Shown here one piece after another: positions 1-64,000 of a DNA stretch of 64,000 nt. Each line of letters starts with the position of its first letter. Position 1 is the stretch's first letter. Below the pieces are notes generated by a model. The model worked only from the letters and a program-made list of their open reading frames with translations. It was not told the DNA's origin and did no database searches. Position numbers and translations under genes: made by a program. The stretch is from Terriglobia bacterium. GTDB lineage: Bacteria; Acidobacteriota; Terriglobia; Bryobacterales; Bryobacteraceae. The stretch lies in NCBI GenBank assembly GCA_020073365.1, contig JAIQFL010000006.1, forward strand, positions 1 through 64,000, written 5' to 3'.

Positions 1-79
1 ATCTCGAAGAAATGGGGCTGCCGACAGCCCGACGCGGTAGGCTGACGAGCGGTGGGCCTGCGCCCAGGAAATTCATGTG

Positions 80-862
80 CTAGTCCTCGTTCGGCCCACT
101 GACGATGACTGACGATCTTTCCGCAATGTTGGTTGCAGAGCTGACGGAAATGATTCGCCCGCCCAGGCGGTCGGCGCGGCTGGAATTGAGCTCGATGCCG
201 GCGGCGCGGAGATTGCTTGCCATGCGGCGTAGGGTGTTAGCGAGCGCATCGGGTGCCTTGGGCCAACGCGCCGAACGTCTGATGCCGTCGCTGGCCATGC
301 GGTTGAGACGAAGCAGCAGTTCGGCGGTGCTGCCCGTAAAGCCCTCCCGAGCCAGCTCTCGCAGCGGCTCATAGAGCGGCGAGGAGTCCAGCGCGAGGTT
401 GCGCGCGTCGGCACGATTCGCCTCGTAGACCTTGAGAAACTCGCCGCGTTGCAGACCTAAACCATCTTCGCAGGCGCTCGCCCAGGTTGCGAAGTCGGCC
501 ATTCGCGGTAGCTGACCAAGCGCGAGGGCGGGCAGCTTCCTCAACCCCAGTGCGACCGCATCCAGCAGGGCGCCGAGGATTGGTGGTCTGGCAGCTTCGA
601 ACTCGTGCCAAAACTGGCTCTCGTCGCGGCGCAGCTCGGGCTTGATATCATAGAAGTCGATGATCAGCGCGCGATCGAGGAAGTCGGGTCGGGTGGCGCC
701 GAGATCCGGGATGGCGTTGAACACCAGTGGGCGGGTGGCATCGAAGACCGCTTCGTCATAGTCGCTGTGTAGTTCCCGCCCGCCAAAGCCTCCGCCGGTT
801 GCCAAGCGACAGGCCGCATCGGCCAGATCCTGCGGCAGATGGCTTAAATTATCGAAGCACAC
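80..862 (-). pseudogene. C-terminal remnant of a phage/plasmid-type primase/helicase-like ATPase
   Basis: Begins inside a conserved-looking motif (NSWLVCFDNLSHLPQDLADAACRLATGGGFGGRELHSDYDEAVFDATRPLVFNAIPDL). Homologous-looking residues (NFAAARNSWL) continue upstream of the called start until an in-frame TGA near 908, so the ATPase N-terminus is missing. Confidence 0.65.
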
Positions 863-1024
863 CAGCCACGAGTTTCGGGCGGCCGCAAAATTGCCGGCCC
901 CATCTCACCAGCCCGACCAGGACCATGAATAGCATCGATGCCGGGGATAGTTGGCTATCCCTTTACCTAACCGCACAAGCGGCGTGGTCAATAATCATCC
1001 GAAAATCACCCCCATTTATACTCA

Positions 1025-1381
1025 TCAAAGCATGATTGCACGCTTACGTGCTGATCTTACGCGGTCGCCTCGTGCGCGAACTGCTTCCACGCGCCGCACT
1101 TTGACTTTCACCTCTACGCGCGAGCCCAGCCGATTGATGATCGACATGAGGCGATCAAGGGTAAGCCGTCCCAGCTCCGCGTTGCGGATGCGCGAGAAGT
1201 CCGCCGCCGCAATGCCGGTACGGCCGTGCGCGCCGCGCACGGTCAGGTGGTCCCGGTCGAGTGCCTTGATGATTTCGGCGGCCAGGATGGCCTTGAACTG
1301 CTCGGCATCGGCGTTTTCATGCCGGAGGTCGCGGAACGCATTGCCGCTACCCCGCACCACTTCCAGTTTTTCGCGCTTCAT
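1025..1381 (-). CDS. HigA-like XRE-family antitoxin
   Basis: HTH segment (LTVRGAHGRTGIAAADFSRIRNAELGRLTLDRLMSIINRLG); overlaps the upstream toxin-like gene by 4 nt (ATGA). Confidence 0.75.
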   Translation of the reverse strand: MKREKLEVVRGSGNAFRDLRHENADAEQFKAILAAEIIKALDRDHLTVRGAHGRTGIAAADFSRIRNAELGRLTLDRLMSIINRLGSRVEVKVKVRRVEAVRARGDRVRSARKRAIML

Positions 1382-1725
1382 CGCAACATCTCCTTCAGCC
1401 TTTTCAAACGGTCCTTTATCAGGTCGATTTCGCGTTTCGGCGTCTTGATGCCCTGCGTCGATTTCTTCTGGAACGTATGCACAACCCAGATCTCATCGGC
1501 TAGTTGCACCGCGTACACTACACGGAATGCACCGCCCTTAAACGGCAGCGCAATCTCGAAGACACCCGATCCGATGCCGTGCATGGGCTTGGCAACGTCG
1601 GCCTTGCCGCCTTCGGCCGCAATCGTCAGGGCGGCTAGACAGATTGACCTGGCCCCTTCGGGGAACGTCTCGAATTCCCTTAAGGCCGCCCCGATCCATG
1701 AAACGGGCCGTGTTTTCCGGGTCAT
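1378..1725 (-). CDS. HigB/RelE-like (phage Gp49-type) toxin
   Basis: KPMHGIGSGVFEIALPFKGGAFRVVYAVQLADEIWVVHTFQKKSTQGIKTPKREIDLIKDRLK matches the Gp49-like family pattern; toxin-first order. Confidence 0.8.
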   Translation of the reverse strand: MTRKTRPVSWIGAALREFETFPEGARSICLAALTIAAEGGKADVAKPMHGIGSGVFEIALPFKGGAFRVVYAVQLADEIWVVHTFQKKSTQGIKTPKREIDLIKDRLKRLKEMLR

Positions 1726-1794
1726 CTGCCGTCCGCTAGCGCATACCGATAGTCCATGTTGTCATATTTGACAACGGCGGTCAAGCCTGTCCAG

Positions 1795-2583
1795 CTATTT
1801 CGAGGACATCGCCGGGAGCTTGCGCATGATGTTGTGGAAGCGTGTGCGGCTGATCTGGTGGTCCGCTAACAGACGGCCGTTGTGGATGAGGGCGAATACG
1901 GCGTAGGGCGTCGGCGCATTCTGCGCTTCACCGGGCGATTGGAGGTCCACGATCCTGGGTTTGATCCCGTAATCCTCTTCCGCCGCCTGCGCAATCTCGG
2001 CAGCGAATGTCACGATGTACGGGCACTGGTTGGAACGTATGATCGTCAGGCCCCGGCTGTACCGGCTCAGCTTCTTTTCCCAGTCGCCTTTGAAGGCTGG
2101 ATCGGCGGCCGACGGGTTCAGCTTCCGGACGAGCAAGCTGTAATCCGGAGGCGCGCTATCGACCACGGTGAAGCCGTTCGCCAGGTATAGCGCAGAGCCG
2201 GCAAGCCATGGCTGTTCCCGGGCGATCGCGGCCACGCCGTCCATGCCGCCCTTGCGCGCATCCTCGACGCAGGCTTCGAGCATCAGGCGTCCGAGGCCCT
2301 TACGCTGATACTGCTTGACGTGCGAAAAAACGCAGTGAATGAACATGTAGCCGCGGGCGTCCACTCCGCGCCAGGCATGCTCGCCAGGAAGGTATTCGAT
2401 GTAGCCGCACTGCCGGTTGTCCGGGGTCACGGCCACCTTCGCCCGCAAGCCTAACTTGAAATTCGCCTTCAACCAGCAGTTCTTCTGCCGGCGCCCCTCG
2501 TGAGCGGGGTTTTTCACGCCGCAGCAGGATAACGTCTCGACGCGCGCCGGGTCGAGATCGATCAACACAGGCATCTGAGTCAT
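1795..2583 (-). CDS. GNAT N-acetyltransferase with YoaP-like C-terminal domain
   Basis: GNAT motif (FSHVKQYQRKGLGRLMLEACVEDAR) followed by a YoaP-like CPYIV...AEEDYG segment. Confidence 0.7.
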   Translation of the reverse strand: MTQMPVLIDLDPARVETLSCCGVKNPAHEGRRQKNCWLKANFKLGLRAKVAVTPDNRQCGYIEYLPGEHAWRGVDARGYMFIHCVFSHVKQYQRKGLGRLMLEACVEDARKGGMDGVAAIAREQPWLAGSALYLANGFTVVDSAPPDYSLLVRKLNPSAADPAFKGDWEKKLSRYSRGLTIIRSNQCPYIVTFAAEIAQAAEEDYGIKPRIVDLQSPGEAQNAPTPYAVFALIHNGRLLADHQISRTRFHNIMRKLPAMSSK

Positions 2584-2605
2584 AGCATAGGTCTCCGCAA
2601 CAATT

Positions 2606-4972
2606 TCACTCGTGCCGTAGCGCCGTCATGGGATCGATGCGGGCCGCGCGGAGCGCCGGGTGCATGGCGGCTACGCAACCCACCGCCGCCACTACAACCG
2701 ATGCCACCGCGAAGGTCCACGGATCATCAGCGGCCACTCCATACAGCAGCTTCTGGATGGCGCTGCGGCCCACGTACGACAATGCCCACCCGAGCGGAAT
2801 GGCAATCGCGATCTGCATGGCCGCCTCCTTCAGCACCTGACGCGCCAGCGCTCCCGGCGTCGCCCCCATGGCCACGCGCACTCCCAATTCCGGCGTGCGC
2901 TTGGCTACGGCATAGAGCGTGACGCCGAAGAGCCCGGCGGCGGCCAGCAGAAGCCCCACGGCGGCCAGCGAGCCGGTCAGCTCGGCGGCCAGTTGCTCAC
3001 TGCTGCGCGCCCGGCGCATGTGCAGCCGTAGCGTTTGAATCCTGAGAATGATGAACACCTTGTCTGAACTTCGAATGAAGGAACGCACCGTGGCGGTCAT
3101 CGTCTCGGGATCATTGCGAGTGGCGATGAAGAGCGTCAATTCGCCGTCGGGCATCTGCGCGAAGGGGAAGTACAAGTACGGTTCGGGGGTCTCGCGCAAC
3201 GCGATCGACGGGCCGTCTTCCACCACTCCCACAATCTGCCGGTCCTTGCCACTCACCCTTATCCACTCGCCGATCGCTTGCCGGTCAGGGAAGAAGCGGC
3301 CGGCGAAAGTGGCATTGACCATCGTGACCAGCGTGGCGGCCGGGCCGTCGGACTGCTTGAAGCTTCGGCCGCTGAGTACACGGGCGCCGGTAGTTTCGAA
3401 GTAACTGGGGCTCACCTGGTTGAAATGGAACTCCATTTTGGGTTGGCCGGCCATTTCCACGTCGACTACGGCGCCGCCCAGCGACCCGCTGAGCATGGCG
3501 CGGCGCGCCCAGGCTACACGCTCCACGCCAGGCAGTCCGGCCAGGCGGTTCCCGAGAGGCTCGATGGTAGCGGGCGGGGCCTCCGTCCAACCGTCCACCA
3601 GCAGCACCCGGGCATCGGGGTTCATGGCCGGACGGGTGGCAGCGATCTTGTCGAGGCTGCGCCACAGCAGCCCCGCCGAGCAGGTTACCGCCGTGACCAG
3701 GGCCATCTGGGCGATTACCAGTCCTGACAGCCAGCGTGACGACCCCGTGGTCCTGGCGCCCTGCAAAGCCGGCGAGATGCGCCTCCGCCAGGCATCGCTC
3801 CAAGGAATCGCCGCGCCGATCACCGCCACGGCCACGAGCGCGATGGAGCTGAAGCCAAAGGTTCGCAGATCGAGGCGGATCGAGTAGTCAATGTAGCTCT
3901 GCCCGGCATAGAACAGCGCCGGAGCCGCCTGAATCAGCCATGCCGCCAGTAGCAGGCCGACGGCGGTTCCCGAGCCGCTGAGCAGCAGGGTTTCGACCAG
4001 GTGCTGGCGGGCCAGGTCGGTTCGGCCGGCGCCGAGAGCGAGCCGGATGCCGGTTTCCCGGCGGCGGCCTTCGTTGTCCACCAGCCGCAGGTTCGCGAGG
4101 TTGGCGGCGGCGATGAGGACCAGCAACACCATCAGTCCCAGGAACGCGGCGTTGGATTCCACCTTGTCGCGCAGGCCCTTGGTAGTGAATCGCTCGACAG
4201 CGGCCTTGCGGTCCGGGGCGGCGGCGAGGCCGTCCTTCTCCAGTTGCCTCAGGGCGGCGTCGGCTTCCTTCTGCGCCTGCTCGATGCCGGTGCCGGGCCG
4301 CAAGCGGGCGATCGCCTCATAATCGGTGAAACGGAGGCTGTTTGCCCGGGCCATTTGCAGGCTTCCGAAAAAGCCCTGCATGGGGACAAACAGGTCGACC
4401 GCAATGCCGCGACGGATTCCGTGAAATCCGGGCGGCAGAACCCCGATGATCTTCAGGACCCCGCTACCTACGGGAAGGCTGCGTCCCAGAATGGCAGCGT
4501 CGCCTTCCAGGGTCTGGTGCCAGTAGCGGTCCGAGATCACCATCACCCCATCCTGCCCCTTACCTGCATGAAACAGCTCACCTTTGGCAGGTTTCACGCC
4601 GAGCAGGTCAAAGTAATTGTCGGAGACGCCGGCGGTGATGGGGAATTGGTCGCGGTCGGGCAGCTTAACGCGCGGTCCACGGCGGTTTTCGGTCAGGATG
4701 CCGGTGAAGCAGTGAGTGCGCGCGGCCAGGGCTTCATACTCCGGCCAACTGAGGATGTCCGAACGCTGTTCGCGCGTGGTGGCCGAGAGCCAGACGAGCT
4801 GTCCCGGTGCACTGACCGGCAGGTCGCGAAGCGCGTACGCGTCCAGGACGCTGAATGCGGCCGTGCTGAAACCAATAGCCAGGCCCAGCGATGCAACGGC
4901 CAGGAGGGTCACACCCGGCTTCCGGGCGAGCGCCCGGACGGCTACGCGGAGATCCTGCAGCAAAGTGTCCAT
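2606..4972 (-). CDS. ABC transporter permease, MacB/FtsX type (ADOP-like duplicated permease)
   Basis: N-term DLRVAVRALARKPGVTLLAVASLGLAIGFSTAAFSVLDA, MacB-type periplasmic core, duplicated FtsX-like TM blocks (RRRETGIRLALGAGR; TPELGVRVAMGATPG). Confidence 0.9.
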   Translation of the reverse strand: MDTLLQDLRVAVRALARKPGVTLLAVASLGLAIGFSTAAFSVLDAYALRDLPVSAPGQLVWLSATTREQRSDILSWPEYEALAARTHCFTGILTENRRGPRVKLPDRDQFPITAGVSDNYFDLLGVKPAKGELFHAGKGQDGVMVISDRYWHQTLEGDAAILGRSLPVGSGVLKIIGVLPPGFHGIRRGIAVDLFVPMQGFFGSLQMARANSLRFTDYEAIARLRPGTGIEQAQKEADAALRQLEKDGLAAAPDRKAAVERFTTKGLRDKVESNAAFLGLMVLLVLIAAANLANLRLVDNEGRRRETGIRLALGAGRTDLARQHLVETLLLSGSGTAVGLLLAAWLIQAAPALFYAGQSYIDYSIRLDLRTFGFSSIALVAVAVIGAAIPWSDAWRRRISPALQGARTTGSSRWLSGLVIAQMALVTAVTCSAGLLWRSLDKIAATRPAMNPDARVLLVDGWTEAPPATIEPLGNRLAGLPGVERVAWARRAMLSGSLGGAVVDVEMAGQPKMEFHFNQVSPSYFETTGARVLSGRSFKQSDGPAATLVTMVNATFAGRFFPDRQAIGEWIRVSGKDRQIVGVVEDGPSIALRETPEPYLYFPFAQMPDGELTLFIATRNDPETMTATVRSFIRSSDKVFIILRIQTLRLHMRRARSSEQLAAELTGSLAAVGLLLAAAGLFGVTLYAVAKRTPELGVRVAMGATPGALARQVLKEAAMQIAIAIPLGWALSYVGRSAIQKLLYGVAADDPWTFAVASVVVAAVGCVAAMHPALRAARIDPMTALRHE

Positions 4973-5346
4973 ATTAAGAAGATATACGGATCTGAATCGG
5001 TTCGGTTAGTCTTTTTCTTCGCTCGATCGATTTCACCTGGCGGACGACGCGCGGCTCATCGCCAGTCCCGGCCCGCGCCACACCCCTCAGCCCATGCCGG
5101 CCTCCTAATGGCGCAGGGGCCGTGGGCCTCAAGATTTCCGGGAGCGGCGACATCGACGGGCAGGCCATGAAGTTCATGACGTCTTGTTCGAAGCAGGACG
5201 AACGCTGGCCGGCGGGCCGATAAAATCACCGTTGCGCGTCGCTTTGGATTAAAATAAGCCTGCATGGACATGCGGTCCTGTCCCCGCCGAGCGGTAACCT
5301 CGGCAGCGTCCAAGACGCCTGAGTATTAAACCACCCCGAGGTGTTT

Positions 5347-6912
5347 ATGGCCATTTCGCGACGACATTTCTTCTTCGGCAGCCTGCTCGCCGGGGCTGTC
5401 CCAACGGGGGGATTCGGCAGCACGCCGTCCCTCAAAATGATGGGCTACAAATCGCCCAACGAAAAGCTGAATGTGGCATCCATTGGATGCGGCGGGAAGG
5501 CCTCGAGCGATATTCGGGGCTGCGCGGCGACGGAGAACATCGTGGCGCTGTGCGACGTGGATGACAAGCGGGCCGCCGGCATCTACAAAACCTTTGAAAA
5601 GCAACCCAAATTCAAAGATTTCCGGAAGATGCTCGATCAGGAAGGCAAAAACTTCGATGCCTGCATCGTCACCATTCCGGACTTCATGCACGCCGTGGCA
5701 GCCATGGCCTGCATGGAACGCGGCAAGCATGTTTACGTGCAAAAGCCGCTCACGCGCACCGCGTGGGAAGCCCGCATGCTCACCGAGGCGGCCGCCAAGT
5801 ATCGGGTCGCTACCCAGATGGGCAACCAGGGTTACTCCAACGAAGGCACCCGGCAATGCGCCGAGATGATTTGGGCGGGCGAGATCGGCAACGTCACCGA
5901 GGTGCATGCCTGGACCAACCGGCCCATTTGGCCGCAGGGCGTCACCGAAATCCCGGCTCCGACACCGGTACCGGATACGCTGGATTGGGACCTGTGGCTG
6001 GGCTGCGCCCAGGCGCGCCCCTACACCAAGGGAGCGGGGCCGGCGGGGTACGACAACGGCGATTTCTACCAGCCCTCCAACTGGCGCGGCTTCTTTGATT
6101 TCGGCTGCGGCTCGCTGGGCGACATGGCGTGCCATATCCTGGGCGCTCCGAACCTTGCACTGAACCTGAGCAAACGGGCGCCTACCAGCGTCGAATGCAT
6201 CAAGAGGGAAGGCACCAGCAGCTTCATGTTCCCGAAGCAGTGCGTCATCCGTTTCGACTTCCCCGCCTATGGGTCGATGCCGCCCCTGAAGGTCTTCTGG
6301 TACGACCTCTTGAAGGAACAACCCAAGATCGCGGGAGTTCCGGATGGCGAATACCTGGGCGATATGCCCTCTCCCGCCCGTCCCCAGGGGCAGCCGGGGC
6401 AGGCGCGAGGAGGCGGACAGGGCGGGCGCGCAGGCGGCCGTGGAGCGGGTGGACCGCAAGGCCCTCGCACGGAAGGCACCGGGCGAGTCTTTACCTGGGC
6501 GCAGATGGAGGCGGTCAAGGAGAATCCTCCGACCAGCACCGGCGCCGGCGCCAATGGAAGCCTGTTCATCGGCGACAAAGGCATGATTACGACCGGCACC
6601 TATGGCGAGGGGACACGCCTGATCCCGGTCGAGAAGATGCAGAATTACAGCTTCCCGCAGGAAGTGCTGAGCCGTTCGCCGGGCCATTATCACGATTGGA
6701 TCCGCGCCTGCAAGGGCGGCGAGCCGGCGTGCTCGAACTTCAGCGTGGCCGGTCCGTTCGTCGAGTGGATGGTGCTGGGCGTAGTAGCGACGCGTGTGGA
6801 AGGCAAGCTGGAGTGGGACGCGGCGAAGATGCGATTCTCCAACAATGCGGAAGCCAACAAATACGTTAAGCCGTTCTACCGCAAGGGCTGGGCTCCCAAC
6901 TGGAAAGGCTGA
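5347..6912 (+). CDS. Gfo/Idh/MocA family oxidoreductase, secreted, with Gly/Arg-rich insert
   Basis: Signal ISRRHFFFGSLLAGAVPTGG; SIGCGGKASSDIRG nucleotide fold; HVYVQKPLTRTAWEARMLTEAA; RGGGQGGRAGGRGAGG insert. Confidence 0.9.
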   Translation: MAISRRHFFFGSLLAGAVPTGGFGSTPSLKMMGYKSPNEKLNVASIGCGGKASSDIRGCAATENIVALCDVDDKRAAGIYKTFEKQPKFKDFRKMLDQEGKNFDACIVTIPDFMHAVAAMACMERGKHVYVQKPLTRTAWEARMLTEAAAKYRVATQMGNQGYSNEGTRQCAEMIWAGEIGNVTEVHAWTNRPIWPQGVTEIPAPTPVPDTLDWDLWLGCAQARPYTKGAGPAGYDNGDFYQPSNWRGFFDFGCGSLGDMACHILGAPNLALNLSKRAPTSVECIKREGTSSFMFPKQCVIRFDFPAYGSMPPLKVFWYDLLKEQPKIAGVPDGEYLGDMPSPARPQGQPGQARGGGQGGRAGGRGAGGPQGPRTEGTGRVFTWAQMEAVKENPPTSTGAGANGSLFIGDKGMITTGTYGEGTRLIPVEKMQNYSFPQEVLSRSPGHYHDWIRACKGGEPACSNFSVAGPFVEWMVLGVVATRVEGKLEWDAAKMRFSNNAEANKYVKPFYRKGWAPNWKG

Positions 6913-6922
6913 TGGGCTCGTG

Positions 6923-6971
6923 ACACAGGCATTCTTGCCTGTGTGGGGTTTCCGGAAAAACCAACACAGGC
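6923..6971 (+). repeat. Palindromic element with alternative stems
   Basis: ACACAGGC-ATTCTT-GCCTGTGT (6923-6944); the right arm can also pair with ACACAGGC at 6964-6971. Confidence 0.82.
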
Positions 6972-6984
6972 AAGGATACCCGTG

Positions 6985-9555
6985 TTACAGCGGCGCAGCT
7001 CGGACTGCTATCGTCACCGTCGGTGCGCTCGTGACTCCGCCTATTGTCAGCGTGATCGGAACGCCCGGCCCTGTGGGCGTATTCGCAGGCACTCGGGCGT
7101 TGACCTGGATCGTCCCCGCCACCAACGTGGGCGCGCCGCCGGCATAGGCCACTTCCGCCGACAGGCCGCCAATCGTCACCTCGACCGGGAGCGTCAGTTT
7201 CGGCGTTCCGGTCACCATCTGTCCGTCGGATTCCGGCGGGGTCGTCTGCCCACCCCCGGTGCCATAGATGGCGATGAACTCGCCCTGCTGGGCAGGGTCG
7301 AGCGGAGTGTTCAGTTTGCCGTCCTGATTCAAAATCGCCGCAGGGCCGGCACCCGAGCCATCGGCCGCAAAGATGGCGGGTGCGACTGGGGCCAGCAGGA
7401 CGTCGACGGGCGGCGTGCCTGCCCCTGTTCCCTGGTTGATGACCGCTACGCTGGCGAGCGTTCCCGCTACGCCAAGCGGCACAATCGCGTTCACCTGGTT
7501 GGCCTGCGCGTAGAGAACCGGCGCGGGAATTCCGCCGACCAACACCCGCGTCCCGCCCACGGAAGTCCCGATGGACCCCGACGAGTCCGCTGTCGGCGTG
7601 GCAGGCATCACGGGCCCGAGGCCCGCGCCGAATATGGTGATGATTTCTCCCGGCGCCAAGGGGCCCGGCAAGAGGCTGGCGCCGTTGACTACACCCGCGC
7701 TCGCGATCTTGGGCCCTGGGACCACGGCGATTTTGGCCACCAGGTTCGCTCCCGCTATGTAGGCGTTGCCTGCCCCATCGAGTGCCAGCCCCACCGCCCC
7801 CGTGGCATTATTCGCACCAAACGGTGTCGAGTACCGCAAGGCATTTCCCCCCGCATTCAATTTCGCCAGGAAGCCGACCTCACCGCCGAAGGCGCGCAGC
7901 GGGATGGCCGCCGGAAAATCGCTGGAGCTGGTATTCCCAGCCACATAGGCTTCGCCCGCGCCGTCCACGGCAATGGCTTCGCTATTGTCCGCGCCACTGC
8001 CGCCCAGGTAAGTGGAGTACACGAACTGGCCGTCGGGGCCGAGCTTGGAAACGAATCCATGGCTGCACGGTACCGGCGGCCCTTTCGGATTGGGTGGCGG
8101 GCATGGGGGACCCGGCGGCTTGGGCTGCAGTGCCCCTGCAGTCGTCGGGAAGTCTTGAGAATTCGTCGAGCCCGTCACATATGCGTTGCCCGACGAATCG
8201 ACAGCCACCGCCGCCGCCGACTCGGTGCCGGACCCCGCGATATCGTGCTCGTACACCAGAGCACTGCCCGCCGGATTCACCTTCATCACGAATGCGTGGC
8301 CTGGGACGGCTAAGGGTGCCTCGTTACCGCCCACCACGAATGCATTTCCGGAAGTATCCGTGGCCAAGCCGTGCGGGGTGACATTTCCAACCGAGGCGGA
8401 GTACACCAGCGCCGATCCCGTTGGATTGAGCTTCACCAAAAAGCCACCCAGTCCACGCTGCAACGCTCCACTGGTCGGCGGAATGCCTGCCGCTGAAGTG
8501 AAGCCCGCGGCATAGACGTTGCCGGCGCCATCGGCCGCAATGCCCTGCACGGACGTCCCGGGCGAGAACGGGCCCGACGATCCGCCGAGCAGGGTGGAGT
8601 AGACCAGACTACCGGAACGATCCAGCTTCAGCACGAATCCGACCGTGCCTTGCTGAGGCTGCGTGGTCTGGAACGCACCCGGGGTTACCGGGAAGCCCGG
8701 GACAAGCGTCTCGCCTCCCAGATAAACATTGCCGGCTCCGTCCACGGCGATCCCGAACGCCGCGACGAAAGGGCTGCCAGGACTGACGATATACGTGGAG
8801 TAGAGCAGGGCGTCGCCCGCAGGCGTCAGCTTGGCGATCACCAGGCCGGTATATAGCGAGGTCGACCCGGATCCCGCGACGTAAGTGCTTCCTGACGAGT
8901 CTACGGCGACCACGTTCGCGCCGGGGGAGGGAAGCGAATACTCCAGGGACAGAATCGGGTCGATGACCAGGGGCCGTGCGTGGTCATACCTCCCCAGCTT
9001 CAGTTGCACCCCGGTCGGACGCACCAGGTAGCGGCAGTCCACGGATCTCCCATCCTGCCGGGCCACAGGGCGCCTTTGCTGAATCTCGCCGCCAGGGGTT
9101 TCGATTGCCAGGTCGCCGGTTGGCGTCAGGCGCACCTTGCGCGCGCCTTCGAATTCCAGGCGGATGCGGGATGTGTCCGCTCCGGCTGCCACCACGAGGT
9201 CGTATTCGAGGGCCTCACGCCGGCCATGGTACACCAGATCGATTCCGGGATAGATCCCGCGATACCGGACACGGCCGAAATGCGGCACGTGCTGCCGCCA
9301 GCCCGTGGGATTCGCCCCGATCAGGTAGTTGCTCATCCCGCGCTGGGGCTCCAGCGCTTCGCCTTCCGCATCGGGGTTCGCGCCGCGGAATCGCAGCGTG
9401 AACGCCGCTTTTCCCCGGCGAATGTCGGCCTGCGCGCCATCCAGCGCGACCTCATAGCCGCTGCCCCGCGCCACATACTGCGCGGGCATGTCCGTCTGCC
9501 CGACGTTCGGTTCGAAGTGGAGCGGAAGCAAAACCAGAGCCAGAAGCGTGTTCAT
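6985..9555 (-). CDS. SBBP beta-propeller repeat protein with TIGR03437-type C-terminal domain
   Basis: Repeated AVDGAGNVYVAG(x)TSSxDFP motifs; C-term SAGVVNGASLLPGPLAPGEIITIFGAGLG...QVNARVP. Confidence 0.85.
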   Translation of the reverse strand: MNTLLALVLLPLHFEPNVGQTDMPAQYVARGSGYEVALDGAQADIRRGKAAFTLRFRGANPDAEGEALEPQRGMSNYLIGANPTGWRQHVPHFGRVRYRGIYPGIDLVYHGRREALEYDLVVAAGADTSRIRLEFEGARKVRLTPTGDLAIETPGGEIQQRRPVARQDGRSVDCRYLVRPTGVQLKLGRYDHARPLVIDPILSLEYSLPSPGANVVAVDSSGSTYVAGSGSTSLYTGLVIAKLTPAGDALLYSTYIVSPGSPFVAAFGIAVDGAGNVYLGGETLVPGFPVTPGAFQTTQPQQGTVGFVLKLDRSGSLVYSTLLGGSSGPFSPGTSVQGIAADGAGNVYAAGFTSAAGIPPTSGALQRGLGGFLVKLNPTGSALVYSASVGNVTPHGLATDTSGNAFVVGGNEAPLAVPGHAFVMKVNPAGSALVYEHDIAGSGTESAAAVAVDSSGNAYVTGSTNSQDFPTTAGALQPKPPGPPCPPPNPKGPPVPCSHGFVSKLGPDGQFVYSTYLGGSGADNSEAIAVDGAGEAYVAGNTSSSDFPAAIPLRAFGGEVGFLAKLNAGGNALRYSTPFGANNATGAVGLALDGAGNAYIAGANLVAKIAVVPGPKIASAGVVNGASLLPGPLAPGEIITIFGAGLGPVMPATPTADSSGSIGTSVGGTRVLVGGIPAPVLYAQANQVNAIVPLGVAGTLASVAVINQGTGAGTPPVDVLLAPVAPAIFAADGSGAGPAAILNQDGKLNTPLDPAQQGEFIAIYGTGGGQTTPPESDGQMVTGTPKLTLPVEVTIGGLSAEVAYAGGAPTLVAGTIQVNARVPANTPTGPGVPITLTIGGVTSAPTVTIAVRAAPL

Positions 9556-12139
9556 TTCACCGCCATGGTGACTACTTGTGAGGCTACTTGGCCCGCCGTC
9601 AGGTAAACGGAAACCCTGCCGCTTACCGGGACCTGGGGAGGGACGACCGCAGTCATCTGGAAGACGCCGGGCGAGCCAGGAGCCGCGCCGTACAACAATG
9701 CGCTGGAAGCGAAGCCATCGAAGTAGACGGTTACCGCTTCGGGCCGGACGCCCAACCCGGTTCCCAAGATGGTGATCACCGATCCGCGCGCCGCGGGATT
9801 GCCTGGGGAGTTCAGCGTCCCATCCGCATTTCGGATTCCTCCTGGTACAGAGCTCGACTGGTTCGTGAAGATGGCGGGCGCTGCGTCGACCACGGGCACC
9901 GTCAGCGAATTGGTGGACACTCCGCCGGAGGTCACCTGGACGGTGGCGACTCCCGAAAGGGTGGATGGAGCCAGCAGATCCGTGCCGGAGCGAGAGACCG
10001 GAACCACGCTGGCGCCATCGAAGATCACGAGCGCGTCCGGCGAAAACCCCACGCCGCTGGCGATGACCAACTCTCCCGGGGCGATCGCCCCGCCACTCCG
10101 GCTGGCGGCGTTCAGCACAGCGTTGAGGTGCGACCTTCCCGCAAGGTCGATTCTCGTCACCCAGTTGTATGTCGAGCTCTCCTGAAAAGCACCGTGAGTT
10201 GCGGTGATGAATCCGCTGCCCGCTACCAGCACGGTATTACCGGAGAGGGCGATCGATACGCCCACGGCGACCAAGGGGGAGAGGTACGTCGAGAGCAGCG
10301 TCGCCGTGCCCGCCGGGTTGATCTCGACCAGAAAGGCGCCGTAGTCCGTCGGAACAAAAGGCAATTGGGCGTGATCAGAAAAGACGAGGAGGCACTGCCG
10401 GTGGCAAAGACGTCGCCCTGGACGTCGAGCGCCAAGCCGGACACACCTCCCTCAACGTCCTTCGCATAGATCAGCGAGCCGGATGTATCGAGCTTCAGCA
10501 CAGAGGAATTACAGCCGGCATAAGTGTTTCCAGCCGGATCCATGGCGACTGCATTCCCTGTTGCGCCGGTGGTTCCACCGAAATAGGTCGAGTAGACCAG
10601 GCCCGAGCCTGGCGGATTGAATTTGGTGATGAATGCGTAGCGGTTCTGCGTGGGACTCGGAATCGTGCCTTGCAAGGCCCCGGGCGTCACCGGGAAATCC
10701 CCAGAGGTCGTAATGCCCGTCACTACGGCGCTGCCGGCCGAATCCACTGCGACCGCCGCGATGCCATCGGAACCGCTACCGCCCAGGTACGTAGAGTACA
10801 CCAGGGCGTCTCCGTTGGGCGCGATCTTCGCCAGAAATCCAGTCGCGAAAGAGACTATCGGGTTGTGATTCTCGGCGGTCTGAAAGGCTCCAGGTGTGAC
10901 GGGGAAGTCGGCAGACGAGGTATTACCGGCTACGTAGGCGTTTCCACCGGAGTCGACCGCGATTCCTTGTGCTGCATCTAGTTGCCCGCCACCCAGGAAC
11001 GACGAATAGAGGGGCACACCCGCGTCGTCCAGTTTCATCACAAACGCGTTGGAAAAGCCGTGAAGCGCTTTCTGAAACGCCTGCCCGGTCACGGGGAAGT
11101 CCGCCGACTCCGTGGAACCCGTGACGTAGGCATTTCCGCCGCTATCGACCGCCAACCCGCTGGCGGATGTGCCGTAGCCCTGTTTCCCTCCAAACACCGT
11201 AGCGTAAATCAGCCGTGTTCCCTCGGGATTTAGCTTGAGCACGAATCCGCGCTGTGGAGGACCGGAGTTGGACAGTGGTGCACCCGGAAAATCGGCTGAA
11301 AAGGCGGAGCCCACGACATAGGCATTACCGGCGGCGTCGGCGCCGACAGCTCGCATGAAATCGTTCCCCGAACCGCCGATGTACGTCGAATAGATCACCA
11401 CCGGGTCAATCACCAGGGGCTTCCGGACATCGTAAGGTCCGATCTCGAAGCGAAGGAGCCCGTCCCGGTCGAGACGCCAGGCGCCGGCAATCGACTTCCG
11501 CCGTCCGCCTGTTTCCTGATAGATGCGGGGCCGCATCTGGCGTATGGTGGATTGGCTCTCCTGGACTACGATATCCCCGTGGCTGTCTAGCCGGGTGCCG
11601 GACAGACCGGAAGACGTCATCCGGATGCGAGACGGATCGGCGCCGGGCGAAACTACCAGATCGAATTCCAGGTTGCCTTCCTCGCCGTGATACAGCAGGT
11701 CCACGCCAGGATAGATGGAGCGGAATAGCACTCCGCTGAAGTTGGCAACTCCCAGCCGCCATTGGCGTTCGTCCCGGCCTATGACGTAGTTCGTCACGGA
11801 CGGCAATAGGCCCATGCCTTCGCCCTTCACTCGTCGATTGGCACCGAGGAACTGCAGGCGCGCACCACCCGGCAGCACTATGCCTTCGCCGGTCAGAATC
11901 GTCACGCCTGCCGGCGAGCGAGCGACGAATTGGGAGGGGGAATCGTAGAACGGCGCGAAGACAATTGGGAATCGCGGCGTCGGGACCGGCTGTGTCAAGG
12001 CAGGGACCGCGCAGGCCGCCAGCAACGCCACGAGTGTCGCGCCCCTCGTGAGCGTAGACCATGAGTGCAACAGCGCGGCCAGGGGGTCGCGCGCGGACGA
12101 GGTCGTCCGCCCCACTTGGGACCTAGGCGAATTGCGCAT
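9552..12139 (-). pseudogene. SBBP repeat/TIGR03437-type protein, split by a single-nt frameshift near 10364/10365
   Basis: ORFs 10223-12139 and 9552-10364 overlap in different frames. Joining them (SSSFLITPN / LPFVPTDYGAFLVEINPAG) restores one continuous protein. Start overlaps neighbour's stop by ATGA. Confidence 0.75.
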
Positions 12140-12310
12140 CTATCCACAAAGACGCGGCAATCGCTCCATTCCACTACATCGTGTGGCGAAAACCTGGGCT
12201 CCCTTCCTTATAATAGGTATTGAAGATCCTCTTATCTCGGATCTATAATGATTGTTAGGGGAGCACCCTCTAGAAGTGGTGCTATCGACAGCCCCTCGGA
12301 GGTGGCCGAC

Positions 12311-12580
12311 ATGACGACGAGCGGAAAGCCAGACCGCGGCTCGGTCAAAATGAATTCGGAAGAATGCAAGGGGTGCGGCCTTTGCGTGGAGGCCTGCCCG
12401 CCCAAAGTCCTTCGGCTGACGGACCGGTTGAACCGTTACGGCTACCATCCGGCCGAGTATGTGGGCGCGGGGTGCACCGGGTGCGGCATCTGTTTCTTTG
12501 TCTGTCCCGAGCCCGGCGGCATCGCCGTCCTGAGGTTGGAAGTGCCGAAGGCAGCAGCACTTGCAGGAGCTGCGGCGTAG
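12311..12580 (+). CDS. 4Fe-4S ferredoxin-type delta subunit of 2-oxoacid:ferredoxin oxidoreductase
   Basis: [16 protein letters not shown] and [15 protein letters not shown]; immediately precedes the alpha subunit. Confidence 0.85.
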
Positions 12581-12596
12581 CGCCCAGGAGAAACCC

Positions 12597-13688
12597 ATGC
12601 AGAAACAACTCACCAAGGGCAATGAAGCCATCGTCAAGGCCGCCGTCCTGGCAGGCTGCCGGGCGTTCTACGGGTACCCCATCACGCCGGCCAGCGAAAT
12701 CGCCGAGGCGGCTGCGCTCTACCTGCCGCCGGTGGGCGGCGTCTTCGTACAGGCGGAGAGCGAAGTGGCCGCCATCAACATGCTGTACGGCGGCGCGGCC
12801 GCGGGCGTGCGCTCCATGACCGCCTCCAGCGGGCCGGGCATCAGCCTGATGCAGGAAGGCTTCAGCTACATCGCCGGAGCCGAGCTTCCTTGCGTGATCG
12901 CGGACATCATGCGCGGTGGCCCGGGACTCGGGAACATCGCGCCCGAGCAGGGCGACTACAACCAGATCGTCAAGGGCGGCGGGCACGGCAACTACCGCAC
13001 TCTGGTGCTGGCTCCCGATTCCGTGCAGGAGATGGCCGACTTCACCACCTGGGCTTTCGATCTGGCGGATGAATACCGCAACCCGGTGGTGCTGCTGGCC
13101 TACGGATACATCGGGCAGATGATGGAGCCGGTGGAGTTCGCCCGGCCCCGGCCGGTTCCCCCGGCGCCCGCCTGGGCCGTGACGGGGACGGCTGCGACTC
13201 GCCCCAACCTGATCTCTTCCATTTACCTGGAGCCGGACCTGTTGGAACGGCATATCCGCAAGCTGGAGGCCAAATACCAACAGGCGGAGCGCCAGGTATG
13301 CCGCGCCGAATGTTGGCGCACCGAGGACGCCGAGATCGTCCTGGTGGGCTACGGCATCATGGGCCGGGTTCTGAAGGCCGTGGTGGAACTGGCGCGCGCC
13401 CGCGGGTTGGCCGTGGGACTGCTCCGTCCGATCACGCTCTATCCCTTCCCGGTCGCGCAGGTGCGCGCACTCTGCCGGAGCGCCCGAGCCTTCGCGGTGG
13501 CGGAGCTCAGCACCGGCCAGTTGCTGGACGATGTCCGCCTGGCATTGGATGGCCGGCTGCCGGTGGAGTTCTTCAGCCGCGTGGGCGGCAACGTACCCTC
13601 CGCCGAGGATGTCCTCGCGTTTCTGGAGCAGAAGTTCCCGGCTTCGGCGCACGCCGAGCCGATGGAGGAGGTGCTGGTCCATGCCTAG
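12597..13688 (+). CDS. 2-oxoacid:ferredoxin oxidoreductase alpha subunit (KorA/VorB-like)
   Basis: [33 protein letters not shown]...[22 protein letters not shown] before ATG 12597. Confidence 0.88.
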
Positions 13689-15153
13689 CTACACGGTTAC
13701 ACACGAGAAGGCCGACTGCTTCTACGATTGCTACGAGCGCAAGGCGGAGTTGCAGCACCAGACGCACTATTGTCCGGGTTGCGGGCACGGCATCGTCCAT
13801 AAGCTGCTGGCCCAGGCCATCGATGACCTGGGCATTCAGGACCGCACCGTGCTGATCAGCCCGGTGGGCTGCTCCGTGTTCGCGTACTATTACTTCGACG
13901 TCGGCAACATCCAGGTGGCGCACGGACGGGCGCCCGCGGTGGCTACCGCCGTCAAACGCAGCCGGCCAAACAGCATCGTGATCGGCTATCAGGGCGATGG
14001 CGACCTGGCGGCCATCGGCACCGCCGAGATCGTCCACGCGGCCAATCGTGGCGAACCCATCACCGTGATCTTCGTCAACAACGGAATCTACGGAATGACC
14101 GGCGGGCAGATGGCCCCCACCACGCCGCTCGGCAAGAAGAGCACCACCTCGCCGTACGGCCGCTCGGCCCTCAACGAGGGCTATCCCCTGCATGTTTGCG
14201 AGCTGCTGAATTCGCTCGAAGCGCCGGTCTTTATCGAGCGCGTCGGGCTGGGCAATAACAAGCAGATCATGAACGCCGCGCGGGTCCTGCGCCGGGCTGT
14301 GGAAAACCAGGTCAAGGGGTTGGGGTTCTCGTTCGTGGAAGTGCTCTCCCCGTGCCCCACCATCTGGAAGATGAACCCGGTGGAGGCCCAGACCTTCGTG
14401 CGCGAGGAGATGGCCGCGACGTTCGGCGTGGCAAACTACCGCGACCGCACCAAGGAGGCGCTGGCTAGACCCGCACCACCGCCGCCTCCCGCCCTGGAGG
14501 AGCTGCCGCGAATTCTCGGTCTCTCGAATGGCCAGCCGATTGACGCGTTCGCCGCTCCACCCCCCAGGGAGCTGGATCTGCGAATCAAAGTGGCGGGCTT
14601 CGGCGGACAAGGTGTTCTGATGCTGGGGGAGGTGCTGGCCGAGGCAGGCCTCGAATCCGGCTACGAAGTCTCCTGGCTGCCGTCCTACGGCCCCGAAATG
14701 CGTTCCGGCACATCCAACTGCCACGTCCGTCTTTCCAACCACCTCATCGATTCGCCGCTGGTCTCGCGCCCCAACGTGCTGCTGGCGCTGAATGAGCCGT
14801 CCCTGCGCAAATTCCTGCCTACGGTGGAACCCGGTGGCATGGTTTTGTACAACGGTCCGGCGATTCCGGATGATTGCGTGCGGCCCGACGTCCGGGCGGT
14901 AGCCAAGCCCTTCACCCAAGTGGCCGACGAGCTGGGAAGCTCCAAGGTGGGCAATATCGTGATGTTGGGGGCGTTACTCGAGACCACCAGCCTGCTCGAT
15001 GAGGAACAGGTCACCGGCGCGCTGCGGCGCCTGGTGAAAAGCGACCGATGGTACGACCTGGATGTCGTCGCGCTGGAACGCGGCCGGGAGGAAGTCCGGA
15101 AGTCGGGCGAGTCCCTGGCGCCTTCGGGTGAAGACTACCTCTGGGGTGTGTAG
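13681..15153 (+). CDS. 2-oxoacid:ferredoxin oxidoreductase, fused beta (TPP-binding) and gamma subunits
   Basis: [15 protein letters not shown]...[15 protein letters not shown]...[16 protein letters not shown] (beta), then [24 protein letters not shown]...[18 protein letters not shown] (gamma) in one ORF. Confidence 0.87.
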
Positions 15154-15160
15154 GACGCCG

Positions 15161-16996
15161 CTACGCAAAGTGTAGCTTCTTCAACAGCGCCTGAAATCTC
15201 GGATCCCCGCGCAACGGATCATAAAGGGGGTGCACCTTGATGGAGGCCAATTGCGACTCTCTCCGCGCGCACCCCTCTTCCAGCCAGTCGAGGGCTTGCT
15301 TCTTCTCCCCCAATCCCACGTGAATCACCGCGAAGCAGGCGGTCGGGACGTACTTTGTTTTGGCGAGCCTCTCGAGTTCGCTCAGCGATTCGCGTGCTTT
15401 CTGCTGGTCGCCCAGCAGTGCGTAAGCCTGGCCCATCGCGCCCAGAATATTGGGGACGTCTCCCGCCAGCGCGCGTCCTTTTTGCAGCATGGCGAGAGCT
15501 TCCGGGTATCTGCCCATTTGTATGCAGGCTCTGCCCATCGAAGTGTATGCCTTGAAAAAGGACGGGTCGACATCGAGGATCTCACGATAGCTCGCGAGCG
15601 CCGCCTCGTAATCGCGGAGCATCATCAGGAGATATCCCCGTCCCTCCGAGAGGATGCTGGAGAGCGGGTCGAGCTGGTGCGCGATTTTGAGCTCGGCGAG
15701 CGCCTCCTTGAAGCACCCCAGCACCGCGTAATGATCGATCCCCAGCCAAAAATGCGCGGTCGCGTACCCCGGATTGAGTGCAATGGCGCGGTGGTAGAGC
15801 CGCCCGGCGTCGTGCCACTCCCAGTCGTAAATTCCGCGGATGAATGCCAGCGAGGCGTGCGGCTCGGCCAACTCCGGGTCGAGCGCAATGGCCCGCTGGG
15901 CTGCTGCTTTGGCTTGCGGAAAGCCTTCCGCGGGGTGCATCAGGCCGTAGTCCACCAGAAGGCTGTAGCCGTCCGCCAGACCCGCATAGGCCAGGGCGGA
16001 GTCCCCATCGGCGGCAACCGCGTTTTGAAAGCACTCGACGCTTTGCTTGAGGTGCTGCGGGCTTCGCTGGTGCCACAGGTAGCGGCCCTTGAGGTACCAA
16101 TCGTATGAGCTAACGGTGGTCCGTCCACGCCCCACGCGAGCGTCTTCCCGGCCGCCGGAGAGCTGCACGCGCAAGGTCCGCACGATGGCCAGCGCGATCT
16201 CCTCCTGAATCGCGAAAACGTCTTGCATTTGCCGGTCAAACGTCTCCGACCACAGATAGACCCCGGTCTCCGTGTCGATGAGCTGGGCTCTCACCCGCAG
16301 GCTCGGTCCCGCCATGCGCACGCTGCCCGTCAGCACCGTTTCCACATTCAGTTGTTGGCGAATGGCGAGGATGTCCTGTTGCCGGCCGCGCAATTGCGCC
16401 GCGGTGTTCCACGCCACCACGCGCATTCCCGGCAGCTTGGTGAGGGCATGGATGAGCTCCTCGGTCAGGCCGTCGCTGAAGTATTCGTTCTCCGGATTGG
16501 GGCTGAGATTGAGGAACGGCAGCACCGCCGTGGTGATGACACCGGTTTCGGCGGGCATCGGAGGATTGGGAGGAGTCTCCGTCCTGGCCCGGATGTGAGG
16601 GGCATAGCCGCCTCGTGGGAATTCGATGACGATGGGATCGGAGCGGCCTTCGCCCTCGTAGTAAGCCTTCAGTTTAGAGCGCAGGCGGCGGGCTTCCACG
16701 CGGACGATGGGGTCCACGCGGGGATCGTAAGACTGCTTTCGATCGAACACTTCCACGCCGATCAGGTATTCCTTGAGCTCCTCGGCCTTGCCCACCAGCG
16801 TCCATTCCACGGCCAGGCGCAGAAAACGCCCCATGCGTTCGGAGCGGGCGAACAGACCGTGCGCCAGGATCTTCTCCAGTTGCATCCGGACCGCCGATTG
16901 GACGGGGACCTGTCGAGCCTCAGACACTTGGGGATTTTCCGCTGTAGCTATTATTCTATCGTCTGGAAGGGGATGCCATCCGGCTCTTGCTGCCAA
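15161..16996 (-). CDS. TPR protein with N-terminal regulatory-like region and TolB/FlgO-like domain
   Basis: VAVLPFLNLSPNPENEYFSDGLTEELIHAL-type motif, followed by multiple TPR-like repeats. Confidence 0.75.
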   Translation of the reverse strand: MAARAGWHPLPDDRIIATAENPQVSEARQVPVQSAVRMQLEKILAHGLFARSERMGRFLRLAVEWTLVGKAEELKEYLIGVEVFDRKQSYDPRVDPIVRVEARRLRSKLKAYYEGEGRSDPIVIEFPRGGYAPHIRARTETPPNPPMPAETGVITTAVLPFLNLSPNPENEYFSDGLTEELIHALTKLPGMRVVAWNTAAQLRGRQQDILAIRQQLNVETVLTGSVRMAGPSLRVRAQLIDTETGVYLWSETFDRQMQDVFAIQEEIALAIVRTLRVQLSGGREDARVGRGRTTVSSYDWYLKGRYLWHQRSPQHLKQSVECFQNAVAADGDSALAYAGLADGYSLLVDYGLMHPAEGFPQAKAAAQRAIALDPELAEPHASLAFIRGIYDWEWHDAGRLYHRAIALNPGYATAHFWLGIDHYAVLGCFKEALAELKIAHQLDPLSSILSEGRGYLLMMLRDYEAALASYREILDVDPSFFKAYTSMGRACIQMGRYPEALAMLQKGRALAGDVPNILGAMGQAYALLGDQQKARESLSELERLAKTKYVPTACFAVIHVGLGEKKQALDWLEEGCARRESQLASIKVHPLYDPLRGDPRFQALLKKLHFA

Positions 16997-17080
16997 TACG
17001 CTATTTGTGGTTCCACGTACCAGAAACTAAAATGTGCGTAGCGGTTGGAATGCCGTTTGCTCGTTTTGCCGGAAGATAAG

Positions 17081-19234
17081 ATGCCGCGTACCATATTGCC
17101 CGGGAAACCTTACCCCCAGGGCGCCACCTGGGATGGAACCGGGGTAAACTTTTCGCTCTACTCGGAGAAGGCCACTGGCGTGGAATTGTGCCTCTTCGAG
17201 GATGTGGATTCCGTGGACTCCGAGCCCGTCTCGATTCGGGAATGTACCGGATACGTCTGGCACTGTTATTTGCCCGGAGTGAAGCTCGGCCAGTTGTACG
17301 GATATCGCGTCCACGGGCCTTATGAGCCCGAACGTGGCGAGCGCTTCAATCCCGCCAAGTTGCTGATCGATCCGTACGCCAGGGCGCTGGCAGGTGGATT
17401 AAATTGGGACGCTCCGGTGTTCGGGTATACCATCGGTGACCTAGGCGGGGACCTCTCGTGCGACGGAAAAGACGACGCTTGGGGGGTCCCCAGGTGCGTC
17501 GTAACGACTTCGCATTTCGACTGGGAGAACGACCGGCCGCCGCTTACGCCTCTGCACGATTCCATCCTTTATGAATTGCACGTGAAAGGCTTTACCGCCT
17601 CGCACCCCGAGATCCCCGAAGAACTGCGCGGGACCTACGCGGGGCTGGCCCACCCCGCAGCTATCGATTACCTGAAGAAACTGGGGATCACCGCGGTGGA
17701 GCTGATGCCGGTCCACGAGTTCGTGGACGACAAACATCTGCTCGACAGGGGCCTGCGGAATTACTGGGGCTACAACTCGATCAACTTCTTCGCGCCGGAA
17801 GCGCGTTACAGCGCGTCGGGCCACGGCGGAGAGCAGATCGGCGAGTTCAAAGCTATGGTGCGGGCCCTGCATCGGGCCGGCATCGAGGTCATCCTGGACG
17901 TGGTCTACAACCACACCGCCGAAGGGAACCAGATGGGGCCCACGCTCAGTTTCCGGGGCATCGACAACTCTACCTACTACCGGCTGGTCCAGGAGACTCC
18001 CCGCTACTACATGGACTTCACCGGCACCGGCAACACGCTCAACGTGCGGCACCCGCAGGTGCTCAAACTGATCATGGACAGCCTGCGCTACTGGGTGCAG
18101 GAAATGCACGTGGATGGCTTCCGTTTCGATCTGGCATCCGCGCTGGCGCGCGAACTGCACGAGGTAGACCGGCTTTCGGCCTTCTTCGACATCATCAATC
18201 AGGACCCCGTGATTTCGCAGGTGAAGCTGATCGCGGAGCCCTGGGATGTCGGCGAGGGCGGCTATCAAGTGGGGAAGTTTCCGCCTTTGTGGGCGGAGTG
18301 GAACGGACAGTACCGCGACGGGGTGCGCCGGTATTGGAAGGGCGACGATGGACAACTTGCGGAGTTGGGCTACCGTCTCACCGGGTCGAGCGACCTCTAC
18401 CAACGCGACGGCCGGCACCCTACCGCCAGCGTCAATTTCGTCACCGCGCACGATGGCTTCACGCTCGATGACCTGGTGAGCTACGACCAGAAGCACAACC
18501 GGGCCAACGGCGAAGAAGATCGCGATGGCACGAACGACAACCACTCCTACAACTACGGAGCGGAGGGCCCTACCGGCGATCCGGAAATCCTGGAAACGCG
18601 CGAGCGGCAGAAGCGGAACTTCCTGTTGACGCTGTTGACCTCGCAAGGCGTCCCGATGATCTGCGGCGGCGACGAGATGGGCCGCACGCAACAGGGGAAC
18701 AACAATGCTTACGCGCAGGACAGCCCGCTCAGTTGGTACGACTGGAATCTGGACGACCGGCGGCGGTCGCTATTGGAATTCACGCGGCGGCTGGTGGAAC
18801 TGCGGCGCCAGCATCCCAATCTGCATCGCCGAAAGTTTTTTCAGGATCGCCGGATCGACCCCGGAACGGAGCAGCGCCAGGTGAACGGACATACCGAACC
18901 GGACATTGTCTGGTTGCGGCCGGACGGCATCGAGATGACCCCCGAGGAGTGGAATCAGGGTTGGGTCCGGTGCATCGGACTGCAACTGAACGGACGAACG
19001 CTGGATGACGTGAATGGCGTTGGCGAGCCCATTCGGGACGAGACCTATATGATTCTTCTGAACCCGCATCATGAGCCGATCAAGTTCTTCATGCCGCCGA
19101 AGGAAGGGATCGGTTGGGAGGTCATGCTTGACTCCGGAGCTCCGGAAAGGAGCGATAAGCCGGTAATTGGGCCAGGGGAATTCCATGAGCTGATCCCGCG
19201 GAGCACCGCCTTGCTGCGGGAGCTGACGGATTGA
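17081..19234 (+). CDS. glgX: Glycogen debranching enzyme GlgX
   Basis: PGKPYPQGATWDGTGVNFSLYSEKATGVELCLF; VILDVVYNHTAEG; GFRFDLASAL; LIAEPWDVG; VTAHDGFTLDDLVSY. Confidence 0.92.
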   Translation: MPRTILPGKPYPQGATWDGTGVNFSLYSEKATGVELCLFEDVDSVDSEPVSIRECTGYVWHCYLPGVKLGQLYGYRVHGPYEPERGERFNPAKLLIDPYARALAGGLNWDAPVFGYTIGDLGGDLSCDGKDDAWGVPRCVVTTSHFDWENDRPPLTPLHDSILYELHVKGFTASHPEIPEELRGTYAGLAHPAAIDYLKKLGITAVELMPVHEFVDDKHLLDRGLRNYWGYNSINFFAPEARYSASGHGGEQIGEFKAMVRALHRAGIEVILDVVYNHTAEGNQMGPTLSFRGIDNSTYYRLVQETPRYYMDFTGTGNTLNVRHPQVLKLIMDSLRYWVQEMHVDGFRFDLASALARELHEVDRLSAFFDIINQDPVISQVKLIAEPWDVGEGGYQVGKFPPLWAEWNGQYRDGVRRYWKGDDGQLAELGYRLTGSSDLYQRDGRHPTASVNFVTAHDGFTLDDLVSYDQKHNRANGEEDRDGTNDNHSYNYGAEGPTGDPEILETRERQKRNFLLTLLTSQGVPMICGGDEMGRTQQGNNNAYAQDSPLSWYDWNLDDRRRSLLEFTRRLVELRRQHPNLHRRKFFQDRRIDPGTEQRQVNGHTEPDIVWLRPDGIEMTPEEWNQGWVRCIGLQLNGRTLDDVNGVGEPIRDETYMILLNPHHEPIKFFMPPKEGIGWEVMLDSGAPERSDKPVIGPGEFHELIPRSTALLRELTD

Positions 19235-19258
19235 GTAGCGGGCAGCTCGTGAACCCTG

Positions 19259-19301
19259 AAAACCGGTGCGGTTTTGCGGGCCGACCGCTCTCTGACGGTC
19301 G
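19259..19301 (+). repeat. Two hairpins between glgX and treZ (family C-like)
   Basis: AAAACCG-GTG-CGGTTTT (19259-19275) and CGACCG-CTCTCTGA-CGGTCG (19282-19301). Confidence 0.65.
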
Positions 19302-19316
19302 CGGCTCCGATCCACA

Positions 19317-21248
19317 ATGACCACTCAAAGACGATACCCCATAGGAGCCGAAGTCCTGCCCGACGGCGTGAGCTTCCGCGTGTGGGCCCCGCGGCGTAAG
19401 AGAGTCGAAGTAGTGCTGGAGTCCGGCGCAGTCACGGACCTGCACGCCGAACCATCCGGCTACTTCTCCGCGGTCGTCCCCCCAGCCGCCAATGGCGCCC
19501 GGTATCGCTTTCGACTCGACGGCGGCGCCGCATTCCCCGATCCCGCATCGCGGTTTCAGCCGGAGGGTCCGCACGGCCCATCGCAAGTGGTGGACCCTGC
19601 GCGCTTTCCCTGGAGCGACTCGGCGTGGCCGGGAGCTTCGATCGAGGGGCAGGTAATTTACGAAATGCACGCCGGCACGTTCACGCGCGAAGGCACCTGG
19701 GAGGCCGCCCGCCGCGAGTTGCCGGAACTGGCGAGTGTGGGAATCACCGTGGTGGAACTCATGCCCGTGGCAGATTTCCCGGGCCGGTTCGGATGGGGCT
19801 ACGACGGCGTGGGGCTGTACGCACCCGTCGCAATCTATGGCGCACCGGACGACTTCCGCCGATTCGTAGATGACGCGCACCGGGCCGGAATCGGCGTGAT
19901 TCTGGACGTGGTCTACAACCATATCGGGCCCTATGGCAACTACCTGCCTCAATTCTCCGAAGACTATTTCTCCCGGCAATACAACAACGAGTGGGGCGGC
20001 GCCCTCAACTTTGACGGTGACAACGCCGGACCGGTGCGCGAATGGGTCACCACCAACGCGGCCTACTGGGCCGAGGAATACCACCTCGACGGCCTGCGGC
20101 TGGACGCCACCCAGCAGATCTTCGACACGTCGCCCGAGCACATCATGGCGGCACTCGCCAAACGCATGCGGGCGGCCGCCCACGGGCGCAAGATCTTCAT
20201 CGTGGCGGAGAATGAACCGCAGCATACCAGGCTGGTGCGGCCCGTTGTCGGACAAGCGCTTCCGCCTGTCGAAAACAGTCTCTTAGCCTGCGAAGAGGGC
20301 GGATATGGGCTGGACGGTCTGTGGAATGACGATTTCCATCACAGCGCACGCGTCGCCATGACGGGCCGCAACGAGGCGTATTACAGCAACTATCTTGGCA
20401 AGCCGCAAGAGCTGATTTCGGCGGTGAAATACGGCTACCTCTACCAGGGACAGCGCTACCCGTGGCAGGCCAAGCGGCGTGGCGCCCCGGCCTGGGGCCT
20501 GAGCCCCGCGCGATTTGTGACGTACCTCGAGAATCACGACCAGGTCGCCAACTCGGGACGCGGCGAGCGCGTCGATCGCCTCACCAGCCCCGGCCGCTAT
20601 CGGGCCATCACGGCGCTGCTGCTGCTGGCGCCGGGAACTCCCATGCTGTTTCAGGGGCAGGAATTCGGGGCGTCGAGCCCGTTCTTCTATTTTGCGGACC
20701 ACGAGCAGGAAACCCGCGGCCTGGTATGGGAGGGCCGCATTCAGTCGCTCGCGCAGTTCCCCAGCCTGGCGCAGCCCGAGATGCGCCCGTACCTCGTGGA
20801 CCCGGGCGACCCCGCCACCTTCGAACGCTCGAAACTCGACTTCGCAGAGCGGCACAGCCACGGCGGGATCTACCAGCTCCACAAAGACCTGCTGCGGCTG
20901 CGGCGCGAGGAGCCGGTCTTCCGGGCGCAGAGGTCCGGCGGCCTGGATGGCGCGGTGCTCGCGGACGAGGCGTTCCTGTTGCGCTTCTTCGGTGAGCCCG
21001 TGGGTCGCCAAGGTGATGACCGGCTCCTGATCGTGAATCTGGGGAGGGACCTGAAGCTCGAACCGGCGCCGGAACCGCTGCTGGCGCCGCCGGAGAATCA
21101 GGTGTGGGAGTTGCTCTGGTCGAGCGAAGCTGCGTGTTACGGAGGGGCCGGTACGGCGCCCGTCGAAAGCGGCCTGGGCTGGCGCATCCCCGGTCACGCC
21201 GCGGTGGTGATGCGGCCGGCCCCGCAGAGCGAAGAATGGCAGATCTGA
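19317..21248 (+). CDS. treZ: Malto-oligosyltrehalose trehalohydrolase
   Basis: YEMHAGTFTREGTWEAA; DVVYNHIGPYGNYL; GLRLDATQQIFD; LDGLWNDDFHHSARVAMTGRNEAYY; contains an unusual 16-aa in-frame insert. Confidence 0.9.
   Translation: MTTQRRYPIGAEVLPDGVSFRVWAPRRKRVEVVLESGAVTDLHAEPSGYFSAVVPPAANGARYRFRLDGGAAFPDPASRFQPEGPHGPSQVVDPARFPWSDSAWPGASIEGQVIYEMHAGTFTREGTWEAARRELPELASVGITVVELMPVADFPGRFGWGYDGVGLYAPVAIYGAPDDFRRFVDDAHRAGIGVILDVVYNHIGPYGNYLPQFSEDYFSRQYNNEWGGALNFDGDNAGPVREWVTTNAAYWAEEYHLDGLRLDATQQIFDTSPEHIMAALAKRMRAAAHGRKIFIVAENEPQHTRLVRPVVGQALPPVENSLLACEEGGYGLDGLWNDDFHHSARVAMTGRNEAYYSNYLGKPQELISAVKYGYLYQGQRYPWQAKRRGAPAWGLSPARFVTYLENHDQVANSGRGERVDRLTSPGRYRAITALLLLAPGTPMLFQGQEFGASSPFFYFADHEQETRGLVWEGRIQSLAQFPSLAQPEMRPYLVDPGDPATFERSKLDFAERHSHGGIYQLHKDLLRLRREEPVFRAQRSGGLDGAVLADEAFLLRFFGEPVGRQGDDRLLIVNLGRDLKLEPAPEPLLAPPENQVWELLWSSEAACYGGAGTAPVESGLGWRIPGHAAVVMRPAPQSEEWQI
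20244..20291 (+). repeat. Family A palindromic element inserted in frame in treZ
   Basis: GTCGGACAAGCGCTTCCGCCTGTC (20247-20270); encodes VVGQALPPVENSLLAC between LVRP and EEGGYGLD. Confidence 0.8.
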
Positions 21249-23275
21249 TTCGCATACCGAAACGCGTGCTGCTCGATCCCGAGGCGGACCCGCACCTGCG
21301 CGAGGAATGGCTGGTCACCAACGGCCTGGGAGGTTACGCCTCCGGCACGGTGAGCGGCGCCATCACGCGGCGCTACCACGGACTGCTCATCGCCGCCCTG
21401 CCCAACCCACTGGGCCGCATGATGATGCTGAACGGGCTCTCCGAGCGGCTGCGGCACCCCGACCATCGAGTGGTCTACACGGGCGCCGAAGAGCTTACGG
21501 CAATCACTCCCGAAAACACGCTGCCGTTGGCGCAGTTTCGCCTGGAGGGCGGGTTGCCCGTGTGGCGCTACGAGTGGGAGGGTTTCGTTCTGGAGAAGCG
21601 GCTGCTCCTGCCGTACCGCCAGAACACCGTGCACGTCTCGTATCGCCTGCTGGCCGGCAAGGGGAAGCTGCGGCTGGGTCTGCGACCCGCCATCCATTTT
21701 CGCCCCCACGATGCACCGGTCAATTCGGGCGACCCGCAAAAGTACGTGCTCACGGCTTTCGAAGACCAGTTCGAAATCTCGTCCAAGACCGATCTGCCGG
21801 CCCTGCGGCTTCTGATGCTGGGGCCCTCCTCCGCCTTCACGTTCGACCGCAAGGAGACCCAGTCGATTCCGTACTCCACCGAGCGCAGCCGCGGGTACGA
21901 GTGGCAGGGCTCGCTGTGGAGCCCGGGGTATTTCCGATCCGATCTGGGTGAGGGCGATCGCGTGACACTCATCGCCTCCACCGAAACCTGGGAAACCGTG
22001 CGCGCGCTGGCACCAGACACCGCTTTCCAAGCGGAGCTGGACCGCCGCAGGCTGCTGCTGGCGAGGTCGCATCCGCAGACGCGGACGGGAGCGGCGGCGG
22101 AGCTGGTCTTCGCGGCGGACCAGTTTCTCATCACGCCGGCGGGCCGCGTGGAAGATGCGGCGCGCGCCCGGGCCGCGGGCGACGAGATCCGCACGGTGAT
22201 CGCCGGCTACCACTGGTTCACGGATTGGGGCCGCGACACCATGATCAGCCTGGAGGGCCTCACCCTCACCACGGGGCGCAACGCTGAAGCGGGATGGATC
22301 CTGCGCACGTTCGCCTACTATATTCGCGACGGCCTCATCCCCAACATGTTCCCGGAGGGCGGGAAGGACGGGCTCTACCACACGGCCGACGCGACGCTGT
22401 GGTTTTTCCACGCCATTCATCGCTACGTGGAACTCACCGGCGACCGCACCACGCTGCAGATGCTGCTTCCCAAACTGGCGGACATCATCGAACACCACAT
22501 GCGGGGCACGCGCTTCGGAATTGCCATGGACTCCGCCGACGCGCTGTTGCGCCAGGGCCAGGAAGGCTACCAGCTCACCTGGATGGATGCCAAGGTGGAC
22601 GATTGGGTGGTGACGCCGCGCCGTGGCAAGGCCGTGGAGATCAACGCTCTCTGGTACAACGCGCTGCGCCTGATGGAGCAGTGGCTGCGCGAGGAGCATC
22701 AGGAAATGCGTGCGAAACAACTGGGGGACGTGGCAGACCGCGTCCGCGAGTCGTTCCAGCGGCGCTTCTGGTTCGCGCCAGGCGGCTATTTGTACGACGT
22801 GGTGGACGCGGAAACCGGCGGCAACGACGACGCCTGCCGTCCCAACCAGGTGCTGACCATTTCGCTGGACTATCCGGTGCTCGACGAAGCGCGGTGGCCG
22901 GCCGTGCTGGACGTGGTCACCGCGAAGCTGCTCACGCCGGTCGGCCTGCGTACGCTCGCGGCCGAGCATCCCGACTACAAATCGAAATACTATGGTGATT
23001 TGCGGTCGCGCGACGCAGCGTATCATCAGGGGACGGTTTGGGCGTGGCTGATCGGACCGTATATCGACGCCTGGTTGAAGGTGCATCCGGGCGAAAAGGC
23101 GGAGGCGCGGAAGTTTTTGCAGGGCTTCGTGCCGCATCTGGATGAGGCGTGTATCGGTTCGATCAGCGAGGTGTTCGACGCCCAAGCGCCGTACACGCCG
23201 CGCGGCTGCGTGGCACAGGCGTGGAGTGTGGCGGAAGTGCTGCGCTGCTGGGTGAAAACCGCGTCCGGTTCATGA
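21236..23275 (+). CDS. Amylo-alpha-1,6-glucosidase-type glycogen debranching enzyme
   Basis: EEWLVTNGLGGYASGTVSGAITRRYHGLLIAAL; HWFTDWGRDTMISLEGLTL; start inside the end of treZ. Confidence 0.9.
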   Translation: MADLIRIPKRVLLDPEADPHLREEWLVTNGLGGYASGTVSGAITRRYHGLLIAALPNPLGRMMMLNGLSERLRHPDHRVVYTGAEELTAITPENTLPLAQFRLEGGLPVWRYEWEGFVLEKRLLLPYRQNTVHVSYRLLAGKGKLRLGLRPAIHFRPHDAPVNSGDPQKYVLTAFEDQFEISSKTDLPALRLLMLGPSSAFTFDRKETQSIPYSTERSRGYEWQGSLWSPGYFRSDLGEGDRVTLIASTETWETVRALAPDTAFQAELDRRRLLLARSHPQTRTGAAAELVFAADQFLITPAGRVEDAARARAAGDEIRTVIAGYHWFTDWGRDTMISLEGLTLTTGRNAEAGWILRTFAYYIRDGLIPNMFPEGGKDGLYHTADATLWFFHAIHRYVELTGDRTTLQMLLPKLADIIEHHMRGTRFGIAMDSADALLRQGQEGYQLTWMDAKVDDWVVTPRRGKAVEINALWYNALRLMEQWLREEHQEMRAKQLGDVADRVRESFQRRFWFAPGGYLYDVVDAETGGNDDACRPNQVLTISLDYPVLDEARWPAVLDVVTAKLLTPVGLRTLAAEHPDYKSKYYGDLRSRDAAYHQGTVWAWLIGPYIDAWLKVHPGEKAEARKFLQGFVPHLDEACIGSISEVFDAQAPYTPRGCVAQAWSVAEVLRCWVKTASGS

Positions 23276-24603
23276 CCAATCGAGAGGCAGATCCGCTGGC
23301 ATACGTACGGGAATGGCGCAGCCGGCTTCTTCAGGGCGGGTGGTGGCATTCCTTCGAGCTGCCGGACGGCTCCACCATTCAGGGTGTCTCGGAGCTCGCC
23401 TCCCAGAAGATGCGCATCGCCCAGTTTCCGATCCCCCAGGACCTGACCGGCAAGCGGGTGTTGGACATTGGCACGTGGGACGGATGGTTCAGCTTCGAGA
23501 TGGAGCGCCGCGGGGCTGAGGTTCTGGCCGTCGACCGCTTTGAGAATCCGCGCTTCTACGAAATTCGCAACCGGCTCGGCTCGCGCGTGGAATACCGGCC
23601 ACTGGACATCTATGAGGTGAGCCCGCGCACGGTGGGGTACTTCGATATCGTCCTGTTCATGGGTGTACTCTACCACCTGAAACATCCGCTGTTGGCGCTG
23701 GAGCGCGTCTGCTCGGTGGCTCGTGACATGGCGGCGGTGGAGTCGTTTGTCCTCACCGAACGGCATGGCCTCTCGCCCGCGCAGGAACAGGCCAACCTGA
23801 TGCAGTTTTTCGAGGACGACGATCTCGGAGGCCAGGCGGACAACTGGTGTGCTCCGACCGCGGCCTGCCTGCTGGCGATGTGCCGGACGGCGGGATTTGC
23901 GCGTGCGGAGTTGAGCAACCGCCACGATTACGGCGCGGCGGTGACGTGCTATCGGAGTTGGGGAAGCCGTCCAGGAGCCGCGGCCGCTCGCGCGCCCGAA
24001 TTGCTGGCTGCCGTGAATCCGGACAACTACGGCATCAACTTCCGTTCCGCCAAGGATGAGTATGTCACGTGCCGCTTTTCCGCACCGGGAAGGGAGTTGT
24101 CACGGGACACGGTTTTTCCGGAGGTCGGGGGCTACGGCGTGCGGCCCGTGTTCGTCGGCGACGTGGAAGACGGGAGCTGTCTGGTGCACTTCAAGCTTCC
24201 TCCTGGCCTGGCGGCGGGTTGGCATGAGGTTCGGCTGCGAACGTCAGGAAGCCACCAGAGCGATGCGCTCCGGATCGCGGTGGATGTGGAATTGGCCGCC
24301 GGCCATCTGGAGATCAAAGGCGCGTGTGACGGCGTAAGCTGGGAGGCGTCTCGCGTCTCTTTGGCGAACGGGTTTCTGTCGCTGTGGGTGGAAGGCTTGC
24401 CGGAGAACGCCGACATCGCCAACGTGACGGTGGAGATCGGGCGTGAGCGGCAGTTCGTGCACTTTGTAGGCGCCCCGGACGCGGCCGGCGTTCGCCAGGT
24501 GAACGTGCGCGTTGACGAGCGATGCGGCGTGGGTGTCCGGGAAGTGGCGGTAAGCTTCGGAGAGGTGCCGGCGGGGAGTGTTGGCGTAGAGTTCATAGCG
24601 TAG
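23272..24603 (+). CDS. Class I SAM-dependent methyltransferase with C-terminal beta-sandwich-like extension
   Basis: GKRVLDIGTWDGWFSFEMERRGAEVLAVD; LFMGVLYHLKHPLLALE; ATGA overlap with upstream CDS. Confidence 0.85.
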   Translation: MTNREADPLAYVREWRSRLLQGGWWHSFELPDGSTIQGVSELASQKMRIAQFPIPQDLTGKRVLDIGTWDGWFSFEMERRGAEVLAVDRFENPRFYEIRNRLGSRVEYRPLDIYEVSPRTVGYFDIVLFMGVLYHLKHPLLALERVCSVARDMAAVESFVLTERHGLSPAQEQANLMQFFEDDDLGGQADNWCAPTAACLLAMCRTAGFARAELSNRHDYGAAVTCYRSWGSRPGAAAARAPELLAAVNPDNYGINFRSAKDEYVTCRFSAPGRELSRDTVFPEVGGYGVRPVFVGDVEDGSCLVHFKLPPGLAAGWHEVRLRTSGSHQSDALRIAVDVELAAGHLEIKGACDGVSWEASRVSLANGFLSLWVEGLPENADIANVTVEIGRERQFVHFVGAPDAAGVRQVNVRVDERCGVGVREVAVSFGEVPAGSVGVEFIA

Positions 24604-24660
24604 GGAAGGTCCTCGACCGGTCCACGGACCGGTCTCGGGCGCGTCCCCAAGAACTCCTAT

Positions 24661-25077
24661 CTATCTCAGCGGGAATCGGCCCAAACTCTGTAGCAGCCGG
24701 CGCTCTGCGATTCGTTCCGGAGCGTTCAGCCGCAAGATCCGCACGGTCGCCGCTCCGCAGGTCGAAATCGGCGCTATCACGGGACCTTCCAGACGGAAGT
24801 GGTCAGTCCACTGGTCGTGACGAGGGTGAAAGAGTCGAACAGCCTTTCCCGTCAGGAGATCAATGGAGGCGATGTCCGTGCCCTTATGCCGGTTGCACAG
24901 TACGCAGGCGAACGCCAGGTTATTGGCCGTGGAGGAACCACCGTGCTTGCGGCTTACGACGTGGTCAACCTGATGCGAGAATCCAGCGTCGGCTTCACTG
25001 ATGAGGCAATATTCGCAACGGTGTTCCGCGCGGCGGGCCACCTGGGTCCGGAGTTCCTCGCTGACGTTACTGGCCAC
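24661..25077 (-). CDS. HNH endonuclease
   Basis: HRCEYCLISEADAGFSHQVDHVVSRKHGGSSTANNLAFACVLCNRHKG. Confidence 0.88.
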   Translation of the reverse strand: MASNVSEELRTQVARRAEHRCEYCLISEADAGFSHQVDHVVSRKHGGSSTANNLAFACVLCNRHKGTDIASIDLLTGKAVRLFHPRHDQWTDHFRLEGPVIAPISTCGAATVRILRLNAPERIAERRLLQSLGRFPLR

Positions 25078-25336
25078 GCGCGAGGATTTGGCGGGCTTTT
25101 GCCTTCGCCATTCTCAGAATGTGCTCCAACTCCATGAAGTGATCCAACTCCGCCTGCTCGTCCGGTGACAAGCCGGCCGCCTGCTCGCGATTGATCAACT
25201 CAGCGACTCTTCTCTCCGCCTCAGGCGAGGGCCGGAAATGGACAACCGCTTCAGGCGTCGTGCCGGCGGCAATGAAGTCGATAATCTCAAAGTAGGCGGG
25301 ACTGGCCGCGCTCATTCTGTCCTTATCATATCTCAC
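25067..25336 (-). CDS. Small uncharacterised protein overlapping the HNH gene
   Basis: 89-aa ORF, overlaps the downstream HNH gene by 11 nt, same strand. Confidence 0.6.
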   Translation of the reverse strand: MRYDKDRMSAASPAYFEIIDFIAAGTTPEAVVHFRPSPEAERRVAELINREQAAGLSPDEQAELDHFMELEHILRMAKAKARQILARGQ

Positions 25337-25429
25337 TCATGCCACGATCCAGGTCAGCCGAGCGGCGGCCGCCACTGGACACCTCTCCTCACCACCCAGA
25401 AGGCGTAAGATGAAACTAAAGGACCAAGG

Positions 25430-27136
25430 ATGCTGCAAATCACTCGTACTCCCCGCGTCTTCGACGTGGTGGTGGTCGGATCCGGGGCGGGAGGCGGCAC
25501 GGCCGTCAAAGTCTTGACCGACCAAGGTCTCAACGTGGCACTGCTCGAAGCCGGTCCCATGCTCAACCCCGCGAAGGACTTCAAAGAGCACGTTCTGCCT
25601 TACCAGGTGGACCATCGAGGAGCCGGCCCGCATGCGGAGTTGTACTTCGGGCGCCAGACGCAGGCCTTCGGCTATTTCTCGGCGCCCAACGGGAACTGGA
25701 CCATCCCCGGCGAGCCGTACACCGTCGCGCCCGGAAGCCGGTTTGAGTGGTTCCGGTCGCGCATCCTCGGTGGGCGCACCAACCATTACGGACGCATTTC
25801 CCTGCGCTTCTCCGACTACGACTTCCAGCCGGAAGACGGTCTGAGCGACCCTTGGCCCGTAACCTATTCCGAGATGTCGCCCTGGTACGACAAGGCCGAA
25901 GGATTCATCGGGGTAACCGGGACCAGGGAAGGACTGCGAACCGCTCCCGACGGCAATTTCCTGCCGCCCATTCCGCCGCGCGTGCATGAGACGCTGATCC
26001 AGAAATCCTGCGCGAAGCTGAACATCCCGTGCATTCCTTCGCGCATGGCGATGCTGACGAAAGCGCTCAATGGCCGCGCGGCGTGCCACTACTGCGGCCA
26101 GTGCGGCCGCGGATGCCAGACGGCGTCGGCATTCACATCCAGCCAGGCCATGATCTTCCCGGCCATGAAGACCGGCAAGCTCACCCTGTTCACCGGCGCT
26201 ATGGCGCGCGAGTTGGTGACTGACGGCGCGGGCAAGGTCACGGCGGTCTCTTATGTCGACAAAGCCACCCGCACCGAGAAACAGGTTCGCTGCCGCGCGG
26301 TGGTGGTGGCGGCCAGCGCGTGCGAATCGGCGCGCCTGCTGCTGAATTCGAAGTCGTCGCGATTCCCCAACGGGATCGCCAACTCTTCGGGCGTGGTGGG
26401 CCGCAATCTCACCGATTCGGTGGGCTATAGCGCCAGCGGGCTAGTGCCGGCGCTCGTCAACCTGCCGAGGCACAACAGCGATGGCATCGGCGGTATGCAT
26501 GTTTACGTGCCGTGGTGGCTCTACGGTGACAAGCAGAAGGATTTCCCGCGCGGATATCACATCGAGATCGGCGGCGGGTTCGGCATGCCGGGGCTGGGTT
26601 CTTTCGCGGGGGAGTGCGCCCGGCACGAAGGCTACGGCAAGGCGCTCAAGGACAAGATCCGCGAGGAATATGGCGCCTTCGTCTCCTTCGCCGGCCGTGG
26701 CGAAATGATTCCGAACAAGGACAGCTATTGCGACATCGACCCGCAGCGCGTGGACGCCTGGGTAATTCCCGTGCTGCGCTTCCACTTCGCGTGGAGCGAC
26801 CACGAAATCAAACAGGTGCGACACATGGAGCAGACCTTCGCATCGATCATCGAAACCATGGGCGGCAAAGTCGTCGGGCCGCAGCCGGACCCGCAGAAGG
26901 CCATCTCCGTGGGTGGCGTCATCATCCACGAGGCCGGCACGGTGCGCATGGGCAGCGATTCGAAGACCTCGTCGTTGAACCAATACTGCCAGGCGCACGA
27001 CGTGAAGAACCTGTTCGTCTGCGACGCCGCGCCGTTCGTGAGCCAGCCGGACAAGAACGTCACCTTGAGTATCGTGGCCTTCGCATGGCGCGCATCCGAG
27101 TATCTGGCGGAAGAAATGAGGAAAGGCAATGTCTAA
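25430..27136 (+). CDS. GMC-family oxidoreductase (gluconate 2-dehydrogenase large-subunit type)
   Basis: VVVVGSGAGGGTAVKVLTDQGLNVALLEAG; CHYCGQCGRGCQTAS; C-term DAAPFVSQPDKNVTLSIVAFAWR. Confidence 0.9.
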   Translation: MLQITRTPRVFDVVVVGSGAGGGTAVKVLTDQGLNVALLEAGPMLNPAKDFKEHVLPYQVDHRGAGPHAELYFGRQTQAFGYFSAPNGNWTIPGEPYTVAPGSRFEWFRSRILGGRTNHYGRISLRFSDYDFQPEDGLSDPWPVTYSEMSPWYDKAEGFIGVTGTREGLRTAPDGNFLPPIPPRVHETLIQKSCAKLNIPCIPSRMAMLTKALNGRAACHYCGQCGRGCQTASAFTSSQAMIFPAMKTGKLTLFTGAMARELVTDGAGKVTAVSYVDKATRTEKQVRCRAVVVAASACESARLLLNSKSSRFPNGIANSSGVVGRNLTDSVGYSASGLVPALVNLPRHNSDGIGGMHVYVPWWLYGDKQKDFPRGYHIEIGGGFGMPGLGSFAGECARHEGYGKALKDKIREEYGAFVSFAGRGEMIPNKDSYCDIDPQRVDAWVIPVLRFHFAWSDHEIKQVRHMEQTFASIIETMGGKVVGPQPDPQKAISVGGVIIHEAGTVRMGSDSKTSSLNQYCQAHDVKNLFVCDAAPFVSQPDKNVTLSIVAFAWRASEYLAEEMRKGNV

Positions 27137-27779
27137 GGAAGGGGACAGAAGTCAGGAGACAGAAGGCAGAAGTCAGGAAACCCGGCGCGACCTGCTGCGT
27201 CACATCGGCGCACTGGTAAGCCTGGCGGCGGGTGAAGAAGTGCTAACGGCGCAGGATGCGCAGCACGTCCACCAGGCCGTGGCTCAGGAAAAGGCGGCCG
27301 CAAGAGGCCCTTACCAGCCCAAGGCGCTCACCGCGCACGAATTCGCCACGCTGCAGCGGTTGGCCGGCCTGATCCTTCCGGCTGACGAGAACTCCAAGGG
27401 CGCGCTGGAGGCGGGCGCAGCCGACTTCATCGATTTCCTGTGCGCCTCGAGCGACGAAATGCTGAACATCTACACCGGCGGGCTCGCCTGGCTGGACGAC
27501 GAGATGCGCCGGCGCTACAACGGCAAGGATTTCCTGGGAGCCCCGCCGGAGCAGCAGACCGCCATGCTGGACCGGATCGCCTGGCGCAAGAACGAATCGC
27601 CGGAGTTGAACCCCGGCATCCAGTTCTTTTCGTGGGCGCGCCGCATGGTGGCGGACGCCTATTACACCAGCCCCATCGGCATCAAGGACCTGGGCTACAT
27701 GGGAAACAGCGCCATGTCGCAATTCAGCGTGCCGAAGGAAGCGGTGGAGTACGCGTTGAAGCGCAGCCCGTTCGCGTAG
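27129..27779 (+). CDS. Gluconate 2-dehydrogenase subunit 3 family protein
   Basis: LTAHEFATLQRLAGLILPADENSKGALEAGAADFID; overlaps the GMC gene. Confidence 0.85.
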   Translation: MSKEGDRSQETEGRSQETRRDLLRHIGALVSLAAGEEVLTAQDAQHVHQAVAQEKAAARGPYQPKALTAHEFATLQRLAGLILPADENSKGALEAGAADFIDFLCASSDEMLNIYTGGLAWLDDEMRRRYNGKDFLGAPPEQQTAMLDRIAWRKNESPELNPGIQFFSWARRMVADAYYTSPIGIKDLGYMGNSAMSQFSVPKEAVEYALKRSPFA

Positions 27780-27783
27780 TACG

Positions 27784-27808
27784 GTGGGACAGGCGATTCG
27801 CCTGTCCC
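27784..27808 (+). repeat. Family A palindromic element after the gluconate-DH subunit 3 gene
   Basis: GTGGGACAGGCGATTCGCCTGTCCC. Confidence 0.9.
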
Positions 27809-27831
27809 GTTGTTGTTTCGTGGACAGCGCG

Positions 27832-28023
27832 CTAGAAGTTGAACCGCAGCATGAACTCCAGGATACGCCCGCCCGGTTCGACCGTGCCGGAGATGTCGCG
27901 GTAAGCGCCGCTTACCTGGCCAAAGGCCGAGCCGATGTTGTTGTAATTGGTGCCGCTGGCGCCGGTCCCGAAGTTGGTCAAGTTGAAGACGTTCAGCGCC
28001 GTGGCGCGGAACTCGAGACACAA
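27832..28023 (-). pseudogene. C-terminal remnant of a TonB-dependent/Oar-like outer-membrane receptor
   Basis: CLEFRATALNVFNLTNFGTGASGTNYNNIGSAFGQVSGAYRDISGTVEPGGRILEFMLRFNF resembles the terminal beta-strands of such receptors; nothing upstream continues it. Confidence 0.65.
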
Positions 28024-28062
28024 ATACGGATGTCACGGAGTATGGCACAAGACCAAGGCCAT

Positions 28063-28322
28063 TTCAAGTATAAAAGAGGTGAATCTCTACAATGTTAACC
28101 CGATATCCCCCATTTGTGTTGTTTTTTTCCACACCGCGGCACTGAGGCGGGCCCCGCCGACGCTACGCCGGGGAAGAATGGGCCGGGGGTCAGGAGCCAG
28201 GGGTCGGGGAAAGGAAGCTCGCTTCGCTCGCGCCATTCTGCCAACGATGCGAGCCAAGCGAGGCCACCTACCCAGGGCCCCTGGGCTTCAAGCATAAAAA
28301 GATGTTAATCTCTACAATTGTG
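28063..28322 (+). repeat. Pair of imperfect ~34-nt direct repeats (28063-28096 and 28288-28322)
   Basis: TTCAAGTATAAAAGAGGTGAATCTCTACAATGTT versus TTCAAGCATAAAAAGATGTTAATCTCTACAATTGT; shared exact 12-mer AATCTCTACAAT. Confidence 0.7.
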
Positions 28323-28454
28323 GAAAAACTCCGCGTTTCGGATCGAGCCGGGGCCTTCCTGGCGTCGCGCGCGAGCGAGCGCCGGTTCTGCCGGCACGCT
28401 CTCAACCGCATTCTTTACTAGACAGGACCCGCGTTGGGGCTGCATACTGCGGTC

Positions 28455-30080
28455 ATGGGGCACGTTGAAGTCGCAGCCCTGCTTACGGATCTGCGGGACG
28501 ATCTCGGGTTTCGCCGGATCGAGCAGGGCATTGGGAGGCTTGAGCGCATCCGGCCGATGGTGGAGGCGCTCCGGCCTGAAACTCCGAATTCCGGCGTTCT
28601 GGTTGGGCTGATCGCGCAGTGGGTCGATGCCGGCTTCGACAGCCCGCAACTGCTCTGCCGGCTCCTGGCGAGATTTCCCGCGCCCACCCGACCGGCCCTT
28701 CCGCTCCTCGACTATCTCCACCTGCGGATGGCTGAAGGCGTGTTTGCCATGTCACAGGAGGACTTCGACCGGGCTGCCGGCCATTTCCGGTTTGTCCAGT
28801 CCATGGAAGAGGAGATCGGCGACGCGGAACTCCTGGCCATCGCCAATTTCTGGATCGGCCGCTGCCTGCGGAAGACGGGTCAGTATGACGACGCCCTGGG
28901 CTACATCGAACGGGCGGAAGCATTGGCTCTCTCCTGCGGTTATGCTCAGATGGCGGCCGTCATGCAGGCCACGCGGAGTTGGCTGGCTTTCCAGAAGGGG
29001 AAGCTGCACGAGGCGGTTTCCATCCTGCGCCACGCCGAAGACGCACTCAGCCGCACCGACGATTTCCTGAGCCGCGGCAATGTTCAGTCGGCCTATGGAC
29101 GCATTGCACGCCGGCAGGGCAGGTATGAGCGGGCGCTCGAATGCCTGGAGCGGGCCATCGCGGAATACCGCTCCGGCGGCGGAGGGCACCTGCAACTGGC
29201 GCGCGCGCTTCTGAATCTCGCGTTCGTGAAACGCCTGCTTGCGCTAGAGTTCCAGAAGGAACTGGACCATGTATCGGCTTCCCGCCGCTCCGCCAGGGAC
29301 GACGACTCGCCGGGCGCGGAACGCGTGCGCGAGCAGCGGCTGCGGATCGAACGGATCCGCGCCGAAGCGCACACCCACCTGGAGGAATCGATGGCCATCT
29401 ACGAGCGGCGTCAGAATCACCGGGGGATCGCCGGGGTTCGCATCAACCGCGCATTTCTGTGCCTCGATGCGGGCGATCTGGAATGCGCCGCGTCCCAGGG
29501 CGCCGAGGCCTTCCGCCATGGGGAAGAAAAGCAAGACTACATCGTGATGGCGCGCGCCCGCACCATTCAGTGCATCGTGGAAGGCGCGGCCTTGGAAGAG
29601 CAGGTCGGTGACCCGGCGCGCCACCATGAAACTGCCGAGGCGTTCGCCCGCGACGCCGTCACTTTTGCGGGACACACGCAGAACCGGCGCTTGCTGGCGC
29701 GCGCCTATGTTTGGCAGGGCCTGACGTTTGCCGCCGAGCCGTATAGCGACCCGGAGGCCGCGCGCCGTTGCTGCGAACAGGCCATCGCGCTTCTGCAGCC
29801 GGAGGGTTCCGAGCGGCAGTACGTCTGGGACGACCTGGAGATGCTGAAATCCAGGGTGCTACACGCCCGGCCGGTCGATCCCCTGTTGCGCGCGTGGAGT
29901 GCCGGCGTGGTGGAGGGCAAGTCTTTTCAGCAGTTGACGGAGGAATTTGCGCGCATGGTGATCCCCAAGGTGTGGGAACGGGAGGGCCGTAAGGTCTCGC
30001 GGGTTGCCGAGAAGCTCTCCATATCGCCCAAGAAGGTGCGCCGGATTCTACACTCCGCGGGGATGCATCATACTGGATAA
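28455..30080 (+). CDS. TPR-repeat protein with C-terminal Fis-type HTH
   Basis: Multiple TPR-like helices; C-term VWEREGRKVSRVAEKLSISPKKVRRILHSAG. Confidence 0.7.
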   Translation: MGHVEVAALLTDLRDDLGFRRIEQGIGRLERIRPMVEALRPETPNSGVLVGLIAQWVDAGFDSPQLLCRLLARFPAPTRPALPLLDYLHLRMAEGVFAMSQEDFDRAAGHFRFVQSMEEEIGDAELLAIANFWIGRCLRKTGQYDDALGYIERAEALALSCGYAQMAAVMQATRSWLAFQKGKLHEAVSILRHAEDALSRTDDFLSRGNVQSAYGRIARRQGRYERALECLERAIAEYRSGGGGHLQLARALLNLAFVKRLLALEFQKELDHVSASRRSARDDDSPGAERVREQRLRIERIRAEAHTHLEESMAIYERRQNHRGIAGVRINRAFLCLDAGDLECAASQGAEAFRHGEEKQDYIVMARARTIQCIVEGAALEEQVGDPARHHETAEAFARDAVTFAGHTQNRRLLARAYVWQGLTFAAEPYSDPEAARRCCEQAIALLQPEGSERQYVWDDLEMLKSRVLHARPVDPLLRAWSAGVVEGKSFQQLTEEFARMVIPKVWEREGRKVSRVAEKLSISPKKVRRILHSAGMHHTG

Positions 30081-30085
30081 ACCGC

Positions 30086-30108
30086 GGTGGGGCATGCTTT
30101 AGCTTGCC
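30086..30108 (+). repeat. Family B intergenic repeat, single arm (GGTGGGGCATGCTTTAGCTTGCC)
   Basis: Near-reverse complement of the right arm at 31727-31749; related to 33281-33345. Confidence 0.75.
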
Positions 30109-30144
30109 AATCTTCTGATAGGGAGGTCTTGGGGGGAACTTGCA

Positions 30145-31683
30145 ATGTCCGAGAAAGTAGCTGTATTCGATACCACGCTAAGAGATGGCGAGCAGGCGGC
30201 TGGAACCCGGCTCGGCAGCCGCGAGAAGGTCCTCATCGCCCATCAACTGGCGCAATTGCATGTCGACGTGATCGAGGCCGGTTACCCCGCATCATCGCCG
30301 GACGACTTCGAGGCCGTCCGGCTCATTGGCCGGGAGATCACGGGTCCCGCCATCTGCGCTCTCTCCCGCGCCGTACCCAGCGATATCGAGGCCTGCGGCA
30401 AGGCCCTGGCCAAAGCCCACCGGCCGCGCATCCACACCGGGATCGGCGCCTCGGACATTCACATCACAGGGAAGTTCCAGGACGAGCGCTACGGCAAGAC
30501 CCTGGCCGAGAAGAAGGTCACCATCCTGCAGATGGCCATCGACTCCGTGAAGCTGGCCCGGCAGTACGCCGACGATGTCGAATTCTACGCGGAAGACGCC
30601 GGCCGCGCCGATCCCGGCTACCTCTTCGAGATGATCCAGGCGGCCATTGACGCGGGCGCGACCGTCGTCAACATTCCCGATACCACCGGCTACGCCGTGC
30701 CGGAGCAATACGGCGCCCTGATACGGGCGATCCGGGAGAAGGTGCCCAACATTGATCGCGCCACCATCAGCGTCCACTGCCACGACGACCTGGGGCTGGC
30801 GGTGGCCAACACGCTGGCCGGGGTCCTCAATGGGGCGCGGCAGGTGGAAGGCACCATGAATGGAATCGGCGAACGGGCCGGGAACGCCGCCCTGGAAGAG
30901 GTGGTGATGGCCATCCGCACCCGCAGCGACTATTTCAAGGTCCACACCGATCTGATCGCGAGCGAGTTCCACCGCACCAGCCGGCTGGTCTCCGACATGC
31001 TCGGGATACAGGTTCCGCCCAATAAAGCGGTGGTGGGCGGCAATGCCTTCTCCCACAGTTCGGGCATCCACGTGGACGGTTTCCTGAAGGAGCGCGAGAC
31101 CTATGAGATCATGCGGCCCGAAGATGTCGGTGTCACGGAGAGCCGCGTGGTCCTGACGGCGCGCACGGGGCGTCATGGTCTCCGCGACCGGCTCAAGAAA
31201 CTGGGATACTCGCTGGGGATCCAGGAGCTGAACCAGGCCTACCAGCGATTCCTGGCGGTGGCCGACAAGAAGCAGGAGGTGTTCGACGAGGATCTGGTCG
31301 CCATCCTCCAGGACGAATTCCACCCGGTTCCGGAAACCTACCAGCTCGAGTATCTGCATATCTACAGCGGGACATCCGCCATCCCGACGGCCACCGTGAG
31401 GGTTCGCGTCAAAGACGGAACGCGAGAGGGCGCCGCCATTGGGGATGGTCCCGTGGACGCCGTCTGCAAGGCCATTTCCGGAGTCACGGGGACATCCGCC
31501 AAGCTGGCGCGATACGAGATCCGGTCGGTGACCAGCGGCACCGAGGCGCTGGGCGAGGTCACCGTCCAGGTGGAAGAGGCGGGCCGGAGGGTCCTCGGCC
31601 GCGGCGTTTCCACCGACGTGATCGAGGCCAGCGCCAAAGCCTACATCGACGGATTGAACAAGCTCGCCAATTTCACCCGGTAA
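30145..31683 (+). CDS. leuA: 2-isopropylmalate synthase
   Basis: VFDTTLRDGEQAAGTRL; SVHCHDDLGLAVANTLAG; GNAALEEVVMAI; SSGIHVDGFLKERETYEIMRPEDVG; C-terminal regulatory-type domain. Confidence 0.93.
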   Translation: MSEKVAVFDTTLRDGEQAAGTRLGSREKVLIAHQLAQLHVDVIEAGYPASSPDDFEAVRLIGREITGPAICALSRAVPSDIEACGKALAKAHRPRIHTGIGASDIHITGKFQDERYGKTLAEKKVTILQMAIDSVKLARQYADDVEFYAEDAGRADPGYLFEMIQAAIDAGATVVNIPDTTGYAVPEQYGALIRAIREKVPNIDRATISVHCHDDLGLAVANTLAGVLNGARQVEGTMNGIGERAGNAALEEVVMAIRTRSDYFKVHTDLIASEFHRTSRLVSDMLGIQVPPNKAVVGGNAFSHSSGIHVDGFLKERETYEIMRPEDVGVTESRVVLTARTGRHGLRDRLKKLGYSLGIQELNQAYQRFLAVADKKQEVFDEDLVAILQDEFHPVPETYQLEYLHIYSGTSAIPTATVRVRVKDGTREGAAIGDGPVDAVCKAISGVTGTSAKLARYEIRSVTSGTEALGEVTVQVEEAGRRVLGRGVSTDVIEASAKAYIDGLNKLANFTR

Positions 31684-31686
31684 GCA

Positions 31687-31749
31687 GGGCATGCTTGGGC
31701 CTGCCGGAAATCACTTATAAGAACTCGGCAAGCTAAAGCATGCCTCACC
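31687..31749 (+). repeat. Family B intergenic palindromic repeat
   Basis: GGGCATGCTTGGGCCTGCCGGAAATCACTTATAAGAACTCGGCAAGCTAAAGCATGCCTCACC. Confidence 0.8.
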
Positions 31750-31982
31750 GCGTCCCGGACGGTTGTGAGAAATCCGGCAGAACAGTGGTAGTCTTGAACT
31801 GGCCCAGGCGATGGCCGGTCAGGAGCCGCTCGCAGTGTGATGGCGGCAACGACACCGTCGGTTTGTATGCGTTCCTTAAGTCGGACATCCCGGCATCATC
31901 GCGTGTATGACAACTTCGCTGCGACGACCCGGCTGAAACTGCGGTCGGGATAAGGCCGTCGCGGAACTGGAGGGAAACGCGC

Positions 31983-32453
31983 TTGAGGTGGCATACTTTC
32001 GTAGTCCTTCTGGGTGTTTTGGGTGGGCTAACGTCACAGCCCGGGGATGCGGCCATCAGAGACCGAGACGACCAGGCCGAACACCCGTCGGCTGCTGCTT
32101 CAGCCCCGCACAGTGATTCATCCACTGCAGCGATTGCGCAAACTCTGATAGGCGCCTGGCGGTCGGACGGAAATTCCAGGTTCACGCGGACCTTCGGCGC
32201 CGACGGCACTGTGACCGATCGGTTCGAAGGCGACGAGTCGGCCACGACTAAGGCCAAATGGCGTTTGTTCACCGCAGAGGACCGGGATCCGTTACTCGAC
32301 AGCGTAGTCAAGGGAGTCACCTACTTGCGAGTAGATGATGGCGCCGATGTAACCTTCTACGTTATCGTCAGGGCGGACCGCCGTCACCTGCACCTGCGCT
32401 ACGCGGATCGGCGGGGTTTCCTGTTAAGATTTACTCGGGTCCTGGACCGCTGA
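31983..32453 (+). CDS. Hypothetical exported protein
   Basis: Signal-like N-terminus (MRWHTFVVLLGVLGGLTSQPGDAA); LIGAWRSDGNSRFTRTFGADGTVTDRFEGDE. Confidence 0.55.
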   Translation: MRWHTFVVLLGVLGGLTSQPGDAAIRDRDDQAEHPSAAASAPHSDSSTAAIAQTLIGAWRSDGNSRFTRTFGADGTVTDRFEGDESATTKAKWRLFTAEDRDPLLDSVVKGVTYLRVDDGADVTFYVIVRADRRHLHLRYADRRGFLLRFTRVLDR

Positions 32454-32472
32454 TATTGCAAGGAGCGTCTGA

Positions 32473-33231
32473 ATGATTTATGCAGGATTCGACACGTTTT
32501 CATATCCCGGCGATGCCATCATGAAGTCGATCTGGGAAAATACGGAGCTTTTGTGGTGTGGTTTCTACCTTGGACCTCGATTCAACTGGAGCTCGCACTT
32601 TAGCACCATCCAACAGATGGGTTGGGGTGTTGCGCCAATCTATACCGGTAAGCAGCCGGGGACACTCCAGGCGATCCGCTATCGGAGCTCCCGTGATCCG
32701 AAAGACGTTCAGTCGGCGCTTTGGGATAATGGCGCCCTCGATGGCAAAGAGGCCGCCGATCAGGCGAGTGCGTCAAATATTCCGTTGAACACAATCTTGT
32801 ATTTCGATGTCGAGATTACGGTCCCCGATCGGGACTGGCTGCCATACTACCGCGGCTGGAGCCGGGCGGTGGTTGATCGATATTACAATGTGGGACTCTA
32901 TACGCGGCGCGATCATGCCGCCTGGCTTGTCGATAAATTGAATGGCGACAATTTGTTGCGGCCCTTCGATATCTGCATGCCGACCATATGGATCGCAAAA
33001 TACAATCGGTCAAATCCCAACAAGGCGCCGATTCCCGCGAAAGACTTTTTGGAAGACCCCCTTCCGTTGCCAGACCCCAAAACCGTCTATTCAGGCGCTT
33101 CCATTTGGCAGCACATCGGGAACTTCGGGTTGAAGTGGACCGATTCCGGCAAAACGCGCAAGTTCCATCCGGTCGATTATGACAGTTCCATCTATAAGGA
33201 CCCTGGACTCGGGCTGCTCAGCGCCGTCTGA
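32473..33231 (+). CDS. DUF1906 / Rv2525c-like glycoside-hydrolase-fold protein
   Basis: YAGFDTFSYPGDAIMKSIW...CGFYLGP...GWGVAPIYTGKQ...ILYFDVE...DYDSSIYKDP. Confidence 0.75.
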   Translation: MIYAGFDTFSYPGDAIMKSIWENTELLWCGFYLGPRFNWSSHFSTIQQMGWGVAPIYTGKQPGTLQAIRYRSSRDPKDVQSALWDNGALDGKEAADQASASNIPLNTILYFDVEITVPDRDWLPYYRGWSRAVVDRYYNVGLYTRRDHAAWLVDKLNGDNLLRPFDICMPTIWIAKYNRSNPNKAPIPAKDFLEDPLPLPDPKTVYSGASIWQHIGNFGLKWTDSGKTRKFHPVDYDSSIYKDPGLGLLSAV

Positions 33232-33280
33232 ACGTGAGAGCGCCAGTTGATACCACCTCAACTCCCCGTGTCTCCACCTA

Positions 33281-33345
33281 GGTGGGGCTTTAGCTTGCCC
33301 GGAAATCAACCTGTCGGAACTCGGCAAACTAAAGTGTGCCCCACC
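33281..33345 (+). repeat. Family B intergenic palindromic repeat
   Basis: GGTGGGGCTTTAGCTTGCCCGGAAATCAACCTGTCGGAACTCGGCAAACTAAAGTGTGCCCCACC; shares the core GGAAATCA...GAACTCGGCAA with 31687-31749. Confidence 0.85.
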
Positions 33346-33363
33346 GTAATAAACTAAAACCCC

Positions 33364-34179
33364 ATGGGGACTCGCCGCTCGGGCGTTCGCAGAGACTATG
33401 AGGCCATCGCGTTGCCGATCTGGCAGGAACTGCTGGTCGGCATGGAAATGCTCTACCTGTGGGTTTCGCCGGTATATTGGGGATTCGGCATTCCCCACGG
33501 AGACGGATCTGCGGTAGTCTTGATCCCGGGTTTCCTGGGCACGGATTTCTATCTCACCGAGTTTCGTGCCTGGCTGCGCCGGATCGGCTATCGGCCTTAC
33601 TACTCCGGCATCGGTTTCAATGCGGACTGCCCCAACCTGCTGATCCGGTACCGCCTGGCAGAGACCATCCAGAAGGCTCACCAGGCCACCGGGAAAAAAG
33701 TCCACCTCATCGGCCACAGCCTGGGCGGCGTGATTGCCCGCGCCGCGGCGTCTCAGATGCCCGACTGCGTCGCTTCGGTCCTGACCATGGGATCCCCGTT
33801 CCGCGGAGTTGCCGCTCATCCTTCTGTGTTGCGCGTAGCCGAGTTGGTGCGCGGCCAAATCCTGGACCGGCACAGCGAGGGCGTGCTCCCCGACTGTTAC
33901 ACCGGTGCCTGCACGTGCGATTTCCTGGAGTCGCTTGCCGGGAAGGTGCCCCGGCCGGTGTCGCAGACCGCCATCTTTACCAAGACCGACGGCATCGTGG
34001 ACTGGCGTGTCTGCAGAACCGGCCACGCGTCCGTGGATGTCGAGGTCTCCGGCACGCACATCGGTCTGGTATTCAATCCCATCGTCTACGAGGTAGTGGC
34101 CCGCCGTCTGGCTACCGCTCCTTCGCGGTCGCGGCCCGGTCGTGCGCATTTAACCGCGCCTCCCGAGCCACGACCGTAA
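33364..34179 (+). CDS. Alpha/beta hydrolase (lipase-like); C-terminus encoded within a repeat
   Basis: VVLIPGFLGTDFYLTEF; HLIGHSLGGVIARAAAS; tail ATAPSRSRPGRAHLTAPPEPRP lies in repeat family C. Confidence 0.8.
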   Translation: MGTRRSGVRRDYEAIALPIWQELLVGMEMLYLWVSPVYWGFGIPHGDGSAVVLIPGFLGTDFYLTEFRAWLRRIGYRPYYSGIGFNADCPNLLIRYRLAETIQKAHQATGKKVHLIGHSLGGVIARAAASQMPDCVASVLTMGSPFRGVAAHPSVLRVAELVRGQILDRHSEGVLPDCYTGACTCDFLESLAGKVPRPVSQTAIFTKTDGIVDWRVCRTGHASVDVEVSGTHIGLVFNPIVYEVVARRLATAPSRSRPGRAHLTAPPEPRP

Positions 34180-34210
34180 GGTAAGCTCGACCGCGAAGCC
34201 ACAATCGTGA
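34111..34210 (+). repeat. Family C palindromic repeat
   Basis: CTTCGCGGTC (34121-34130) and its exact reverse complement GACCGCGAAG (34189-34198); related to 19281-19301. Confidence 0.7.
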
Positions 34211-34279
34211 GCCAAAATCCCATGGCCCGCGTAACAATCGGCTCTGGGCAGAGGGGGCCGTTGCGCGACAATCGCTAGT

Positions 34280-36196
34280 GTGACGAATGCTTACGGATCG
34301 TGGAAATCGCCCATCACATCGGACTTGATCGTGGCCCAGTCCATTGGACTCTCGGAGGTGCGGATCGATGGGGACGATGTGTATTGGCTGGAGGCGCGTC
34401 CGCAAGAGGGCGGGCGGCACGTGGTGGTACGTTGGGCCGGCGGGCGGGCCGTGGATTTGCTGCCGGCGCCGTTCAACGCGCGCACGCGGGTCCATGAATA
34501 TGGCGGCGGCGCCTGGACGGTGGCCGGCGGTACGCTGTATTTTTCCCACGACGCGGACCGGCGGCTGTACCGGCTGGATCGGGGCGGCGCGCCGGTGCCG
34601 CTGACGCCGGCCGATGACTTCCGCTATGGCGACGGCGTGATCGACGGGCAGCGGCGGCGGTGGATTGGCGTGCGCGAAGACCACAGCGCGGCTGGACGGG
34701 AGCCGGTCAATACCATCGTCAGCGTGGACGCCAGTGGAGCGGCCATGGAAAGCGGCCTGGTGCTGACAGCGGGCCGCGATTTCTTTTCATCGCCGCGACT
34801 ATCGCCCGATGGCCGGCGGCTGGCGTACCTGGCGTGGGACCATCCGCGGATGCCCTGGGATGGGACTACGCTTTACGTGCAGGCGCTGGATGAGGCGGGC
34901 GCGCCGTCGGGCGAACCGGTCGAGATCGCGGGCGGGCAGCGCGAATCGATTTTTCAGCCCGAGTGGGCGCTGGACGGCTCGGCGCTCTACTTCGTTTCGG
35001 ACCGCTCGGGTTGGTGGAACCTGTATCGGCGGGAGTTCTCCGAACCGGATACGAGCGTGCTGGCGCCGATGGAGGCGGAGTTTGGCCAGCCGCAGTGGGT
35101 GCTGGGCATGTCCACTTACGCGGTGGCGGACAACGGCCGGCTGGTCTGCTCCTACGTGTCGAAGGGCTTGGGCAAGCTGGCGGTGGTGGATACGAACTCG
35201 GGGGCGCTCACGGATATCGAAACGCCTTATACGGATTTCTTCTCTGTGCGGGCGGCGGGAGACGCGGTCGTGTTTCGCGCGGGGTCGGCCGTGTCGCCGG
35301 CCGCGATTGTGCGCATAGATTTGAGTTCGGGCAGATCGGAGGTGCTGCGGAAAGCGACGGCGGTGGCCGACGATCCGCAGGTGGCGAAGTACTTCACGCG
35401 CGTCGAACAGGTGGAGTTTCCGACCGAGGGGAACCGCACGGCGTTTGGACTGTTCTATCCGGCATTCAATCCGGACTACACCGTTGCGGGGGATGAGAAG
35501 CCGCCGCTGGTGGTGAAGTGCCACGGCGGGCCGACCTCCGCCGCGTCAAGCACGCTGGACTTGCGGATACAGTTCTGGACGAGCCGGGGAATATCGGTGC
35601 TGGACGTGAATTATGGCGGCAGTTCGGGCTACGGGCGGGCGTACCGGGAGCGGCTGGTTGGGACCTGGGGGATCGTAGATGTGGACGATTGCGTGAATGG
35701 GGCGCGGTACCTGGCTGAGGCCGGGCTGGTGGACCCGCGGCGCAGCGTCATCACGGGCGGCAGCGCGGGCGGATACACTACGCTCGCGGCACTCACCTTT
35801 CGCGACTATTTTCGCGGCGGGGCCAGCCACTTTGGGGTGAGCGACCTGGCCGTGCTGGCGCTCGATACGCACAAGTTCGAGTCGCGGTATCTGGATTCGC
35901 TGGTGGGGCCGTATCCGGAGAAGGAAGAGCTGTATCGGGAACGGTCCCCATTGGCGCATGCCGAGCGGCTGGCGGCGCCGGTGATTTTCTTTCAGGGGGA
36001 TGAGGACCAGGTTGTGCCTCCCAACCAGACGGAGCTGATGGTGGAGGCGCTACGGACTAAGGGGACACCGGTGGGGTATCTATTGTTCGCGGGCGAGCAG
36101 CATGGGTGTCGCAAGGCGGAGAGCATCAAGCGGGCGCTGGATGCGGAATTGTATTTTTATGCCGTGAACGTGTTTGGAGTGGGGTTGAGGTTTTGA
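34280..36196 (+). CDS. S9 family (prolyl oligopeptidase-like) serine peptidase
   Basis: N-terminal propeller; ITGGSAGGYTTLAALTFRDYF nucleophile elbow; FFQGDEDQVVPPNQTELM. Confidence 0.88.
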   Translation: MTNAYGSWKSPITSDLIVAQSIGLSEVRIDGDDVYWLEARPQEGGRHVVVRWAGGRAVDLLPAPFNARTRVHEYGGGAWTVAGGTLYFSHDADRRLYRLDRGGAPVPLTPADDFRYGDGVIDGQRRRWIGVREDHSAAGREPVNTIVSVDASGAAMESGLVLTAGRDFFSSPRLSPDGRRLAYLAWDHPRMPWDGTTLYVQALDEAGAPSGEPVEIAGGQRESIFQPEWALDGSALYFVSDRSGWWNLYRREFSEPDTSVLAPMEAEFGQPQWVLGMSTYAVADNGRLVCSYVSKGLGKLAVVDTNSGALTDIETPYTDFFSVRAAGDAVVFRAGSAVSPAAIVRIDLSSGRSEVLRKATAVADDPQVAKYFTRVEQVEFPTEGNRTAFGLFYPAFNPDYTVAGDEKPPLVVKCHGGPTSAASSTLDLRIQFWTSRGISVLDVNYGGSSGYGRAYRERLVGTWGIVDVDDCVNGARYLAEAGLVDPRRSVITGGSAGGYTTLAALTFRDYFRGGASHFGVSDLAVLALDTHKFESRYLDSLVGPYPEKEELYRERSPLAHAERLAAPVIFFQGDEDQVVPPNQTELMVEALRTKGTPVGYLLFAGEQHGCRKAESIKRALDAELYFYAVNVFGVGLRF

Positions 36197-36270
36197 TTCG
36201 GCGTCGCCGGCGTCGCCGTCGAGGGCCTGCCCTACCTGATGTACAATGGCTATCCACCTCAGGAGCTTCG

Positions 36271-39200
36271 ATGAAACTCGCAAGACTGTTCCGCACCTGC
36301 GGCCTGGCCAGCGCTTTAGTGTTCTCGTTGTGGACCGGCAACGCATTCGCCCAGACTGCCCCAACTGCCTATGACACCGCACTAAAGAACCTGCGATTCC
36401 GCAGCATCGGCCCTGCCACCATGGGCGGACGCATCGACGATTTCGCGGTTGTGGAATCCAATCCCGACATTATCTACGTGGGGGCGGCGGCCGGGGGCCT
36501 CTTCAAGACCGTCAATGGAGGGATGTCCTGGCAGGCGATTTTCGCGGATCAGCCGAACCCCTCGATCGGCGATATCGCGCTGGCCCCATCCAATCCCGCT
36601 ATTCTCTACGTCGGCACCGGTGAAGCCAACAACCGCCAGAGCTCTTCGTGGGGCGATGGCGTCTACAAGTCCATGGACGCAGGCAAAACCTGGACGCATC
36701 TGGGCTTGAAAGAGACGCACCACATCGGCCGCATCGTGGTCCACCCCACCGATCCCAACATCGTGTACGTGGCCGCGCTCGGCGACCTGTGGGGGCCCAA
36801 CAAGGAGCGCGGCGTCTACAAGAGCACCGACGGAGGCGCCACCTGGGCGCTCACGTTGTTCGTCAACGAGGATACCGGAGTTTCCGATATCGCCATCGAT
36901 TCCCAAAGCCCCAACATCCTCTACGCCGCGGCCTATCAGCACCGGCGCACCGTGTTTGGCTACAATGGCGGCGGTCCGGGCAGCGGCCTCTACCGGTCTA
37001 CCGACGGCGGTTCGCACTGGACCAGGCTCTCCCAGGGCCTGCCCGCCACGGGCGACGTGGGCCGCTGCTCGCTCGACATCTACCGCAAGAACACCAACAT
37101 TGTCTACGCCGAGGTGGAGCACGGAACCTTGGGCGGCGTCTACCGGTCCGAAGACAAGGGCGCCACCTGGGCCCGCATGAGCGACACCAATCCGCGGCCG
37201 TCCTACTTCAGCCAGATCCGCATCGATCCCAACAACGATCAGAAGATCTGGCTGGGCGGCGTCAACATGTACATGTCGGAGGATGGCGGCCGGACCTTTG
37301 TGCAGACCCGTTTCCGGGGCGTGCACAGCGACGTCCACGCCATCTGGATCGACCCCGCGAATTCCGACCACATGCTGTCCGGCAACGATGGCGGCGTATG
37401 GGTCACCAGCGATAGCGGGCGCAACTGGCGGCACATCGATAACATCGCGCTCGGCCAGTTCTACGAGGTCGCTTTCGACTTCCAGAAACCCTACCACGTT
37501 TGTGGCGGCCTGCAGGATAACTACTCCTGGTGCGGCCCCAGTTCCTCCACGCAGCAGCTCGGGATCGGCAACGAGGACTGGATGACGGTCCAGGGCGGCG
37601 ACGGCTTCTACAACCGCATCGATCCCAGCGACCCGAACATCATCTACGCCGAATCGCAGGACGGCAATCTGTCGCGCCGCGACCTCCGCACCAGCGAATC
37701 GAAGTCCATCCGGCCGCAGGAGGATAACGACCAGGCACCGCGCTACCGCTTCCAGTGGAACTCGCCGCTCATGATTTCGCCGCACAATGCCAAGACCATC
37801 TATTACGGCGGCAACCACCTTTTCAAGTCCATCGACCGCGGGGACACCTGGGTGCGACTGGGCGAGGACCTGACCACCCACGCCGAGCGCGACAAGATGA
37901 CCATCCTGGGCAAGGTGGTGGACCGCACCACGCTTTCCCGCCATGACGGCGTGGTGGCCTGGCCGTGCATCACGGCGATCGCCGAATCGCCGGTGAAGGC
38001 TGGAGTGCTCTGGGTGGGAACCGACGACGGAAATGTGCAACTGTCGCGCGATGACGGCAAGACCTGGCACAACGTCGTTTCCATGATCCAGGGCGCGCCC
38101 AAGGGCGGGTACGTCAGCCGCATCGAGCCCTCGCACAAAGAGGAGGGCACGGCCTACGTCACGTTCGACAATCACCGCAGCGCCGATTATGGGATCTACA
38201 TTTTCCGCACCACGAATTTCGGCGATTCCTTCACCAGGATCACCAACGGCATCCCACCCGAAGCCGGCACGGTCCACGTGATCCGCGAAGATCCGGTGAA
38301 CGCGAATCTCCTCTTCGCCGGCACCGAATTCGGCATGTTTGTGACCTTCGACCGCGGCGCCAACTGGCGGCGGATGAAGAACGGCCTGCCCACGGTGCCG
38401 GTCTTCGACATCCAGATTCATCCGCGCGATCGCGACCTGATCCTGGCCACCCATGGCCGCTCCATCTGGATCATGGACAACATCACGGCGCTGGAAGACC
38501 TCAACGACCAGGTGCTGACCACCGACCTGAAGCTGTTCGGCACGCGCGCCGGCATCCAGTGGAAGATGGCCAACTACAGGGGCTTCACCGGTACCAGTTT
38601 GTTCTTCGCGGCCAACGCGCCCACCGGCGTGGTGCTCGATTACTTTGCGAAGGCGGCGGGCCCGGCCCGTGTCACGGTGGCGGACAAGACCGGCAAGCAG
38701 GTTCGCCAGTTGAACGCCCGCGCGGAAGCCGGCGTCATCAATCGGACCGTCTGGGACATGCGCTACGACGCGCCCATACCGCCCGCAGCCGGAGCCACGG
38801 CCGCTGGTAGTGGTGGTGGCAGTGGCGGGGGACGAGGCGGTGGTGGCGGGGGGCGCGGTGCGGGTGGACGCGGAGGACGCGGCAGTGGCGGTGGCGCCGC
38901 GGCCGGCGGTGGTGGCGCGGAGGGACCTCCCGGAGCGCTGGCGGAGGGCGTTGCGGGCGGCGGAGTTGCGGGCGAAGCCGGTGGTGAACTGCAGACGGAA
39001 TTCGGCGCCGCAGGCGGTGGTGGAGGAGGAGGCGGTGGTGGCGGTGGCGGTGGCCGCGGCGGCTTCGGCGGCGGACGCGGTGCCCTGGTGGAGCCAGGCG
39101 AGTACCTGGTCACCATCACCGCGGGTGGCAAGTCCGATTCGCATACGGTCACGGTGGAAGACGACCCGCGCATACAGATATCCGCCGAAGACCGGGCCAA

Positions 39201-39717
39201 GCGCCGGAAGGCCATCGATACGCTGATGACCATGACCAAAGACGCCGACACCACGCGCCGGAAGGCGGTGGGGATGAACACAGCCCTCACCAGCTTGACC
39301 GACAGTTGGAAGCAGCCCAACGCGCCGCCGGTTCCCGATGCTGTCAAGAAGGCGGCCGACGACCTCTTGGCGCGAGTGAAAGCGGCCGCCGCGACCTTTG
39401 AAAACCCGGCTGGCGGCGGCCGTGGTGGCGGCGGTGGAGGAGCAGGCCCGCCCCTCAGCTATACTCCGCCTCCGGTGACCCAGAAGATCGCCCGTCTGAT
39501 GGGGACCATCGACGCCTATTCGGAAGCGCCCACTGCACGCCAGTTGGCGGACATCGAGGAGGCTTCCGCGCAGCTTCAGAAGGGTCGTGCCGAAGTGGAC
39601 AAGCTGTGGGACGAAGTACCGAAGCTGAACAAGATGATGACGGATGCCGGCGTCCCGTATTTCACGGTGACCCCCAGCACCGCCCCGCCGCCCGCCGGTC
39701 GCGGTGGCGGCAATTGA
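36271..39717 (+). CDS. Large exported VPS10/sortilin-type BNR-repeat protein with Gly-rich linker
   Basis: Signal peptide MKLARLFRTCGLASALVFSLWTGNAFA; repeated YKSTDGGATW / SEDGGRTF motifs; Gly-rich stretch around 38800-39090. Confidence 0.88.
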   Translation: MKLARLFRTCGLASALVFSLWTGNAFAQTAPTAYDTALKNLRFRSIGPATMGGRIDDFAVVESNPDIIYVGAAAGGLFKTVNGGMSWQAIFADQPNPSIGDIALAPSNPAILYVGTGEANNRQSSSWGDGVYKSMDAGKTWTHLGLKETHHIGRIVVHPTDPNIVYVAALGDLWGPNKERGVYKSTDGGATWALTLFVNEDTGVSDIAIDSQSPNILYAAAYQHRRTVFGYNGGGPGSGLYRSTDGGSHWTRLSQGLPATGDVGRCSLDIYRKNTNIVYAEVEHGTLGGVYRSEDKGATWARMSDTNPRPSYFSQIRIDPNNDQKIWLGGVNMYMSEDGGRTFVQTRFRGVHSDVHAIWIDPANSDHMLSGNDGGVWVTSDSGRNWRHIDNIALGQFYEVAFDFQKPYHVCGGLQDNYSWCGPSSSTQQLGIGNEDWMTVQGGDGFYNRIDPSDPNIIYAESQDGNLSRRDLRTSESKSIRPQEDNDQAPRYRFQWNSPLMISPHNAKTIYYGGNHLFKSIDRGDTWVRLGEDLTTHAERDKMTILGKVVDRTTLSRHDGVVAWPCITAIAESPVKAGVLWVGTDDGNVQLSRDDGKTWHNVVSMIQGAPKGGYVSRIEPSHKEEGTAYVTFDNHRSADYGIYIFRTTNFGDSFTRITNGIPPEAGTVHVIREDPVNANLLFAGTEFGMFVTFDRGANWRRMKNGLPTVPVFDIQIHPRDRDLILATHGRSIWIMDNITALEDLNDQVLTTDLKLFGTRAGIQWKMANYRGFTGTSLFFAANAPTGVVLDYFAKAAGPARVTVADKTGKQVRQLNARAEAGVINRTVWDMRYDAPIPPAAGATAAGSGGGSGGGRGGGGGGRGAGGRGGRGSGGGAAAGGGGAEGPPGALAEGVAGGGVAGEAGGELQTEFGAAGGGGGGGGGGGGGGRGGFGGGRGALVEPGEYLVTITAGGKSDSHTVTVEDDPRIQISAEDRAKRRKAIDTLMTMTKDADTTRRKAVGMNTALTSLTDSWKQPNAPPVPDAVKKAADDLLARVKAAAATFENPAGGGRGGGGGGAGPPLSYTPPPVTQKIARLMGTIDAYSEAPTARQLADIEEASAQLQKGRAEVDKLWDEVPKLNKMMTDAGVPYFTVTPSTAPPPAGRGGGN

Positions 39718-39718
39718 G

Positions 39719-40624
39719 ATGAACAACGTGGGACAGGCCCTTTGGCCTGTCTACTGCGAACACGGCGGGACAGGCCCTTCGGCCTGTCAACGGCGGCAGC
39801 GCCGCCGCACCCTGCTTTTCAACCTTCCCGCCATCACCGCCATCCTCGCCAGCGCCCCGGCGCTCGCCGCGAAGTCCTATCCGGTGGACGGAATTGTCGT
39901 CGCGCTCGACCCGGCGGCCAGGGCCATGCTGGTTTCCCACCGGCCGATCGCCAGGTACATGGGCGCCATGATGATGCCTTTCCGCGTGGACAACGCCCGC
40001 GAGCTCCAGGGACTCTATCCCGGAGCTCGCATTCAGTTCGAGCTGGTGGTAGGAAAGGATCGCTCGATCGCCAGGAACGTCCGGAAATCGGGCGGCGCAG
40101 ACGCCGCGATCCCCGCGCCCCGGGAAAAGCTGGCTATCGGCGATGCCGTGCCGGACTTTCAGCTCACGGACCAGGAAGGCCGGACGTTCGGTGCCGCCGA
40201 CCTCCGCGGAAAGGTGCTCGCCATCGACTTCATCTACACGCGTTGCCCCCTGCCCGACGTCTGCCCCAGGCTGGCCGCGAATTTCGCGACGCTCCAACGC
40301 CGCTTCCCGCAGGCACTCGGGCGAGATCTGATGCTGCTCTCGGTGACCGTGGATCCGGACTTCGATACCCCTGCCGTGCTGGCGGATTACGCCAAGCGCT
40401 GGTCGGCGGACAGCCGTGGCTGGCGTTTTCTGACGGGAGATGTCACGAAGCTTGCCGCTCAGCTCGGAGAGGTCTACTGGAGCGACGAGGGATCGATCGG
40501 GCACAATTCGACGACCTCCATCATTGGGCGCAATGGCAGGCTTGCCGCAGTGGTCGATGGATCTGCCTGGCGAATCGATCAACTCGAACACTTGATCTCG
40601 CACGAGCTCGAGAATACCCGGTAA
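39719..40624 (+). CDS. SCO1/SenC-family copper protein (copper-efflux-like domain plus thioredoxin fold)
   Basis: FQLTDQEGRTFGAADLRGKVLAIDFIYTRCPLPDVCPRLAANFATLQ; 5' codons overlap tandem palindromes. Confidence 0.83.
   Translation: MNNVGQALWPVYCEHGGTGPSACQRRQRRRTLLFNLPAITAILASAPALAAKSYPVDGIVVALDPAARAMLVSHRPIARYMGAMMMPFRVDNARELQGLYPGARIQFELVVGKDRSIARNVRKSGGADAAIPAPREKLAIGDAVPDFQLTDQEGRTFGAADLRGKVLAIDFIYTRCPLPDVCPRLAANFATLQRRFPQALGRDLMLLSVTVDPDFDTPAVLADYAKRWSADSRGWRFLTGDVTKLAAQLGEVYWSDEGSIGHNSTTSIIGRNGRLAAVVDGSAWRIDQLEHLISHELENTR
39728..39788 (+). repeat. Family A palindromic element, two tandem copies
   Basis: GTGGGACAGGCCCTTTGGCCTGTC (39728-39751) and GCGGGACAGGCCCTTCGGCCTGTC (39765-39788). 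Confidence 0.9.
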
Positions 40625-40646
40625 CACAGTGATATAATTCCTAGCC

Positions 40647-41816
40647 ATGTCATCCCGCACTGCCGAAATTCTAAACTCCGCCGTTTTTGCTTCCGACCAT
40701 GTACTGTTCCCTGAAATCTCGTACAAAGCATTTACCTATCCGGGAGATCAAGAGGCGCTGAATGCGCTGAAGAGCGTGCCGGGAGCGGGAACGTTGTTGA
40801 CCTATCTTCAGGAGAACTTCACGGAGCAGTTGGTCTTCGTCGAGAACAACGAGCAGATGATCCGGGCAGGAACCGGAAGCTTTCCGTCGCTCCACAAGCT
40901 CGTGGGCCGCTGTGCCGAGATTCTCTCCTTACCGGTCCCCGACGTGTTCGTTACCACCAATCCGGTCCTGAATGCCTACACGGTTGGGCATCGCCGCACC
41001 TGCGTCGTGCTGCACTCGGCTTTGGTGGAGGCCATGACGGCGGACGAGTTGAGCTTCGTGATCGGCCATGAGCTGGGGCATATCAAGTGCGGTCACGGAC
41101 TGTACCGGCAACTCGGAGGCCTTCTGGTTCAGTACTGGGACGCCGTCTCATCCCTGATGCCCGTTCCCGGGATCGGGCTGCTGCGCATCCCCCTGTTGAT
41201 TGCTTTCTGGGAGTGGTACCGGCGAGCCGAGTTCACCTGCGACCGCGCCGGTCTTCTGTGCGTGCAGACTCCCCAGGCGGCTATGACCGCGCTGGGGAAA
41301 CTGGCGGGCAAGATCACCGGACTCGAAGACGAGTTCCATATCGAGGCCGCCATCTCGCAGTCCGAAGCGCACAAGGATGTCAACAAGCTCGTCCTGGTGG
41401 TTTCCATCCTGAACAACATGGAGAACACGCATCCCTTTGTTCCGGTCCGGCTGAAGCAGATCAAGGAATATTCCGAAGGCCCGCAGTACCAGCAGGTGCT
41501 TGCCGGTCAATACGAGCGGGACCCGCTGGGTCTGCATGAAGGCGGAGTGCGCGTCAAGTGCGCGTGCGGCGCCAAGGTGAACATCAAGCTGAGCTTTTGC
41601 CCCGAGTGCGGGAAGCCCATCGAAGGCGACGCTGCCGCGGAGCTTGCCCCGGCCGCGTCGGTATGTGGAAACTGCGGCGGAGCCCTTACACCCGGAATCA
41701 AGTTTTGCCCCGCGTGCGGCGCTAAACAGGAGGCATCCGCCGCGGCTGCGGAAGCGCCCGGCTCGACGTTCGGCAAATTCAAGTCCTCGGCCGCCGGGTT
41801 TCTCAAGCGTCCGTGA
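40647..41816 (+). CDS. M48-family metalloprotease with C-terminal zinc ribbons
   Basis: VIGHELGHIKCGH; EFTCDRAGLL; C-term CACGAKVNIKLSFCPECG and CGNCGGALTPGIKFCPACG. Confidence 0.87.
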   Translation: MSSRTAEILNSAVFASDHVLFPEISYKAFTYPGDQEALNALKSVPGAGTLLTYLQENFTEQLVFVENNEQMIRAGTGSFPSLHKLVGRCAEILSLPVPDVFVTTNPVLNAYTVGHRRTCVVLHSALVEAMTADELSFVIGHELGHIKCGHGLYRQLGGLLVQYWDAVSSLMPVPGIGLLRIPLLIAFWEWYRRAEFTCDRAGLLCVQTPQAAMTALGKLAGKITGLEDEFHIEAAISQSEAHKDVNKLVLVVSILNNMENTHPFVPVRLKQIKEYSEGPQYQQVLAGQYERDPLGLHEGGVRVKCACGAKVNIKLSFCPECGKPIEGDAAAELAPAASVCGNCGGALTPGIKFCPACGAKQEASAAAAEAPGSTFGKFKSSAAGFLKRP

Positions 41817-41838
41817 CCGCGGCGCATGCCAGGCCGCC

Positions 41839-44304
41839 TTACTTTTTCAGGCCCGACATCCAGTTCTGGACGACAACGATGTTGCCGACGTCCTTCATGG
41901 TCATGGCCATGAGGCTGGCAATCCCCGTGGGGTTCGCCGGGGCATCCCTGGTGCCGGTCGAGCGGTAGGCCAGCGTTGCGCCGGCGGTCGAGAAATCCAC
42001 GACTCCGACCTCCGCCCCCGCCGCGGCGTTGGAGACGACGGGGCCGGCAACCGGAAACGCATCTCCCAGTGTGCGGAGTTTGGCCGGATCGAATGCCTGA
42101 GCCATCAGGATGCGGTCTCGCGCAAAGACCAGGTAGCCCGGCGGGCCCTCGCGCCGCGACGCCACAAACTGCACGCCGGAGGACACCTGCATGATGGGCG
42201 TCCGTTCCGGGGAATCCAGAGATCCGGCGTAGAGCATGTTGTCCGCGGCTACCTTCGCGCCGGCAACGAACAGAAACCGCCGGCCGTCCGGCAGAAACTG
42301 CGGCAACAGGTGTCGCATTTCATTGCGGGCCGGGTCCACCGTAGTCAGGCGCGTGAGGATCTTGGTAGCGACGGGCACCCGGTAAAGCCCGGCGCCGATC
42401 AGCCCGATGATGATGGTCCCATCCGGGCCCCACGCTCCCGCCAGGTTGGTGTTCACGTCGCACAAGGTAAGGGGAAGGCCACCATCCACACGGATTGTCT
42501 TGAGCTTTCCGCCGGAGGGGAAGGCCAGTGAGTGGCCATCGGGGGACCAAAACGGAGTGCCGGCTCCCTGGGTGCCCTCCAGGACGCGGGGCTCCAGCGA
42601 GTCAAACGATCGGACCGAGATCTGGCCCCTTGACACAAACGCGATGCTGCGGCCATCGGGAGAAAGATTCACCCGGGTAACCGTTCCGTTGTTGGGAGCC
42701 CATACCGTAAACCGCGTGACCGCTTGGGACACGGCGAAGGCAGTGGCGGTTGGCTGCCGGGATGTGGTTATAGAGGCAACGGCCGGCGACGCCAGGGCAG
42801 CCGGAGGCGACGAAGACACGCCCGGCTGCTCCGGCGCCGTCTCCCATTGGCGGGAACCCGCGGCGAACAGCAGATAGCAAAGCGTGCCGCCCGCGATCCA
42901 ATAGACGCTCTTCGGCACGCGGCGAGGAGCGGGCGCGGCCACCATGGTCGCAACCGGCGGCGATGGCGCCGCGGGCGCCTGCGGCGGTGGCACAGTGGGA
43001 GCGGGAGCCGGCGGCGGGGTGCCAGGGGCCCACCCTGCCGCGATCCACTCCAGCGCCGCTTTCAGATCGCAGGCCGTGTGCCAGCGTTCCTCGGGATCCT
43101 TCGCCAGGCAGCGTTCGAGCACGCGGTCCAGCCCCGCAGGCACGATGGGTTCGCGGATCTCCGGCGGTTCCGCGGTGAGGATCGCCGCCATTACCGCGGC
43201 TGAGTTTTCGCCGGGGAAAGCGCGCTTCCCCGCCAGCATTTCATAGAGCACCAGCCCGAACGAGAAAATATCGCTCGACCGATCGGCTTCCTTCCCCTGC
43301 ACCTGTTCCGGAGACATGTAGTGCAGCGTGCCCAGAATCGCGCCTTCCTCGGTGACGTGCGACCCATCCTCGTTTCCCATGGCTACGGCCCGCGCGATCT
43401 TGGCCAAGCCGAAATCCAGAACCTTCACCCCCGATCGGGTCACCAGGACATTGCCGGGCTTCAGATCGCGATGCACGATCCCTTTGTGGTGCGCTGCGTC
43501 CAGCGCGTCCGCCATCTGGATCGCCATCGTGAGCGCTTTCGAAACCGGCAGCGGGCCTTTCGCCAGCTTCGCTTCCAGCGTCTCACCCTCCAGCATTTCC
43601 ATGACGATGAGCGGCTGGCCGCAGTACTCTTCCACTCCATAGACCGTACAGATGTTGGGATGATTGAGGGCCGAAGCGGCGCGGGCTTCGCGCTGGAAAC
43701 GACCCAGGGCCGCCGGGTCGCCGGCCAGTTCCTGGGGCAGGAATTTCAGGGCCACATGGCGCCCCAGCTTCAGGTCGGCGGCCCGATAGACCACGCCCAT
43801 GCCCCCGCCACCCACCTTCTCGATCACCTGGTAGTGGGAGATGGTCTTGCCGCGCAGATCGCCGGTGTCGAAGGGAGCCACGGCAGGGCCGCTGGCTGAT
43901 CCCTTGGGGCGCACCGGCAACGGCTCGGGCGAATCCGGTACCGGTTCCACCCGCTCCTTATAGACCACGTCCGGTTGTCCCGCGAACCGGTAGCCCCGGC
44001 GCGCCAGCGTCTCCACGTACCGCGGGTTCTCGGCCGATTCCCCCAATGCCTCCCGCAGCCTCAGGACCGCGGCGTTAATGCCGTGACCCACCTCCACGAT
44101 GGTGCCATTGGGCCAAAGCTTCCTGCGGATGTCCTCGCGCAGCACCACCTCGCCAGGATGCTCCAGCAGCATCGCCAGGATTCGGAAGGGCTGTTCCTGA
44201 AGCCTGATCCTCCGGCCGTTCTGACGCAATTCCGCCGCGCGCACGTCCAGCTCAAACTCGCCAAAACGAATGATGCGAACCCCTCGAAACGACCGCGTGG
44301 ACAC
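41839..44304 (-). CDS. wHTH (OmpR-type) - Ser/Thr kinase - TM - TolB/PD40 propeller protein
   Basis: FGEFELDVRAAELRQNGRRIRLQEQPFRILAMLLEHPGEVV (wHTH); GGGGMGVVYRAADLKLGRHVALK, HRDLKPGNVLV, DFGLAK (kinase); TM YWIAGGTLCYLLFAAG; propeller repeats. Confidence 0.9.
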   Translation of the reverse strand: MSTRSFRGVRIIRFGEFELDVRAAELRQNGRRIRLQEQPFRILAMLLEHPGEVVLREDIRRKLWPNGTIVEVGHGINAAVLRLREALGESAENPRYVETLARRGYRFAGQPDVVYKERVEPVPDSPEPLPVRPKGSASGPAVAPFDTGDLRGKTISHYQVIEKVGGGGMGVVYRAADLKLGRHVALKFLPQELAGDPAALGRFQREARAASALNHPNICTVYGVEEYCGQPLIVMEMLEGETLEAKLAKGPLPVSKALTMAIQMADALDAAHHKGIVHRDLKPGNVLVTRSGVKVLDFGLAKIARAVAMGNEDGSHVTEEGAILGTLHYMSPEQVQGKEADRSSDIFSFGLVLYEMLAGKRAFPGENSAAVMAAILTAEPPEIREPIVPAGLDRVLERCLAKDPEERWHTACDLKAALEWIAAGWAPGTPPPAPAPTVPPPQAPAAPSPPVATMVAAPAPRRVPKSVYWIAGGTLCYLLFAAGSRQWETAPEQPGVSSSPPAALASPAVASITTSRQPTATAFAVSQAVTRFTVWAPNNGTVTRVNLSPDGRSIAFVSRGQISVRSFDSLEPRVLEGTQGAGTPFWSPDGHSLAFPSGGKLKTIRVDGGLPLTLCDVNTNLAGAWGPDGTIIIGLIGAGLYRVPVATKILTRLTTVDPARNEMRHLLPQFLPDGRRFLFVAGAKVAADNMLYAGSLDSPERTPIMQVSSGVQFVASRREGPPGYLVFARDRILMAQAFDPAKLRTLGDAFPVAGPVVSNAAAGAEVGVVDFSTAGATLAYRSTGTRDAPANPTGIASLMAMTMKDVGNIVVVQNWMSGLKK

Positions 44305-44542
44305 GGTGCCCTCCTCAGATCTCTCTCAGACTGGTTCTGCCCCGTTTGACGAAGAATGTACCCCAAAGGTCTCGCAACAAGTTCCCATAAATCGCGTACT
44401 TCGCGAATCGGGGAGGATTTTCGCGCGACTATCCACGCGACTCCCGCGCGACTTTCATGCGACTGCCGTGGGACCAAGAAATGACTGCCCCGGCATCGAG
44501 GTACGGAGCGCCGCGCCCCACAATCGCCTTAACCACACACGC

Positions 44543-45202
44543 ATGGTGGGGAGGGCGGCCTTGAGAACTTGGGTGACAGTGGTTCTGGGATTGGCGCTGG
44601 CGCCGTGGGCGGCGGCGAACGTGGATCTGGGCGGGTCCTTCATGCCGAGTGGCCCGGCACACCTGAGGATCGCGGTGCGGCTGGTCAACTCCAACGTGGT
44701 CCCGATAAAGAGCCTGGCTCAGGCGGAGAAGATTGCCGGGGCCATTCTCGGACAAGCCGGCGTGGAGGTGAATTGGCTGGAATGCGCCGCGGTCGAGCCC
44801 CTACCGGGGATAGCCGATCCTTGCCTCCAGGACCGGCGGCCCACGGACCTTTGTCTACAGATGTTAATGCACAAGCCGCCGGTCTTCCACGGCGACGTGA
44901 CGGGCTTTGCCGTCCTCACGCCTCTTTGGAAGGAGGGCGAGTCGTATGCCGGCGTCGCTTACCCCATGGTGGAAGATACGGCGAAGAGTCTGGATGGTGA
45001 CGTTCGGTACGTGTTGGGGGCCACCCTGGCTCACGAAATCGGACACCTGCTGTTAGGCGCGAAGGCCCACTTCCCGAGCGGGGTCATGCGCCCACGTCTC
45101 GAACGCGAACAACTGCGCATGGCGGCGCGGGGAGAATTGCTCTTCACCCCTCAGCAGGCCAGCCAGATACGGGCAGAGGTCGCCCGGCGAATGGCCAAAT
45201 AA
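44543..45202 (+). CDS. Putative exported zincin-like metallopeptidase
   Basis: MVGRAALRTWVTVVLGLALAPWAAA signal; ATLAHEIGHLLLGAKAH (HExxH). Confidence 0.65.
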   Translation: MVGRAALRTWVTVVLGLALAPWAAANVDLGGSFMPSGPAHLRIAVRLVNSNVVPIKSLAQAEKIAGAILGQAGVEVNWLECAAVEPLPGIADPCLQDRRPTDLCLQMLMHKPPVFHGDVTGFAVLTPLWKEGESYAGVAYPMVEDTAKSLDGDVRYVLGATLAHEIGHLLLGAKAHFPSGVMRPRLEREQLRMAARGELLFTPQQASQIRAEVARRMAK

Positions 45203-45218
45203 TGGATGCGCTATGACT

Positions 45219-45335
45219 CTACTTCGGCTTTTGCATCCTCACCCTGTCGCACTTGGGGCACCTCCACTTCCGGTTCTTATGGTAGACGTGTCCCTTCAGT
45301 TCTTTCATCCGAACTTTGCAGTTCTTACAGGTCAC
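45219..45335 (-). CDS. 38-aa zinc-ribbon miniprotein (not in ORF track)
   Basis: GTG start overlaps upstream TGA (GTGA). Translation VTCKNCKVRMKELKGHVYHKNRKWRCPKCDRVRMQKPK* with two CxxC knuckles. Confidence 0.7.
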   Translation of the reverse strand: MTCKNCKVRMKELKGHVYHKNRKWRCPKCDRVRMQKPK

Positions 45336-45748
45336 CGTTCCGGCGCTTCCCTGGCGTCGCGATAGACTTCTTCCCGGATGATCCGTTCGGTGGCTTCATT
45401 CAGGTACTCGTTGAGCGCGTCCTTGATCTCCAGGTACTCCGGCCACAGCGTCTTTTCAATGAACGATTTGGGAGCCCGCACCAGCACCGTGGTGTAGCGC
45501 TGGCGCTTGTAGCGGTACGGTTCCAGCCCGTAGCGCCGGCAGAGGGCCGAGAACAAGCGCCTCTGCCATTGGTCGGGCAACGAGAACTGCATCTCTATTG
45601 GCTGCTCAGTCCGCAGCATGCCGGCGAGCGCCTGCTTCACCCGCACAATGGCGGCCGCCGCTGCGTTGCGCTCGCCGTCGGTGGTAGCCCCCTCGAAAAG
45701 GGCGGAAATCTTGCGCAGCTTCTCGCGGAGTTCCCGTTCGGTGATCAT
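45332..45748 (-). CDS. Uncharacterised protein, tentatively DUF2786-like N-terminus
   Basis: ITERELREKLRKISALFEGATTDGERNAAAAAIVRVKQAL; tentative family resemblance only. Confidence 0.6.
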   Translation of the reverse strand: MITERELREKLRKISALFEGATTDGERNAAAAAIVRVKQALAGMLRTEQPIEMQFSLPDQWQRRLFSALCRRYGLEPYRYKRQRYTTVLVRAPKSFIEKTLWPEYLEIKDALNEYLNEATERIIREEVYRDAREAPER

Positions 45749-45869
45749 TGGATTCTAATAGGGTATCCAAGGTGAAGCTGGAAGTGAGGCTCGGACACAG
45801 AGGTTACCCCGGTGTGCGCAGGTGAAACCGTGCTGTGCCACGACAGCAAGTCCGGCGCTCTCAGACTGC

Positions 45870-47618
45870 TTAGTCCCCCGCGAGCGCTGTGATCATCTCG
45901 GGAGCTTCCACCGGCGCTGGCGACTTTGCCACCAGTGCTGGTGTTGCGGCCTCTGCCACTGGCGCTGCCGCCTTTGCCGCCGGGGCCGGTGTTGCCGCCT
46001 TTGCCGCTGCCACAGCCTTTGCCGCCGGCGCTGGGGCTGCCGCCTTTGCCACTGCCACCGGTGCTGTCGCCTTTGCCGCCGGCGCTGGCTTTGCCGCCTT
46101 TGCCACTGCCACCGGTGCTGTCGCCTTTGCCGCCGGTGCTGGCGCTGCCGCCTTTGCCTGTGCCTTTCGAGCCCTTCGCGCCGCGGCAGGACGCCGTGCC
46201 GGCTTCTTCACCCCCGCCGCGCGGCAGAGTTCCCGGAAGCTGACCTGGATGAAGTCGCGGAGCTTTTTCACATCCGGAGCCGCATGCGAATCCGCGGTCA
46301 GCCCGAAGAACATCTTTCCGTCATAGCTCTGCACGGCGCAGCCAATCCCCAGCTCATAGCCCGTGGGGACCTGCGGATAAGAGGCAATCATCCGCCTGCC
46401 GACCGAGTAGAGAGGCACCGGCGACCCCGGCACATTGGTGCAGATGATGTTGAAGAGCGGTGACGGGAACATCAACGCGGGGAGGCCGCCCCAAAACAGC
46501 TTCTGCAAGGGGGGCGGGGCAGAGCCCAGCCAGGCGCCGGCAATGGCCACCAACTCGGCGGCCCGGGTGCTCTTCATCGTCTCCATCCTGGCGGTGACGG
46601 CCCGCAGCATTTCCAGCGGATCGGGCACGTCCATGGGCAGCACCACCGGCAGAAACGTGATCCGGTTTCCCAAGGACTCCTGCTGATCGTCCCGCCGCAC
46701 GCTCACCGGGCAGACGACGCGCAGCAGTCGATTCTCCACCGGCTGCCGATGCAGCTTGGCATAGCGCGTGAGGGCGCGGGTCAGCACCGTCAGGAAGACG
46801 TCGTTTACCTTACAGCCTACCGCCTTGCGAATGGCCTGCACATCGGCAAAATCGACTTCGGTCCAGCAGAAGAGCCGGTCCCCGGTACAGGGCTTGTTGC
46901 AAGGTAGCCGCGGGGTGGCGGCGGCCACTTCCGGCAACAGGCTGACGAGTTCCTTGATGCCATTCTGCATGTGGTCGCTCAGGAGGGCCTGCGTGAAATC
47001 GAGAATCCCCTCCTCCGCCGCGATCAGGTTTTCCAGCGAACCGCGGACTGCGCCGGCCAAGGCCTCCGCCAGACCGCGCTCCGGCGCCGCCGCCTTGCGG
47101 GCAGGAACGCGCGGTTTGGGAACGGCATGGGAGCGTTCCGGTGTCGGGTCCAGCATCACTTTCAGGAGCGCCACACCCGCGACGCCGTCGACCAGCGCGT
47201 GGTGGAGCCGCGCAATCAGCGCCCCGCGGCCGCCTTCGAGGCCATCCACCACGTAAATCTCCCACAACGGCTTACGGCGGTCCATCACTCCGCTGAGAAT
47301 GCGGCCGGCCAGCGCCTGCAATTCGGCTTCGCCGCCAGGGGCGTCCAGGCTTACGGGGAAAACGTGGCGGCGGATGTCGAAATACAGATCATCTTCCCAG
47401 GTTGGGTAGCCAATATCGAACGGAGGAGATACCGCGATCTGCATGTAACGAGGGATGAAATGCAGCTTGGAGTCGATGTTGGCGACGAATTCTTCGAACG
47501 GTATGGCTCCGTCAAAAACACAAACGCACGCGACGTTTAAAGGAATCTCCGGGCGTTCGAGGTAGAGGAAGGCAGCGTCTGACGCGGACAGACGGCGGCT
47601 GGGCAATGGTTGTGTCAT
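45870..47618 (-). CDS. Wax ester synthase/diacylglycerol acyltransferase (WS/DGAT) with Ala/Pro/Lys repeat tail
   Basis: LSASDAAFLYLERPEIPLNVACVCVFDG; ARLHHALVDGVAGVALL (HHxxxDG); NVPGSPVPLYSVGRRM; C-terminal 18-aa repeats. Confidence 0.9.
   Translation of the reverse strand: MTQPLPSRRLSASDAAFLYLERPEIPLNVACVCVFDGAIPFEEFVANIDSKLHFIPRYMQIAVSPPFDIGYPTWEDDLYFDIRRHVFPVSLDAPGGEAELQALAGRILSGVMDRRKPLWEIYVVDGLEGGRGALIARLHHALVDGVAGVALLKVMLDPTPERSHAVPKPRVPARKAAAPERGLAEALAGAVRGSLENLIAAEEGILDFTQALLSDHMQNGIKELVSLLPEVAAATPRLPCNKPCTGDRLFCWTEVDFADVQAIRKAVGCKVNDVFLTVLTRALTRYAKLHRQPVENRLLRVVCPVSVRRDDQQESLGNRITFLPVVLPMDVPDPLEMLRAVTARMETMKSTRAAELVAIAGAWLGSAPPPLQKLFWGGLPALMFPSPLFNIICTNVPGSPVPLYSVGRRMIASYPQVPTGYELGIGCAVQSYDGKMFFGLTADSHAAPDVKKLRDFIQVSFRELCRAAGVKKPARRPAAARRARKAQAKAAAPAPAAKATAPVAVAKAAKPAPAAKATAPVAVAKAAAPAPAAKAVAAAKAATPAPAAKAAAPVAEAATPALVAKSPAPVEAPEMITALAGD
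45960..46170 (-). repeat. In-CDS tandem repeat, 54-nt period (18 aa: KATAPVAVAKAAxPAPAA)
   Basis: ACTGCCACCG recurs at 46051 and 46105 within near-identical 54-nt blocks; more degenerate units flank them. Confidence 0.75.
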
Positions 47619-47938
47619 ATTACAGGCAACTAGCGTGGCATCCCACGGTTTCTTCATCGTCCGCAACGCCTTCGTCGGCGGCCAGATCCTGACGGCTTCC
47701 CCGCTGCCAGAGCTCGAACGCAAGGATGTCCAGTTCCTCCTCAAATCTGGGGCGAGAAACCTCGTCCCCCGAAGAGGCTTCGGCGAGCTCTTCGGCTACC
47801 GGCATCGCTAGTGTTTCCATGACATGCCTCCTTGAATATTCAGGTTAACAAGATCTTTGACTCTGATTGTAGGTTAAGCGGAATCCCAAGCCCTGTCAAT
47901 GGGGTGTAGCCTTTGGAACCTTTGGAGCGTTTGGTGGC

Positions 47939-47956
47939 GCAGGCGGTTCCGCCTGC
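47939..47956 (+). repeat. Palindrome GCAGGCGGTTCCGCCTGC
   Basis: 8-bp perfect arms, 2-nt centre. Confidence 0.7.
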
Positions 47957-47968
47957 GGCTGGAACCGC

Positions 47969-48238
47969 TAGTTCGATTCCACTTCCGCCACGAGCGCTTC
48001 CAGGAGACCGGCGTAGCATGCTCCCTCCGCTTTGCGAGCCAGGTTCGCAGGGTGCCGTACTCAGTGTGCTACGTGCCGCTCCAGGAACTCCGCCCGCGCG
48101 CGTTCCATCGACCCGCGGTCGGGGTTGCCGGCGTCAATCGAGTGCTCGATCCCTGCCAGGAATTCCAGTTGCGTGGGCAGGTGATCGGGCGCGGCTTGGG
48201 GGTGGATCTCCAGGCCGAAGTGCTGGTAGAAGAGCTTG
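47969..48238 (-). pseudogene. Partial decayed duplicate of the TorD-like chaperone gene
   Basis: Ungapped 270-nt match to 49182-49451 by eye. Trp to stop (CAC TGA GTA CGG) in the copy; 5' half missing. Confidence 0.85.
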
Positions 48239-48295
48239 CTCCGGCAGAGCCGACCCCGTGTCCGTCGCGCATAACGATGGTTGGAATTTCGACCA

Positions 48296-48787
48296 TTAAC
48301 CTGACTGGTCGCGGTATTGTCTGCGCACCAAAGCCTCGACCTCGCGAGCCAGGCGGAAGTCCGTGTCCCTGAGCTTCCTAAGCGCCGCATCGAAATCGAG
48401 GAAGCCCCGCAGGCCAGCATCGCGAATCACGCCCAGAAGCCCTGTGATCCGGATGCCTCGACGGTAAGCTTCCGCGCGCCCCTCTCCGTCGTCGATGATC
48501 AGCAGCGATCCAGGTGTCTGCTGAGCCAAAGCGATGGCTTCTCGTTCGCCGGGGTCCAGCAAAGCGAGTCGGGGATCGTCGGGAACCTCGACGGAGCGAA
48601 CTTCGATCCAGTCCGCATTGTTCTCAATCCAGCGACGAAGGAAAGACGGGGCGCCTTGATGGCGCATCTCCGAAGAAACGGTGAGCGGAACCACAATTCG
48701 TCCGTAGAGTTTGATCAACGCGTCCGCCACATCGATCTCGACTGCGTACTGGAGTGGAGACGTGTCGGCTATGACAATCACGGGCAA
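48296..48787 (-). CDS. DUF3368 (PIN-like) toxin-type protein
   Basis: VIADTSPLQYAVEIDVADALIKLYGRIVVP...LDPGEREAIALAQQ...LLIIDDGEGRAEAYRRGIRITGLLGVI. Confidence 0.85.
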   Translation of the reverse strand: MPVIVIADTSPLQYAVEIDVADALIKLYGRIVVPLTVSSEMRHQGAPSFLRRWIENNADWIEVRSVEVPDDPRLALLDPGEREAIALAQQTPGSLLIIDDGEGRAEAYRRGIRITGLLGVIRDAGLRGFLDFDAALRKLRDTDFRLAREVEALVRRQYRDQSG

Positions 48788-49062
48788 GCCCGGAGATGCT
48801 CAGCGCTCGCCTGACGGCTGGCCTCGTAGTCACGTTCCAGTTCCTCGGCAGTGTACTCCCGGAACACACCAGCCCGCTTGAGTAGCGCATCCAGATCAAA
48901 GCGGGTCTGCAGTCGCAGGACTTGGCGCACCTGCCAGCCCGTCAGCTTTCCTGAACGGTAGCTGTCGATGGCAAAGGCCTCAAGGACCCGGCGCGCAACA
49001 TCCCCGGAGGCATTCCGAATCTGGTCCGCGATCTCATCCGGCAATTCGATCGTGACTTCCAT
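48778..49062 (-). CDS. UPF0175 antitoxin-type protein
   Basis: VTIELPDEIADQI...VLEAFAIDSYRSGKLTGWQVRQVLRLQTRFDLDALLKRAGVFREYTAEELERDY; overlaps the DUF3368 gene. Confidence 0.85.
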   Translation of the reverse strand: MEVTIELPDEIADQIRNASGDVARRVLEAFAIDSYRSGKLTGWQVRQVLRLQTRFDLDALLKRAGVFREYTAEELERDYEASRQASAEHLRACP

Positions 49063-49180
49063 CGCTAGAAACCCCTGACATCATTGTGAGACCAGGCTCT
49101 GCCTTCTGTCCACTACTCTCCGCAACCCTCCTCGTGAAGATCGCCCTGGCCAACCGGTCCACCAGGACCCATATCATCAT

Positions 49181-49792
49181 TTAGTTCGATTCCACTGCCG
49201 CCGCGAGCGCTTCCAGCAGATCGGCGTAGCATGCCCCGTCGGCTTTACGAGCCAGGTTCGCGGTGTGACGCACCCAGTGTGCCACGTGCCGCGCCAGGAA
49301 CTCCGCCCGCGCGCGTTCCAGCGACTCGCGATCGGGGTTGCCGGCGTCGATGCAGTGGTCGAGCCAAGCCAAAAACTCCAGTTGCGTAAGCAGATGGTCG
49401 GGCGCAGCCTGAGGGTGGATCTCCATGCCGAAGTGCTGGTAGAAGAGCTTGTTCTCCAGCAACACGTCGCCGGCCGGCCGATTCAGCAGCCAGGCGCTCT
49501 CGAGCAGCGGGCAGCGGGGCTGCGGCAGTCCCGCCTCGAACAAGTCGATATAGAGGGCACGCAGTTCCTCCAAGGTGCCGGGAACATCCTCGCCGAGAGC
49601 CCGGAATCGAGCGAGATGGCGTTCGTCGGGGTAAGCCAGCGCGAAGCGGAATACGGCCCAGACGTTCAGCGAGGTCGATACCATATGGTGAAGTACTTTC
49701 TGCCGTCGCGGTCCTGTTGGCCGCCATTCCAGACGGCGACGGCGAGTGGTGTCCCTTCGGGCAAGACGGGCAGTAGCAGGGTGACCGTCCAC
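49181..49792 (-). CDS. TorD/DmsD/NarJ-like molybdoenzyme maturation chaperone
   Basis: NVWAVFRFALAYPDERHLARFRAL...LFEAGLPQPRCPLLESAW...ENKLFYQHFGMEIHPQAAPDHLLTQLEFLAWL. Confidence 0.85.
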   Translation of the reverse strand: MDGHPATARLARRDTTRRRRLEWRPTGPRRQKVLHHMVSTSLNVWAVFRFALAYPDERHLARFRALGEDVPGTLEELRALYIDLFEAGLPQPRCPLLESAWLLNRPAGDVLLENKLFYQHFGMEIHPQAAPDHLLTQLEFLAWLDHCIDAGNPDRESLERARAEFLARHVAHWVRHTANLARKADGACYADLLEALAAAVESN

Positions 49793-50355
49793 TTACCGTC
49801 CGCATATTGACCTTGCGCCGGGAATGCCTGCCCCGTGCGCCTGGTGGTTTCGCGTCCCGTCGCTTCCATCACGGCGGCGCCGCGGGTGGAGTCCCAGAAG
49901 AAGATGCGAACGGGATGCGCGGCATCGCCCATTTGCAGCGAGGGACTCACATCGCCGGTGAGGGGTTTGGCGGGGATCATCACGGCACACGCGTCGGAGA
50001 AGCGGCCGGTGGCCTCAGACTGCTTCACCAGCGCGTCGCCCTGCCAGGTGCGTTCCGCTTTGGGAATTGCGGAAGTATCGTGCGTCTTGTCGGCCCACTC
50101 GAGCCGGATCGACGTCCCGCCCGCATCGCGCAGTATCTGCAACTGGACCGACGGGATCTCTAGCGCAGCCGGCGCATCCGTGGAATAGAGCGGAGGCGTG
50201 CGGTGCAGGGCCAGCGTCATTGGCGCGGCGGATTTCCACCCAGCGGCGGAAGGATCGGGAGCGCTCTGCGCAAACGCGGCCGAGCAGCAAATCAGAGCAA
50301 TAGCGCGCGCCAGTTGTCGCTGGAGAACTGGGCGTGAGTAAGCGAGGCGTCTCAT
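49666..50355 (-). CDS. Ethylbenzene-dehydrogenase-like heme b (gamma) subunit of a type II DMSO reductase-family enzyme
   Basis: VQLQILRDAGGTSIRLEWADKTHDTS...DACAVMIPAK...YADGKWTVTLLLPVLPEGTPLAVAVWNGGQQDRDGRKYFTIWY; adjacent to beta and alpha. Confidence 0.83.
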   Translation of the reverse strand: MRRLAYSRPVLQRQLARAIALICCSAAFAQSAPDPSAAGWKSAAPMTLALHRTPPLYSTDAPAALEIPSVQLQILRDAGGTSIRLEWADKTHDTSAIPKAERTWQGDALVKQSEATGRFSDACAVMIPAKPLTGDVSPSLQMGDAAHPVRIFFWDSTRGAAVMEATGRETTRRTGQAFPAQGQYADGKWTVTLLLPVLPEGTPLAVAVWNGGQQDRDGRKYFTIWYRPR

Positions 50356-51368
50356 GCTTTTCTGGCTCCCTGGATTTGGATCAGGTCCTCGTGCTTCGGG
50401 ATCTGGTAACGGACCTGGTCGTCGCGCCCGATCAGGAGTTGCAGCACATCGCTCGTGCCCCCGTTCTGAGCGTGGCGCAACTCGCCCTCCAGGCGCCGGA
50501 TGACGTCCACCACTTCGTCGCCGAACAGGTACTGCAAGTAGTCCATGGGCATCCGCGGATCGTCGAGCACGCTCTTGCCGTAGCTGCCGGTGCGCGGCGG
50601 GTTGAAGGGCGGCACGTAGAACACATTGGGCTCGGTGCCTTTTTCGGGGAACAGACCCAGCGCCACGCGATACACGTGCACCAGTTTGTGGACGGCGGAA
50701 GCCGGGTCGTCGAGGAAGCCGACGAAGCGCAGGCGGCCTGGACACTGCTTAGCGCAGGCATTGACCTCGCCCTTCTCGATGCGCGGGTAGCAGAAGATGC
50801 ACTTCTGCGCCTTGCCCAGCAGCTCGTTGAAATAGATCTTCTTATACGGACAGGCGCGCATGCAGTAGCGGTAGCCTTCGCAGCGCTCCTGGTCCACCAG
50901 CACGATGCCGTCCTCGGTCCGTTTGTAGATGGCATTGCGCGGGCAGGCGGCCAGGCAGGCCGGGTTGGTGCAGTGGTTGCACAGCCGCGGCAGGTAAAAG
51001 TAGTAGTTCTCCCCCAGCATCAGCGCGCCCACGTCCTCATCCCAGTTCGGCGTATTGCGCACTTCCTCCTGGGGCATAGCCTGCAACCCGCCTTCGAACA
51101 GGCGCTCGGCGTAGTTGTATTCGAACGTCTGCCCGTAGTCCTCTTTCGTGGGAATCTCCGAAGGCCGCAGTTTGCCGTCTTCGAAGCCGCCGCCGATTTT
51201 GTCCCAATTACGCGGGTAGCCTTGCCCGGGGCGGGTCTCGACGTTGTTCCAGTACATGTAGTCCATGCCGTCGCCATCGGTCCACAGCTTCTTGCACGCC
51301 ATGGTACAGGTCTGGCAGCCGAGGCACTTGTTGAGGTCGAGCACCATCGAAATCTGATGTTCCGGCAT
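50352..51368 (-). CDS. Iron-sulfur beta subunit (NarH/DdhB/EbdB-like)
   Basis: DLNKCLGCQTCTMACKKLW; CNHCTNPACLAACPRNAIYKR; CEGYRYCMRACPYKKIYFN; CIFCYPRIEKGEVNACAKQCPGRLRFVG. Confidence 0.92.
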   Translation of the reverse strand: MPEHQISMVLDLNKCLGCQTCTMACKKLWTDGDGMDYMYWNNVETRPGQGYPRNWDKIGGGFEDGKLRPSEIPTKEDYGQTFEYNYAERLFEGGLQAMPQEEVRNTPNWDEDVGALMLGENYYFYLPRLCNHCTNPACLAACPRNAIYKRTEDGIVLVDQERCEGYRYCMRACPYKKIYFNELLGKAQKCIFCYPRIEKGEVNACAKQCPGRLRFVGFLDDPASAVHKLVHVYRVALGLFPEKGTEPNVFYVPPFNPPRTGSYGKSVLDDPRMPMDYLQYLFGDEVVDVIRRLEGELRHAQNGGTSDVLQLLIGRDDQVRYQIPKHEDLIQIQGARKA

Positions 51369-51370
51369 GC

Positions 51371-54124
51371 TTATGCTTTCCCCTTCCCCGCCCGGCGGAT
51401 GGTCCGCAGGTCGGATACCGTGGGCGTGTACTTCACGATGTCCACGCGCACGTCGCGGTTATTGCCGGTGGGTCCCCAGTAGTTCAGGCGGAAGTTGACG
51501 TGGCCGTATCCGCCCACCAGTTGCGTGGGCTTGATCTTGATCACGATGGGCGATTGCCACCCGCCCTGGAGGAAGCCCAGGTACCGCTCCCAGCCGTGGT
51601 ACATGGTCAGCCGTTTGCGTTTTTCGCCGGGCAGGATCTGTACTTTGCTGACGAAACTCCCGTTGTCGTTGAACACCTTGACCCAGTCGTTGTCCTGGAT
51701 GTTGCGCGTCTTGGCGTCGTCCGGATGGATGTACACGATGGGGATGCCGCGCTGCAGCCGCAGTTGATACCGCGCGTCGCGCCACGTGGAATGGATGGAC
51801 CACCGGCCGTGCGGCGTGTTCCAGAAGAACGGATATTTGACGCTATCGCCGAGCGGCTCCTTATAGACCGGAAGCTGCTCGCCGAAATCCAGGAACCACG
51901 GGTGGTCCAGGTAGAACTGCTGCCGCCCGGTGAGGGTGCGCCACGGGCGCTTGTTCTCCACCTGGTGCTGAAACGGCGTGTAGGCCTGGCCCGGCTTGAT
52001 GTCGCTGTTCCACGCTTCCTCGTCGATCTTGCGGAAGCGCTGCGGGTGCTGCTTGAGCTCCTCGAAGGTCATGCCCTTCGTCTCAGGCGAATTGGAGAGG
52101 ATGAAGTTGGCTCCGTCCTCCGGTTGCTGGAACTGGCCGTTGCCGCTCCACAGGTCGTAGGTCTTGGTGAAGTCGCGGTTCCAGTCGAACTGCGCATCGT
52201 GGTACGGCGCCAGCTTCCGTTCCGCCGCGAGTTGGGACATCTTCTTGGCGAGGTCGCGGAAGATCTCCCAATCCGGCTTGGAGTCGTACAGCGGATCGAG
52301 CACCTTGTTAAAAGGATGAACGTAACTGTGACAGTCCGTGGTGCTGATGTCGGACTTCTCGTAGTAGCTGGCCGCCGGCAGAACCACGTCGGAGTGCAAC
52401 GCCGTGGTGTCCATGCGGTAGTTCAGATCGACGATGAGGTCCAGGTCCTTCCACAGCGATTTCAGGATGTACTCGTTGCCCTTGGCCTGGTTCAGGTAGT
52501 TGGCGCGCCACACGATCAGCGCGCGCGGCTTCTGGCTGCGATTCTTCGGATAGATCGGCATCCAGCCGTTCTTGACGCTCTCCTCGATGTAGTGTTCGAT
52601 GGGCTTGCCGTTGTACAGGTGCGGGTCGCGGTTGGAAGAGTGTGTGTAAGTCCACAGCGTCATGTTCTGCATGCGCTGCTTCTTCGCGCCCTCCGGGAAG
52701 GAGTAGGCGCGGAACCCGCGCTCCGGCCAGACGCGCTCCTGCCCCACGTAGTGGTTGAAACCGCCGCCGTTCTTTCCGGTGTTCCCGGTGAGCGCCACCA
52801 GCAGGATGAAACTGCGGTTCATGAGATCGTTGTGGAACCAGTGATTGGTCCCCGCCCCGTGAATGATCATGGCGGGCTTGCGCGTGGCGAACTCGTGTGC
52901 GAACTGGCGGATGTCGTTGAGCGCCAGGCCAGTGGTCTGGGCGACCGACTCCAGGGTGTAGGGCGCCAGTTTCTGGCGGAGCAGTTCGAAGACCGTGGTG
53001 ACCTCGCCATCGGAGTAGTGCAGATCGGGATCGGCGCCCGCAAGCGCGATGGTCTTCTGTGTGGAGCCCATCGAGCCGGGAGCTTCGTGACGCTGGCCGC
53101 TCCTGGCATCCTGGAAGAAGAACCGGTCGGCCACGTTGGGCGGCCGCACGAAGAGGTTGGTCCGTTTGTCAACCAGCAATGCCAGGTCGGTCTGCTCCTT
53201 CACGTAGGGCGCGTCGTAGAGATTGTTGTCGATGATGTACCTGGCGACGCCCAGCGCCAGCGCGGCATCGGTGCCGGGTTGAATGGCCAGGAACAGGTCG
53301 GTGTGCACCATCGACGAGTTGAAGTCGGGCGAAATGCCCACGATCTTGGCGCCGTTGTAGCGGGCTTCGAAGGCGAAGTGCGCATCGGGAATGCGCGTCT
53401 GCGAGATGTTGCTGCCCCACAGCACGATGTACCTGGAGTTGAACCAGTCGGCGCACTCGCAGGATTCCGTTTGCACGCCCCAGGTGAGCGGCTCGCCCGG
53501 CGGCAGGTCGCAATACCAGTCGTAGAAGGAGCAGAACACTCCGCCTGTATAGTGCGCGAAGCGCGAACCCGCCGCGAACGAAACGGGACTCATGGCGGGA
53601 ATCACGCTGAAGTACGTATTGGTGTCGGGACCGTAGGTGTAGATGTTATCGAGCAGCTTGCCGGCGATCAGCGTGAGCGCCTCGTCCCAGGTGGCTTTGC
53701 GCCACTTCCCCTCGCCTCTTTCGCCGGCGCGGATCAAAGGCGACCGCAGCCGCTGCGGTCCGTAGACGTACTCCGTAAAGCAGGCGCCCTTCTGGCAGCC
53801 GCGCGGGTTGTAGTCCGGCAGATTGGCGGAGATGCGCGGGTAGTCGGCGGCCTGCTCTTCGCGAATCATGACGCCGTTGCGCACGTAGACGTTCCAACTG
53901 CAGGAGCCGGTGCAGTTGGCCGAATGGGTGGAGCGCACTACCTTGTCCCAGGTCCACTGCTTGCGGTACAGGTCTTCCCAGTTGCGGTACGGGTAGACGT
54001 GCAGCGGATCGAGCGGGCCGGTGAAGGCCTCGAGGGCAGGCTTCTCGCTCTTCCGGCAGCCGGGGATGGAAGCGCCCAGGGCAGCGAGGGCGCCAAGCTT
54101 CAGGAAATCGCGTCGGTTGCTCAT
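51371..54124 (-). CDS. Molybdopterin catalytic alpha subunit, type II DMSO reductase family, Tat-exported
   Basis: SNRRDFLKLG Tat motif; HSANCTGSCSWNVYVRNG; YNPRGCQKGACF; SFYDWYCDLPPGEPLTWG (NarG-type Asp-ligand region); WGSNISQTRIPDAHF. Confidence 0.92.
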   Translation of the reverse strand: MSNRRDFLKLGALAALGASIPGCRKSEKPALEAFTGPLDPLHVYPYRNWEDLYRKQWTWDKVVRSTHSANCTGSCSWNVYVRNGVMIREEQAADYPRISANLPDYNPRGCQKGACFTEYVYGPQRLRSPLIRAGERGEGKWRKATWDEALTLIAGKLLDNIYTYGPDTNTYFSVIPAMSPVSFAAGSRFAHYTGGVFCSFYDWYCDLPPGEPLTWGVQTESCECADWFNSRYIVLWGSNISQTRIPDAHFAFEARYNGAKIVGISPDFNSSMVHTDLFLAIQPGTDAALALGVARYIIDNNLYDAPYVKEQTDLALLVDKRTNLFVRPPNVADRFFFQDARSGQRHEAPGSMGSTQKTIALAGADPDLHYSDGEVTTVFELLRQKLAPYTLESVAQTTGLALNDIRQFAHEFATRKPAMIIHGAGTNHWFHNDLMNRSFILLVALTGNTGKNGGGFNHYVGQERVWPERGFRAYSFPEGAKKQRMQNMTLWTYTHSSNRDPHLYNGKPIEHYIEESVKNGWMPIYPKNRSQKPRALIVWRANYLNQAKGNEYILKSLWKDLDLIVDLNYRMDTTALHSDVVLPAASYYEKSDISTTDCHSYVHPFNKVLDPLYDSKPDWEIFRDLAKKMSQLAAERKLAPYHDAQFDWNRDFTKTYDLWSGNGQFQQPEDGANFILSNSPETKGMTFEELKQHPQRFRKIDEEAWNSDIKPGQAYTPFQHQVENKRPWRTLTGRQQFYLDHPWFLDFGEQLPVYKEPLGDSVKYPFFWNTPHGRWSIHSTWRDARYQLRLQRGIPIVYIHPDDAKTRNIQDNDWVKVFNDNGSFVSKVQILPGEKRKRLTMYHGWERYLGFLQGGWQSPIVIKIKPTQLVGGYGHVNFRLNYWGPTGNNRDVRVDIVKYTPTVSDLRTIRRAGKGKA

Positions 54125-55584
54125 GGGTGCCTCTTTCCGGCTGACCACACAGGCAGGAATGCCTGTGTCACTGGCGGCTGCCATTTCCGGATAAACGCCA
54201 GCAGGTCGCCGATGTCCGATTCGCTGAAGCCGGAGCGGCCGAATGCCGGCATGGGCGTGTTCTCACGGCCCACGCGGATGGTCTGGGCGATAAACGCATC
54301 GCTGGCCGCGCGCTGGAAAACCGGGTTGGCCAGCGCGGGCGCGATGAGCCCCTTGCCGTCCATTCCATGGCATCCGGCGCACTCCTGGGCGAAGAGCGTG
54401 GCCCCCCGCGCAGCGTCACCGTGCGGCGGAGCGGCCGGCAGGGGCACGGCGGGCGCCGAAGTTCGAAGGTACGCCACCAGCGCGGCCGTTTCCACATCGC
54501 TCAACCCGCCAGCCTTGGGCCCCCACCCCGGCATGCGCGTGCCGGGACGTCCCTCGCGGATATTCTCGGCCAGGCATTCGTCGTCTTCGGTGCGGACGAA
54601 TGCCGCGTTTCGAATTCCGGGGACGAAGCGCTGGAACTTCTTGTCCCAACGCGAGTGCAGGCCGGTATCGTGGCAGGCGGCGCAGTAGCGGTGGTAGAGC
54701 ACGGCTCCGTCGGGCGCGGCGGGGTGGAGTCGCGCGTACTGCTGGTCGATCTTGTCGGGCGCCAGGTATTCCGCCGGCAGGTCGCGCTCGCGCAGCGACA
54801 GCATGTATACGGTCAGCGCTTCCACTTGCGGGTGCGAGAGCGCCGGCGCCGGCATCAGGCTGCCTGGCACAATCCCCGCTGGATCGCGGAAGTGCTCCGC
54901 CATCCAGTTCCAATTGGTCTGCGATCCCTGGAGGTGCGCGCGCACGAACTGGTGCTTGGTCTTGAGGCCCACGTTGTCCAGGGCGGGGCCGAGTTGCCCG
55001 CCTTTGCCGTTGAGCTTGTGGCAGCCGTTGCAGCCCTTCTCCTCGAAGAGTTTCCCGCCCAGCACCAGCTTGTCGGCCGCGCCGGCGGGCAGCGCGCGCG
55101 GGTCGTGGCAGGAGGCGCAGGTCGCCTCGGTCAGGGACGCCGGCAACAGCGGGTAGTCCCAGAAGTAATCCTCGGCTTTGGCCTCTTCGAAGTTGAGCGC
55201 CGCGCCCTGCCCTTGATGGCATACGGTACAACCGAATTTCTCCACCCGGTGGATGGCCAGCAGGCGCTTCGGATGGACGCGGTGCGGATTGGGCGCGTCC
55301 GTCATGCGGGGGTCATCGATCCCCAGATGGCAGGACACGCAGCGGTCCACGGTGTGCAAGGCCGGAACCGTCACCTGGCGGATTTCAATCGGCAGGTTGC
55401 GCGCAGCCGCCCGCGAGGCGTCGTCCTTCGCCTTGGCTTCGAGAATTCCGCGGAATACGGCCTGGTGCCCGCGCCAGTCGGCCGAGATGTTCTCGCGGAC
55501 CGCGGCCGCAACCAGGAATCCGATGCTGACCACCGAGCAGATGACCGTGGCCCACTTATAAGGACGGGATGGATCACCAGACAT
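54121..55584 (-). CDS. Membrane-anchored hexaheme cytochrome c
   Basis: N-terminal TM and six CxxCH motifs (CVSCH, CTVCH, CASCH, CNGCH, CAACH, CAGCH). Confidence 0.9.
   Translation of the reverse strand: MSGDPSRPYKWATVICSVVSIGFLVAAAVRENISADWRGHQAVFRGILEAKAKDDASRAAARNLPIEIRQVTVPALHTVDRCVSCHLGIDDPRMTDAPNPHRVHPKRLLAIHRVEKFGCTVCHQGQGAALNFEEAKAEDYFWDYPLLPASLTEATCASCHDPRALPAGAADKLVLGGKLFEEKGCNGCHKLNGKGGQLGPALDNVGLKTKHQFVRAHLQGSQTNWNWMAEHFRDPAGIVPGSLMPAPALSHPQVEALTVYMLSLRERDLPAEYLAPDKIDQQYARLHPAAPDGAVLYHRYCAACHDTGLHSRWDKKFQRFVPGIRNAAFVRTEDDECLAENIREGRPGTRMPGWGPKAGGLSDVETAALVAYLRTSAPAVPLPAAPPHGDAARGATLFAQECAGCHGMDGKGLIAPALANPVFQRAASDAFIAQTIRVGRENTPMPAFGRSGFSESDIGDLLAFIRKWQPPVTQAFLPVWSAGKRHP
54147..54168 (+). 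repeat. Palindromic element ACACAGGC-AGGAAT-GCCTGTGT inside the 3' end of the cytochrome c CDS
   Basis: Near-identical to the reverse complement of 6923-6944; encodes tail VTQAFLPVW. Confidence 0.85.
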
Positions 55585-55593
55585 TCATTCCTC

Positions 55594-57123
55594 CTAATGC
55601 GTGGGCCATTGGCTGGGCCACCAGTAGAACTGCCAGTTGGGGCCGCGGAAGATGGAGCCCATCGCGGTCAAGACCACGAAGCCCGCCAGGAAGCAGGTGA
55701 ACAGGGCCACCGCCGCAAGCCGGATGTTTCCGGTCCGGCGTAGCACCCACACAGACCAGGCCGAATACATCGCCACAATCACGGTGGCCGGATTGAGAAT
55801 AATGATGGCGATCTGTGGGATGGTGGGAAACCAGGCCCGCAGCCATCCAAAGTTGACGGTGAAAGTGAGCAGCGCCAGCACGCTCGCCAGACCATACACC
55901 AGCGACTGCCAGAACGTCCGCTGCCCCGCCGGACCACCGAACCAGACGCCCACCCCGCGCGGGTCGCGGTCGAGGTACGGAATGAGTCCGAGTCCCACCA
56001 GTACAATCGCAGGGATGCCGACCCCGCCCATGAACGCGGAGTAGGAGACCAATTCCTGCAGCCCCAGAAAATACCACGGGGCCTTGGCCGGGTTTTCGGG
56101 AATCGCGGGATTGGCCATCTCCTTCAGCGGCGCATCGAAGAAGTAACTCAGGACGAGGGTGACCGCGATGGTAAACATGAAAGCCGCGATCTCCGCCCAC
56201 ATCAGGTTCGGCCAACTGGAGACGGTGCCCTCGGGCGCGCGCCCCACCACCGGGGTGCGGCCCCGCACCACGGCCATCAGCCCGTAGGTCTTGGTGGGGG
56301 CGAAGACCTCGACGTCACGGCCGCCGATGCGCGCCGGCGGGCTCGGCAGCGATTCATCGCGCGAGAGGCCTCCATCCTTGCGCACGCGCCAGAAGTGCAC
56401 GCCCATCAGGGCGGTCAGCGCCAGCGGCAGCACCGCTACGTGCAAAACGTAGAACCGGATCAGGGCTTCCTGGCCGACGTAATTCGCGCCCAGCAACAGT
56501 TGCTTCTGGAAGCGGCCCGGATCGAACCATTGGGTGATACCGATGGCGTCGGTCACTTCGCGCGGCGAGTTGGCGATGTTGGCGCCGATGGTGATCGCCC
56601 AATAAGCGAGCTGGTCCCAAGGGAGCAGGTAACCGGTGAAGCTCAGCCCGAGGGTCATCACCAGCAGGGCCAGGCCGACCAGCCAGTTGAATTCGCGCGG
56701 CCGCTTGTAGGACCCGGTGTAAAACACGCGCGCCATGTGAAGGAAGACCGCCAGCACCATGAGATGGGCACCCCAGCGGTGGATGTTGCGGATGAACCTC
56801 CCGGCCGGCACAACGTAGTGAATGTCCTTGACCGAGTTGTATGCCAGTTCGGCGCCGGGCTTGTAGTAGACCATTAACAGAATGCCCGTGAGCGTCAGGA
56901 CCACGAAGGACGCCGTGAGGATGAGGCCCAGCCCGAATGTGTAGGTGAAGCGCAGCGAGTGGCGATGCACGCGCACGCTTTGCATGTGAAGGAAGAGATT
57001 GTGAAAGGTGCTTTGCGAGCTCTCGCGGTCCGTCTCAGGCATTTTGCCGTTGCGCAGCATGGACTCGCGGATGTGCCGCGGCGCCTCCTTGAGATTCTTC
57101 AGAAATTCTTTGGTTGGCGTCAT
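55594..57123 (-). CDS. Cytochrome b (b6 plus subunit IV-like, fused) of a Rieske/cyt b complex
   Basis: HRHSLRFTYTFGLGLIL...NIHRWGAHLMVLAVFLHMARVFYTGSYKRPREFNW; FTGYLLPWDQLAYWA; NPAKAPWYFLGLQEL. Confidence 0.92.
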   Translation of the reverse strand: MTPTKEFLKNLKEAPRHIRESMLRNGKMPETDRESSQSTFHNLFLHMQSVRVHRHSLRFTYTFGLGLILTASFVVLTLTGILLMVYYKPGAELAYNSVKDIHYVVPAGRFIRNIHRWGAHLMVLAVFLHMARVFYTGSYKRPREFNWLVGLALLVMTLGLSFTGYLLPWDQLAYWAITIGANIANSPREVTDAIGITQWFDPGRFQKQLLLGANYVGQEALIRFYVLHVAVLPLALTALMGVHFWRVRKDGGLSRDESLPSPPARIGGRDVEVFAPTKTYGLMAVVRGRTPVVGRAPEGTVSSWPNLMWAEIAAFMFTIAVTLVLSYFFDAPLKEMANPAIPENPAKAPWYFLGLQELVSYSAFMGGVGIPAIVLVGLGLIPYLDRDPRGVGVWFGGPAGQRTFWQSLVYGLASVLALLTFTVNFGWLRAWFPTIPQIAIIILNPATVIVAMYSAWSVWVLRRTGNIRLAAVALFTCFLAGFVVLTAMGSIFRGPNWQFYWWPSQWPTH

Positions 57124-57127
57124 GGCT

Positions 57128-57583
57128 TCACACCCGGAACGTGGTTCCTTTCGGCACTTGCGATTCGGCATTCACCTGCAACTGCCCATCGGGCGACATC
57201 ACAATTTCGAGCCACGGTAGCGCGGCCGGCGCCGGGCCTCCGACCACCGTGCCATCGGTGCTGAAACGCGACCCGTGGCACGGGCAAGCGAAGCCCTCGC
57301 CTTCGGTGTGAGCGACCACGCACCCCAGGTGCGTGCAGACCGAGGAGATGGCGTGAAAGCCTTGCTCGTCGCGAAAGAGGAAGAACCCGCCGGCTTCCAT
57401 GCGAGTGGCGGAACCAACGGCATACTGCGCGGGGTCTCCCAGTTTGAAGACGCGCATGGGACCCGGCAGTACGGCGGGTTTGGGCAGCCGCATGACGCCG
57501 GCGAGCGCGGTGCCCATGGCGGCCACGGCGCTCCACAGGGCGGCGAGCCCGAGAAAGTCGCGGCGTTTGGGGGGATCAGGCAT
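57128..57583 (-). CDS. Rieske [2Fe-2S] protein
   Basis: CTHLGCVVAHTEGEGFACPCHGSRFSTDGTVVGGPAPAALPW; Tat-like N-term PKRRDFLGLAAL. Confidence 0.92.
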   Translation of the reverse strand: MPDPPKRRDFLGLAALWSAVAAMGTALAGVMRLPKPAVLPGPMRVFKLGDPAQYAVGSATRMEAGGFFLFRDEQGFHAISSVCTHLGCVVAHTEGEGFACPCHGSRFSTDGTVVGGPAPAALPWLEIVMSPDGQLQVNAESQVPKGTTFRV

Positions 57584-59453
57584 AAGTCCACTCCTGGCGG
57601 AACTGAAAACGTTCCATGGTGATGGCATGGGTGGGACAGCGCTCCGCGCACAGCGCGCAGCGGATGCAGCGGTCTTCGTCCTTGATAATGGCGGAGTCGG
57701 TGGGACCGGCGGCGCCGGCGGCCAGCAGCGCTTCGAACTCCGGCGTCCGCTCCAGTTGCTCCAGCCCCACCAGCTTGAGGCAGAGCGTGGGGCAGACGTC
57801 CACGCAGCCGCCGCACAGAATGCACCTCTCGCCGTCGAATATGGTATTCACGCCGCAATCCAGGCAGCGGCCGGCCTCGGAAATCGCCTGCAATTCGGTG
57901 TACCCGGTCTCTACCAGGCGTTGCGGATCCGCCAAACGCTCCCGCGCGGAGGTCACCGGGATGTGCGCGCGGCGGCGGCCCTCGTAGCCGGCTTCTCGGC
58001 GGTAGTCCGCAATCTCGAAGTGGAGTTGCGTCTCCTGGACGCCCACCGCGCGGCCGGTCAGGAAGCGGTAAACGCTGCGCGCCGCCTTCTTGCCGCTGGC
58101 GATGGCGTCGATCATGAGCCGCGCGCCATAGGCCACGTCGCCGGCGGCGAAGACGCCCGGCATGTCCGTCTCCAGCGTCTCGGCGTTGAGTTGCAGCTTC
58201 GCGACGTTGCCCAGGAACGAGAGGTCCGGCATCTGGCCGACCGAGAGCAGCACCGTGTCGGCTTCGACGTCCACGGTGTCGGTGTCGTCATAGACCGGGG
58301 CAAAGCGGCGGTTGGCATCGAAGACCGAAAGCACGCGGCGGAAGCGCACGCCGGTCACCGCCCTCCGGCCGCCCTCTTCGCGGAACAGGAACTCCTTGGG
58401 ACCGACGCGGTTATGGCGGACGATGCCCTCTTCTTCGCCCTCGATGATCTCCACCTCGTCGGCGGGCATCTCCTCGCGCGATTCCAGGCACGCCAGGTGG
58501 ACTTCGCGCACCGCGGCTTGCCGCAATGCGACGCGCGAAATGTCGGTCTCGGTCTGCCTCGCAACCAGGCGCTCGGGATCGTCTTCGGTGTAGCGCACCG
58601 CGGAGCGCGAAACGTCGAACGCCACGTTACCTCCGCCGATCACCACCACGCGGCGGCCCATGGGAATGCGCTCGCCGAGCGACACCGCGCGCAGAAAATC
58701 GATGCCGCCGTGGATCCCTTCGGCATCGGCCCCGGGGAGCGAGAGCATGCGCGCCCGCTTGGCACCTACCGCAATGATCACCGCCCGAAAATCGCGGCGC
58801 AGTTCCGCAAAGTCGATGTCGCGGCCGATCTTGACGCCACAGCGGAATTCCACCCCCAGCGAGCGGATGAGCTCGATTTCGGCGCTGATGAGATCGCGCG
58901 GCAGACGGTACGCGGGAATCCCGGTGTAGAGCATGCCGGCCGGGCGCGGTTCGGCCTCGAAGATGGTGGGCGCCATGCCCATGAGCGCGAGGTCATGCGC
59001 CGCGGCGAGGCCGGCGGGTCCGGAACCGACGATCGCCACGCGCAGGCCTTCCGGTTTGCGGTACTCGCGAGAGGCCAGGAAACGGGCGAGGTTGGTCATC
59101 TCCTCCAGGCCATCGCATTCGCCCGCCGGGAAATCCTGAGGGGAGCGGGCGGGGCCTGCATACCGGTCGGAGACAAATCGCTTGAGGGCCCGGATGGCGA
59201 TGGGCTGGTCTATGGAACCCCGGCGGCATGCCGCTTCGCAGGGAGCGCCGCAAACCCGTCCGCAGATGGACGCGAGCGGGTTGGGACCGCGCGCGATGAG
59301 GTACGCCGCCTCGTATTCCCCGGCGGCGATGGAGCGGACATACCCGCGAGCATCGGTGTGTACCGGGCACGCGTACTGGCACTTGATTTGCCGGCGCCAA
59401 TACTCTTCGTCGGGGATGCTGGCCGTAAACCGAGTTGCAGCCGGCTGTACCAT
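57576..59453 (-). CDS. GltD-like FAD/NAD(P) oxidoreductase with N- and C-terminal Fe-S motifs
   Basis: CQYACPVHTDARGYV...CGRVCGAPCEAACRR; VAIVGSGPAGLAAAHDLALMG; VVVIGGGNVAFDVSRSA; C-term CILCGGCVDVCPTLCL and CIRCALCAERCPTHAI. Confidence 0.9.
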   Translation of the reverse strand: MVQPAATRFTASIPDEEYWRRQIKCQYACPVHTDARGYVRSIAAGEYEAAYLIARGPNPLASICGRVCGAPCEAACRRGSIDQPIAIRALKRFVSDRYAGPARSPQDFPAGECDGLEEMTNLARFLASREYRKPEGLRVAIVGSGPAGLAAAHDLALMGMAPTIFEAEPRPAGMLYTGIPAYRLPRDLISAEIELIRSLGVEFRCGVKIGRDIDFAELRRDFRAVIIAVGAKRARMLSLPGADAEGIHGGIDFLRAVSLGERIPMGRRVVVIGGGNVAFDVSRSAVRYTEDDPERLVARQTETDISRVALRQAAVREVHLACLESREEMPADEVEIIEGEEEGIVRHNRVGPKEFLFREEGGRRAVTGVRFRRVLSVFDANRRFAPVYDDTDTVDVEADTVLLSVGQMPDLSFLGNVAKLQLNAETLETDMPGVFAAGDVAYGARLMIDAIASGKKAARSVYRFLTGRAVGVQETQLHFEIADYRREAGYEGRRRAHIPVTSARERLADPQRLVETGYTELQAISEAGRCLDCGVNTIFDGERCILCGGCVDVCPTLCLKLVGLEQLERTPEFEALLAAGAAGPTDSAIIKDEDRCIRCALCAERCPTHAITMERFQFRQEWTYA

Positions 59454-59490
59454 GCTGTCCCTTGATACTGCGTTTCAGGCGTACAAAGCG

Positions 59491-59504
59491 GTGACCAAAG
59501 TCAC
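59491..59504. promoter_or_regulatory. Putative Crp/Fnr-family operator GTGAC-CAAA-GTCAC
   Basis: Perfect inverted repeat fitting GTGA-N6-TCAC, in the divergent intergenic region between the respiratory cluster (start 59453) and the porin gene. Confidence 0.5.
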
Positions 59505-59578
59505 ATAAAATAGTATAGGATCAGAATATCATAAGCTAAAGGAGAACCACCTCTGGGAATCCGCGTATTCCACACCCG

Positions 59579-59610
59579 GTGGGACAGACGATCGGCTTTC
59601 GTCGTCTGTC
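59579..59610 (+). repeat. Family A palindromic element upstream of the porin gene
   Basis: GTGGGACAGACGATCGGCTTTCGTCGTCTGTC. Confidence 0.88.
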
Positions 59611-59654
59611 GGCAGGCTTTAACCGGCCTCCTGGCGGCATGGTTCGCCGGCCAG

Positions 59655-61076
59655 GTGCTTCCGCCCGCCGCGGCGCAGGCGCCCGCTTCCGAACCCGTCA
59701 GGATCGGCGATGTGGCCGTTTCCGGCTCGTTCCGCACCCGCATCGAATCGTGGGACTGGTTCCAGGGCGACGCCAACAACCGCTACACCTTTCCGGGTTC
59801 GATTCTGCGGCTCAGCCTGAGCGAATCGCGGAATGCCTTTGATTGGCAGCTTGAGTTCGCGGTCCCGCTCCTGTTGGGCTTGCCGAACGATGCGGTGGCG
59901 ACTGGCGCCCAAGGCCAATTCGGTTTTGGCGCCAGCTACTATGTCGCCAACGGCCGCAGCACCAGTGCAGCCATGCTGTTCGCAAAGCAGGGTTTCGTGC
60001 GCTTCAAAGAACTCGGAGGCATCGGCGGCCAGTCGCTGAAGCTGGGCCGCATGGAGTTCATCGATGGCACGGAGGTTACGCCGAAGAATGCCACGCTGGC
60101 GGTGTTGAAGCGCGATCGGATCGCACACCGCCTGCTCGGCAACGTCGGCTTTTCGGATGTCGGCCGCAGCTTCGATGGCGTGGTGTACGCCATCAACCGC
60201 TCGCGGTTGAACTTCACCTTCCTGGGCGCACGGCCCACACGCGGAGTGTACCAGGTGGACGGCTGGGGCGAGCTGAATGCCAACGTCTTCTACGGCGCGC
60301 TCACAGGACAGGTAGGCAAGCAGAACGCGGGCGAGTGGCGTCTGTTCGGTTTAGGCTACTCCGACTACCGCGATAATGTTGTGAAGGTGGACAACCGTCC
60401 GTTGGCTGTGCGCACCACCGATGCCGGGCACATTAACATCGGCACCTATGGAGGGCACTATCTCCAGGCCATCCAGTCTCCGGCCGGCTCCATCGATCTA
60501 CTGGCTTGGGGCGCCTTGCAGAATGGCTCCTGGGGCAGGCTTGCGCAACGCGCCGGGGCCTTCGCGGCGGAAGCCGGATGGCAACCGCCGATTCTTCGAG
60601 CGGTGAAGCCATGGCTGCGCGGCGGTTACAGCTACGGGTCTGGGGACAAGGACGCCGCCGACGGGACTCACGGCACCTTCTTCCAGGTCCTGCCCACACC
60701 GCGGATGTACGCCCGCTTCCCGTTCTACAACATGATGAACAACCACGACGTTTTCGGGGAACTCGTCCTCCGGCCTTCAAAAGCTGTCACGGTTCGTTCC
60801 GATGTCCACTCGCTGTCTCTTGCCAATCGCAACGACCTCTGGTATTCGGGCAACGGCATGTTCCAACCGTGGACCTTTGGCTATACCGGACGTCCCTCCA
60901 ACGGTCAGACGGGGCTGGCCACGCTATATGACATCAGCACCGATTACGCCGTGAACCCGCATTTTTCGTTGACCGTCTACTACGGCCACGCCGCCGGCAA
61001 GCAAGTGATGCAGTCGATTTATCCCAACGGAAAGAATGGAAATTTCGGCTACCTGGAACTGATGTTCCGCCTGTGA
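59655..61076 (+). CDS. Alginate-export/OprD-like outer-membrane porin (start uncertain)
   Basis: VSGSFRTRIESWDWF...LKLGRMEFIDGTEV...GSGDKDAADGTHGTFFQVLPTPRMYARFPFYNMMNNHDVFGELVLRPSK; a signal-peptide-like sequence continues upstream in frame. Confidence 0.75.
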   Translation: MLPPAAAQAPASEPVRIGDVAVSGSFRTRIESWDWFQGDANNRYTFPGSILRLSLSESRNAFDWQLEFAVPLLLGLPNDAVATGAQGQFGFGASYYVANGRSTSAAMLFAKQGFVRFKELGGIGGQSLKLGRMEFIDGTEVTPKNATLAVLKRDRIAHRLLGNVGFSDVGRSFDGVVYAINRSRLNFTFLGARPTRGVYQVDGWGELNANVFYGALTGQVGKQNAGEWRLFGLGYSDYRDNVVKVDNRPLAVRTTDAGHINIGTYGGHYLQAIQSPAGSIDLLAWGALQNGSWGRLAQRAGAFAAEAGWQPPILRAVKPWLRGGYSYGSGDKDAADGTHGTFFQVLPTPRMYARFPFYNMMNNHDVFGELVLRPSKAVTVRSDVHSLSLANRNDLWYSGNGMFQPWTFGYTGRPSNGQTGLATLYDISTDYAVNPHFSLTVYYGHAAGKQVMQSIYPNGKNGNFGYLELMFRL

Positions 61077-61108
61077 GTGGGACAGACGATCGTCCTTCGT
61101 CGTCTGTC
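61077..61108 (+). repeat. Family A palindromic element abutting the porin stop codon
   Basis: GTGGGACAGACGATCGTCCTTCGTCGTCTGTC; same orientation as 59579-59610. Confidence 0.88.
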
Positions 61109-61169
61109 AGCCGGCTTCAGGCCTGGCCAGATGCGCACGATCGCCCGCCCTACCGGTTCTTTGGCGAGA

Positions 61170-62155
61170 TCAGCGGTCGATGAAGGCCATCAGGCGCTGG
61201 TTGTATCGGGGGCCGGCAACAGCGTTGGGCGCCAGGGCCAAATCCAGGCGCTCGATCTCCGCGGGACCGAGGGTCAAGGCTGACGCCCCGAGGTTCTCCT
61301 CGAGATAGATCCGCCGCTTGGTGCCTGGGATGGGCACGATGTCGCCGCCCTTGTAGAGTAGCCAGGCCAGCGCAACCTGGGCGGCCGTCGCTCCCTTCTG
61401 CGCCGCCAGTTCGCGTACCACCGAGGCGGCCCGGATGTTGGCATCGAAGTTCTTGCCCTGGAACCGCGGATCGCTGAACCTCCAGTCAGTCGGGGGATAC
61501 TCCTCCGCGCGTTTGGCGCTTCCGGCCAGGAAACCACGGCCGAGCGGGCAAAACGGCACCAGGCCGATGCCGAGCTCCCGTAAGAGTGGAAGAATCCGCG
61601 GCTCCAGGTTCCGCTCCCACAGTGAGTACTCGCTCTGCAGAGCCGAGATCGGATGCGTGGCATGGGCCCGGCGAATATTCCGCTCGCCTGCCTCCGAGAG
61701 TCCCAGGAACCGCACCTTGCCCTCTTTGACCAGGTCGGACATCGCTCCGACGGTGTCTTCGATGGGCACTTCGGGATCGATCCGGTGCTGGTAGAAAAGA
61801 TCGATGTAGTCCGTGCCGAGCCGGCGAAGAGACGCTTCCGCCACCTCTCTGACGTGCGCGGGGCGGCTGTCCAATCCCGCCATCTTGCCATCCTGAAAAC
61901 GCCAGCCGAATTGGTGGCGACGACTGCCTGCGCGCGCCTGCCCTGCAACGCTCGTCCCAGCAGCTCCTCATTCTTGAATGGCCCGTAGGCCTCGGCGGTA
62001 TCGAATAGAGTGACGCCGAGCTCCAGCGCGCGGTGGATGGTGGCGATGGACTCCTGGTCGTCTGGTGTCCCGTATGACTGGCTCATCCCCAGGCAGCCGA
62101 GACCCAACGCCGATACTTCCAGGCCCTGGCGTCCCAACCGGCGTTTCAACAACAT
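61170..62155 (-). pseudogene. Aldo/keto reductase disrupted by a 1-nt deletion near 61910/61911
   Basis: Frame 1 has [65 protein letters not shown]. Restoring one base gives [46 protein letters not shown] in the second ORF. Confidence 0.85.
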
Positions 62156-62281
62156 GATTGCCCTCCCGTAACCGCAGAACATATTGTCTCTCAGTAGAAC
62201 TGGTCCTCCGGAAGCCCCGGCGCTGCTGGCGGCCTGAACTTAACTCGGGCATTTCCCCCTCTGCCACGTTAAGCTGGAGCT

Positions 62282-64000
62282 ATGCGGAAAGGCTATGGAG
62301 TCTATTGGCGCCGCTTCGGCGGCATGGAGAAGGCCTTTCTCGTTTTCGCTGTCATTTACGTCATCCTGTATTTCACCCGCGCAGCCTCTCTGGCGCAATC
62401 ATTGACGGGACTAGCCGCTTTCGTCTGCGGATTGCTGTCCCTTTTCAAGCTGGCGCGGCGCGCCATCCGGCGGGCCATTTGGCGATTGCGCAACCGGCTC
62501 ATCGCGGCGTACCTGTTCATCGCGGTGGTGCCCATCGTACTCATCGTGGCGATGGTGGCGCTCGCCAGTTGGGTGGTCATCGGGCAGATGGCGGTGTACC
62601 TGGTGAACAAGGAACTGGAGCATCGCGAGGTCACCCTTCTGCGTCAAGCCGACGCATTCGCCAACCTGCCCATCCAGGATCCCGAAGTGGGGCTGGCCCG
62701 CTTCGCGAGGTTGACCCGCACCTCGTTCCCTAAACTGGAACTGCTGATCACCGGTAAACGCGAATTGCGCTATCCCGTAGGCACGCAGATTACGCATCCG
62801 CCCCCGGTATGGAAGCATGCATCGGGTCTCATCATAAAGAAGGACGGGAAGGACGAGCATCTGTACGCGTGGGCTCACGCCATTGCGGGGGGCGAAGAGG
62901 TCACGATTCTGGCGCCCATCGACCATGAACTGCTGGCGGGGCTGGTCCCCGGTTTGGGCGACGTCACCTTTTACCCTCTGATAAGACAGGCCAAGGAGTC
63001 CCTCGTTCCGCCCAAGAAAAACGCCCTCGATTTCGAGTTCAATGGTTTCTACCCGGTAATGGTGCCCTCCTGGAATTCGCCCGAGCAGGAGATTCGCCTC
63101 GTATTGTTTGTAAACACGCGTGTCCTGGCCGTGCTGACCACCGTGTTCCAGAAGCTGGACTGGACCGAACAGTTGCTGACCTGGTTTGTCGTGGTGGCCG
63201 TTCTGTTCCTTATGGTGGAGATGGTTTCGCTGGTGACCGGCGTCCAGCTCAGCAGGTCCATCACCGGCGCGGTGCATGAACTCTACCTGGGCACGCAGCA
63301 CGTCAAGGAGGGCGATTTCTCCTATCGCGTTCCCGTAAAGGGGAACGACCAGTTGGCGGAGCTTACCACTTCGTTCAACTCCATGACCTCGAACCTGGGG
63401 CGGCTGATCGTGGTAGCCAAGGAGAAGGAGCGGCTCGAGTCGGAACTGGCCATTGCCCGCGAGGTTCAGAACCAGCTCTTCCCCAAGGATGTGCCGTTCA
63501 CCAAGACCCTGGAGCTGAAGGGCGTGTGCCATCCGGCACGCATGGTGTCGGGCGACTACTACGATTTCATGGCGCTCACCGACCATTCCCTGGCGTTCGC
63601 CATCGGCGACGTAGCGGGCAAAGGGATCTCCGCGGCCCTGCTGATGGCCACCATCCAGTCCACCATGCGGACACAGTTGAGCTCTCACAACGGCAGCGGG
63701 TTGCACCACCTTTCGGCGGCCCGTATGGTGTCCGTCCTGAACCAGCAACTCTACGCCACCACGGCGCCCGAGAAGTACGCCACGTTTTATTTCGCGCTCT
63801 ACGAGGAATCGACGCATTCTTTGACCTACACCAATGCCGGCCACCTGGCGCCCATGTTGCTGCGCGGCGGCGATTTCCAGATGCTGAATTCCACCGGCAC
63901 CGTGGTGGGAGCGTTTCCCTTCGCGCGGTATGAAGAGAGGACCGTGGCGCTGGAGCACGGCGACCTCCTGGTAGCCTACACGGACGGCATCGCCGAACCG
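62282..64000 (+). CDS. HAMP-PP2C (SpoIIE-type) serine phosphatase, runs off the window (not in ORF track)
   Basis: Open frame from ATG 62282 to the last base: two TM regions, HAMP-like QLSRSITGAVHELYLGTQHVKEGDFSYRV, LAIAREVQNQLFPKDVPF, SGDYYDFMALTDHSLAFAIGDVAGKGISAALLMA. Confidence 0.9.
   Translation, partial: MRKGYGVYWRRFGGMEKAFLVFAVIYVILYFTRAASLAQSLTGLAAFVCGLLSLFKLARRAIRRAIWRLRNRLIAAYLFIAVVPIVLIVAMVALASWVVIGQMAVYLVNKELEHREVTLLRQADAFANLPIQDPEVGLARFARLTRTSFPKLELLITGKRELRYPVGTQITHPPPVWKHASGLIIKKDGKDEHLYAWAHAIAGGEEVTILAPIDHELLAGLVPGLGDVTFYPLIRQAKESLVPPKKNALDFEFNGFYPVMVPSWNSPEQEIRLVLFVNTRVLAVLTTVFQKLDWTEQLLTWFVVVAVLFLMVEMVSLVTGVQLSRSITGAVHELYLGTQHVKEGDFSYRVPVKGNDQLAELTTSFNSMTSNLGRLIVVAKEKERLESELAIAREVQNQLFPKDVPFTKTLELKGVCHPARMVSGDYYDFMALTDHSLAFAIGDVAGKGISAALLMATIQSTMRTQLSSHNGSGLHHLSAARMVSVLNQQLYATTAPEKYATFYFALYEESTHSLTYTNAGHLAPMLLRGGDFQMLNSTGTVVGAFPFARYEERTVALEHGDLLVAYTDGIAEP

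Follow-up and report, generated by a model that had tools for sequence, protein, structure and literature searches.

The palindrome that lies in frame in the middle of treZ raises the question of whether it is an inserted element and, if so, of what kind. The gene is located in a window of 64,000 nt (the whole stretch of DNA analysed), where glgX lies on one side of treZ and an archaeal-type glycogen-debranching enzyme gene on the other (17045–23272). We consider it very probable that 45 nt of this gene represent a non-autonomous palindromic element of the REP type, which inserted in frame after the split from the sampled relatives. The element consists of a GTGG tag, an 8-bp stem and a 4-nt loop, probably followed by a second hairpin. 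The features of the locus are as follows.

19317–21248, + strand: treZ, encoding malto-oligosyltrehalose trehalohydrolase, 643 aa (NCBIfam TIGR02402, 582 bits against a cut-off of 538.8; matches to TreZ in the PDB)
20247–20291, + strand: in-frame insertion of 45 nt, codons 311–325 (VGQALPPVENSLLAC), facing a gap in 85/85 aligned homologues
20247–20270, + strand: copy of the REP-like palindrome, tag GTCG (consensus GTGG), 2 mismatches to GTGGGACAGGCGCTTCCGCCTGTC
20251–20258 and 20263–20270, + strand: stem of this copy, with the loop at 20259–20262; the copy encodes VGQALPPV
20275–20291, + strand: putative second, degenerate hairpin (ACAGTCT CTT AGCCTG C), separated from the first by a GAAA spacer

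Across the insert, TreZ reads RLVRPV-VGQALPPVENSLLAC-EEGGYGLDGLWNDDFHH. The 15 inserted residues are found in none of the 85 aligned homologues, which come from Bryobacterales, Desulfobacterota, Planctomycetota, Azospirillum and others, and all of which go directly from RPx to the GGYGLD motif; the TreZ relatives point to Bryobacteraceae. The original prediction that the insert interrupts a stretch contiguous in TreZ homologues is thus borne out, since orthologues do not conserve the 16 aa, and the indel is as clean as it had supposed, yet measures 45 nt and 15 aa rather than 48 nt and 16 aa. No target-site duplication is visible at the insert. Because contig ends interrupt TreZ of the same-genus genome G001 right at the insert spot, with the middle of the protein missing, only other genera show the empty TreZ site, at about 77% protein identity and lower.

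In the predicted fold of TreZ, residues 314–326 have pLDDT values below 50 and form a loop flanked by well-modelled strands. The insert lies shortly past E298, a residue invariant in the alignment that we take, as in the TreZ/GH13 family, to be the catalytic-acid Glu. Because the family-invariant residues E298, D263 and D408 are all kept in the insert-bearing protein, the enzyme may still work despite the insert. Following the catalytic-Glu strand, the extra residues probably make up a disordered loop that the protein tolerates, without a function of their own.

The hairpin itself is present in treZ where it had been predicted. Relative to GTGGGACAGGCGCTTCCGCCTGTC, a variant that is found exactly elsewhere in the genome, the TreZ copy carries two changes, G3C and G9A, both synonymous in the TreZ frame (GTG to GTC and CAG to CAA). 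As the original prediction had it, the copy differs from that at 39728 at 5 of 24 positions, including a compensatory change (C12:G17 versus G12:C17), and the 12:17 pair covaries generally. Downstream of the 24-mer, the insert continues for 21 nt, in which the GAAA spacer precedes the 17 nt of the second hairpin (ACAGTCTCTTAGCCTGC). Since these 21 nt resemble a second hairpin, the TreZ insert may be a two-hairpin unit, although the TreZ copy taken by itself does not surpass shuffled sequences in folding. Genome-wide, hairpins beside copies of the palindrome fall below the 5% shuffle threshold downstream in 10 of 37 cases, versus 2 of 37 upstream.

The 24-mer belongs to an abundant family, with the consensus GTGG + GACAGGCS + 4-nt loop + SGCCTGTC (8-bp stem, 24-nt core). 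In the 12.09-Mb genome (G000, a draft of 705 contigs with 6% contamination), GTGG-GACAGGCn6GCCTGTC occurs at 346 places with at most 2 mismatches, versus 2 for the reversed control, which confirms the anticipated genome-wide excess; the 64-kb window holds 3 matches, against 0.01 expected by chance. A sister variant, GTGGGGCAGGC..GCCTGCC, is found at 171 places at the same tolerance, a count that overlaps the 346, and a further sister variant reads GTGACACAGGC..GCCTGTG. Columns 12 and 17 are free in the search pattern, which partly fixes the outer pairs, and these two columns pair in 33 of 36 copies (15 G-C, 13 C-G, 4 A-U and 1 U-G, with 3 unpaired). The covariation score of the whole stem exceeds those of all 500 shuffles. 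Such covariation and a tag at one end only are hallmarks of REP elements. The GTGG tag stands on one side only in 64 of 71 exact cores and on both sides in none of the 71, whereas a GTAG tag is carried by only 2 of the genome's copies of the exact pattern. Close pairs are frequent, with 13 among 85 copies.

The further copies that had been listed in the window also exist, the last two with a longer stem.

27784–27806, + strand: intergenic copy with a 3-nt loop, GTGGGACAGGCGATTCGCCTGTC
39728–39751, + strand: copy outside conserved coding sequence, the first of a head-to-tail pair
39765–39788, + strand: the second copy of this pair
59579–59610, + strand: long-stem variant GTGGGACAGACGATCGGCTTTCGTCGTCTGTC
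61077–61108, + strand: long-stem variant GTGGGACAGACGATCGTCCTTCGTCGTCTGTC

The two variants with long stems (GTGGGACAGACGATCG..CGTCTGTC) also carry the GTGG tag, on a different stem, and are probably another subfamily. Around the copies at 27784 and 39728, synteny between the window and G001 breaks.

The family enters protein genes elsewhere as well. A census of 109 copies of the two main variants in 1.59 Mb, placed with a hexamer coding score, finds coding signal on both sides of 13 (12%), versus 62.7% of random 24-mers (p ~4e-27), a density that does not extrapolate because the last 20 stretches were chosen for holding copies. About 88% of the copies are thus non-coding, and the odds of a copy lying in a gene are reduced about 12-fold. 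The 13 coding copies fall in 11 ORFs, which are treZ and 10 more: glyS (contig C3), two glnD-type genes (C265 and C230), a PKS gene (C97) and the genes of a GT2 glycosyltransferase, YfhO, MacB/FtsX, a methyltransferase, a SpoIIE-GAF protein and a TPR membrane protein. A copy in a CHAT-NTPase gene (C64:41261) was found outside this census. Two candidate in-gene copies, C138:30397 and C593:8249, were dropped for their weak coding signal.

Two of the genes, the core genes glyS and glnD, have exact empty sites. The GlyS insert of 27 aa (81 nt) is a head-to-head dimer, counted as two copies, and the same-genus G001 reads GGGATGAGC directly followed by GGCGTGCG, exactly and without the 81 nt; an insert of that length is found in no other relative that aligns at the site. 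Likewise, the GlnD protein encoded on C265 has about 33 extra aa (about 99 nt) where G001 reads EEWRSIDAATW, and the other relatives also do not carry the insert. The insert in this GlnD gene (L367:7556–10132) looks as if a unit of about 51 nt (AACTCCA..GGCGGTTYAGAA..GCGGCAG..) stood twice in tandem, a pattern that suggests local duplication after insertion. In the second GlnD-type protein (L365:10028–12568, on C230), the HD motif region, which reads FHDTGKG.. in the paralogue, is altered at the palindrome copy. Its uridylyl-removing domain is possibly inactivated, and the copy may sit in a decayed gene, given that the neighbouring HD motif is also altered. In the PKS, copies lie in two linkers, one of them contributed by a GTGACACAGGC-like variant; the variable KS-AT linker that holds a copy is about 9 residues longer than in G002. 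For the ORFs other than TreZ, GlyS, GlnD and PKS, we infer insertion from the element match and its coding context; the PDB alignment of the GT2 protein ended before its insert.

Five coding copies (in TreZ, GlyS, PKS, C29 and C217) are read in the frame that gives VGQALxPx, four give AGxSACPT or a close variant from the opposite strand, and the remaining four are in other frames. Because Arg-rich peptides are among those encoded in the palindrome's other frames, filtering can account for this preference. To explain the frame bias, it is enough to assume selection on tolerated insertions, and directed gene targeting is unneeded.

These observations bear on what else the TreZ segment could be. 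The most distant TreZ homologues vary slightly in the loop at the insert site, as would be expected if the loop were naturally variable and resembled the palindrome by chance, with no element inserted. Such a coincidence is extremely improbable, however, when 0.01 chance matches are expected in the window and 85/85 homologues have a 15-aa gap just where the match lies, and when GlyS and GlnD show the same kind of event, each facing an empty site in a genome of the same genus. A hairpin kept in treZ for a regulatory role, acting as mRNA or DNA through pausing, mRNA stability or protein binding, would have precedents, as REPs can act in transcripts elsewhere (PMC3733652). We nevertheless rejected it, because folding of the TreZ copy does not surpass that of shuffles (RNA z +0.20, DNA z −1.16); with the tag and one stem pair of this copy degraded and the genes entered unrelated to one another, such a role is very unlikely.

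A different alternative is that the palindrome is a true Rickettsia-type protein-coding element, selfish and adapted to genes, for which coding insertion is the normal habitat. Like Rickettsia palindromic elements (RPEs), it lies in frame in unrelated functional genes (TreZ, GlyS and GlnD, with clean gaps in relatives) and encodes a recurrent peptide, and the entry into the core genes glyS and glnD and the shared VGQALxPx and AGxSACPT-type readings speak for this view. On the other hand, most copies are non-coding and genes are strongly avoided, whereas almost half of the RPEs first found in R. conorii lie in ORFs (PMC10969869), and the frame bias is accountable by filtering. Size and tag also differ from those of RPEs (PMC3767692, PMC3733652): RPEs measure about 100–150 nt and those of the RPE-4/6 type are CGTC repeats (PMC3733652), while the palindrome has a 24-nt core, a GTGG tag and inserts of 45 (TreZ), 81 (GlyS) and about 99 nt (GlnD). 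Phylum and sequence are different as well. Adaptation of this kind is hence unlikely, though less so than the two preceding alternatives. The likeness to RPEs that the original prediction saw extends to behaviour (in frame, 13 copies in 11 ORFs) and not to membership (24 nt, GTGG tag, mostly intergenic). The palindrome behaves like an RPE, and its empty sites are unusually clear.

The anatomy of the palindrome fits REPs better than RPEs. GTAG-superfamily REPs (Di Nocera et al. 2013, PMC3733652) are short hairpins with hundreds of dispersed copies, occurring as singletons and dimers, with an unpaired GTRG tag at one end only, and are mostly intergenic with some in frame in genes, those of tRNA synthetases in other species among them. 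They are defined by a stem of 5–13 bp, a small loop and many dispersed copies, all of which are found here (8 bp, 4 nt, 346 places), together with the mainly intergenic location (13/109 coding versus 63% of random 24-mers) and the dimers. The one-end tag is present as a GTRG variant, as canonical GTAG is rare here; the normal tag of this family is GTGG, as in GTAG-20 of Opitutus terrae, whereas the usual tag of GTAG REPs is GTAG. No copy lies beside any of 37 Y1_Tnp loci, in contrast to the RAYT association of the superfamily, so that REP membership is claimed by anatomy only. The same survey describes both GTAG- and CGTC-tagged REPs, the GTGG-tagged family of O. terrae and in-frame intragenic REPs in several species outside Rickettsia, for which neutral insertion in loops is one explanation (PMC3733652). 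On these grounds the palindrome is a new family of an already known kind.

GTAG repeats have been reported from Proteobacteria, Cyanobacteria, Chloroflexi and PVC, not from Acidobacteriota, for which the survey lists only transposase-linked terminal repeats (PMC3733652). These TIRYT-associated repeats, in Koribacter and Terriglobus of the same phylum, are linked to Y1 transposases and flank the transposase gene, unlike the palindrome (0/37 loci). Ca. Solibacter usitatus Ellin6076 likewise has a large acidobacterial genome with many short repeats, mostly below 50–100 nt, which the consulted passages of PMC3174227 do not describe individually or report within genes.

Within the family of the bacterium, 28 of 150 sampled genomes carry the tagged palindrome at 1 mismatch, and both same-genus genomes hold more than 100 copies each (131 and 113). 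At zero mismatches, it is found in none of about 294 sampled genomes from the other families of the phylum. Judging from the genomes sampled, the palindrome is confined to one family. The literature matching the string GTGGGACAGGC consists of unrelated papers.

The movement of REPs is attributed to RAYT Y1 transposases, an association that is frequent and not universal, since CGTC repeats occur without RAYT (PMC3733652). The genome has 7 Y1_Tnp genes, and the palindrome flanks none of the 37 loci surveyed in 12 genomes (these 7 and 30 of relatives); no gene was found to recur beside its copies. As no Y1_Tnp locus, own or of relatives, is flanked by the palindrome, we infer the mobiliser by analogy with the REP/RAYT proposal: a tyrosine (Y1/HUH) transposase would act in trans and move the element in the form of a single-stranded hairpin. 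Insertions that break genes would then be removed by selection, which would explain why in-gene survivors have lengths in multiples of three, encode small neutral peptides and sit in loops or linkers.

A broader proposal, which we put forward tentatively and hold at somewhat less than even, is that lineage-restricted REPs of this soil bacterium recently seeded dozens of genes, including core glyS and glnD, and thereby offer, outside Rickettsiales, a way of gaining new protein segments that resembles that of RPEs, driven by a transposase not yet recognised. The case adds Acidobacteriota to the phyla with REP-type elements that have copies inside genes, and offers a free-living, GC-rich example of peptide-coding palindromes in core genes whose exact empty sites are seen in a genome of the same genus. 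TreZ, GlyS and GlnD, which are easily assayed, make it possible to test whether such elements give rise to usable protein segments or are no more than tolerated.

Other palindromes accompany this family. At one Y1 transposase locus of the genome (L184, on C2), another type of hairpin, CCCCGGGC..GCCCGGGG, occurs four times and may be the REP family of that transposase. A third tagged palindrome family, GTGACACAGGCATTCTTGCCTGTG, has 29 copies in 1.26 Mb, including those at 6920 and 54148 of the window and on contigs C33, C158, C444 and C593 of G000, and a relative of it sits in a PKS linker (C97:27219).
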